A DNA stretch of 29,543 nt, from IMG/VR virus record IMGVR_UViG_3300046517_001487, positions 1-29,543 of that record; one strand, 5' to 3'. The stretch comes from a virus. The notes beneath the pieces were generated by a model. It was not told where the DNA came from. It saw only the letters and a list, made by a program, of their open reading frames with translations, and did not search any database. The first letter of the stretch is position 1. Every line of letters begins with the position of its first letter. Shown here piece by piece: positions 1 through 29,543 of the stretch. The translations under genes were made by a program, and so were the position numbers.

Positions 1-1
1 T

Positions 2-244
2 TGCAGCCTCGAATTTCAAGTTTCCGACCGGCAGATGGGCAAGCGACTGCTGGCGTCGACCGGCAACGGCAAGATCACGATTGTCGATCTCGGGACATTT
101 AGGTGGTTCTTTACGCTTGACGAAATGCGCGGACTCGAGGCCGGCACCTACGACACCGGTCTAACACTGACCAATGACGACGGCACCCAGACCCTGCAGC
201 TCAGTGTCGGCCCGTTGCCGATCGTCGATGGCGTGGTGCCATGA
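2..244 (+). CDS. Phage structural protein, C-terminal part (5' end outside window)
   Basis: The frame is open from base 2 with no start before the edge; an internal ATG at 35 exists, but the coding pattern continues upstream, so this is a truncated 3' end. The last 80 residues are rich in beta-strand-like segments and end in LEAGTYDTGLTLTNDDG and PIVDGVVP, a pattern I associate with small phage tail or baseplate proteins of an immunoglobulin-like fold. The stop overlaps the next start as ATGA, so it belongs to the fibre operon. A virion structural role is inferred from this context. The exact function is not recognised. Confidence 0.6.
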   Translation, partial: CSLEFQVSDRQMGKRLLASTGNGKITIVDLGTFRWFFTLDEMRGLEAGTYDTGLTLTNDDGTQTLQLSVGPLPIVDGVVP

Positions 245-1308
245 CTGATTTGCCCGATGTCAAATTGAAAGCGCTGGTGTCGTTTCCAGCCACCATCATC
301 GATGGTGCCGGTATTGATGTCACCCGCCTCAATGGCAGTTTTAGGTTTGATATTGCCTACGACGACTTTGCGCCACCGCTGACGACCGTCGCCGACCCGA
401 CCCATTCGGTGATGCTGATCTGGAACACGATATCGGGTGCCTATGGTCTGGCGCCGACATCGTTGCTGCTGGGATCCGGTAGTGCGTTTCCGAGCGACAC
501 CGCACCATCAGGCGACGGCACCGCCGCAGCCGGCATCTCGGCACAGTATTCGCGTGGCGACCACGTCCATCCGACCGACAGCTCGAGGGCGCCGATAGCT
601 TCGCCGACATTCACTGGAGATCCGAAATCCGTCACCCCGCCGCCCGGCGATGCGGACCAGAGTATCGCCACAACAGCATTTGTTGCCTCCGCGATTACCG
701 CCGGGGCGCCTACACCATCGGCGCTGACCCGGATCAACGACACCAACGTCACCCTGACATTGGGCGGCACGCCGGCCACGGCGTTGCTGCAGGCAAGCTC
801 CATCACGGCGGGTTGGACCGGCACGCTGGCGGCAGGGCGCGGCGGGTTCGGCGCCGACATCAGCGCGTCGAATGGCGTGCCGGTGTTCACCACGGGCGCC
901 GCGACATTCACGCCGATCGCCACCGCCGCGGAATATGCCGCCAACTCGGCGCCGACCAACCATTTTCTGACCCCGGGGGCGACATGGACCGCAGCCGGTC
1001 TGGTCACGCTGACCGATGGCGTGACGGTGACGCCCGACTTTGCCACAGGATTCGATTTCGATTGGTCGATCGGCGCGACAGGACGAACACTGGCAAACCC
1101 AACCAACGTCAAGGTCGGACAAAAGGGCATGATTTATCTGACGCAGGGCATCGCCGGCGCCACTATCACTAGCTGGGGCAGTTCGTACAAATTCCCCGGC
1201 GGCACCAAGCCGACGTTATCGGCAGGATTGGGGGCGATCGACGTGATCTCGTATGCGGTCCGCTCGTCGGTGCAGATCGAATGTTTCTTCGCGGGCGGGA
1301 TGGCGTAG
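241..1308 (+). CDS. Tail fibre / tail appendage protein
   Basis: A 355-aa protein whose start overlaps the upstream stop (ATGA). Residues 1-80 (starting MTDLPDVKLKALVSFPA) are clearly paralogous to the N-terminus of the large fibre at 4599, suggesting a shared virion-attachment domain. A HVHPTDSSRAP segment followed by ASPTFTG and IATTAFV resembles the short repeats of many tail fibres. The rest is Ala/Thr/Gly-rich beta-type sequence, and the C-terminal ~90 residues look like a compact beta domain. The inferred role is a structural, possibly receptor-binding or adaptor fibre. Family assignment rests on motif style and paralogy, and the receptor cannot be predicted. Confidence 0.75.
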   Translation: MTDLPDVKLKALVSFPATIIDGAGIDVTRLNGSFRFDIAYDDFAPPLTTVADPTHSVMLIWNTISGAYGLAPTSLLLGSGSAFPSDTAPSGDGTAAAGISAQYSRGDHVHPTDSSRAPIASPTFTGDPKSVTPPPGDADQSIATTAFVASAITAGAPTPSALTRINDTNVTLTLGGTPATALLQASSITAGWTGTLAAGRGGFGADISASNGVPVFTTGAATFTPIATAAEYAANSAPTNHFLTPGATWTAAGLVTLTDGVTVTPDFATGFDFDWSIGATGRTLANPTNVKVGQKGMIYLTQGIAGATITSWGSSYKFPGGTKPTLSAGLGAIDVISYAVRSSVQIECFFAGGMA

Positions 1309-1554
1309 ATGCTGCCCGGCCTGATGCCGGTCCCGGCCATCCTCGCCATAAGTGTCGTTGGCAGCGGCGGCACCGGAACGCCGATCGGGCTGCTGCTCAC
1401 GCTGACCAAGGTCATTCCAACCAGTGGCCTCACCATGACTGGCACGCCGATCGGCCTGCTGGTCACTCTGACCAAGGAAATACCCGCGGGTAGCGGCGGC
1501 GCTACGGCCGGCCAATCCGCCGGCTTGCTGCTTTCTCTAACAAGGGCAACGTAA
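1309..1554 (+). CDS. Small repeat protein in the tail operon
   Basis: An 81-aa protein starting at the base after the upstream stop and ending at the base before the next ATG, which is typical of a coupled late operon. It contains about three copies of a 22-23 residue unit: TGTPIGLLLTLTKVIPTSG, then TGTPIGLLVTLTKEIP, then a degenerate AGQSAGLLLSLTRAT. The DNA behind the first two units (1375-1411 and 1441-1477) is nearly identical, so the repeat arose by recent internal duplication. It is hydrophobic and Gly/Thr-rich, without a clear signal peptide. No family is recognised; a minor virion component is only a guess from location. Confidence 0.55.
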   Translation: MLPGLMPVPAILAISVVGSGGTGTPIGLLLTLTKVIPTSGLTMTGTPIGLLVTLTKEIPAGSGGATAGQSAGLLLSLTRAT

Positions 1555-2289
1555 ATGGCAGACAATGTGACGATCACTGCGGGCACCGGCACGACGATCG
1601 CGGCCGACGAGTGTCCTGCCGCATCCGGCGTTCTGGTTCAACGTGTCAAAACGACATGGGGGCCTGACGGCACCGCCAACGACACCGATGTGGCGACCGG
1701 CAAGCCGATGCCGGTGCAACTGCGGAGCTCGACCGGGCAGGCGCTCGCCGACACCACAGGCATTTTGATCAGCACGACGCAGCTTGGCACACTCGGGCCG
1801 GCCGCGATGGCGGCCAGCGTACCGGTGACGATCGCCACCAACCAGGGTTCATATCCGGTGGCGGCGACGTTGAGTGCCGAAACTTCCAAAATCATCGGCA
1901 CCGTCAACATCACCTCGAACCAGGCGCCGGTAAACGGTCAGAACACCAAGGCCAACAGCACGCCGGTCGTGCCGGCAACGGACTGGGTCTACAACACCGG
2001 CTACTACGTCACCGCAGCGGTGAGTGCCACCACGACCTTGCAAAGCAGCACGGGCGCGACCGGCGACTATCTCGACCATGTCGTGGTGTTTCCGAGCGCA
2101 ACGAATGCTGGGACTTTGGCGGTAATTGATAATGCCACAACCCTGGTGACATGGCCGGGAGGCAGCGGCACGGCGCTCTTATCGCTTCTGCCGTTCACGA
2201 TCTATGTCGGCGCGGTGTCGCGCAGCGGAGCGTGGAAACTGACGCTCGGCGCTGGCGTCACGGCGTTGGCGGTAGGACGCTTCTCATGA
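1555..2289 (+). CDS. Virion structural protein, hypothetical
   Basis: A 244-aa protein starting immediately after the upstream stop. The N-terminus (MADNVTITAGTGTTIAADEC) and the segment GTANDTDVATGKPMPVQ resemble small phage virion proteins often encoded near tail genes. The C-terminal half (after ATDWVYNTGYYVTAAVS) reads as a beta-rich domain ending in GAWKLTLGAGVTALAVGRFS. No catalytic motif, membrane segment or signal peptide is visible. The stop overlaps the next start (ATGA at 2286-2289). A minor tail or decoration protein is inferred from operon context. Confidence 0.7.
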   Translation: MADNVTITAGTGTTIAADECPAASGVLVQRVKTTWGPDGTANDTDVATGKPMPVQLRSSTGQALADTTGILISTTQLGTLGPAAMAASVPVTIATNQGSYPVAATLSAETSKIIGTVNITSNQAPVNGQNTKANSTPVVPATDWVYNTGYYVTAAVSATTTLQSSTGATGDYLDHVVVFPSATNAGTLAVIDNATTLVTWPGGSGTALLSLLPFTIYVGAVSRSGAWKLTLGAGVTALAVGRFS

Positions 2290-3065
2290 CACTGCCGTGG
2301 GGATCGAACCGATTTGAAAACGCGGCGGCGCATGTGGTGGGTGGTGCGGCGCCATGGCTTCCCTCGGACGAAGCGAGTTTATTGCTTTGGTACAAGGCCG
2401 ACGCCAAAACCTACAACACCGGAACGACGCTCGCGACCAACGGTCAGACCATAGCAACCTGGGGTGATAACGCATCCCATGCTTGGGATTTGACCCAGGC
2501 GACTTCCGCTAACAGACCAACATGGAGTTCTACTGGACTTGGCGGTGTTGTGTTCAACAATACGACCAAGCAGTGGCTCTTCAATGCGTTTGGTAACATT
2601 GACTGGGGCTCATCGTCACCGCAGTTCACCGTTCTTGTGGCGTTCAAGCCAACGGCCACACACAATCAAGGTTTAATCGGCATCGAAGACAACGGCGGCG
2701 CATCAGGGGCCAACACAACGTCAATCAAGATTTCCGAAGATTTCAGCACCGGAGCCTATGGGCCATTCTGGAACAGTAATAACTGGACTACCGACCTTGC
2801 AGTGGGATCGGGAACGACAACGCGGCTTGGGTTAACTTTTGATGGCACCAGCTTGACCTCATATAAAAACAACGTAGCGGCGACGCCGCATACGGCGGCA
2901 GTCGCGCTACAGCAGTCATTATTTGCGTTTTGTGTCGGCAATCCTTTCTATAACGATATTCAAGTCATGTATGACGGCACAATCTACGAAGTTATTGTAT
3001 TCAAAAGCGCGCTTGGCGGCACATCGCGTTCCGGTGCTGAAACCTACCTGCAAAGGTGGGTGTAA
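2286..3065 (+). CDS. LamG/concanavalin-like tail-associated protein
   Basis: A 259-aa protein. The frame is open further upstream, but the ATG at 2286 overlaps the previous stop and is where protein-like sequence begins (MTLPWGSNRFENAA). Features typical of LamG/concanavalin A-like jelly-roll domains are present: LLLWYKADAKTYNTG near the N-terminus, a central FTVLVAFKPT strand, then LGLTFDGTSLTSYKNN and a final YDGTIYEVIVFKSAL strand followed by a short YLQRW helix. Such domains bind carbohydrate or other ligands and are frequent in phage tail receptor-recognition modules. The next gene starts within its stop codon. Confidence 0.7.
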   Translation: MTLPWGSNRFENAAAHVVGGAAPWLPSDEASLLLWYKADAKTYNTGTTLATNGQTIATWGDNASHAWDLTQATSANRPTWSSTGLGGVVFNNTTKQWLFNAFGNIDWGSSSPQFTVLVAFKPTATHNQGLIGIEDNGGASGANTTSIKISEDFSTGAYGPFWNSNNWTTDLAVGSGTTTRLGLTFDGTSLTSYKNNVAATPHTAAVALQQSLFAFCVGNPFYNDIQVMYDGTIYEVIVFKSALGGTSRSGAETYLQRWV

Positions 3066-4591
3066 TGACCGGATTTTTATTTGGCGGTGGCGGTGGCGGG
3101 GGCGCTACGTCTGTTGCGGCTAAGAACGTCAAGGCCTACGGCGCGGTGGGCGATGGCTTTGTTGATGATACAGCCGCTATTCAAGCGGCGATTGATGATG
3201 TGGCGACCCCGTATGTGTCTACGCTCAGGGGAAATATCTATTTCCCTGCTGGAACCTATAAAGTGACTTCGTCCCTGACATTCAGCACGGATGTCGGCGG
3301 ATACAGTATTGTATTTAGCGGGGATGGTGCGGCTACAATTACCGGATCCGTGAACGGGTACATCTTTGATCGAAATGTTTCGCCATATAATGCCCAAGCT
3401 GGCATTCATGTATTCGAGAAGCTTCATATCACCAATGTGTTTGCTGGCGGCGGCGGCATCAGGTTTGGTGGCATCGTCAACGGTGCAGTCCGGGACTGCG
3501 TGATAACGGCTGACAAGGGCTTATGGTGCCATCAAAGCACTGGGGGCATTACAGAAGCTTCGTTCTCGATAAATATCGAGGACTGCAATTTCCGCCCGAC
3601 AAATGCTTATGCGTCTGGCACGTTCGCCGTGGCATTTTTTGAAAACTCCCAAGCAATCAGTTGTGACATTAATGGCTTTGACATCGGGTTTTGGCTGGCC
3701 GGGACCGCCAACAGCATCATCGGCGGACGTTGCGAAGTTTGCAACACTGGCATTTTGTTGGGCAATGGGCCGGGCGGTGAAAGTCTCGACAGTTTTTTAA
3801 TCGCCGGGTTGGGGATGGAAAGCTGCATCACCTGCATTGATGTTTACAACGCCTCGAATGGTCTTGTTACAGGTATTCACATTTTAGGTAACAGTGGGGC
3901 CGCCCCCAGCGGGGCAGATAGTCAATATGGCCTTCGCTTCCGTAACGGTGGAAATTCATCGGCATGCGTTACTTATCAAGGAATGCGTATTGGGGCTAAC
4001 TTTACAAAAGCGGCTTTCTGGCTTGCTGATGCAGCCGTTACATCAAACCCGGTTGGACATAACACGTTCATTGGTTGTACCGGGTCGACAACTGGCTATG
4101 GTGGCGGTGTAGCGTGGCAGATGCCGACAAGCGCTGGCGTTGCCAGGTTCATCAACTCTAACAATCCTCCTGACGAATATACCTTTGCGAATTTGCCGCC
4201 CCCGACGATTATCACGGCAACGATTTCCGCCTCCGCTGGCGGTGTTGGTGGTGCGGGTACGTTGCTGGATGTCACAACATTTACATCCGGCTCGACGCTT
4301 AAAATCGGGGACGTAATTAATGTCGCTGGTGTGACGGCAGGAACGGCTATCACCGCAAACGGAACCGGCGGCGGTGGGACAGGTACCTATACGGTCAGTA
4401 TCTCTCAGAATGTTACTTCAAGAACAATGAACGTGTATGGGGGGAACATGGTTGAGGGCGATGAATACAACATCAGCGACTGTAATACCGCGACCTTTCT
4501 TGCCACGGCAGCGGCGACCGGGACTGGTGCAACTGCCCACCGCAAGGTCAGATGGAATGCCACATCATTTGTTTGGCAAGTGATTGGATGA
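3065..4591 (+). CDS. Tailspike-like protein with pectate-lyase-type beta-helix
   Basis: A 508-aa protein. The ATG at 3065 shares one base with the upstream TAA. A GTG at 3056 is in frame but less likely. After a flexible poly-glycine head comes KNVKAYGAVGDGFVDDTAAI, the signature start of the pectate-lyase-3 / glycosyl-hydrolase-28-like beta-helix of phage tailspikes (GDG motif, then an Asp-Asp-Thr-Ala helix). It is followed by NIYFPAGTYKVTSSL and many short rungs rich in Gly and Asn. The C-terminus carries a separate small beta domain. The likely role is host-surface polysaccharide binding or depolymerisation. Catalytic residues cannot be assigned from sequence alone. Confidence 0.82.
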   Translation: MTGFLFGGGGGGGATSVAAKNVKAYGAVGDGFVDDTAAIQAAIDDVATPYVSTLRGNIYFPAGTYKVTSSLTFSTDVGGYSIVFSGDGAATITGSVNGYIFDRNVSPYNAQAGIHVFEKLHITNVFAGGGGIRFGGIVNGAVRDCVITADKGLWCHQSTGGITEASFSINIEDCNFRPTNAYASGTFAVAFFENSQAISCDINGFDIGFWLAGTANSIIGGRCEVCNTGILLGNGPGGESLDSFLIAGLGMESCITCIDVYNASNGLVTGIHILGNSGAAPSGADSQYGLRFRNGGNSSACVTYQGMRIGANFTKAAFWLADAAVTSNPVGHNTFIGCTGSTTGYGGGVAWQMPTSAGVARFINSNNPPDEYTFANLPPPTIITATISASAGGVGGAGTLLDVTTFTSGSTLKIGDVINVAGVTAGTAITANGTGGGGTGTYTVSISQNVTSRTMNVYGGNMVEGDEYNISDCNTATFLATAAATGTGATAHRKVRWNATSFVWQVIG

Positions 4592-4598
4592 CACTGCA

Positions 4599-7283
4599 AT
4601 GGCACTCCTCCCCAAGGTCAAGCTCAAGGCGATGTTGAGTTTCCCCAGCGCCATCCTCGATGGCGCCGGCATTGACGTGACCAGGGTCAACGGCGCGTTC
4701 CGGTTTGACCTGGCCTATGACGATTTCACGCCGCCGGTTTCCGGCATTGCCGATCCTGCGCACACCAACGCCTTGCTTTGGAACAGCGCCACCAATGCCT
4801 ATGTGCTGGCCCCAGTCAGCATCCTGGGCAGCGCCGGCACCGTGCCGGAAGCACCTTCGGATGGCGTGCAATATGGCCGGCAGAGCAATACCTGGACACC
4901 GGTCGCGACCGGCTCGACAATACCGCCGGCGACCGTGCCTCCGCTTATGGATGGCGCCGCGGCGGTCGGCACCACGACAAAATATGCTCGCGAGGACCAC
5001 GTTCACCCGAGCGACACGTCGCGTGCGCCAGTCAGCCATTCGCACGTTGCGGCCAACGTCACCGATTTTTCGGAGGCCGTCGATGATCGCGTTGGCAGTC
5101 TATTGCAGGCCGGTTCAAACATTACACTGACCTACGACGATCCCGGCAATGCGCTAACCATTGCATCAACTGCGGCGGGCATGACGGACGGCGACAAGGG
5201 CGACATCACGGTCAGCGGTTCCGGCACAACATGGACGATTGACCCCAACACGGTGAGCAACGCCAAACTGGCGCAGATGCCGCTGTTTACCATCAAGGCC
5301 AACAATACTGGGGGCGCTGCGTCTCCGACTGACATCAACATTGCGTCGTTGACACCAAAGACGCCAGCGGGCGCTGACTATCTGTTGCTGTCGGACACTT
5401 CAGCAAGCGGGGCGTTAAAGAAGACGTTGATTTCAGCCATGCCGGGAGGCACCAGCATCGGTGAAGCACCGCTCGATGGTGCGCTTTATTCACGACAGGG
5501 CAGTACTGGTAGCTGGGCCGTTGCTGGCGGGTTTCCTGACGGTAACAAGGGGGACATCACAATCACCAGTTCCGGCACAGTGTGGACGATCAATGCAGAT
5601 GCCGTGACGTTCGCCAAGATACAGAACATCGCGACCGACAGCCTGATTGGTCGCGACACGGCAGGGACCGGCGATCCCGAAAACATCACGTTGGGCACAT
5701 CGCTGTCGATGAGCGGCGCTCAGGTTTTGCGTCGCGAGGCGCTGACCGGTGATGTGACGGCGACGGTCGACAGCAACACGACAACGATTGCCAACGGTGC
5801 CGTCACGCTTGCTAAGATGGCGAACCTCACGGCTCCGGTGTTTGTCGGTCGGACAACAACCGGAGCCGGTGTCCCAGAGGCGCTTTCGCCGACGCAAGCG
5901 ACGGCGATGCTAAATGTTTTTGCCTCGTCGCTGAAGGGCCTGGTGCCGTCGCCAGCTGGTGCGACGACGACATTCTTGCAGGCAGATGGAACGTGGGCTG
6001 CACCCGTCGATAGCACGAAGGTCGCCAAGGCTGGCGACACGATGACGGGTAATTTGATCGTTAATAAAGCATCGCCTGTCATTGAATTGAGAAAAAGCGC
6101 ATCGGGCCAAGATGCGATGATTACGGGTTCTAATGGTGGCTCCGCTCGTTGGACAATGAGTTTTGGGAGTAGCATATCGGAGAGTGGCGGCAATATCGGT
6201 TCTGACTTTGTACTTTATCGCTATAAAGATGACGGTTCTTTTGGTGGCATACCGTTTAATATAAATCGATCTGATGGTTTAGTGTTTGTTGAAAAAGACC
6301 CAACGCAACCGCTCGGTGTCGCCACCAAGCAGTATGTCGATGCCGGTGATGTTGCTGGCTTGGCTGCGGCGGGAATGCAGATCAATGGCGGGATGGAGAT
6401 TGATCAGCCGAATGCTGGGGCTTCTGTCACTCCCGCCAACGGAAACTCAAAATCGATAGATGGCTGGGGCACATACAGAACCGGGACAAGTGTTGTTACG
6501 GTCCAGCAAGTTGCTTCGGTATTCCCTGGCTACAATAGCGAACTTAAATTCACCGTCACTACGGCACAATCCAGTATTGGTTCTGATGTTGTTATTATCC
6601 AGGGTTTTTATGAGGGGTACAGAATAGCTAGAGCCGGGTGGGGGACAACAGCGGCCAAACCGATAACAGTTGGCTTTTGGGTAAAGTCATCTGTTGCTGG
6701 ATCCTTTAACCTTCAGTTCACTGACGGGACCAACACCGCCGTTGCCAGCCCAGTAATTACTTCGGCAAATACGGCTCAATTCATTACAGCCGTCCTTCCA
6801 GCACAAACGACATGGGCCGGATCAAAAACCAATGGCCTCGGCGCTACACTTAATATTTTTATTGCTGGGGCAAGCCAAATAAACATCCTCGCCACCGTAG
6901 GAAACACATTCGAGATCACCGGCTTTGTCGTTCTCCCCGGCGCACTGACAATCACCGCCGCGCAGTCGCCGCTGCTGATGCGGTCGTATGATCAGGAGTT
7001 GGTGACATGTCAGCGGTATTGGCAGAAAATGCGCATCGGTGTTCAAGTCGGCGCTGCTACAAATACCTTATTCTATGGGGCTGCCGTTAATTGGCCGCTA
7101 AGAATGCGCAGCACACCAACATTTGCGATGGTGACTGCCAATATAGGAGGTACTACAGGCTTTGCCGCTGGTTTAGCGAGTTTTCTTGGGACTAGTGATA
7201 TAGGTGGGATGTTTTATAAGGCAGCGACAGTTACCGGGAATGCGGCGTTTTTGGATGAAATATCTTTGGATGCGAGGCTGTAA
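4599..7283 (+). CDS. Large tail fibre protein
   Basis: An 894-aa fibre. I chose the ATG at 4599 (MALLPKVKLKAMLSF) rather than the in-frame TTG at 4584 because it aligns residue for residue with the start of the paralogous fibre at 241. The N-terminal ~80 residues are the shared putative attachment domain. The middle has repeated shaft motifs such as GDKGDITVSGSGTTWTID and GNKGDITITSSGTVWTIN, followed by TDSLIGRDTAGTGDPENI and FVGRTTTGAG. A PLGVATKQYVDAGD segment follows. The last ~300 residues form a jelly-roll-like carbohydrate-binding domain ending in a SYDQELVTCQRYWQK motif common at phage fibre tips. A receptor-binding role is likely. Confidence 0.85.
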   Translation: MALLPKVKLKAMLSFPSAILDGAGIDVTRVNGAFRFDLAYDDFTPPVSGIADPAHTNALLWNSATNAYVLAPVSILGSAGTVPEAPSDGVQYGRQSNTWTPVATGSTIPPATVPPLMDGAAAVGTTTKYAREDHVHPSDTSRAPVSHSHVAANVTDFSEAVDDRVGSLLQAGSNITLTYDDPGNALTIASTAAGMTDGDKGDITVSGSGTTWTIDPNTVSNAKLAQMPLFTIKANNTGGAASPTDINIASLTPKTPAGADYLLLSDTSASGALKKTLISAMPGGTSIGEAPLDGALYSRQGSTGSWAVAGGFPDGNKGDITITSSGTVWTINADAVTFAKIQNIATDSLIGRDTAGTGDPENITLGTSLSMSGAQVLRREALTGDVTATVDSNTTTIANGAVTLAKMANLTAPVFVGRTTTGAGVPEALSPTQATAMLNVFASSLKGLVPSPAGATTTFLQADGTWAAPVDSTKVAKAGDTMTGNLIVNKASPVIELRKSASGQDAMITGSNGGSARWTMSFGSSISESGGNIGSDFVLYRYKDDGSFGGIPFNINRSDGLVFVEKDPTQPLGVATKQYVDAGDVAGLAAAGMQINGGMEIDQPNAGASVTPANGNSKSIDGWGTYRTGTSVVTVQQVASVFPGYNSELKFTVTTAQSSIGSDVVIIQGFYEGYRIARAGWGTTAAKPITVGFWVKSSVAGSFNLQFTDGTNTAVASPVITSANTAQFITAVLPAQTTWAGSKTNGLGATLNIFIAGASQINILATVGNTFEITGFVVLPGALTITAAQSPLLMRSYDQELVTCQRYWQKMRIGVQVGAATNTLFYGAAVNWPLRMRSTPTFAMVTANIGGTTGFAAGLASFLGTSDIGGMFYKAATVTGNAAFLDEISLDARL

Positions 7284-7576
7284 TGTCAGACTATCAACTC
7301 ACCGCAACCGACAGCGTCATCCGCACCGCAGACGGCGCTTGCATTCCCAACGATCCGGTCAACCGCGACTGGGTCGAGTATCAGGAGTGGCTCGATGACG
7401 GCGGTACACCCGATCCCTATGTGCCGCCAGAACCCGCGCCAGCACAGCCAACCGGCGAGCAGACGGTGCTGTTCGAGCACGAGAACCGCATCCGTGCGCT
7501 GGAGGGTCAGCCGCCGATATCGCCAGGCGACTTCATCAAAGCCAGCAAACCGGTGGCGCGCCCACCGCCGTCATGA
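7283..7576 (+). CDS. Small fibre-associated protein (possible tail-fibre chaperone)
   Basis: A 97-aa protein whose ATG shares the last base of the fibre stop codon. The first half (SVIRTADGACIPNDPVNRDW, then VEYQEWLDDGGTPDPY) matches the style of short proteins directly after phage fibre genes. Several of these are fibre-assembly chaperones or fibre-tip accessory proteins. The second half is Pro-rich with a short charged helix (EHENRIRALEG). The stop overlaps the next start (ATGA). The chaperone role is inference from position, and there is no catalytic motif. Confidence 0.65.
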   Translation: MSDYQLTATDSVIRTADGACIPNDPVNRDWVEYQEWLDDGGTPDPYVPPEPAPAQPTGEQTVLFEHENRIRALEGQPPISPGDFIKASKPVARPPPS

Positions 7577-7842
7577 CCGAAACAGTCAAAGGTTGGCTTA
7601 AAGAAAACTATTTTCTTGGCGGTCTGTTTGTCGGTCTGTTTTCCGTAATCGCCTATGCGGTGAGGCTGGAGGCCAGAGTGTCAATTTTGGAGGATCGTGG
7701 TAGTCCACATTTAGCCGAGATCAACAACAGATTGACCGTAACTGAGAAAGAGACAGAGGCGAACAAGCTCAGCCTTCGACGGATAATCGACACGATGACA
7801 AAGGATCTGCATATCTCGCCATCGAGGATCCCGCCGCCATGA
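7573..7842 (+). CDS. Single-pass membrane/coiled-coil protein, holin- or spanin-like candidate
   Basis: An 89-aa protein with one hydrophobic segment at about residues 14-31 (FLGGLFVGLFSVIAYAV). It is followed by charged sequence predicted as coiled coil (LEARVSILEDRG, INNRLTVTEKETEANKL) and a Pro-rich end. It overlaps the fibre-associated gene upstream and the lysozyme downstream by ATGA, so it is in a lysis cassette. A small membrane protein just before an endolysin is usually a holin. The single segment plus coiled-coil tail would also fit an inner-membrane spanin subunit. No outer-membrane lipoprotein partner with a lipobox is visible nearby. Confidence 0.6.
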   Translation: MTETVKGWLKENYFLGGLFVGLFSVIAYAVRLEARVSILEDRGSPHLAEINNRLTVTEKETEANKLSLRRIIDTMTKDLHISPSRIPPP

Positions 7843-8411
7843 ACGAGGACCTGTCGCTATCGCGAGCCGGCGCCAACCTTGTCAAGCATTTCGAGTCGTG
7901 CTTGCACAAGTGCGGCCCGGATCGTTACACCGCATATAAATGCCCGGCTGGGGTGGTCACTTTGGGATGGGGAACGACTTCTGAGAATGGCCACAAAATA
8001 CAAATGGGCATGGTCTGGTCGCAGGCGCAATGCGATGCGGCGTTCCTCAACGACATGAAGCATTTCGAAAACGATGTCAGGCGCCTGGTCAAGGTTGATC
8101 TGACACAGTGGCAGTTCGACGCCTGCGTTTCTTTTACATACAATGTGGGTGCTGGTGCGTTCGCTGGCAGCACCCTGCTGAAGCGGATCAATTCCAAAGA
8201 GTGGGAAAACGCCGCCCTGGAATTCCACAAATGGAATAAGGGCGGCGGCAAGGTGCTGGCTGGCCTCGTTCGCCGTCGCGCCAGCGAAAGCCTGCTGTTC
8301 CAGAACATCGCCGACAACAACTACGACGGCAAACCCGACAAGGTCATCGTGCCGCTCGGCGATGCGATGCCGCAGGATGTCGATGAACCGACGAAAGCGG
8401 CTTATTCCTAA
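7839..8411 (+). CDS. Endolysin, GH24 lysozyme (muramidase)
   Basis: A 190-aa T4-type lysozyme that cleaves the MurNAc-GlcNAc bond of peptidoglycan to release phage. The catalytic region reads KHFESCLHKCG then YKCPAGVVTLGWGTT. E19 is the presumed acid, C35 takes the place of the Asp in the E-x-D/C-x-T triad, and T41 sits five residues later. The gap between E19 and C35 is longer than the classical eight residues, indicating an insertion loop. The middle has the family segment QWQFDACVSFTYNVGAGAF, and the end GLVRRRASE is typical. There is no signal peptide or anchor, so export should depend on a holin, possibly the preceding gene. Confidence 0.92.
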   Translation: MNEDLSLSRAGANLVKHFESCLHKCGPDRYTAYKCPAGVVTLGWGTTSENGHKIQMGMVWSQAQCDAAFLNDMKHFENDVRRLVKVDLTQWQFDACVSFTYNVGAGAFAGSTLLKRINSKEWENAALEFHKWNKGGGKVLAGLVRRRASESLLFQNIADNNYDGKPDKVIVPLGDAMPQDVDEPTKAAYS

Positions 8412-8421
8412 CCGTAGAACA

Positions 8422-8600
8422 GGTGAGGGATGGCCTGAAAATTATCGTTATGCATCAACAGCCCCGAAAATCCCTCACCCTGCATCAAACAATTGAAAAC
8501 ACACAACATTGGCACATCTCTTGACCGCACCACTGCCTCATAAGCATCTGATTTAATTAGATTTTTTTTCAGGTGAGGGGGAAAAAGATAAAGGTGAGGG
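8422..8600. repeat. Cluster of GGTGAGGG repeats at the integrase 3' end; candidate attP region
   Basis: The octamer GGTGAGGG occurs on the plus strand at 8422, 8572 and 8593, and as its complement CCCTCACC at 8472. The first pair forms a 9-bp inverted repeat (GGTGAGGGA / TCCCTCACC). The 8572 and 8593 copies are direct repeats extended as GGTGAGGGGGAA-like and fall inside the last codons of integrase. The spacer from 8412 to 8552 has no gene and is AT-richer than its flanks. Clustered direct and inverted repeats beside an integrase gene are what arm-type or core binding sites look like. This is inference; no host att sequence is available to compare. Confidence 0.4.
8546..8569 (+). terminator. 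Possible weak rho-independent terminator after the lysis genes
   Basis: A short AT-rich imperfect hairpin (TCTGAT / ATTAGA with one wobble pair) is followed by a run of eight T. The stem is weak, but it lies between the convergent lysozyme and integrase genes where termination is expected. It overlaps the integrase stop codon. Confidence 0.3.
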
Positions 8601-9662
8601 GGAATTTGTTCGCTCATCGTTCTGTACGCGATCTGCATTGCCAAGCATGTGCCCGGCCGCCCGGCCGAGCCGATCCCGGTCTGCCGTCTTGGTATAAATC
8701 TCCGCCATCTGGTCCGACGTCCAGCCGAACAACGCCTTCAGCTGCTGGGTCGTGGCGCCGTTGTTGGCGGCCGTCGTGGCGGCAATCTTGCGAACCCCGT
8801 GAGCCGAGCCGGCAACCTGAGCCTGGTTGCAGGCTTCGCGAAACAGGTTGCCAAAACTCTCCTTGGTCAGCGGCTGGCCACCCTCGCCGACAATGAATGT
8901 CAGATCCCCGCACGGCCCTGCCTTCAGCGTCTCAGCCAGCACCGGCAGCACCGGCAACACCGCCATGACGGTCTCGCCACTCTTTTCGGTTTTGATGCGC
9001 CCCACGCCATCCCTGACGTGCTGGCGGCCATACCGAACGACATCCCCCCGCCGCAGTCCGCTGTACAACAGCACATCGAGCCAGACCCGCTGCCTCGTGC
9101 CGAGCGGCCAACGCGCCTGATACCGGGTCACGTCATCCTCGGTCCAGGCGACAAAACCGGCGCCGGCCTTGCGCGGCGGATTGCCGACCCCCGCTGTCGG
9201 GTCGCTCTTGATGTGCTCGGCGTCCGCCGCCCAGCGAAACAACCCACGCATGGCGTCAAGGAAATTGCGGGCCTGTGACGGTGTCTTGGCGCGGCGCTCC
9301 TTGCCGGCGACGATCGCCTTGCGATCGATCTTGCTCGCCGCAGTGTGACCCGCTGTCTCGATGACATGAACAAAGATGTTGTCGCGCTGCCGTCGGGTTG
9401 CCTCCGACAGCGCCATCCACCCGGCAGTCTCCCGGTAGCGATCCAACAGCCAAGCTAGACTACCAACCGTTGATTTTTTTTTGCCGGGTCGCCCTGTCCC
9501 GCCGCAAGCAATGGCAGCTTGGTATTCGGCGATAAATTCCGGACTGCCGAACGCCGCCTTGATCCTGGTCCGCGGCCCCTGATCAATACGAAAATACCAG
9601 ACCACTTTGCCATGCTGGGTAACCTGGCGAACCAGGTGCGGGAGGTGGGTCGGGCGTGGCAT
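8553..9662 (-). CDS. int: Site-specific tyrosine recombinase (phage integrase)
   Basis: A 369-aa tyrosine recombinase for phage integration and excision. An N-terminal arm/core-binding region precedes the catalytic domain, which shows LYSGLRRGDVV (box I Arg), then AHGVRKIAATT (H-x-x-R), then LFGWTSDQMAEIYTK. There Trp replaces the second His and Tyr is the nucleophile. I favour the ATG at 9662 (MPRPTHLPHLV) because AGGAT precedes it at a suitable distance and integrases of this type begin this way. An upstream ATG at 9701 overlaps the preceding stop (ATGA) and would add 13 residues. The C-terminus runs into the GGTGAGGG repeats. It is the last gene of a minus-strand operon from 10429. Confidence 0.9.
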   Translation of the reverse strand: MPRPTHLPHLVRQVTQHGKVVWYFRIDQGPRTRIKAAFGSPEFIAEYQAAIACGGTGRPGKKKSTVGSLAWLLDRYRETAGWMALSEATRRQRDNIFVHVIETAGHTAASKIDRKAIVAGKERRAKTPSQARNFLDAMRGLFRWAADAEHIKSDPTAGVGNPPRKAGAGFVAWTEDDVTRYQARWPLGTRQRVWLDVLLYSGLRRGDVVRYGRQHVRDGVGRIKTEKSGETVMAVLPVLPVLAETLKAGPCGDLTFIVGEGGQPLTKESFGNLFREACNQAQVAGSAHGVRKIAATTAANNGATTQQLKALFGWTSDQMAEIYTKTADRDRLGRAAGHMLGNADRVQNDERTNSPSPLSFSPSPEKKSN

Positions 9663-9688
9663 GGGATCGATCCTGATGAGGCGAGGTA

Positions 9689-9702
9689 TAGGACTTATCA
9701 TA
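9689..9702 (+). promoter_or_regulatory. Operator-like element (TAGGACTTATCATA)
   Basis: Member of the dispersed TAGGAC family. It overlaps the junction between the 62-aa gene and the upstream candidate start of integrase, where a bound repressor could affect int expression. Confidence 0.4.
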
Positions 9703-9886
9703 GGACTACCTCTTCGTCATCAGGGATTTCGGCTGGTATGGAGGGCGGCGAGGGCGCAATGCGGATCAGGATGACAGACTGCCCCGCCACCACGCGGACC
9801 TCGACCTCGGCAGCACCGGCCTGCTTGGCGGCGCGAATGGCGCGCGCCACGTCAGCCTGGGTTATGGTTGCGGCGCGGCGGGACAT
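9698..9886 (-). CDS. Small hypothetical phage protein
   Basis: A 62-aa protein beginning MSRRAATITQADVARAIRAA, a pattern that recalls small proteins of rhizobial prophages. An N-terminal basic helix-rich half is followed by two beta-like strands (EVEVRVVAGQSVILIRI) and an acidic tail. The frame continues upstream without a better start, and ATG 9886 is where protein-like sequence begins. No strong ribosome site is seen, so coupling to the upstream gene is likely. Its stop overlaps an ATG of the integrase frame. The function is unknown; a DNA-binding or excision role is possible but unsupported. Confidence 0.55.
   Translation of the reverse strand: MSRRAATITQADVARAIRAAKQAGAAEVEVRVVAGQSVILIRIAPSPPSIPAEIPDDEEVVL
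9701..9714 (+). promoter_or_regulatory. Second operator-like element (TAGGACTACCTCTT)
   Basis: A second copy of the TAGGAC element in the same orientation, 12 bases after the first, spanning the end of the 62-aa gene. The right half is poorly conserved, so it would be a half-site or weak site. Confidence 0.3.
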
Positions 9887-9902
9887 ATAAAGACCAGTGC
9901 TG

Positions 9903-10079
9903 TCACGGCCTCGTTTCCCGGCTGACCCCGACAACCTCGACGTCGAGGGTGTCGCCGGCCAGTTCGTCGACGATGTGCCAGTCCTCGGCCTCGGCACGGG
10001 CCTCGTCGGCGGAGGTAGCCTCCACGATGAGAGTGAGACGACGCTTGACCAACACCTCGACCGCCCACCGTGGAGACAT
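9903..10079 (-). CDS. Small hypothetical protein in integrase operon
   Basis: A 58-aa protein starting at ATG 10079, seven bases after a GAGGGG ribosome site. A TTG further upstream at 10094 is in frame but lacks support. The sequence is strand-helix-strand: WAVEVLVKRRLTLIVEATSA, then DEARAEAEDWHIVDEL, then DTLDVEVVGVSRE. The 'strand, ATSADEAR helix' layout is common in small phage proteins of unknown role. No enzyme or DNA-binding motif can be named. It lies between two other small genes in the minus-strand operon leading to integrase. Confidence 0.6.
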   Translation of the reverse strand: MSPRWAVEVLVKRRLTLIVEATSADEARAEAEDWHIVDELAGDTLDVEVVGVSRETRP

Positions 10080-10090
10080 CTGCACGCCCC

Positions 10091-10429
10091 TCAATGTGGT
10101 GTCAGCACCTGATCGCTGATCCGCGCCACCGCCAGTTCCAGACCGTGGATAGCCTCTTCGCCATCACACACGAGTTTCATAAATTTCTGCATGTGCTGTT
10201 CGGCGCGCTCCTTTGCCTCGACTATGGTGTGCTCGAGGTCATCAAGCTGCGCGCGCATTCCGGCGACGCGAGCCAGGGCGTGTGCATGAACGTCGGACAT
10301 GGCGGCGCTGGCGCGATGGATCACCTGATCGGCAACCGCCATCGCCTGCGCGCTGGCAGTGCCGTTAGCGGCACTTTCAATTTCGGTGGCGAGGCGATTT
10401 AAGGTGATGTTGGTTTCGATGTCAGTCAT
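10091..10429 (-). CDS. Coiled-coil hypothetical protein, first gene of integrase operon
   Basis: A 112-aa protein with a good AAGGAG ribosome site in front of the ATG at 10429. It is almost entirely helical, with long heptad-like stretches (RLATEIESAANGTASAQAMA, RAQLDDLEHTIVEAKERAEQ), a short break, then GLELAVARISDQV. It has no membrane segment or signal. It heads the operon that ends with integrase. Function unknown; an oligomeric or structural partner is the most one can infer. Confidence 0.6.
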   Translation of the reverse strand: MTDIETNITLNRLATEIESAANGTASAQAMAVADQVIHRASAAMSDVHAHALARVAGMRAQLDDLEHTIVEAKERAEQHMQKFMKLVCDGEEAIHGLELAVARISDQVLTPH

Positions 10430-10450
10430 TGCTTAACTCCTTTTGATGGC

Positions 10451-10494
10451 GGGCTGGAGCAACGTCCCCATCACAGGGATCCTCGCTCCAGCCC
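10451..10494. other. Long hairpin between divergent genes
   Basis: Perfect 10-bp arms GGGCTGGAGC (10451-10460) and GCTCCAGCCC (10485-10494) enclose a 24-base loop that itself contains a small TCCC/GGGA pairing. It lies in the leader of the minus-strand gene at 10429 and upstream of the plus-strand gene at 10563. There is no T-tract on either side, so it is more likely an RNA leader structure or protein-binding site than a terminator. Confidence 0.45.
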
Positions 10495-10562
10495 TAACGC
10501 CATGAAGCGGCCAGCGACATGGCGTAGCCCCCGACTGGGAAACATGGCAATCGGGCCGCCGC

Positions 10563-10745
10563 ATGAAGGCTGCCCAGGTCAAGCAAATCTGCGTCAAGTG
10601 GGGCATCAGCCAAGCCAAGCTGGGCCGGTTCCTGGGCATGTCGCCACGCCGGCTGCGGCGGGTGCTTGATGGAGAATATCCGATGCGCGCGGCAGAGGCG
10701 CTGCTGCTCAACTCAATGCTCGAACACGACGAGCGGCCACTGTAG
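10563..10745 (+). CDS. Small helix-turn-helix protein
   Basis: A 60-aa protein made essentially of one helix-turn-helix: QICVKWGISQAKLGRFLGMS, then PRRLRRVLDGEYPMRAAE. It is similar in style to XRE/Cro-like or YdaS-like DNA-binding domains. It has basic recognition-helix residues and no effector domain. No clear ribosome site precedes the ATG. It is transcribed away from the integrase operon and followed by a rho-independent terminator, so it is probably monocistronic. A regulator of the lysogeny region is likely, but its target is unknown. Confidence 0.6.
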   Translation: MKAAQVKQICVKWGISQAKLGRFLGMSPRRLRRVLDGEYPMRAAEALLLNSMLEHDERPL

Positions 10746-10768
10746 GGCTGCGTTGCCGATCGTGAAGG

Positions 10769-10798
10769 GGGCGCGTACACTGTGCGCGCCCTTTTCAT
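10769..10798 (+). terminator. Rho-independent terminator
   Basis: A GC-rich stem, GGGCGCG (10769-10775) with CGCGCCC (10785-10791), is followed by TTTTCATTT. It sits 23 bases after the stop of the small helix-turn-helix gene. Confidence 0.75.
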
Positions 10799-10810
10799 TT
10801 GTGACCCAGC

Positions 10811-11008
10811 ATGGCCAACAGCACCGCGCGCGAAATCGCAGAGGCGTTCCAGACGTTGCAAGAGCAGTTGATCGATCACGACAGCGAGTTGAACAATAAA
10901 CTGGCCCAGGCCTTCAGCGAGATCGAGACGCGGCTGGATGATCTTGAAAAGTCGCATGTGCAATTGCGTAGTGAGTTGAACAGGTTACAGCGCGAGACGA
11001 CGAAATAG
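10811..11008 (+). CDS. Small coiled-coil hypothetical protein
   Basis: A 65-aa acidic, wholly helical protein with clear heptad pattern (AQAFSEIETRLDDLEKSH, VQLRSELNRLQRETTK). It starts 12 bases after the terminator, so it would need its own promoter or read-through. The ribosome site is weak. No family recognised; it resembles short coiled-coil proteins often found in phage immunity regions. Coding potential is supported by codon-like composition and the lack of any better frame. Confidence 0.5.
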   Translation: MANSTAREIAEAFQTLQEQLIDHDSELNNKLAQAFSEIETRLDDLEKSHVQLRSELNRLQRETTK

Positions 11009-11045
11009 AGGAGGGGGTTGATCCCTTAACCCGTTGCGCGGCGAT

Positions 11046-11330
11046 TCATCGGACTGGCGGCACGATCGATGCCGGCAGCGCCACGTCCTCGCCGAACGGC
11101 TCAGCGAGCTCGGCCTCGGCTTCGTCAATCAGATCCTTAGTGACATCCTCGGCGACACGCTGCGGCACTGTGTCGTAAGCGGCGGCAAAACAGATCCGAT
11201 CGATCTGGACGATATTGTCGAACTCGCGGCTCTTGATGCGAGCGACAATCTGCGCGCGGGTCAGGGCCGGATCGACAATGGCCTCCAGGCCATCATCACC
11301 GTAATCACACATGACGACGAAATATTCCAT
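11046..11330 (-). CDS. Hypothetical protein with operator-controlled promoter
   Basis: A 94-aa acidic protein. The ATG at 11330 has a GGAGGA ribosome site at normal spacing. The frame extends further to 11363, but that would place the site inside the gene. Sequence: an N-terminal strand (MEYFVVMCDYGDDGLEAIVD), helix ALTRAQIVARIKS, strand FDNIVQIDRICF, and an acidic C-terminal helix (KDLIDEAEAELAEPFGED). No catalytic motif is recognised. A strong-looking promoter with two TAGGAC elements lies directly upstream, so it is probably silenced in the lysogen and expressed early after induction. It could be an anti-host or regulatory factor, but the sequence does not show which. Confidence 0.65.
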   Translation of the reverse strand: MEYFVVMCDYGDDGLEAIVDPALTRAQIVARIKSREFDNIVQIDRICFAAAYDTVPQRVAEDVTKDLIDEAEAELAEPFGEDVALPASIVPPVR

Positions 11331-11347
11331 GAGGCAGTCCTCCGAAA

Positions 11348-11361
11348 AAGGACACTTCCTC
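11348..11361 (+). promoter_or_regulatory. Operator-like element (AAGGACACTTCCTC)
   Basis: Near-palindromic copy of the dispersed element, located just downstream of the -10 box of the promoter at 11362-11391, covering the expected transcription start of the 94-aa gene. Confidence 0.55.
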
Positions 11362-11391
11362 AATATAGGACTACTCCGAAAAAAGAGTCAA
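11362..11391 (-). promoter_or_regulatory. Promoter for the minus-strand 94-aa gene
   Basis: On the minus strand TTGACT (11386-11391) and TATATT (11362-11367) are separated by 18 bases, close to the sigma-70 consensus. The spacer contains one TAGGAC element and the start region a second, so a bound repressor would block it. Confidence 0.65.
11366..11379 (+). promoter_or_regulatory. Operator-like element (TAGGACTACTCCGA)
   Basis: Copy of the dispersed element lying between the -35 and -10 boxes of the promoter at 11362-11391 and overlapping the -10. Confidence 0.55.
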
Positions 11392-11436
11392 ATATGCCGC
11401 GCCCAAAATGTCTGGGGAAAATGTAACAAAGTGAAA

Positions 11437-11450
11437 TAGGAATTTACCTA
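11437..11450. promoter_or_regulatory. Operator-like palindrome across repressor stop codon
   Basis: TAGGAATTTACCTA, with perfect 4-bp arms and an AT core. It covers the last codons and stop of the repressor gene, a position typical of stop-associated repressor sites rather than promoters. Confidence 0.45.
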
Positions 11451-12169
11451 CGCGGGAACACAGCCACCACCAGATGGCAGACCGGCCATTCCGATTTCTT
11501 CAAGCTGTAGACCTTGTGGGGCTTGTGCTGGCAGACCTTCCAGGCGCCGTCATTGGCCGACACCAGCTGCCGCACCAATACATTGGTATCGGGATCCGCT
11601 GACGACCGGAATAGACAGGCGTCACCATTCTTTGCCGGCAGATGCGGATGCACCTGGACAGTGGCGCCGTTCTTGACCTCTGGATCCATTGCATCGTCGA
11701 TGACGATCAAGCCGTAGGCGTCGTCGACATGCAATAAAAAATTCGGCCGCAACATGCGGTCGATCGGTTTCACACTCATGACCATCGCTCCTCCAGCAAC
11801 TTGAGTTGTTGCAAACACGGGGAGATCTTGCGTCATTTCACTTATAGGAAATAACCTCGGCGAGTCCAGCGGTATTTGCTTGCCGCCAATCACAGAGATG
11901 GCAGATGGCGCCTGCGATTGCAGGCGATCTCCATTTTTGGTGTAAGGCCGTGACGTGAGTGGTGTTGACTTACCGCGTAATTGATTTTCATCGATGCCGA
12001 GCAACTCGGCGAGCCTGATGCGCTCGCGTTCGTGCAATTCTTCCGGCACGCCTCTGCGCAAAAACTGCTGCAGATAGCTGGCGTTGCGGCCGATTTTGAG
12101 TGAGGCCTCGCTCATGCTGAGCCGCGCCTCTTCCAGTTGTTTTTTTATTAGTTCGCGCACGATGTCCAT
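11444..12169 (-). CDS. C1-like phage repressor with S24/LexA-type C-terminal domain
   Basis: A 241-aa repressor, the probable lysogeny master regulator. Residues ~15-60 form an XRE-type helix-turn-helix (SEASLKIGRNASYLQQFLRR) seen in alphaproteobacterial S24 repressors. Residues ~116-240 form the LexA/CI-like dimerisation domain: VAGGAM at the usual cleavage-site position, IVIDDAMDP where the family has G-D-S-M-x-P, and VLVRQLV where the catalytic Lys normally lies. Thus A160 replaces the nucleophilic Ser and Arg replaces Lys, so self-cleavage is not expected. It is divergent from the Cro-like gene, with operator-like sites at both gene ends and one inside. Induction is probably by something other than RecA-stimulated autocleavage. 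Confidence 0.85.
   Translation of the reverse strand: MDIVRELIKKQLEEARLSMSEASLKIGRNASYLQQFLRRGVPEELHERERIRLAELLGIDENQLRGKSTPLTSRPYTKNGDRLQSQAPSAISVIGGKQIPLDSPRLFPISEMTQDLPVFATTQVAGGAMVMSVKPIDRMLRPNFLLHVDDAYGLIVIDDAMDPEVKNGATVQVHPHLPAKNGDACLFRSSADPDTNVLVRQLVSANDGAWKVCQHKPHKVYSLKKSEWPVCHLVVAVFPRR
11845..11858. promoter_or_regulatory. Operator-like palindrome inside repressor gene
   Basis: TAGGAAATAACCTC, identical except for the last base to the element before the portal gene at 26578. It is intragenic, so it could act as a roadblock or be coincidental. Confidence 0.35.
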
Positions 12170-12179
12170 TCCTCTATCC

Positions 12180-12193
12180 TAGGACATCTCCTA
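12180..12193. promoter_or_regulatory. Operator-like element (TAGGACATCTCCTA)
   Basis: The best full palindromic match (TAGGA / TCCTA arms), 11 bases upstream of the repressor start codon, well placed for autoregulation. Confidence 0.65.
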
Positions 12194-12228
12194 ACGCAAT
12201 GGCACGAAGGAATTGACCTTGATTAAAA

Positions 12229-12242
12229 CAGGACTTTTCCTT
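12229..12242 (+). promoter_or_regulatory. Operator-like element (CAGGACTTTTCCTT)
   Basis: Second element of the switch region, overlapping the expected -10 of the rightward early promoter and ending 14 bases before the Cro-like start. Confidence 0.6.
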
Positions 12243-12255
12243 AATGTGGTGGATA

Positions 12256-12471
12256 ATGGACACCACGCCCACAGCGGCACTGCTTGCCGACATCGAGAAA
12301 TTCCTGAAAAAAACAGGAATGGCCCCGAGCGCGTTCGGCGGACAGGCAGTGGGCGACCCTAGTCTGATCAACAATCTGCGTGACGGCCGCGAACTTCGCT
12401 ACCGGACCACTCTCAAGGTCCGTGATTTTATGATCAATCACACGACCGATCGGCAACGGCAGACCGCTTAG
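12256..12471 (+). CDS. Cro-like small DNA-binding protein
   Basis: A 71-aa protein beginning MDTTPTAALLADIEKFLKKT. I chose ATG 12256 because GGTGG precedes it; an ATG at 12244 adds four residues but lacks a ribosome site. The region GMAPSAFGGQAVGDPSLINN followed by LRDGRELRYRTTLKVRDFM matches the compact helix-turn-helix layout of small alphaproteobacterial phage regulators. It is the first rightward gene, divergent from the repressor with operator-like sites between. A Cro-like antirepressor role is inferred from this arrangement. Confidence 0.75.
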   Translation: MDTTPTAALLADIEKFLKKTGMAPSAFGGQAVGDPSLINNLRDGRELRYRTTLKVRDFMINHTTDRQRQTA

Positions 12472-12510
12472 TCCCGGCGGCTGTTCCCCCGAGTTTGGAG
12501 CGCTTCACCC

Positions 12511-13083
12511 ATGACAGCGCAATCAGATCACTTTGCCCGGAGCTCTGCGGTTTCATCCCCTGTTACTGCAGATGCGGAGGGTGTCGCACTGTCCTCCTCG
12601 GTTCAGGGCGGCACCCGACGCACCCAACGCAACAGCGAACACCCGCCGTCACGCTGGCTGACCGAGTTGCTCGACCGGCGCCTGACAGAATTGCATGCGC
12701 TCAAGGGTGCCGACGCATTGTCGTTTGCAGAGATCGCCTGGCAACTGAACGACGAATTTTCGATGCACATGAGCCGCAATGCAGTGATCGGCCGCGTCCA
12801 CCGCATGCAGCTGCCGGGGCGCGTCACATTCAAGCGCCACGGCCGGCCGGTCAAAATCACCAAGAAACCGAAGATCAAGTTTGTCAAAACGATCAAACCC
12901 AAACCGGCGGCGCCGGCACAGCCGCGCAATCTGCCGCTGATCCAACTGCAGCATCACGACTGCCGCTTCGCCACGGTCGGTGACGAGGCGCCGTATCTGT
13001 TCTGCGCCCAGGCGACCGTCGAAAACAGTTCGTGGTGCGCCGTGCATTTCAAGGCCGTGCATAACGACGTGAGGTTGTTATGA
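12511..13083 (+). CDS. GcrA-like cell-cycle regulator
   Basis: A 190-aa GcrA-family protein. After a Ser/Thr-rich N-terminus, residues 48-104 contain the GcrA helix-turn-helix (ALSFAEIAWQLN, then MSRNAVIGRVHRMQLPGR). A basic Lys/Pro linker follows. The C-terminal family motif CRFATVGDEAPYLFC (151-165) comes next, with C176 and H179 in SSWCAVH. In Caulobacter, GcrA binds sigma-70 and activates promoters whose GANTC sites are adenine-methylated. The insertion (DEFSMH) within the first helix region is unusual. The stop overlaps the start of an adenine methyltransferase. A phage copy could redirect host or phage transcription by methylation state; that is inference. Confidence 0.85.
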   Translation: MTAQSDHFARSSAVSSPVTADAEGVALSSSVQGGTRRTQRNSEHPPSRWLTELLDRRLTELHALKGADALSFAEIAWQLNDEFSMHMSRNAVIGRVHRMQLPGRVTFKRHGRPVKITKKPKIKFVKTIKPKPAAPAQPRNLPLIQLQHHDCRFATVGDEAPYLFCAQATVENSSWCAVHFKAVHNDVRLL

Positions 13084-13730
13084 CCGACCCGTTCCATAAT
13101 CTACCGAAACAATATTTTAGGGCGATCCTCGCTGACCCGCCGTGGCATTTCCAGACATGGGCCAGGGCGCGCAAGAGCGGCGCTGGCATCGCCTGCCGCG
13201 CGTCAAAGCCCGCCTATGCCACCATGATTGATGAAGACATCGCGGCGTTGCCTCTGGCCGATCTGGCGGCCCCTGACTGTGTTCTATTCATGTGGACGTG
13301 CTGGCCCGTGTTGCAGCGTTCGTTCCATATTCTGGAGGCGTGGGGCTTTAAATATAAAACGTGCGCCTTCTCTTGGATGAAGGGCGACCCCTATCGGCTG
13401 TGGGCCGACGAATACACGCCACGCATGGGCTTGGGATACTGGACTCGCGCTAACACCGAGCCGTGCTTACTGGCGACACGGGGCAAGCCCAAGAGGATCG
13501 CCGCCGACATCAGGCAAGGCATTCTCGAGCAGCCCCGCGAACACTCACGGAAGCCCGACTGCGTACATGAGCGCATCGAGCGGCTGGTTGCTGGACCCTA
13601 TCTCGAACTGTTCGCCCGCGCCCGGCGCGATGGCTGGACCGTGTGGGGCAACCAGACCGACAAATTCACCGAAGCACCGCGGAAGAAATTCGCGGAAATT
13701 TGGGACCACCCTTACTCGCATGAAACTTGA
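13080..13730 (+). CDS. MT-A70 family adenine-N6 DNA methyltransferase
   Basis: A 216-aa enzyme that transfers methyl from S-adenosylmethionine to N6 of adenine. The catalytic motif DPPW is at residues 19-22 within FRAILADPPWHFQTW. Family segments follow: FMWTCWPVLQRSFHILEAWG, then LGYWTRANTEPCLLATRGKP, then HSRKPDCVHERIERLV. The start overlaps the upstream GcrA-like gene by ATGA. The 3' end overlaps the VRR-NUC gene by 11 bases. Phage enzymes of this family often protect DNA from restriction. The adjacent GcrA-like gene adds a possible transcription role. The target site cannot be read from sequence. Confidence 0.9.
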   Translation: MTDPFHNLPKQYFRAILADPPWHFQTWARARKSGAGIACRASKPAYATMIDEDIAALPLADLAAPDCVLFMWTCWPVLQRSFHILEAWGFKYKTCAFSWMKGDPYRLWADEYTPRMGLGYWTRANTEPCLLATRGKPKRIAADIRQGILEQPREHSRKPDCVHERIERLVAGPYLELFARARRDGWTVWGNQTDKFTEAPRKKFAEIWDHPYSHET

Positions 13731-14082
13731 ACCCACCGAGCACCAATTCCAGTCGGCGCTGTGCGAGCTGCTCGACGTGCAAGCCAAGCCCGATCTGGTC
13801 TGGTTCGCGATCCCATCCGGCGGCCATCGCCACATCGCCGTCGCCAAAATGCTCAAGGCTGAGGGCGTCAAGCGCGGCATCCCCGACCTGGCGTTCCTGT
13901 TGCCCCAAGGCAAAACCGCGTGGCTCGAGCTCAAGATCAAGAGCGGCCGGCTGTCGCCATTTCAGAAGGCGTTTCGCGATCGGGCGCAAACGCTCGGCCA
14001 CCAGTGGGGCATCGCCAAGGACATGACCGAGGCGCTGGTGTTCCTGAGTTGGATCGATGCACTGAAGAGGTCGGTACGATGA
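13720..14082 (+). CDS. VRR-NUC domain nuclease
   Basis: A 120-aa single-domain nuclease of the VRR-NUC branch of the PD-(D/E)XK superfamily. Key segments: EHQFQSALCELLD at the start, IPSGGHRHIAVAKMLKAEGV, the catalytic RGIPDLAF (Asp) and AWLELKIKSGRLSPFQ (Glu-x-Lys). Small phage proteins of this type are linked to Holliday-junction or flap processing in replication and recombination modules. The ATG at 13720 lies 11 bases inside the methyltransferase gene without a clear ribosome site, so translation is probably coupled. The stop overlaps the next gene (ATGA). Confidence 0.88.
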   Translation: MKLEPTEHQFQSALCELLDVQAKPDLVWFAIPSGGHRHIAVAKMLKAEGVKRGIPDLAFLLPQGKTAWLELKIKSGRLSPFQKAFRDRAQTLGHQWGIAKDMTEALVFLSWIDALKRSVR

Positions 14083-14813
14083 TCGCAAACTACATCCGCC
14101 ACTCGCCGTCCGCGCTCAACCTGTTTGCCGCCTCGCCGGCCATGTTCGTGCTCGAGCGGGTGCTGATGATCAAGCAGCCGGTCGGCGTGCCAGCCCACCG
14201 CGGTGTCGGTGTCGAGGATGGCGTGACGTTTGGCTTACTTAATCCCAACGCCTCGCTCGCCGAATGCGTCGATATCGCCCAATTGAAATACGACACCCTT
14301 ACCGCGCTGTCGACCGACGATCGACGCCAGAAATATCGCGACAATATTTCCGACATGGTGGCCATGGCACTGGAGGAATTGCGTCCCTACGGCATCCCGT
14401 CGCACACCCAGGGTCTGGTCGAATGGAAGCCGGAAGGCCTGACGCTGCCGATCATCGGCATCTTCGATTACCACTGGGCCGACCACAACATCACGACGGA
14501 TCTGAAAACCACCGAACGGATGCCGTCGGCGATCAAGATCAATCATGCCAAGCAGGTTGCGCTCTATGTCACCAGCAACAACGCCGCGGCGCGCATCACC
14601 TATGCCACGCCGAAAAAGTGCGTGACCTACAACGTCGAAAACACCGACGCCCATCGCACGGCGCTGCATCAGATCGCGCTCAAGGTCGAAAAGTTTCTGG
14701 CGCTGTCGAACGATCCGCAATTCTTCATCGACATCACGGTGCCGGATCTCGACTCGTTCTACTGGACCGCGCCGGCGGCGCGGCAACTGGCTTACGAGCA
14801 CTGGCACATCTGA
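14079..14813 (+). CDS. PD-(D/E)XK exonuclease, Cas4/RecB-like
   Basis: A 244-aa protein starting at the ATG overlapping the VRR-NUC stop. An open frame upstream is not used. The N-terminus SPSALNLFAASPAMFVLERV matches the entry helix of the Cas4/RecB-like nuclease family. The catalytic core reads LPIIGIFDYHWADHNITTDL then KTTE, giving Asp and Asp-x-Lys. The motif-IV-like stretch HAKQVALYVT follows, with Gln-Val-Ala-Leu-Tyr typical of RecB nucleases. The probable role is 5'-3' exonuclease in phage recombination, with the downstream ssDNA-binding candidate. No Fe-S cysteine cluster like that of Cas4 is evident. Confidence 0.82.
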   Translation: MIANYIRHSPSALNLFAASPAMFVLERVLMIKQPVGVPAHRGVGVEDGVTFGLLNPNASLAECVDIAQLKYDTLTALSTDDRRQKYRDNISDMVAMALEELRPYGIPSHTQGLVEWKPEGLTLPIIGIFDYHWADHNITTDLKTTERMPSAIKINHAKQVALYVTSNNAAARITYATPKKCVTYNVENTDAHRTALHQIALKVEKFLALSNDPQFFIDITVPDLDSFYWTAPAARQLAYEHWHI

Positions 14814-14815
14814 AT

Positions 14816-14858
14816 TTCCCGGCCATCCGGGAATGGCGCGCTGCGAGCCGATCGCAGC
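14816..14858. other. Two tandem hairpins in gap before the ssDNA-binding candidate
   Basis: TTCCCGG-CCAT-CCGGGAA at 14816-14833 and GCTGCGA-GCCGA-TCGCAGC at 14840-14858 are perfect 7-bp stems. Neither has a T-tract. They lie in the 64-base gap between the exonuclease and the next gene and could be an RNA processing or translational control structure. Confidence 0.4.
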
Positions 14859-14877
14859 CTTGTAGTGGAGAAAAATC

Positions 14878-15609
14878 ATGGGTGTTCTTGGCTTCAACAC
14901 GGCACCGAAAGTGTTCGCCGATTTTCTGCCGTTCGTTAAATATCACGCACCGGCCGGGCGGATGTTCCGGGTTGATCGGGAGCAGGTTGGCGGGGCATTT
15001 GAAAACAACGAGGTCGACATCACCAACATCTTCAAGGCGCAGTTCGATTTCGAGAACCTCGAGGTGGGCTGGCTGAAGTTTGCCGCCGGACAGGCGCCGA
15101 GCCTGGTGCTGGTGCCGTTCGGCAGTCTGTTTCCGCCAGAGCCGATGCCGCCCAACTCGCACAAGGAGGGCGCGCGGTGGATGCTCAAGCTGTCGAAGGA
15201 GTGCGCTGACGGCACCCCGACCATTCGCGAAATTGCCGGCAACGCCAGTTCGATGATGGCGGGCGTCGATGCGGTGATGGCGGACTATCTGGCGGAAAAA
15301 GACAAGCACGCCGGGCTGCTGCCGGTGGTGACGCTAGTCAAGACCATGCCGGTCAAGACCGGAACTGCCGAGCGCGCCTCGACCAACTACCAGCCGGTGT
15401 TCCAGATTGTCGACTGGAAGCCGCGCGGCGATCTGGTGTTCGTCTCCAAAGCCGGTGCTGCAGCGAACACCGCGCGCAGTGCAGCAGCGGCCGGGAGCGG
15501 TGGTGTCCCCAACGCCGCCACCGCTCCCACCACTGGCTCGACCCGGGCCGCGGCGCCGGTCGCACAGGCTCCCAAACAGACCGTTGCCGCCGACGATGAT
15601 TTCGGCTGA
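14878..15609 (+). CDS. Probable single-stranded DNA-binding protein
   Basis: A 243-aa protein with a GGAG ribosome site. The first ~180 residues are a beta-rich globular region (FLPFVKYHAPAGRMFRVDRE, then VGWLKFAAGQAPSLVLVPFG, and VVTLVKTMPVKTG). It is followed by an Ala/Gly/Thr-rich flexible linker and a terminal acidic tip, AADDDFG. That architecture (OB-like core, disordered linker, acidic aromatic-ended tail) matches phage SSBs. The position after two nucleases and before the primase-helicase supports a recombination/replication role. I do not recognise an exact family, so the call rests on architecture and context. Confidence 0.6.
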   Translation: MGVLGFNTAPKVFADFLPFVKYHAPAGRMFRVDREQVGGAFENNEVDITNIFKAQFDFENLEVGWLKFAAGQAPSLVLVPFGSLFPPEPMPPNSHKEGARWMLKLSKECADGTPTIREIAGNASSMMAGVDAVMADYLAEKDKHAGLLPVVTLVKTMPVKTGTAERASTNYQPVFQIVDWKPRGDLVFVSKAGAAANTARSAAAAGSGGVPNAATAPTTGSTRAAAPVAQAPKQTVAADDDFG

Positions 15610-15623
15610 CAGGTTCTAGATGG

Positions 15624-15830
15624 TCACAGCCCCAGCACCTTCATCGCCTGCTTGCCGGTCTTTCCGGTGGCGATCAGGTATCGAAGGAACTGGACGGCGG
15701 GTGGCGGCACCTCGCGTTCGCCACTCGCCCAACGGCGGCTGGTGCGTTCGTTGGACGCCAACAGTCGCGCGGCTGCACCCAAACTCAGGTTCAGCCGCGC
15801 AAGGGCTTCGCGATATTCGTCAGGGGTCAT
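15624..15830 (-). CDS. Small helix-turn-helix protein
   Basis: A 68-aa protein with TPDEYREALARLNLSLGAAA then RLLASNERTSRRWASGEREV, a clear helix-turn-helix with basic recognition helix, and a short C-terminal helix (QFLRYLIATGKTGKQAM). It starts inside the stop of the gene upstream (ATGA). Such proteins, common in rhizobial genomes and prophages, are probably DNA-binding regulators. It is convergent with the ssDNA-binding candidate, 14 bases apart, and last in a three-gene minus-strand operon. Confidence 0.7.
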   Translation of the reverse strand: MTPDEYREALARLNLSLGAAARLLASNERTSRRWASGEREVPPPAVQFLRYLIATGKTGKQAMKVLGL

Positions 15831-16060
15831 GGGTTGATCGTCTTGCCATCCTGCGTCTCGTCAGTAAACGGGATGGCAAACCGCTTGGCGTATTGCGCGG
15901 CTTGCTTACGCATCGCGAAAACGGTCTGCACCTTGGTATTCAAGCCGTTCTGATACGGGACGCTTTCAATGACCGTGTAGCCCTTCAATGTCTCAGGAGC
16001 GGAAATCTTCAGTTGAAGGTGCGTGGCGGTCTTTTCCAGCGTGATCTTGGTGGGGGTCAT
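15827..16060 (-). CDS. Small hypothetical protein
   Basis: A 77-aa protein with a GGAGGG ribosome site seven bases before the ATG. The sequence starts with strand-like TPTKITLEKTATHLQLKIS, then KGYTVIESVPYQNGLNTKVQ and a basic helix FAMRKQAAQYAKRFAIPF. No domain is recognised. It is the middle gene of the minus-strand trio and overlaps the next one by four bases. Because the trio interrupts a plus-strand early operon, it looks like an acquired cassette. Confidence 0.6.
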   Translation of the reverse strand: MTPTKITLEKTATHLQLKISAPETLKGYTVIESVPYQNGLNTKVQTVFAMRKQAAQYAKRFAIPFTDETQDGKTINP

Positions 16061-16063
16061 AGC

Positions 16064-16279
16064 TCAGCCCTCCACACGAATACGGGCAAAGCCCGTAGTG
16101 ACGCTGGGCTTCTGGAAATAGAAGTAGCCGTCCTTGTTGCCAACGTAGCCAACGTCATCGGAATACCAATCCTGCGAGCGGGCTTCCGCCCAAACCATGT
16201 TCCAAAGCCCCTTGGTCTTGGTGGGGTGAAAAAACGCCCCTGCGAGCGAACCTTCCGGCTTGTGGGTGAATGCGTTCAT
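16064..16279 (-). CDS. Small hypothetical protein, first of minus-strand trio
   Basis: A 71-aa protein. I chose ATG 16279 (MNAFTHKPEGSLAGAFFHPT) because GGAG lies upstream. An in-frame start at 16327 would lie next to the promoter and is unlikely. It is rich in aromatic residues (GLWNMVWAEARSQDWYSDD, NKDGYFYFQKPSV), suggesting a small beta domain, perhaps for ligand or nucleic acid binding. No known family. Its own promoter is visible upstream. Confidence 0.6.
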   Translation of the reverse strand: MNAFTHKPEGSLAGAFFHPTKTKGLWNMVWAEARSQDWYSDDVGYVGNKDGYFYFQKPSVTTGFARIRVEG

Positions 16280-16322
16280 CTGTCTCTCCATCAGCGGGCA
16301 GGATTGCCCTTCCGATGCATCG

Positions 16323-16352
16323 ACCATAGGGCCAATGGCCCGGGTCTGTCAA
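16323..16352 (-). promoter_or_regulatory. Promoter of the minus-strand three-gene operon
   Basis: On the minus strand TTGACA (16347-16352) and TATGGT (16323-16328) are separated by 18 bases. The spacer contains the palindrome GGGCCATTGGCCC, a possible binding site. It is divergent from the methyltransferase start at 16372. Confidence 0.6.
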
Positions 16353-16371
16353 CACCTGTTTTCAAAGAAAA

Positions 16372-16908
16372 ATGACCGCCTACTACAACGAGAACGACCC
16401 CTATGCCGCGCAATGGCTCAGAAATCTCGTTGCTGCAGGCCAAATTGCGCCGGGGGATGTGGATGAGCGAAACATACAGGACGTATCCGCAGATGATCTC
16501 AGACCTTATACGCAGGCCCATTTCTTCGCCGGGATCGGCGGGTGGTCCGTCGCCCTGCGGCTCGCCGGATGGCCCGACGACCGACCTGTTTGGACCGGTT
16601 CCTGCCCCTGCCAGCCCTTCTCGGCCGCCGGGAAAGGCAAGGCAGGCAATGACGAACGCCACCTGTGGCCTCAATGGTTTTCTCTCATCGCCCAGCGGCG
16701 TCCTGCAATCATCTTTGGTGAGCAGGTTGAAGCGGCAATTGGATGGGGCTGGCTCGACGTTGTTCTCGCTGACCTGGAAGGCGCGGGGTACGCCTGCGGG
16801 GCGTCCGTACTACCAGCTTGCGGTGTCGGGGCGCCCCACATCCGAAGTAGGCTTTGGTTCGTGGCCCACGCCCAACATGGACGACGACAACAACAGCTGG
16901 GCGGCTGA
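16372..16908 (+). CDS. C5-cytosine DNA methyltransferase, N-terminal catalytic part
   Basis: A 178-residue frame with the conserved core of Dcm-type methyltransferases: motif I HFFAGIGGWS (FAGIGG, residues 51-57), motif IV GSCPCQPFS with catalytic C80, motif VI as FGEQV, and motif VIII GAPHIRSRLWFVA. A stop at 16906 ends the frame before any target-recognition domain. A second in-frame stop lies near 17078. The same frame resumes with a motif-X-like end at 17095-17511. Most of it is overlapped by another open frame (16403-17497). Either it acts as a fragment, or frameshifting joins the parts, or the gene is decayed. The N-terminal motifs are all intact, which argues against old decay. Confidence 0.8.
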   Translation: MTAYYNENDPYAAQWLRNLVAAGQIAPGDVDERNIQDVSADDLRPYTQAHFFAGIGGWSVALRLAGWPDDRPVWTGSCPCQPFSAAGKGKAGNDERHLWPQWFSLIAQRRPAIIFGEQVEAAIGWGWLDVVLADLEGAGYACGASVLPACGVGAPHIRSRLWFVAHAQHGRRQQQLGG

Positions 16909-17497
16909 CCCGCAGGCCTACAGCGCCAAGCACATGGCGCGGGACCAGTCATCGAGCAATCTGGCAATCACGGCGCTGGCGAGTTGGCCGACAACACAAT
17001 CACGGGATGGCAGTCACGGCGGCGCGCAGGCCAAGCGGGCGATGGGCGAGACCCGGCACGGCTCGAACCTCGATGACTTCGCGATGCTGGCGGCATGGAT
17101 CACGCCGCAGGCGCACGACACCACGGTGCGCGGCAACACCAATGCCGACCACCACTACGCACCGCACGATTTATTGAACCAGGCTTTGACCGTGGAGGCA
17201 GCATCATGGGCGACACCGCAGGCGGCGGATGTGAACCACGCGCGGGGCAGCAAGGAATACGCCCTGCGAACGATGAACCGGCCACAACCGCCTCACAACA
17301 ATGCGCTGTTGGCGCATCTAACCCCTGGGCCGACCTCGAATGGCTCGCCTGCAGCGACGGCAAAGCGCGGCCAACTCAACCCGGACTTTTCCCGCTGGCT
17401 CATGGGCTACGCAACCGGGCATCTAAGCTGCGCGCCTACGGCAATGCCATCGTCCCGCAAGTCGCCGCAGAGTTCATCAAGGCCGTCCTCGAAGTGA
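16403..17497 (+). CDS. Out-of-frame gene overlapping the C5-methyltransferase, with WPTP-like repeats
   Basis: A long frame (364 codons) offset by one base from the methyltransferase frame. The true start is uncertain; ATG 16463, seven bases after GGGGG, is plausible. Its first part is the shadow of methyltransferase motifs (SPDGPTTDLFGPVPAPASPS). Its middle, ~16850-17290, has no competing frame and reads as real protein with repeats spaced by 30-50 residues: SWPTPNMDD, SWPTTQSRDG, AWITPQAHDT, SWATPQAADV. The end, QLNPDFSRWLMGY then SCAPTAMPSSRK, resembles proteins I recall from other phages. It may carry the missing target-recognition region. Function unknown. Confidence 0.6.
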   Translation: MPRNGSEISLLQAKLRRGMWMSETYRTYPQMISDLIRRPISSPGSAGGPSPCGSPDGPTTDLFGPVPAPASPSRPPGKARQAMTNATCGLNGFLSSPSGVLQSSLVSRLKRQLDGAGSTLFSLTWKARGTPAGRPYYQLAVSGRPTSEVGFGSWPTPNMDDDNNSWAADPQAYSAKHMARDQSSSNLAITALASWPTTQSRDGSHGGAQAKRAMGETRHGSNLDDFAMLAAWITPQAHDTTVRGNTNADHHYAPHDLLNQALTVEAASWATPQAADVNHARGSKEYALRTMNRPQPPHNNALLAHLTPGPTSNGSPAATAKRGQLNPDFSRWLMGYATGHLSCAPTAMPSSRKSPQSSSRPSSK

Positions 17498-17511
17498 TCG
17501 AACGCGAATGA
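17095..17511 (+). pseudogene. C5-methyltransferase C-terminal fragment (motif IX/X region)
   Basis: Same reading frame as the N-terminal part at 16372 but separated by stops at 16906 and about 17078. The recognisable part begins near 17320: NPWADLEWLACSDGKARPTQ, then PGLFPLAHGLRN, then KLRAYGNAIVPQVAAEFIK, the motif X that completes the SAM-binding fold. Its stop overlaps the primase-helicase start (ATGA), as in a working operon. The first ATG in the fragment (17095) may not be a start. It could be reached by frameshifting from the overlapping frame, or be a remnant. Confidence 0.5.
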
Positions 17512-19661
17512 CAGAGCCTGCCGTGCATAAGCTGTTCGAACCCGACGCTGGCGCGATGCGCGAGCATCTCGAGCACCTGTTCGGCGGCTTCCTCGACGGC
17601 TTTCATGACGGCCTGGTCGAGCTGGCCTGGACCGATGTCACACCCAATGCCGACGGCCGCTACGCGCTGCGCCACGCCAGCCTGTTCGGCACCGACCAGA
17701 TCGAGCCACTGATCGCCGAGGCTGTGCGGCTGAACCGGCAGACGATGTGCAACGTCTACGTCGGTGCCGCACTGCGCAAGCCAAAGACCTGGCCCAACGC
17801 CCGCGCTTCCGCCGGCGATGTGCTGGCGCTGACCTGCGCTTATGCCGACCTCGACGACCAGGGCGTGGCGTCGGTGGCGCGGAAACGCTGGGGCGCCACG
17901 GCGCCGACCAAGATCGTGGTGACCGGCAAGGAACCGCACCTGCGGGCGCAGCTGTGGTGGCGGCTGGATGAGCCGATCACCGACCAGAAACAATCCGAAA
18001 CATTGCTGAAGGGCATCGCCGTGGGCATGCATGGCGACACCACGGTCAGCGATCCGCCGCGGGTGATGCGGCTGGCCGGCTCGATCGCCTGGCCGATGAA
18101 GGCCGACCGCAAGCGGCCCGAGCTGACCTACATCGCCCGGGTCGAGGCGCCCAACCAGCCGATCTATACGGTTGAGCACCTGGCGCAGGCGTTCCCGTTT
18201 GCGGAGGCCGATAAAGGCCAACAAGGGCCGACAATCGATTATCGGCCCGCTGCCGCTGCCCCCGACGGCATCCACCACGCCGCAACGGTGCTCGGCCTTG
18301 ACGGTAAGGTCGACGACGGCCGCGAGCGCTACATGCTGCAGACGGCCAATGCCGTGCTGATCGAATTGATTGGCACCAGTGGGCAAGCTCCCACCGCCCA
18401 GCAACTATTCGATGCCGCCTGGCCGCAATACGAGCGGGGGACTGACCTTACCAAGCCCGGCCGAGGTGCTGACGAGTTTGCTGCCAAGTGCGCCTACACG
18501 GTGAAGCGCTTCGCCGAGGGCAAGATCCGCGGCTGCGAGACGGTCGACGTGGTGCTGGCGCTCTATCGGCAACGGCAGGAGGCGCGAGGGTACTATAACC
18601 CCCAGGTTATTGTACCATCGGACCAGCAAGCAACGGCGCCCCCTGCGCCGGCCCTGATCCTGACCGCCGAGCAGTTCGTCTCAGGCTTCACCCCGCCGGC
18701 CTACATCATCGACGGCATCATGCAGCGCGGTTACCTGTATTCGCTGACCGCGCGTACCGGCCACGGCAAGACGGCGGTCGCCATGTACATCGCCCAATGT
18801 ATCGCCCGGGGCGAGACGATGCATGGCCGCAAGGTGAAATGCGGTACCGTGCTGCTGTTGGCCGGCGAGAACCCCGACGACATCCGGGCGCGCTTTCTGG
18901 TGCTGGCCGAGGCCTACAGCTTCGATGCCGCCAGCCTGAAGATGCGGTTCGTGGCTGGCGTCATCGATATCGCCGCGCAGATGCCGGTCATTGCCGCGGC
19001 TGCCGGCGCAATCGATGACCTGATCCTTGTCATAGTCGACACCGCGGCGGCCTACTTCCTCGGCGACGAGACCAACTCCAATGCCCAGCAGGGGGCGTTC
19101 GCCAGGGTGCTGCGGCGCCTGACCATGCTGCCCGGCCTGCCGGCGGTGCTGGTCAACTGCCATCCGGTCAAGAACGCCACCCAGGACAACCTATTGCCGA
19201 TGGGCGGCTCGGCCTTCACCAACGAGGTCGACGGCAACCTAACGCTGTGGGCCGACGCCGAGAAGCAAACCAGCCTGCATTGGCTCGGCAAGTTCCGGGG
19301 GCCCGAGTTCGATCCCATCACGTTTGAACTCAAAATTGCGGAAAGCCCCAAAGTGCATGATGTCGAAGGGCGGTTGATGCCCAGTGTGGTCGCGGTCCCG
19401 ATCGCCGAGATGGTCCTGGAGGCCAGCCAGCAACGAGTGCAGACCGAAGGCGATACCGTTCTGAACATCCTAACGGTCGAACCGGGGGCATCGTTCAATC
19501 GTATCGCCGAGCGGGCTGGGTTCGTCAATGAAGGCCGCCCCAACAAGAGCAAGGTACAGCGTTTGATGAAAAATCTGGAGGATTTCAAGCTCGTTGAGAA
19601 GCACCGGAACAAGAGGTTCTACATCACCGAAAAAGGGAAAAAAGAGCTCGAAAAATTGTGA
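17508..19661 (+). CDS. Primase-helicase (AEP-like primase plus RecA-fold ATPase)
   Basis: A 717-aa replication protein. The N-terminal half contains AYADLDDQG (near residue 111), which fits the catalytic Asp-x-Asp of archaeo-eukaryotic-type primases, then LWWRLDEPI and RVMRLAGSIAWPMKADRKRP as in phage primases of this kind. The C-terminal half is a RepA/DnaB-like ATPase: Walker A TARTGHGKTAVA (~414-425), Walker B LILVIVDTAAAY (~505-516), a sensor-like VNCHPVKNATQDN. The last ~70 residues look like a winged helix (FNRIAERAGFVNEG, KFYITEKGKKELEKL-like end). It starts by ATGA overlap. A repeat-rich candidate origin follows directly. Confidence 0.85.
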   Translation: MTEPAVHKLFEPDAGAMREHLEHLFGGFLDGFHDGLVELAWTDVTPNADGRYALRHASLFGTDQIEPLIAEAVRLNRQTMCNVYVGAALRKPKTWPNARASAGDVLALTCAYADLDDQGVASVARKRWGATAPTKIVVTGKEPHLRAQLWWRLDEPITDQKQSETLLKGIAVGMHGDTTVSDPPRVMRLAGSIAWPMKADRKRPELTYIARVEAPNQPIYTVEHLAQAFPFAEADKGQQGPTIDYRPAAAAPDGIHHAATVLGLDGKVDDGRERYMLQTANAVLIELIGTSGQAPTAQQLFDAAWPQYERGTDLTKPGRGADEFAAKCAYTVKRFAEGKIRGCETVDVVLALYRQRQEARGYYNPQVIVPSDQQATAPPAPALILTAEQFVSGFTPPAYIIDGIMQRGYLYSLTARTGHGKTAVAMYIAQCIARGETMHGRKVKCGTVLLLAGENPDDIRARFLVLAEAYSFDAASLKMRFVAGVIDIAAQMPVIAAAAGAIDDLILVIVDTAAAYFLGDETNSNAQQGAFARVLRRLTMLPGLPAVLVNCHPVKNATQDNLLPMGGSAFTNEVDGNLTLWADAEKQTSLHWLGKFRGPEFDPITFELKIAESPKVHDVEGRLMPSVVAVPIAEMVLEASQQRVQTEGDTVLNILTVEPGASFNRIAERAGFVNEGRPNKSKVQRLMKNLEDFKLVEKHRNKRFYITEKGKKELEKL

Positions 19662-19854
19662 AACGACGAGGGGTCAATTCTGCACGACGTATCACGTTGA
19701 AACGACGACATGAAACGCGAGACAAAATCTTATAAGCCAATGATTACATTTATCAATCTCGTATCACTCTACGATACGGAGGTCATTAGACAACCTCCCG
19801 TATCGTATCGTTTCATTTACTATGGGGGTATGGGGGGGAAATTTTGAAACGCGA
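19659..19854. other. Candidate replication origin with iteron-like repeats
   Basis: A gene-free, AT-richer stretch after the primase-helicase. TGAAACGACGA occurs at 19659 and 19698. TGAAACGCGA occurs at 19711 and 19845. The inverse TCGTTTCA is at 19808. CGTATCAC occurs at 19688 and 19760. CGATACGG (19772) pairs with CCGTATCG (19798) as part of a larger inverted repeat that includes GGAGGT/ACCTCC, and CGTATCG repeats at 19804. Multiple short direct and inverted repeats next to the helicase gene are typical of phage origins or of a strong regulatory region. No experimental support is available. Confidence 0.5.
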
Positions 19855-19870
19855 GCGGAGGGCAGGCGTG

Positions 19871-20452
19871 ATGGCAAGGCGTGACAATTCTCACGGTACC
19901 TACATCGCCGCGCAGGCGTCGATCGATGTCGCCGATCAGGTGGCGACGGAGATGGAACTCAAATGGGGCTGCGGGAGATTGCGATTGCTGGTGCAGGCGG
20001 AACTCACCGAGCGATTCGACCGCCAGAGATATCTGTTCAATCAATCAGTCTGGCACGGCGACCTGGAGATGGTCCGCCGCGAGGCGACAAGAATGTGCGC
20101 GGCCTGGCGCAAGCTCGATCAGGCGGCAACTGCAGCCTGTGCCAAACCCCTGTCGCCCCAGGTTTGGGAACTCACCCTCGGCGATGGTACGGTCGCCGCG
20201 ATCGTGCCCGACAATGCCCACGCCCACGCGGTAATCGCCCAGGGCCGCAAGCTCGCGGTCTATACGCTGGACGAGATCGGTCGCATGCTGGACGACTACC
20301 GCGCGGTCACGTCAGCCAAACTGACCTTCCCCGGCGCCGAGGTCACCGCGGTCAGGCGCCCCACCGGCGACCCGCTCGACGCCATCGTCGATACCCATCC
20401 GCACCTCGACGCACCGATGAATGACGAGATGCCCGCATTCGGAGGCGCCTGA
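19871..20452 (+). CDS. Hypothetical phage protein
   Basis: A 193-aa protein. ATG 19871 is preceded by GGAGGG. A TTG 27 bases earlier is in frame but inside a repeat. N-terminal half helical and basic (MELKWGCGRLRLLVQAELTE, then RFDRQRYLFNQSVWHGDLEM, then RREATRMCAAWRKLDQAA). The middle has strands WELTLGDGTVAAIVPDNAHA and RKLAVYTLDEIGRMLDDYRA. The tail is Pro/Asp-rich. I associate this with conserved hypothetical proteins between replication and packaging genes of rhizobial phages. Function unknown; a regulator or terminase partner is possible. Confidence 0.7.
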   Translation: MARRDNSHGTYIAAQASIDVADQVATEMELKWGCGRLRLLVQAELTERFDRQRYLFNQSVWHGDLEMVRREATRMCAAWRKLDQAATAACAKPLSPQVWELTLGDGTVAAIVPDNAHAHAVIAQGRKLAVYTLDEIGRMLDDYRAVTSAKLTFPGAEVTAVRRPTGDPLDAIVDTHPHLDAPMNDEMPAFGGA

Positions 20453-20454
20453 TC

Positions 20455-20976
20455 ATGTCCAAACGCAAGGCAATGGCGCGGCGGGAAGCCTCGGGCAAGA
20501 TCAGGCGCCCACCGCCATTGCCGTCGCCGCTCGAGGTGGTGCGCCTGCGCGATGCCGCGTTGGCAGGAATGCGCGATGCGGTGTGGGGCTCGGCACTCGG
20601 TTGGCTGTTCCTGTGCGGCAAGATCAACGCCTCAGAGTTCGCCGCCGGGCGCAATTGGTTGACGCTGGCAACCCATTACGCCGCGGCGTTGCAGGCACCA
20701 CGCCCGCCAGGATCGGCAGTCTTGGATGCCATGGGCGGCACGCCGCCGGATCCCGATAGCGATGCGGGGCAGAAGCAGGCTGATAGGGAGGCGCGAGCGA
20801 TCGGCGATTACGTCGAAGCTCTGGTGGTGCTGAAACGCTATCCGTCAGCTGTCCTGACTGCGGTGCAATCGTGCTGCGAGCAATCGTCGGTGCCCGGTGG
20901 ATTGATCGAGCTCAAGTGCCTGAAAATAGGATTGGGCGCGTTGGTCGAGCAGGATCGGTTGGAGAGGCGACGGTGA
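20455..20976 (+). CDS. Hypothetical phage protein
   Basis: A 173-aa protein starting two bases after the previous stop. Basic N-terminus (MSKRKAMARREASGKIRRPP) and mostly helical body (LRDAALAGMRDAVWGSALGW, LFLCGKINASEFAAGRNWLT, YVEALVVLKRYPSAVLTAVQ). The segment 'GRNW' followed by helices and a late CCEQSS is like hypothetical proteins next to packaging genes in related phages. It overlaps the next gene by GTGA. DNA binding is plausible from the basic start, but no domain is recognised. Confidence 0.7.
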   Translation: MSKRKAMARREASGKIRRPPPLPSPLEVVRLRDAALAGMRDAVWGSALGWLFLCGKINASEFAAGRNWLTLATHYAAALQAPRPPGSAVLDAMGGTPPDPDSDAGQKQADREARAIGDYVEALVVLKRYPSAVLTAVQSCCEQSSVPGGLIELKCLKIGLGALVEQDRLERRR

Positions 20977-21176
20977 ATGAAATGAGATTTAAAAGTCAAC
21001 AGGAGTTGGCCGAGCAAGGGCGCCATTTCATGGCGGGATATAAATTGGCAATCAGCCTGTTGGAAAATAGAGCCAGAGCCACACCCAAACGTCGATACGG
21101 CGAAGACGAACTGCATCAAATCGCAGCGGAATATCTCAAACAGCATGAGACGTGGATCGCGCGGCTTAACTCTTAG
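20973..21176 (+). CDS. Small hypothetical protein, last of early operon
   Basis: A 67-aa protein. The GTG at 20973 overlaps the previous stop and lies after GGAGAGG; an ATG at 20982 is the alternative. It is fully helical and basic (FKSQQELAEQGRHFMAGYKL, then AISLLENRARATPKRRYGED, then HQIAAEYLKQHETWIARLNS). No known family. Its TAG stop forms the first bases of a TAGGAC element, and a rho-independent terminator lies 60 bases downstream, so it closes the early transcript. Confidence 0.65.
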   Translation: MNEMRFKSQQELAEQGRHFMAGYKLAISLLENRARATPKRRYGEDELHQIAAEYLKQHETWIARLNS

Positions 21177-21187
21177 GACATTTCTCA
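21174..21187 (+). promoter_or_regulatory. Operator-like element across a stop codon (TAGGACATTTCTCA)
   Basis: The element begins with the TAG stop of the 67-aa gene and lies upstream of the terminator at 21236. The right half is imperfect. Confidence 0.45.
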
Positions 21188-21235
21188 TTTACATTCGGAT
21201 GCAAATCAGATCAATGTCCGATAGGCAGTGTGAAG

Positions 21236-21261
21236 AAATCCGCAGAAATGCGGATTTTTTT
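21236..21261 (+). terminator. Strong rho-independent terminator
   Basis: A perfect 9-bp stem, AAATCCGCA (21236-21244) with TGCGGATTT (21249-21257), closes a GAAA tetraloop and is followed by more T. It separates the early operon from the packaging region. Confidence 0.9.
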
Positions 21262-21274
21262 ATGAGATGTCCTG
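21261..21274 (-). promoter_or_regulatory. Operator-like element, minus orientation (CAGGACATCTCATA)
   Basis: Copy of the dispersed element on the minus strand, right after the terminator and 16 bases before the DUF5681-like gene. Confidence 0.45.
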
Positions 21275-21290
21275 TGCTAACAATACTGAT

Positions 21291-21659
21291 ATGCCGTGGG
21301 CAAAAGGACAATCAGGTAATCTTCGCGGTCGCGCTATCGAGCGGCCGTTCACCAATATCTTGAACGATGAGATAGCTGCAGCTGGCGATGATTATCTGGC
21401 GTTGCGTAAGATCGCGCGCAATCTGATCAAGCAGGCGCAACGCAATACGCTACAGGCATTGCCGGCGATCACAGCGATTGCCGATCGATTGGACGGCAAG
21501 CCAATGCAGCAAACCACGCTGACGATGGTGAAGCGCGACGCCAGCGATTGGACGAGACAGGAACTGATGGAGTTTCTGCAGAACGCTTCGCACCAGGTCG
21601 AAGAGCGTGAGCGTGAAGCCAAGCTGATCGAAGCAAAGCCCGTTGAGGAAAAGTCCTAG
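21291..21659 (+). CDS. DUF5681-like protein, candidate small terminase or packaging factor
   Basis: A 122-aa protein. I chose ATG 21291 because the family motif starts there: MPWAKGQSGNLRGRA, the KGQSGN-x-x-GR opening of DUF5681. The frame also has an ATG at 21267, but that lies in the operator-like element. The rest is helical: NDEIAAAGDDYLALRKIARN, then ALPAITAIADRLDGKPMQQT and a charged coil. Such proteins are frequently encoded just upstream of phage terminases. Since no classical small terminase gene is visible, this is a reasonable candidate, but that is inference. No ribosome site is evident. Confidence 0.65.
   Translation: MPWAKGQSGNLRGRAIERPFTNILNDEIAAAGDDYLALRKIARNLIKQAQRNTLQALPAITAIADRLDGKPMQQTTLTMVKRDASDWTRQELMEFLQNASHQVEEREREAKLIEAKPVEEKS
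21645..21658 (-). promoter_or_regulatory. Operator-like element across stop codon (TAGGACTTTTCCTC)
   Basis: A close match to the consensus on the minus strand, overlapping the last codons and TAG stop of the DUF5681-like gene. Confidence 0.5.
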
Positions 21660-21869
21660 CTCACCTGTCAACTGGTATGATACCAGGCGAGAATGGTGAG
21701 AAAGTCCAGTAATATCAACGCACTGCGCTCGACGGTGTTGGATTTGGCAACCTGCTGGCAACGAACCAACTTCGCGCGATGCAGTCGGCAGCGTCAGGCG
21801 GCGCTGTCACCTCGGCGCGCGGTGGGCTCACAGCTTGGTTGCTGCACCGCGCGTCTTGGGTGTGCGCGC

Positions 21870-21900
21870 GTCATTGAAATTATTTAATAATTTCAATGAC
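21870..21900. repeat. 31-bp perfect palindrome
   Basis: Arms GTCATTGAAATTATT (21870-21884) and AATAATTTCAATGAC (21886-21900) are exact reverse complements around a single T. It is AT-rich in a GC-rich genome and has no poly-T tail. Candidate roles are a protein-binding site, a DNA cruciform, or a structured RNA element. Confidence 0.8.
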
Positions 21901-22011
21901 ATGCATGGTCACCCTCCGTTTTCTTCGAGCCCCCCGGGGGTATGTCCGCTTTTTTTAGGGAACCCATCCGGCCTTGAGATGGGACCCACAACTGACGCGC
22001 CCGCTATCGCG

Positions 22012-22025
22012 TAGGACTTTTCTGA
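22012..22025 (+). promoter_or_regulatory. Operator-like element (TAGGACTTTTCTGA)
   Basis: Copy of the dispersed element 15 bases upstream of the 76-aa gene start, paired with an inverted copy that follows directly. Confidence 0.5.
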
Positions 22026-22037
22026 GGTATAGTCCTC
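22024..22037 (-). promoter_or_regulatory. Operator-like palindrome directly before a start codon
   Basis: GAGGACTATACCTC when read on the minus strand, with GAGG/CCTC arms. It contains TATAGT, a possible -10, only six bases before ATG 22040, which would give a leaderless transcript. Confidence 0.4.
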
Positions 22038-22039
22038 GA

Positions 22040-22270
22040 ATGTCTGAATTTGCCATCACTGTCGAGAAACGCGGTTCCGATCGCGTGGTGCTGTGTGGCG
22101 GTCGTATCATCACGCGGGTGGTCCCTGATGAAAAATATTCGGGAATGTATCGCATTCTGGCTGACGGCAAGCTGTCCGACATGGTGAACATCTCGCGCGC
22201 CACCGACGCGGCGCAGGTGTTGGCTCTATCCATCCTCAATAGGAACACGGCGTCAGCCAAAATAAGCTAG
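22040..22270 (+). CDS. Small hypothetical protein
   Basis: A 76-aa protein with no ribosome site; two operator-like elements abut the ATG. The sequence is strand-rich at first (EFAITVEKRGSDRVVLCGGR, IITRVVPDEKYSGMYRILAD) and then helical (MVNISRATDAAQVLALSILN). No domain is recognised. It stands alone between the 380-bp gap and the PEP-CTERM-type gene and is probably expressed from a repressor-controlled promoter. Confidence 0.6.
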   Translation: MSEFAITVEKRGSDRVVLCGGRIITRVVPDEKYSGMYRILADGKLSDMVNISRATDAAQVLALSILNRNTASAKIS

Positions 22271-22388
22271 GCCACAGCGATTATTTCGCTTCGAGGGCAT
22301 CATGGTAGCCTCGGCATGTTTTTATCGCCTGCTGGCATCGGTTCTTGGGCGATCTAAGGAAACCCCCTTAACCGCCGCGTTATTTTCC

Positions 22389-22402
22389 TAGGAACATTCC
22401 TA
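22389..22402. promoter_or_regulatory. Operator-like palindrome (TAGGAACATTCCTA)
   Basis: Perfect TAGGAA/TTCCTA arms, 74 bases upstream of the secreted-protein gene, within its likely promoter region. Confidence 0.55.
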
Positions 22403-22422
22403 CGGCCCTGCTACGATTTTAC

Positions 22423-22454
22423 CGCACAACCGCGCGTCCCGCGCGGTTTGGTGC
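22423..22454 (+). other. Leader hairpin before the secreted-protein gene
   Basis: AACCGCGCG (22428-22436) pairs perfectly with CGCGCGGTT (22440-22448), and flanking CGCAC/GTGCG extends it with small bulges. It lies 21 bases before the start codon, without a full T-tract. It could be an attenuator or stabilise the mRNA. Confidence 0.5.
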
Positions 22455-22475
22455 GATAACCAACGGAGACTGTTC

Positions 22476-23120
22476 ATGAAACGTCTAGTGATAGCGGCAA
22501 TTCTTTGCATTGCCGCAACGTCGGCGCAAGTCTTGCTTGCCTCGCGGGCGAGTGCCGACATCATCGTCAGTCCGCATCTGAGCGGCACCGGCGACAACGT
22601 CATTGCCGATTCGACCAGCACCACTTCTGCGCTTGGTCATCTCAACGGAACCCACCTCGACGTGGTGGATTACACCGGCCTGACCGCCGGCTTCATCGGC
22701 GCCGCCCACGGCAACGATATCAAGATTGATAATACTGTCGGCATCAACGTCCAGGTGTTTGATCCGACCAACACTTTTGTTGTGCCGACATTCACGCAGG
22801 TGTTCAGCCTGAAGGGCACTGGCGACATATTGATGAGCGTCGTTGCCAACGACGGCACCTTTAACTTCAACCTTGGCAACATCGATCCCAATGCACAGTC
22901 GGGCTTCACGGTCAGTGCGCTCAACGGTGAGAGCATTATTAGCCTGTCGTTGCTCGATGTTGGCGGCAACATCACCGATTTCGAGCATAACCGCATCGAT
23001 ATCGCCCCGTTGGCGGTGCCGCTCCCGATCGTTGGCGCCGGCTTGCCTGGCTTGCTGGGCGGCTTGTTTGCCCTGGCCGGTCTGGCGTGGCGGCGCCGAT
23101 CAAGTTTCAGCATCCGCTGA
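22476..23120 (+). CDS. Secreted PEP-CTERM-type protein (possible lysogenic conversion gene)
   Basis: A 214-aa exported protein with GGAG seven bases before the ATG. Signal peptide at residues 1-~27 (MKRLVIAAILCIAATSAQVL, cleavage after ASRASA). The mature region is beta-rich and Asn/Asp/Gly-rich (GTHLDVVDYTGLTAGFIGAA, INVQVFDPTNTFVVPTF, DGTFNFNLGNIDPN). The end has a tripartite sorting signal: PLPIVGAGLPGLLGGLFALA, then GLAWRRRSS, as in PEP-CTERM/VPLPA proteins handled by exosortase in Gram-negative bacteria. This is not a virion gene type; it has its own leader, operator-like site and terminator, so it looks like a host-derived moron. The surface or exopolysaccharide role is unproven. Confidence 0.75.
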   Translation: MKRLVIAAILCIAATSAQVLLASRASADIIVSPHLSGTGDNVIADSTSTTSALGHLNGTHLDVVDYTGLTAGFIGAAHGNDIKIDNTVGINVQVFDPTNTFVVPTFTQVFSLKGTGDILMSVVANDGTFNFNLGNIDPNAQSGFTVSALNGESIISLSLLDVGGNITDFEHNRIDIAPLAVPLPIVGAGLPGLLGGLFALAGLAWRRRSSFSIR

Positions 23121-23127
23121 AAGTGGC

Positions 23128-23155
23128 GCCGGCCCAACGGCCGGCACGTTTCCTC
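23128..23155 (+). terminator. Probable terminator after the secreted-protein gene
   Basis: Stem GCCGGCC (23128-23134), loop CAAC, GGCCGGC (23139-23145), followed by a short T-rich stretch (GTTTCCTCTT). It lies seven bases after the stop codon. Confidence 0.6.
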
Positions 23156-23184
23156 TTGAAGCCGTTCCTTCGACTTCAGCTCGT

Positions 23185-23454
23185 CTAATCCTTGCGGTGG
23201 CACGGTGCCGGCGGGCTTTTTTCCAGCATGGCGCGCAGCCGTTCGATCTCATCGCATAATTCCTGATTGGTTTGGGCAATGAGTTGCCAAGCTTTTGCGG
23301 CGGATCGCCGCCATTCGATCTCGGCGCGCAGCCGCTCGATCTCGTCGGCGGCTTCGCGCATGATCTGCGGGACCACATACGGGTCAAGCTTGGTGCCATG
23401 CGTCCCGGCGTGGGCGTGTGGCGGGCAGCGCAGCCGCTCAACGATGTCGGTCAT
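23185..23454 (-). CDS. Coiled-coil hypothetical protein, paralogue of next gene
   Basis: An 89-aa protein. It shares with its neighbour the pattern MTDIVERLRCP and EAADEIERLRAEIE, followed by a second coil (LCDEIERLRAMLEKS). Proteins with 'D-I/L-V/I-E-R-L-R ... EAADEIERLR' are common small phage proteins of unknown role. Its start overlaps the stop of the gene at 23696 (ATGA), so the two form a minus-strand operon. It contains His/Pro between coils (CPPHAHAGTHGT). Function unknown. Confidence 0.7.
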   Translation of the reverse strand: MTDIVERLRCPPHAHAGTHGTKLDPYVVPQIMREAADEIERLRAEIEWRRSAAKAWQLIAQTNQELCDEIERLRAMLEKSPPAPCHRKD

Positions 23455-23696
23455 GTTGGCCGTCCGTCGTTTACTATCGTTGTCCCGGCTGACCCCTTCG
23501 GCAATTCCTCGCCATTAGCTGCCGTGTAGGTAGCAAGTGCAGCCCGCAAGCGCGTGATTTCGGCGAGATATATTTCGATGCTTCTGCGCAACTGTTCGAT
23601 CTCGTCGGCGGCCTCGTGATAGGTCTTCTGCCATTGCATGGTCGGCGGCTTGCCGCCAGCATCCTCGCGCAGCCGCTCGATTAGATCAGTCGACAT
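23451..23696 (-). CDS. Coiled-coil hypothetical protein
   Basis: An 81-aa protein with a strong GGGAGG ribosome site seven bases before the ATG. It begins MSTDLIERLREDAGG, then EAADEIEQLRRSIEI and EITRLRAALATYTA, so it is a heptad-repeat protein like its downstream neighbour, and the pair probably arose by duplication. It is transcribed away from terminase. Function unknown. Confidence 0.7.
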   Translation of the reverse strand: MSTDLIERLREDAGGKPPTMQWQKTYHEAADEIEQLRRSIEIYLAEITRLRAALATYTAANGEELPKGSAGTTIVNDGRPT

Positions 23697-23731
23697 GTTA
23701 CCTCCCCTGTTGGGCCGGGTCCCATCTTTTA

Positions 23732-23745
23732 ACGGAAAAGTCCTA
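23732..23745 (-). promoter_or_regulatory. Operator-like element directly before terminase (TAGGACTTTTCCGT)
   Basis: Minus-strand copy of the element ending one base before the terminase ATG at 23747. No ribosome site is visible between them. Confidence 0.55.
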
Positions 23746-23746
23746 A

Positions 23747-25240
23747 ATGCAAGTGCCTCTGGCCCGTGACCAGAACGACTGGTCGCCCAAGGCGGTCGAT
23801 GCCGTCAAGGTCGCGGCCGAGTTGATCCGGCGCAAGGACAGCGCTGCGCATCTGATCGATTTCACGGAATATACGTTCCCGAGGTATCGCACCGCACCGC
23901 ACCATCGGCTGATTGCCGGGCAGCTCGAGCGTGTCGAGAACGGCGAGATCGATCGATTGATGTTGCTGGTGCCGCCGCGGCACGGCAAAAGCGAGTTGGC
24001 ATCCCACCGTTTCCCGGCCTGGTTTCTGGGGAGACAACCGGACAAGCAGTTCATCTCGGTGTCGGCGACCGAGAGCCTCGCCACCGATTTCGGCCGGGCG
24101 GTCAGGAACACCATCGGCTCGAACGAATACAAATGCATTTTCGAGACCACGACGCTGGCAGAGGATAGTCAAGCCAGAGGCAAGTGGCACACCAGCGCCG
24201 GCGGCATTTATTATGCGCTCGGAATCGGCGGCGCCATCCTCGGCCGCGGCGGCGACGTGATCCTGATCGATGATCCATATGCATCGATGGCCGACGCGAT
24301 GTCGGAGCTGACAAGAAAGAATGTTTGGGATTGGTATGGCGGGACGGCCTACAACCGGCTGATGCCGGGCGGCAGAATTATTATTATTAATCACCGGATG
24401 CACGAGGATGATCTGTGCGGGCAGTTGCTGGCGCAGCAGCACGCCGGCGGCGACAAGTTTACGGTGGTCGAATTGCCAGCCATCAAGGACGATGGCACCG
24501 CATTGTGGGACGACGCCTATCCGATCGAGACGCTGGAACGGATCCGGAGAAATACCCAGCCCAGGTTTTGGTCAAGCCTGTACATGCAGAACCCGACGCC
24601 GGACGAGGGCGATTATTTCAAGCTGGATTGGCTGAAGCCCTATGATCTGCCTCCTGATCGCCAGACCATGCGGGTGTACGGCGGTAGTGACTATGCGGTC
24701 ACCGACAGCGGCGGCGATTATACGGTTCATGCGGTGGTTGGCATTGATCCCGACGCCAGAATGTTTCTGCTCGACGTGTGGCGGAAGCAGGCTGCCTCCG
24801 ACCAGTGGGTCGAGGCGTTCTGCGACTTGGTGAAAAAGTGGAAGCCGTTGGGCTGGGCCGAGGAGCAGGGCCAGATCAAGTCCGGTGTCGGTCCCTGGCT
24901 CGAGAGACGACAAAGGCAGCGCGAGGCGTATTGCTATCGCGAGCAGTTCCCGACCAGAGGCGACAAGGCCATTCGGGCCCAGTCGATTCGAGGAAGGATG
25001 GCGCTTGAGGGTCTCTACGTTCCCGAACACGCCAAATGGTATCCGGCGTTCCGCTCCGAGTTGTTGAGTTTCCCCGCCGGCAAGCACGACGATCAGGTCG
25101 ATGCGATCGGCCTCATTGGGCAGTTGCTTGACAGAATGTCGGCCGGGATCCGGGCGAAAAAGCCCGATGCGCCGATCCAGTTGTCTGGCTACCGGGCGAT
25201 GCGCGAGGTGGCGGGGGTGGATGAGTTCAAGACGTATTGA
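23747..25240 (+). CDS. terL: Terminase large subunit
   Basis: A 497-aa ATPase-nuclease that packages DNA into the prohead through the portal. The ATPase shows VPPRHGKSE (residues 75-83) as Walker A, adenine-region QFISVSATESLATDFGRAV, and Walker B GDVILIDDPYAS (~168-179). The C-terminal RNase-H-like nuclease has GGSDYAVTDSGGDYTVHAVV (metal-binding Asp), a WAEEQGQIKSG segment and the final KHDDQVDAIGL. Length and layout are normal for tailed-phage TerL. There is no ribosome site; an operator-like element abuts the ATG. The partner small subunit is uncertain. Confidence 0.93.
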   Translation: MQVPLARDQNDWSPKAVDAVKVAAELIRRKDSAAHLIDFTEYTFPRYRTAPHHRLIAGQLERVENGEIDRLMLLVPPRHGKSELASHRFPAWFLGRQPDKQFISVSATESLATDFGRAVRNTIGSNEYKCIFETTTLAEDSQARGKWHTSAGGIYYALGIGGAILGRGGDVILIDDPYASMADAMSELTRKNVWDWYGGTAYNRLMPGGRIIIINHRMHEDDLCGQLLAQQHAGGDKFTVVELPAIKDDGTALWDDAYPIETLERIRRNTQPRFWSSLYMQNPTPDEGDYFKLDWLKPYDLPPDRQTMRVYGGSDYAVTDSGGDYTVHAVVGIDPDARMFLLDVWRKQAASDQWVEAFCDLVKKWKPLGWAEEQGQIKSGVGPWLERRQRQREAYCYREQFPTRGDKAIRAQSIRGRMALEGLYVPEHAKWYPAFRSELLSFPAGKHDDQVDAIGLIGQLLDRMSAGIRAKKPDAPIQLSGYRAMREVAGVDEFKTY

Positions 25241-25248
25241 AGGTGATC

Positions 25249-25614
25249 ATGCGCGCACTCATGCTGCTCGGCCTGTTGCTGCTGACCGGCGACGCCGTGG
25301 CGCAGGGCATCGGTACACCGACCAAGCGCGCCTGGATCACCGAGTTCACCACCACGCGGGTCGAGGCGGCGGCCAACATCGCGACCTTGCCGAGCCTGCA
25401 CAAGCAGCCGGCGGTGGATCTGCGGGACGGCCTGGTCAAGTATTTCCAGGCCACCAATCCGACCACCCGCTATGTCCGCATCATGTGCGAGGTGCAGTGC
25501 GCCATCAGCAGCACGGGACCGGCTTCGGTCGACGACATCGTGCTGCCGCTGTTGCATCCGGAATATTTCCTGGTTGCCGGCGTGCAGACCATTTCGGTGA
25601 TTTTGGCACCATGA
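25249..25614 (+). CDS. Small exported protein, first of a tandem pair
   Basis: A 121-aa protein. ATG 25249 has AAGGTGA upstream; a TTG at 25237 is less likely. Residues 1-19 look like a signal peptide (MRALMLLGLLLLTGDAVAQ). The mature part has WITEFTTTRVEAAAN, then YVRIMCEVQCAIS with two Cys three residues apart, then DIVLPLLHPEYFLVAGVQTI. The last part resembles small phage head-associated proteins with a YVR...C...C...PEYF pattern, but those I recall lack signal peptides. It is paralogous to the next gene. Role unknown. Confidence 0.7.
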   Translation: MRALMLLGLLLLTGDAVAQGIGTPTKRAWITEFTTTRVEAAANIATLPSLHKQPAVDLRDGLVKYFQATNPTTRYVRIMCEVQCAISSTGPASVDDIVLPLLHPEYFLVAGVQTISVILAP

Positions 25615-25622
25615 GGACGACT

Positions 25623-25970
25623 ATGCGCGCACTGATGCTGCTGGGCTTGCTGCTAATCCCGAGCGCGGCAAATGCCGCGACGGCGCGGGTCTGGATTGCC
25701 GAGTTTGCCACCGCGCGGGCGCAGGCGGCGGCGCCGTTTGCCGTCTTGCCGGCGCTGACGGTGCAGCCGGTGCTCGATATCTCACTGACCCGCCAGGTCT
25801 CGTTGCTGTTCAGCGGCCAGACCAAGTACATCCGGGTGGTGTGCGAAGTGCAGTGTACCATTCGCGCTGGCGGCAATCCGACCGTCAATGACATCCTGCT
25901 GCCAGCGCTGAAGCCGGAATATTTCGGCGTCGCGCCGGGCTCGACCATTTCGGTGGTGGCGGCGCCGTGA
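25623..25970 (+). CDS. Small exported protein, second of a tandem pair
   Basis: A 115-aa protein. ATG 25623 follows a GAGGA ribosome site and aligns with the start of its neighbour. An in-frame ATG at 25611 overlaps the previous stop. The signal peptide (MRALMLLGLLLIPSAANAA) and mature sequence (VWIAEFATARAQAAAPFAVL, YIRVVCEVQCTIRAGG, ILLPALKPEYFGVAPGSTIS) match the upstream gene, so the pair is a tandem duplication. The stop overlaps a GTG for a 35-codon frame. A virion decoration or periplasmic function is possible; the sequence does not decide. Confidence 0.7.
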   Translation: MRALMLLGLLLIPSAANAATARVWIAEFATARAQAAAPFAVLPALTVQPVLDISLTRQVSLLFSGQTKYIRVVCEVQCTIRAGGNPTVNDILLPALKPEYFGVAPGSTISVVAAP

Positions 25971-26074
25971 CCGCCAAACCAACGCCCACCGCGGTGCCGC
26001 CGGTTAATTCGGTGCCGCCGAGCCGAAGGGATTACGGCTGGGTATGCGGGCGACCTGCTGGAAAAGGCCGATGA
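25967..26074 (+). CDS. Very short hypothetical frame
   Basis: A 35-codon frame with a GTG start overlapping the previous stop (GTGA). The product is Pro-rich then ends SRRDYGWVCGRPAGKGR. It fills the gap in an otherwise densely packed operon, which supports translation, but it is too short to judge. Confidence 0.35.
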   Translation: MTAKPTPTAVPPVNSVPPSRRDYGWVCGRPAGKGR

Positions 26075-26118
26075 GCGTGCCGATATACGGCGCCAACAAG
26101 CCGAGACGAAAGGTTAAC

Positions 26119-26346
26119 ATGGAATTGCATCCTTCGACATTCGATCATGTCAAGCCGTCCGACGAACAAGCCGAGACGATGCGCCAGGCCAGCGCGTTGT
26201 CGAAGGGCTACGCCGATGACATCGCCGGGATCCTGCCCGATGGCGCCGACAAGACTTATGTCTTGAGACGCATCAGAGAAACCGCGATGTGGATCAAGAC
26301 TGCCATCATGCGCGAGGACGACGGCTCGCCGCGGATGGAGATTTAG
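26119..26346 (+). CDS. Acb2/Tad1-like protein, candidate anti-CBASS cyclic-nucleotide sponge
   Basis: A 75-aa protein with a GAAAGG ribosome site before ATG 26119. A short two-helix protein: FDHVKPSDEQAETMRQASAL, SKGYADDIAGILPDGADKTY, VLRRIRETAMWIKTAIMRED. This matches the layout I know for the Acb2/Tad1 hairpin domain (Pro/Gln opening, first helix, L-P/C-P turn, R-x-x-x-A-M-W-x-x-x-A-I in the second helix). Acb2 proteins form oligomers that sequester cyclic oligonucleotide signals and block CBASS defence. In this window it sits between terminase and portal. Ligand-binding residues have not been checked, so activity is inference. Confidence 0.7.
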   Translation: MELHPSTFDHVKPSDEQAETMRQASALSKGYADDIAGILPDGADKTYVLRRIRETAMWIKTAIMREDDGSPRMEI

Positions 26347-26545
26347 AAATAAGTTCCTTTCGGATTTCACTCAGTAAAATATATGAGTCGAGGAATGATC
26401 GTTCGACCCAGGTGTCGGCGAGACCGCTGTAATCCTGGCAACGGTTGGCGCTGTCTGCTGCAAGTTTCATGACTTCGATGATCTGCTCTTGCAAGTTCAT
26501 GTTTTTGAATTTTTTGAACCAAGCGTTGTTCATTCGCGTCGTCAT
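26306..26545 (-). CDS. Small hypothetical protein, divergent from portal
   Basis: A 79-aa helical protein with a GGGAGC-type ribosome site before ATG 26545. Sequence: a basic start (MTTRMNNAWFKKFKNMNLQE), helix QIIEVMKLAADSANRCQ, then DTWVERSFLDSYILLSEIRK and a basic tail. The 3' end overlaps that of the Acb2-like gene by 41 bases tail to tail. It is divergent from portal with an operator-like element between. No family recognised; a counter-defence or regulatory role is only suggested by its neighbours. Confidence 0.55.
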   Translation of the reverse strand: MTTRMNNAWFKKFKNMNLQEQIIEVMKLAADSANRCQDYSGLADTWVERSFLDSYILLSEIRKELISKSPSAASRRPRA

Positions 26546-26577
26546 GCATTGCTCCCGAAAATACGACTGAGATTATC

Positions 26578-26591
26578 TAGGAAATAACCTA
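26578..26591. promoter_or_regulatory. Operator-like palindrome before portal (TAGGAAATAACCTA)
   Basis: Perfect TAGG/CCTA arms with core AAATAA. A possible plus-strand promoter TTGCTC (26549-26554), 18-base spacer, TTATCT (26573-26578) places the element over the transcription start. The start codon (GTG 26592 or ATG 26598) follows directly. Confidence 0.6.
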
Positions 26592-26597
26592 GTGGCA

Positions 26598-28643
26598 ATG
26601 ACTTACGCACCGCAGCCGCAACCGCCGCGGGGCGGCAGCTATGGCGACAACGACAAGCGACCCGACGACGATGACGATGACGACGACACCGGCATCGCGT
26701 TTCTGCGGAGGCAGTATCAGGACTTTGCCGCGGCCAAGTACGCCGAGGGCGAGGAGATGTTGGAGGCGCGGCACTACTATCACGGCGACCAGTGGACCAA
26801 GGAAGAGATCCGGGTGTTGCGCAATCGCAAGCAGCCGGTGGTCACCTCAAACCGCATCGTCCGCAAGATCGATGCCGTGGTCGGCCTGGTCGAGCGACTG
26901 CGGCAGGATCCCAAGGCGTTCGCCCGCACGCCGCGGCACGACCAGGGCGCCGAAGTAGCGACGGCGGTCTTGCGCTTTTGCCTGGACAGCAACGACTGGG
27001 CGTCGAAGAGCTCGCGGATCGCCAGGGGCGCCGCGATCGATGGCCTGGCCGGCATCGAATATGATTTGGTGCCGGGCGATACCGGCGACCCGTCGCTGGA
27101 AATGCACATCGTTTACGGCGACGGCTTCTTCTACGACCCGACCTCCTACGACGAGGGCTTCACCGACTGCCGGTATATGGGTGTCGCTAAGTGGATGGAT
27201 CGCGATCACGCTAAAGAACTCGCGCCCCATAAAGCCCAGGAAATTGATGACCTAGTTGAGTCCGGCAGCGACTTGGTCAATGTCAGCGAGTTCGACAAGG
27301 AGAAGAATTGGTTCAATCGATCTTCGAAAAAAATTCGGATGATCGACCATTGGTACATCAAGGGCGGCAAGTGGCGATGGTGTTGGTATGCCGGCGATGT
27401 CGAGTTGGGGCGCGGCAACAGTCCGTTTGTCGACGAGAAGGGCAAGACCTTTCCGCGCTACCGGATGTTCTCGGCCTACGTCGACCACGACGGCGACCGC
27501 TACGGTCCGATCCGCAATCTGAAATCGCCGCAGGACGAGATCAACCATCGGCGCTCCAAGTCGCTGCATCTGCTCAACTCGCGCAAGGTGATCAGCGAAA
27601 AAGGCGCGGTCGACGACATCGAGGTGTCGCGCCGCGAGTGGGCCAAGGCCGACGGCTGGGTTGAGGTCAATCCCGGCCTGAAAATGGAGCCCGACACCAC
27701 CACCTTGAACGACTTCAAGGGCCAGCTCGAACTTTTGCAGGAAGCCAAGAACGAGATCGAGAATTTCGGCCCCAATCCGGCGCTGATCGGGCAGGGGCTG
27801 GAGGACAGTTCGGGCAGAGCTATCCAGTTGCTGCAGCAGGCCGGCATCGCCGAGCTCGGGCCGTATCTGACGGCGTTCAAGAACTGGAAAATCCGGGTCT
27901 ATCGCGATTGCTGGAACATCGTGCAGCGGCACTGGAAGCAGGAGCGCTGGATCCGCGTCACCGACGACCAGAATGTCGCGCAATTTTTCCAGGCCAACAA
28001 ATTGGAGCTTGACCAGTTCGGCCGGCCGATGATCGTCAACGATCTGGGCTCGCTCGATGTCGACATCATCATCGACGAGGGCCCCGACACCGTGAACATG
28101 CAGAGCGACGCGATGCAGGTGCTGCAGTCGCTCGGCCCGCAATTCCTGCAGCAGTTCCCGGAGATTGCCATTACGTTGGCGCCGCTTCCCGCTTCAGTCA
28201 AAAAGCCGATGATCGACAAGATCCAGATGCAGATGAACAAGCCGCCGCCGCCGGATCCGAAGATGATGGCGATCCAGGCCAAAGCGCAGGGCGACGCCCA
28301 GGAACGGCAACAGGATGCCATGCTGGAGCAGCAAAAGGCCCAGCGCGAGAACGCCCAGGCCCAGCAGGACGCGGTGCTGAAGCAGCAGGCCGCCGATCGC
28401 GATTTCGCCAACCAGGTGCGTCAGCAGCAATTCGACGAGCAGGCGCGGCAGCGCGAGGCGCAGCACGATGCCATGCTGCAGCGGATGGCGGCGCAGAACG
28501 AAGCAATGATCGAACGCATGAAGGCCTCTGCCGAAATCGCCATCGCCCACATCCAGGCGCAGGCGAAGATGCAGATCGCCGCCGATGCCCATGAGCAACA
28601 GATGGCGCAGGCCGAAGAGACGGCCGCGACCGGCATCGAATGA
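26598..28643 (+). CDS. Portal protein, P22-like
   Basis: A 681-aa portal, the dodecameric DNA channel at the capsid vertex. ATG 26598 is chosen; GTG 26592 would add two residues. An acidic low-complexity head with eight successive Asp is followed by family segments: EARHYYHGDQWTKEEIRVL, PVVTSNRIVRKIDAVVGLVE, FFYDPTSYDEGFTDCRYMGV, DDEIN-like QDEINHRRSKSLHLLNSRKV and GRAIQLLQQAGIAELGPYL. These are characteristic of P22-like (podovirus) portals. The C-terminal ~150 residues are a long Gln/Ala-rich coiled coil, like the P22 barrel region. Scaffold-like gene follows, as in P22-type head modules. Confidence 0.9.
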   Translation: MTYAPQPQPPRGGSYGDNDKRPDDDDDDDDTGIAFLRRQYQDFAAAKYAEGEEMLEARHYYHGDQWTKEEIRVLRNRKQPVVTSNRIVRKIDAVVGLVERLRQDPKAFARTPRHDQGAEVATAVLRFCLDSNDWASKSSRIARGAAIDGLAGIEYDLVPGDTGDPSLEMHIVYGDGFFYDPTSYDEGFTDCRYMGVAKWMDRDHAKELAPHKAQEIDDLVESGSDLVNVSEFDKEKNWFNRSSKKIRMIDHWYIKGGKWRWCWYAGDVELGRGNSPFVDEKGKTFPRYRMFSAYVDHDGDRYGPIRNLKSPQDEINHRRSKSLHLLNSRKVISEKGAVDDIEVSRREWAKADGWVEVNPGLKMEPDTTTLNDFKGQLELLQEAKNEIENFGPNPALIGQGLEDSSGRAIQLLQQAGIAELGPYLTAFKNWKIRVYRDCWNIVQRHWKQERWIRVTDDQNVAQFFQANKLELDQFGRPMIVNDLGSLDVDIIIDEGPDTVNMQSDAMQVLQSLGPQFLQQFPEIAITLAPLPASVKKPMIDKIQMQMNKPPPPDPKMMAIQAKAQGDAQERQQDAMLEQQKAQRENAQAQQDAVLKQQAADRDFANQVRQQQFDEQARQREAQHDAMLQRMAAQNEAMIERMKASAEIAIAHIQAQAKMQIAADAHEQQMAQAEETAATGIE

Positions 28644-28822
28644 ATATCGAGGGTCCAGTTTATGCCGACCGTGTCAACGGCCGGTTGACCTATCTCGATT
28701 GGGAGCGCTGGACCCCAGAAGATCAGGCGCGCTGGCCGCGCCCCATCAGTTCGGACGAGCCGCCGACACAGGCTCAACGCTTAGCCCAGCGACAACAGGG
28801 CAACGCACGCCTGAAGCGATAG
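28640..28822 (+). CDS. Small hypothetical protein between portal and scaffold
   Basis: A 60-aa protein overlapping the portal stop by ATGA. It starts MNIEGPVYADRVNGRLTYLD, then WERWTPEDQARWPRPISSDE, and ends with a basic Gln/Arg-rich helix. The WERWTP-x-D-Q-A-R-W pattern suggests a small structured head. No known family. The tight coupling argues that it is translated, possibly a head-assembly accessory. Confidence 0.55.
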   Translation: MNIEGPVYADRVNGRLTYLDWERWTPEDQARWPRPISSDEPPTQAQRLAQRQQGNARLKR

Positions 28823-28865
28823 ATGGCAGCGCACCGCAGCGACACGCGGAACATGAGGATGACCC

Positions 28866-29543
28866 ATGGCTGAACGAGACGACGTCACAGAACTGTCTGA
28901 AGACTCATTGTTCGACAACGCGATTGATCCGCCTGCAGCAGAACCGGCGCCCAGCGCGGCACCGGAGCCGGCTTCAATCCCGCAAGTCGAGCAAGCCAAG
29001 CCGGACACCGAGGCAGCGGCAGCGCCCGCGGGTGAAAAACCCAAGGTCGATGACGATGCTCACATGGTGCCGTCATGGCGGCTCAAGGAGATCACGGAGG
29101 AGCGGCGCGCGGCGCAGGCCGAGCGCGATGCCTTCAAGCAGCAACGCGATCAACTGGCGTTTGAACAGCAGGAATTCCGGCGGCGCTTGGCGCAACTGGA
29201 AAAGCCTCCTGAGCAGCCGCAAGAGCCCGATCCGTTGCTCAATCCCCGCGAGTATCGCGAGTTCATGGAGCGGCGCTTCGAGGAGCGTCTGGTCAATGAA
29301 CGCCGCGAGATGAGTTTGCAGAGTGCGAAGCGGACCTACAAGGAAGAGTTCGACCAGGCTTACGAGGCTGCACAAAAATTTGTCGATCCCGCATTGCGGG
29401 CTCGCATGCAGCACTCGTCGGACCCTGGCGAAACTCTGATCGGCTGGTTCCGCGAGCTCAAGATCCGCGCCGAGGTCGGCAACGATCCTGCGGCTTATCG
29501 CAAGAAGGTCGGTGACGAAATGCTCAAGGATCCCGAGTTTCGC
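28866..29543 (+). CDS. Scaffolding-like head assembly protein (3' end outside window)
   Basis: The frame is open from ATG 28866 to the right edge (226 codons). GAGGAT precedes the ATG. The N-terminus is acidic and Ala/Pro-rich (DDVTELSEDSLFDNAIDPPA, AAEPAPSAAPEPASIPQVEQ), followed by a long charged coiled coil (LKEITEERRAAQAERDAFKQ, QEFRRRLAQLEKPPEQPQE), then EFMERRFEERLVNERREMSL and a helical part with ALRARMQHSSDPGETLIGWF. This disordered-acidic plus coiled-coil layout right after a P22-type portal fits a scaffolding protein, which guides prohead assembly. Confidence 0.75.
   Translation, partial: MAERDDVTELSEDSLFDNAIDPPAAEPAPSAAPEPASIPQVEQAKPDTEAAAAPAGEKPKVDDDAHMVPSWRLKEITEERRAAQAERDAFKQQRDQLAFEQQEFRRRLAQLEKPPEQPQEPDPLLNPREYREFMERRFEERLVNERREMSLQSAKRTYKEEFDQAYEAAQKFVDPALRARMQHSSDPGETLIGWFRELKIRAEVGNDPAAYRKKVGDEMLKDPEFR

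Follow-up and report, generated by a model that had tools for sequence, protein, structure and literature searches.

A probable two-subunit cytosine-5 DNA methyltransferase encoded in overlapping reading frames of phages, with an interrupted large-subunit gene in one viral contig

In a 29.5-kb viral contig (the window, numbered here over its whole stretch), parts of a cytosine-5 DNA methyltransferase are spread over two overlapping reading frames, which raises the question of whether the locus is a broken gene, one protein read through changes of frame, or a pair of genes. The first-pass annotation had described a methyltransferase split by stops, with its missing middle carried by an overlapping open frame, and had proposed that either two compensating frame changes rebuild a full enzyme or two proteins share the DNA. 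The window also encodes an integrase (8553-9701), an S24-type repressor (11444-12169), a terminase (23747-25240) and a P22-like portal protein (26592-28643), given which the phage is probably temperate. A second DNA methyltransferase gene, of the MT-A70 family (7e-24), lies upstream on the same strand at 13080-13730.

On the plus strand, frame 1 is open from 16372 to 16908 (178 aa), and its product, the N-terminal piece of a protein that we call alpha, matched PF00145 (9e-17, over the curated cut-off), phrog_363 (4e-69) and, by sequence, M.HhaI. The signatures of C5-cytosine DNA methyltransferases claimed earlier for this stretch were all found in it (motif I FxGxGG, IV PCQ, VI E(N/Q)V and VIII RxR), here as HFFAGIGG near 16519, PCQPFS at 16606-16623, GEQV near 16717 and HIRSR at 16837-16851, behind a start that resembles motifs II/III. 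This motif order is unusual and is shared by the alpha family (window 16372-16620 and homologues): a II/III-like AYYNExDPYAAQWLRNL...DERSIxDV precedes motif I (HFFAGIGGW), and IV follows; the alphas of Paenibacillus phages and of an archaeal plasmid have the usual order, and an overlapping second gene is nonetheless present there. Frame 1 is stopped by TGA C at 16906-16908, as first described, and again by TGA C at 17074-17076, not near 17078 as had been given. Recoding of TGA as an amino acid was rejected, because the alpha homologues and other genes of the window end in TGA. The frame-1 ORF at 17095-17511 matched the C-terminal part of phrog_363 (1.5e-10), and motif X therefore truly returns in frame 1, near 17428-17508 (GNAIVPQ at 17440-17460), in a C-terminal piece of alpha (17206-17511, plus strand) that is severed from the N-terminal one.

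Frame 2 (+1 relative to alpha) is open from ATG 16403, and slightly further upstream too, to a stop at 17495-17497 (364 aa), and matched phrog_1008, labelled “DNA methyltransferase” (7e-26). We call its product beta, the most likely start of which is ATG 16493 (16493-17497, plus strand, 334 aa). The four W-x-T-P/T-like repeats noticed earlier were located at 16859-17224, where the units SWPTPNM, SWPTTQS, AWITPQA and SWATPQA start at 16859, 16982, 17093 and 17204 (frame-2 residues 153, 194, 231 and 268). They are followed by a motif-IX-like segment, LNPDFSRWLMGYATGHLSC (17375-17431), and the protein ends in LNPDFSRWLMGY...CAPTAMPSSRK. The recognition region, IX and X are thus not found in one chain with I-VIII; since IX is in frame 2 and X in frame 1 past two stops, the locus consists of C5-methyltransferase parts that form no single standard chain.

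Scanning viral contigs yielded 80 relatives, most of which have frame 1 unbroken from its start to motif X and frame 2 open over a nearly equal stretch. The rule in the family is therefore a +1 overlap over the full length, from which the window departs by its broken frame 1. The description of a methyltransferase split by stops accordingly holds for the window (and, at another place, for its nearest relative, L001) but not for nearly all homologues, in which frame 1 is whole. There, alpha is one large polypeptide with motifs I-VIII and X and without IX; in the window this chain is broken between VIII and X. In bacterial genomes, scanning turned up 171 places; the 80 best of them come mostly from Proteobacteria and also from Acidobacteria, Planctomycetota, Verrucomicrobia, Omnitrophota and Leptospiraceae. 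Both genes are annotated in the two-frame locus of Xanthomonas phage PhiXhv-18, and the same layout was recognized on reading both frames in N15, epsilon15, BcepC6B, RcKeef, OwlsT2W (a mycobacteriophage), Microbacterium R1, Lacticaseibacillus R9.2 and Stenotrophomonas S72. It is also present in an archaeal (Methanomethylovorans) plasmid, and the plasmid match in Klebsiella to the N15 alpha query is a phage-like plasmid. The alpha/beta pairing has a wide distribution, which takes in phages, prophages and some plasmids. A Bacteroides finegoldii plasmid (L114:901-2000) resembles the window in that frame 1 is interrupted mid-gene and the +1 beta is intact, the locus being annotated in fragments only. 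In Erythrobacter phage R6L (L112:1201-2242), alpha is unannotated, and an ORF on the opposite strand (gp54) together with a part of the overlap was called instead. Our literature search, incomplete in its coverage, found no paper describing a phage-wide overlap of this kind.

The openness of frame 2 was compared with chance by holding the frame-1 protein fixed, shuffling synonymous codons and counting frame-2 stops. In the window alone (one genome), frame 2 would be open over 16493-16905 by chance with P=0.037. Across the I-VIII overlap of 61 homologous loci, one frame-2 stop was found against about 83 expected, compared with 270 against 229 expected in the frame-3 control, in shuffles that ignore the kinship of the sequences. 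Similarity in frame 2 exceeded the expectation too, but because the sequences are related, frame 3 also exceeds its expected identity, which makes similarity in frame 2 a weak measure, and the argument therefore rests on the stop counts and on a switch in codon-position constraint. In five loci of lower GC content (Lily, Kiel007, S72, R9.2 and the archaeal plasmid; 43-54% GC), 0 of 1,000 shuffles left frame 2 open.

Among the viral contigs, the difference rates at frame-1 codon positions 1/2/3 were 0.152/0.115/0.311 in the N-terminal part (I-VIII), 0.310/0.187/0.146 in the middle, where position 1 coincides with frame-2 position 3, and 0.202/0.116/0.180 in the C-terminal part (the IX/X end). 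The constrained frame thus switches from frame 1 over I-VIII to frame 2 in the middle and to both at the IX/X end, and the switch was replicated in 62 loci drawn separately from bacterial genomes (middle 0.377/0.227/0.197; C-terminal part 0.196/0.122/0.201). The ratio of third- to first-position substitutions in frame 1 was 3.2-5.4 upstream of the beta start (pairs of 65-96% identity) and 1.9 within the overlap. When frame 2 was held fixed instead, the middle contained 0 frame-1 stops against 259 expected in 69 genome loci, and 3 against 173 expected in 52 viral loci, all 3 of them in the window and L001. The middle of alpha, in which the frame is kept open though the amino acids are scarcely conserved, is a poorly constrained linker joining VIII to X. 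The two-frame locus is no mere broken gene: alpha and beta share DNA at +1, and both are conserved. The earlier suggestion of two proteins with selection in both frames is thereby borne out, and the test for the opposite outcome, conservation in frame 1 alone and drift in frame 2, came out negative.

The position at which beta begins is marked in the homologues as well, where frame-2 stops are frequent up to about alpha codon 40-45 and nearly absent beyond. Alpha Asp36 is encoded by GAT in 77% of the homologues against a background of 32% (p=1.5e-21), and GAT at this residue creates a frame-2 ATG. A beta start via GAT/ATG at alpha codon 36 or 40 was present in 102 of the 124 dereplicated homologues, and codons that form a Shine-Dalgarno sequence (GGAG) are enriched upstream of it. 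The beta start codon is under selection; its counterpart in the window is the ATG at alpha codon 40, at position 16493.

The nature of beta is indicated by enzymes that have all parts in one frame. In the mycobacteriophages Moonbeam, WillSterrel and Babsiella, a single chain runs from motif VIII through LPTPxAxD repeats and PAFPEWMMGWPAGW (motif IX) to GNGVVPQQAA (motif X). The beta profile matched these enzymes with 95.6% probability (E=1.3e-8) over repeats and motif IX, and since the match falls in their VIII-X stretch, frame 2 carries the missing middle, as had been proposed from the window. The repeats, which are variable and lie in a region constrained in frame 2 in the homologues, align between VIII and IX of the single-frame enzymes and are presumed to be the target-recognition region. 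The IX-like segment is a conserved feature of the beta family. It aligned to RLxPAFPEWMMGWPAGW, a sequence that in four loci (L108, L110, L109 and L098) is fused in frame to motif X. Members of the L015 and L032 types have very little sequence between VIII and IX, so the repeats cannot be the sole recognition site across all members. The gene gp88 of Gordonia phage CheeseTouch (L101:1309-2343) has LPTP repeats in frame 2 and IX and X in frame 1; it is possibly an intermediate between the single-frame and two-frame forms, an arrangement indicating that transfer of parts between frames probably happened on more than one occasion. Counted from alpha, two further loci (L025:2492-3900 and L026:2009-3000) have X in frame 2 and IX in frame 3, which looks like the effect of a mid-gene indel that displaced both frames.

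The AlphaFold model of an intact alpha (from L006) was confident for the large domain and the motif-X helix and disordered in the middle; its best match was M.HhaI (Z 15.5, rmsd 2.7, 161 residues), beginning at M.HhaI residue 34. Beta modelled alone was poor (pLDDT 56), only the motif-IX helix and a helix-hairpin being ordered, a result consistent with folding on alpha but no proof of it. No significant match to beta was found in Pfam, NCBIfam, PDB sequences or PDB folds; the absence of a fold match does not imply a new fold, because the beta model is poor.

We consider it probable that the overlapping frames of the locus specify the two subunits of one cytosine-5 DNA methyltransferase, similar to M.EcoHK31I. 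Alpha, in frame 1, would form the large domain for AdoMet binding and catalysis (motifs I-VIII, including PCQ) together with the C-terminal motif-X helix, and beta, starting within alpha at +1, would supply the variable WxTP repeats and motif IX, i.e., the parts that lie between VIII and X in ordinary enzymes and form their target-recognition side. We infer that alpha and beta would associate physically into one active enzyme and that the repeats would recognize DNA. A rival account is programmed frameshifting, with a +1 shift after VIII and a return before X yielding one full-length enzyme. The single-frame relatives, whose one chain runs from VIII through repeats and IX to X, would agree with it, and so would the first stop of the window, UGA C, a context familiar from the site of frameshifting in prfB. 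However, the homologues are open in both frames throughout and their frame 1 runs unbroken to X in nearly all, so that the two compensating frame changes suggested earlier are unnecessary; the stops of the window are not common to its relatives, and beta has its own selected start with Shine-Dalgarno-forming codons, which would be superfluous for a frameshift product. The slippery sequences that were to be sought near the frame junctions did not appear either (no slippery heptamer and no run of more than 4 bases in 16830-16920, 17040-17110 and 17270-17345), and we judge frameshifting to be very improbable. Hardly any credence is due to the idea that only frame 1 is a gene and that frame 2 is an incidental open frame in GC-rich DNA: long spurious ORFs do occur in high-GC genomes and the N-terminal part is better conserved in frame 1, but the middle is constrained in frame 2 and not in frame 1, and the stop count over I-VIII, the frame-3 control, an open frame 2 even at 43-49% GC, where chance would very seldom leave it open, the selected start and the match to single-frame enzymes all point the other way.

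Within the two-subunit interpretation, the alpha of the window, cut twice between VIII and X, may have been inactivated recently, or both its ends may still be made separately. Frame 1 of L001, the nearest relative at 91% over the N-terminal part of alpha, is also interrupted, by a TAG at a different place, which implies that alpha was recently broken or is made in pieces in this clade. In the comparison of the window with L001 frame by frame, frame-1 identity is 92% in the N-terminal and 92% in the C-terminal part of alpha (the latter compared over 65 codons only), frame-2 identity is 87% and 77% over the same parts, and third positions are the most variable in both, a substitution pattern indicating that frame-1 selection acts on the ends of alpha or did so until recently. 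A Shine-Dalgarno scan of this single sequence gave ATG 17206, with GGAGG 7 nt upstream, as a candidate internal start from which the C-terminal piece of alpha could be made separately. That the locus yields three polypeptides from two frames, i.e., the alpha N-terminal piece (16372-16908), beta (16493-17497) and a motif-X peptide started at ATG 17206, with the linker lost and both ends of alpha still under frame-1 selection, seems to us unlikely on balance; recent loss of alpha is at least as reasonable as separate synthesis of its C-terminal piece. The broken alpha means that this copy may be dead. We give a chance only somewhat short of even to a recent pseudogene, i.e., a real family enzyme of which this copy is dead and retains residual conservation only, a reading compatible with the two-subunit explanation of the family. 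Two frame-1 stops in the window compared with 0 across 69 genome loci, the different stop of L001, and a relative that lacks the module, which is therefore dispensable, favor it, against which stand the frame-1 constraint that window-L001 substitutions still follow at both ends of alpha (few codons, 65, in the C-terminal part) and the fact that frame 2 has stayed open. The relative in question, L106 (L106:1-3300), is close by its primase gene (88%) and is without the methyltransferase and the adjoining small minus-strand genes, so that an insertion or a deletion of the module has taken place. It is improbable that the stops arose as errors in the assembly or sequencing of a metagenomic contig: the window is a single contig for which no near-identical second record was found, and L004, with a stop just before its X segment, departs from intact forms at one W/stop codon, but two independent substitution errors would be needed, both harmless to frame 2, and L001 bears a stop of its own.

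If the two-subunit explanation is true, a textbook enzyme family offers a natural case of one function split over two frames of the same DNA, with the frames locked together, since most mutations in either frame also affect the other. The two-frame enzyme is far commoner than annotation shows, and what is unusual in the window is the broken alpha. Annotation usually calls one of the two genes, over a spread that covers phages and prophages of several phyla and an archaeal plasmid; many records of a “DNA cytosine methyltransferase” would then be without the motif-IX subunit, and the annotated gene expressed alone should fail. Single-frame, two-frame and broken forms all exist, which provides a large testable set for the birth and upkeep of overlapping genes.

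Among known systems, the families phrog_363 (alpha) and phrog_1008 (beta) are both labelled DNA methyltransferase and catalogued separately, with no link between them in the search output. Moonbeam gp69, WillSterrel gp71 and Babsiella gp54 have the same motifs, LPTPxAxD repeats and a PAFPEWMMGWPxGW motif IX, but with everything in one frame and one chain. The Paenibacillus phages Lily (gp62/gp63, “g62 internal gene”) and Kiel007 (gp52/gp53) share the two-frame organization, both genes being annotated as DNA methyltransferase; unlike in the window, their alpha is intact and has the usual motif order, and the overlap carries no assigned function. To our knowledge, there is one characterized precedent for a two-frame enzyme of such a kind. 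M.EcoHK31I belongs to a plasmid restriction-modification system, and in the literature of 1995 its small-subunit gene reportedly lies largely inside the large-subunit gene, in another frame. Fragments of M.SssI split between VIII and the recognition domain reassemble (PMC3404938). In M.AquI, a second polypeptide bears motif IX and a portion of the variable region, as proposed here, and X accompanies IX on this small subunit (PMC3404938), whereas the phage family has IX in one frame and X in another, with nearly complete overlap of the genes. M.EcoHK31I and M.EaeI consist of two polypeptides, the larger with I-VIII and X and the smaller with IX, and the predicted recognition domain of M.EcoHK31I is assigned to the large subunit (PMC3404938). 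Likened by motif layout as described, the phage homologues agree with these two enzymes in a large chain with I-VIII and X but without IX, and in a IX that is placed on a second polypeptide from another frame; they differ in that the variable repeats are in beta, that the genes are mostly those of phages and prophages, and that alpha is interrupted in the window.

Follow-up and report, generated by a model that had tools for sequence, protein, structure and literature searches.

The gene at positions 26119–26346 (+ strand) of the window, i.e. the whole stretch of 29,543 nucleotides of IMG/VR virus record IMGVR_UViG_3300046517_001487 that was analysed, encodes a 75-residue protein that is placed by computation in the Acb2/Tad1 hairpin family (Pfam PF24729), within the PHROG 1454 branch. 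We consider it somewhat probable that this small protein forms oligomers and acts as a sponge for a cyclic nucleotide of host immunity, with a dinucleotide pocket that differs from that of the characterised Acb2 proteins.

The open reading frame occupies exactly these coordinates, with 75 codons and a stop, and its product (MELHPSTFDHVKPSDEQAETMRQASALSKGYADDIAGILPDGADKTYVLRRIRETAMWIKTAIMREDDGSPRMEI) contains AMWIKTAI, the AMW-xxx-AI signature from which the original prediction of an Acb2/Tad1-like anti-CBASS protein had started. The start codon is supported by the relatives, which begin at the same residue, and by GAAAGG (26108–26113, + strand), read from the sequence as a putative ribosome-binding site 5 nt upstream of the ATG. 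An earlier scan returned 17 relatives with 48–72% identity, and a profile scan returned 58 related loci in viral contigs. A family pattern search found no relatives in bacterial genome contigs, and phage tblastn gave weak matches only (25–36% identity). The 75-codon gene is real, beyond chance, because it is encoded at 58 loci, its dN/dS against the nearest relative (L022) is 0.19, and no antisense frame across it is consistently open. By computation it is under purifying selection; the dN/dS value and the intact frames led us to reject fast decay. A consensus built from 43 distinct related proteins reads LHxSTFEYLKPTDEQxxxMxxxRxxxxxYAxxLxxxLPDGPDKTYxLRxxRExAMWxNVAITRxADGSPR. In the window, PDGADKTY (26236–26259, + strand) is the conserved short turn that joins the two long helices, as seen in the alignment of relatives and the AlphaFold model.

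Searched against PF24729, the window protein gave an E-value of 7e-4 (20.2 bits, profile positions 4–58), and this copy alone falls below the curated cut-off of 27 bits. It is therefore through the matches of its relatives that it is placed in PF24729: all 12 of the 12 members tested in the first alignment matched (best E 1.5e-9), and further relatives scored 32–35 bits over positions 2–58 of 58. The family call of the original prediction is thus backed by the profile and the relatives, as well as by the predicted fold. PF24729 also matches the characterised Acb2 proteins T4 Vs.4 and PaP2 p26. These two match PHROG 717 at about 1e-32, whereas phrog_1454 and phrog_31113 were matched by all 12 members of the window family, with PHROG 717 not listed. 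In addition, the long helices of T4 Vs.4 and PaP2 p26 are joined by a loop of about 20 residues that the window protein lacks. Judged by sequence, the window protein is not Acb2 proper; it is a member of the short-loop PHROG 1454 branch.

Profile-profile comparison returned PHROG-1454-type hairpin proteins of Gordonia, Mycobacterium and Lactococcus phages (E 6e-18); direct comparison with the profiles of PaP2-type Acb2 (probability 5%) and T4 Vs.4 (44%) gave weak links. The short turn is shared with Gordonia phage Chidiebere gp24, whose gene lies immediately 3' of the portal gene, with Mycobacterium phage ScoobyDoobyDoo gp210 and with the protein of Lactococcus phage P1046. These PHROG 1454 proteins, however, begin with FxYHPPTEEQ instead of the TFEYLKPTDEQ of the window family, and its ITRxADGSPR tail is missing from them. 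The literature searched yielded no characterised protein from the PHROG 1454 branch. Neither the window protein nor the 12-member profile retrieved an Acb2 when solved structures were searched by sequence; the best match of the profile was a designed helical bundle. An NCBIfam search gave no match.

The fold was predicted with AlphaFold using 27 relatives (pLDDT 88.7; mean pLDDT 97–98 across residues 21–50). Helices were predicted at residues 5–8, 15–38 and 43–64, with no beta-strands of at least 3 residues in the model, and the two long ones are antiparallel, a feature of PF24729 and the two-helix hairpin layout that had been proposed from the letters. The model thereby has the Acb2 (Vs.4-type) protomer layout of a short N-terminal helix and a long two-helix hairpin (PMC12043709). 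The best match among solved structures was Acb2 homolog 43 with 3'cADPR (9ptq; Z 7.1, 2.4 Å, 62 residues), followed by T4 Vs.4 with cGAMP (7uq2; Z 6.5, 3.0 Å, 64 residues), and Acb2 of PaP2 (p26, 8h2x) ranked fourth; T4 Vs.4 and PaP2 p26 share the three-helix protomer with the window protein. A Z of 6.5–7 is modest for a helical hairpin, and the weight of the comparison lies in three of the top four matches being Acb2 entries and in the BFVD models, where most top matches carry an Acb2/Tad1 hairpin annotation.

The short hairpin turn of homolog 43 is as long as that of the window protein (LPEGREKS vs LPDGADKT in the window), but the two proteins are about 13–16% identical, and Thr10 and Lys25 of homolog 43 stand against His and Ser. 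Its ligand, 3'cADPR, is a Thoeris signal and not a CBASS signal. With Tad1 the hairpin domain is common by Pfam definition and CmTad1 was a weak fold match (Z 4.9); Tad1, however, has an N-terminal beta-sheet domain before the hairpin, which the all-helical protein of 75 residues does not have.

In T4 Vs.4, Y8 and F82 stack on cGAMP, Y8, H11, K23 and R79 bond it, and the exchange Y8A alone causes a >5-fold loss of affinity (PMC10097602). In the Pfam alignment, T4 Y8, PaP2 Y11 and Tyr10 of the relatives share one profile position. Position 25 lies 15 residues past position 10 with no gap; T4, PaP2, homolog 43 and 42/43 relatives have a Lys or an Arg there. Where T4 Vs.4 and PaP2 p26 have their Tyr and Lys ligand residues, most of the relatives thus have Tyr and Arg.

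The window copy differs at each of these places (all codons on the + strand; alignment and, for the first two, PMC10097602). The base-stacking Tyr position (Tyr in 40/43 relatives; T4 Vs.4 Y8, PaP2 p26 Y11) is His10 (26146–26148), and the ligand-contacting Lys/Arg position (Arg in 42/43 relatives; T4 K23, PaP2 K26) is Ser25 (26191–26193). Lys60-Thr61 (26296–26301) stands where the relatives mostly have Asn-Val, Thr61 aligning with T4 R79, and Met64 (26308–26310), aligned with T4 F82, is Thr in 42/43 relatives. None of the five T4 contacts (Y8, H11, K23, R79, F82) is therefore kept in the window protein, which has His10, Pro13, Ser25, Thr61 and Met64. The relatives keep equivalents of only two, Tyr10 (40/43) and Arg25 (42/43); in place of H11, R79 and F82, nearly every one of them has Pro, Val and Thr.

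The departures of the window copy from the consensus cluster in this pocket. The copy is off-consensus at 7 of 27 near-invariant columns (four or fewer in the others, save the outlier L072), and at six near-invariant positions it is altered while its nearest relative is not. Of the seven departures, four coincide with residues that contact cGAMP in T4 (P 0.024 by a hypergeometric test chosen post hoc), and positions 10, 11 and 60 also co-vary in a separate clade (L017/L042/L043; P 0.012; post hoc test). This suggests a pocket that forms a genuine unit with shifted chemistry, a pattern that binding loss would fit equally.

Binding loss is the main rival explanation. The window gene would then be an allele in which fold and oligomerisation are kept and the signal pocket is lost, as the six near-invariant changes and the four departures on T4 contacts would allow. 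A motive could come from Panoptes, which is triggered once a sponge removes its signal; the Y8A form of T4 Acb2 is deficient in binding, and escape from Panoptes follows when acb2 is lost (PMC12657218, PMC12657230). The cause would perhaps be the penalty from such sponge-triggered systems, or a host without the signal. However, the low overall dN/dS speaks against a dead allele, as do the intact frame and the preserved hairpin core and PDGxDKTY turn. Compared with L001, the excess of change does not reach significance consistently, and we regard a dead allele as unlikely.

A classical Acb2 would bind 3'3'-cGAMP and related cyclic dinucleotides in the same pocket, with His10 stacking and Lys60 giving charge. 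The fold and family are the same, histidine is able to stack on bases, and Lys60 adjoins the position of T4 R79 and PaP2 R85. We nevertheless hold this to be quite unlikely, as both the conserved basic residue 25 and Tyr10 are lost in the window copy and the cost of Y8A alone in T4 Vs.4 is considerable (PMC10097602).

Under the preferred reading of a sponge with an altered pocket, the 75-residue protein would, by analogy with the family, assemble as a hexamer and hold a CBASS cyclic oligonucleotide or Thoeris cyclic ADP-ribose between its protomers; Acb2 of the Vs.4 type is defined by a hexamer with three bound cyclic dinucleotides and by CBASS inhibition in vivo. With the signal sequestered, host effectors would stay untriggered and the phage could complete its replication. 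Going by the residues, the equivalent of the cGAMP site would be altered by the exchanges Y10H, R25S, V61T and T64M and by the new Lys60. Such a pocket would make the ligand probably other than 3'3'-cGAMP, or one bound only elsewhere, e.g. at the trimer-interface site for cyclic trinucleotides. The role of an anti-CBASS cyclic-nucleotide sponge, as originally proposed, is plausible by family and partly supported; the window copy has lost the cGAMP contacts of T4 Vs.4, and the closest solved structure holds 3'cADPR.

The gene was correctly located between terminase and portal: the terminase large subunit lies upstream (23747–25240, + strand; phrog_38, E 1e-110) and the portal protein downstream (26592–28643, + strand; phrog_156, E 1e-90). 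Its membership in an operon would follow from direction and spacing only, and a scan for promoter and terminator consensus sequences did no better than shuffles. Two small secreted-type ORFs, at 25237–25614 and about 25617–25970 (+ strand), are tandem paralogs of about 48% identity that sit between terminase and hairpin gene and are conserved in L001/L002. On the other side, about 200 extra bases separate the hairpin gene from the portal gene and contain a reverse-strand ORF of 79 aa (26306–26545, – strand), for which no match was found in L001/L002, whose portal starts within about 50 bp.

The original prediction had pointed out that a place among head genes, and not among early genes, would make the timing of expression interesting. 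That such a place is unusual is not supported, as Acb2 genes adjoin capsid, portal or head-tail genes in several known phages. The PaP2-type Acb2 gene adjoins the major head protein and head-tail adaptor genes in Pseudomonas phages JBD67 and AV002, follows the portal gene in Vibrio phage D96a and is flanked by the portal and scaffold genes in Thiohalocapsa phage MD04, so that a head-module location is unsurprising; in PaP2, acb2 is beside replication genes. The hairpin family of the window gene is likewise found in replication modules besides head modules. It occupies the terminase-portal gap in the window clade, the L011 clade and L031, lies just upstream of the terminase in seven loci (L027, L036, L050, L054, L058, L062 and L064) and directly after the portal in L028, and is found amid replication genes in eight (L010, L029, L034, L048, L056, L060, L069 and L073). 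L069 and L068 have an N4-like setting, with the hairpin gene between phage RNA polymerase/replication genes and primase/helicase.

The position between terminase and portal in the window and in the L011 clade could also be read as that of a head-assembly accessory, e.g. a partner of portal or terminase, that merely shares a common helical hairpin. We regard this as very unlikely, since other phages carry the same gene next to one for DNA polymerase, helicase or primase, several unrelated terminase/portal backgrounds contain it, and profile and fold indicate Acb2. Furthermore, in a related Bradyrhizobium prophage the terminase and portal matches are 175 bp apart with no hairpin gene. Given these varied settings and the absence from that prophage, the hairpin gene has the pattern of an exchangeable accessory gene and not of a head protein. 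As a separate observation, the terminase match in the Bradyrhizobium tropiciagri prophage L080 (2691–4850) is split into two pieces with about 780 bp between them, which suggests an intein or an inserted element.

Computation also shows that the hairpin gene has moved horizontally. Compared with L022, dS is 1.1 for the hairpin gene vs 0.09–0.51 for five neighbouring genes, which indicates that the allele was exchanged by recombination; the exchanged stretch may include the small ORF preceding the hairpin gene. Rapid protein change as the only source of the difference from L022 was rejected because of this dS excess over the five neighbours, i.e. allele exchange.

The window also encodes an integrase, a DNA methyltransferase and a primase/helicase, and is therefore probably part of a temperate phage. 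A related portal with 70% identity was found in Bradyrhizobium tropiciagri, the sole bacterial genome contig found with one, which points to a probable Bradyrhizobium-type host. Elsewhere in the window, an ORF of 214 aa (22476–23120, + strand) opens with a signal-peptide-like stretch and ends in a VPLPIVGAGLPGLLGGLFALAGLAWRRR tail, which we take to resemble a VPLPA/PEP-CTERM sorting signal; such an ORF would be unusual phage cargo.

A bolder extension, which we think improbable, is that the clade moves between head and replication modules and shifts its pocket residues coordinately, so that the window copy would sequester an immune nucleotide differing from that of Acb2 and possibly one unassigned to any sponge. 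Phage sponges reveal the immune nucleotides that bacteria really use, and Acb2-type hairpins are already known with different signals, cGAMP (7uq2) and 3'cADPR (9ptq). The present setting is that of soil alphaproteobacterial phages, the defence signals of whose hosts have been little studied, and a clade in which most members conserve the pocket residues while a few change them in concert provides natural variants for studying the evolution of sponge specificity.
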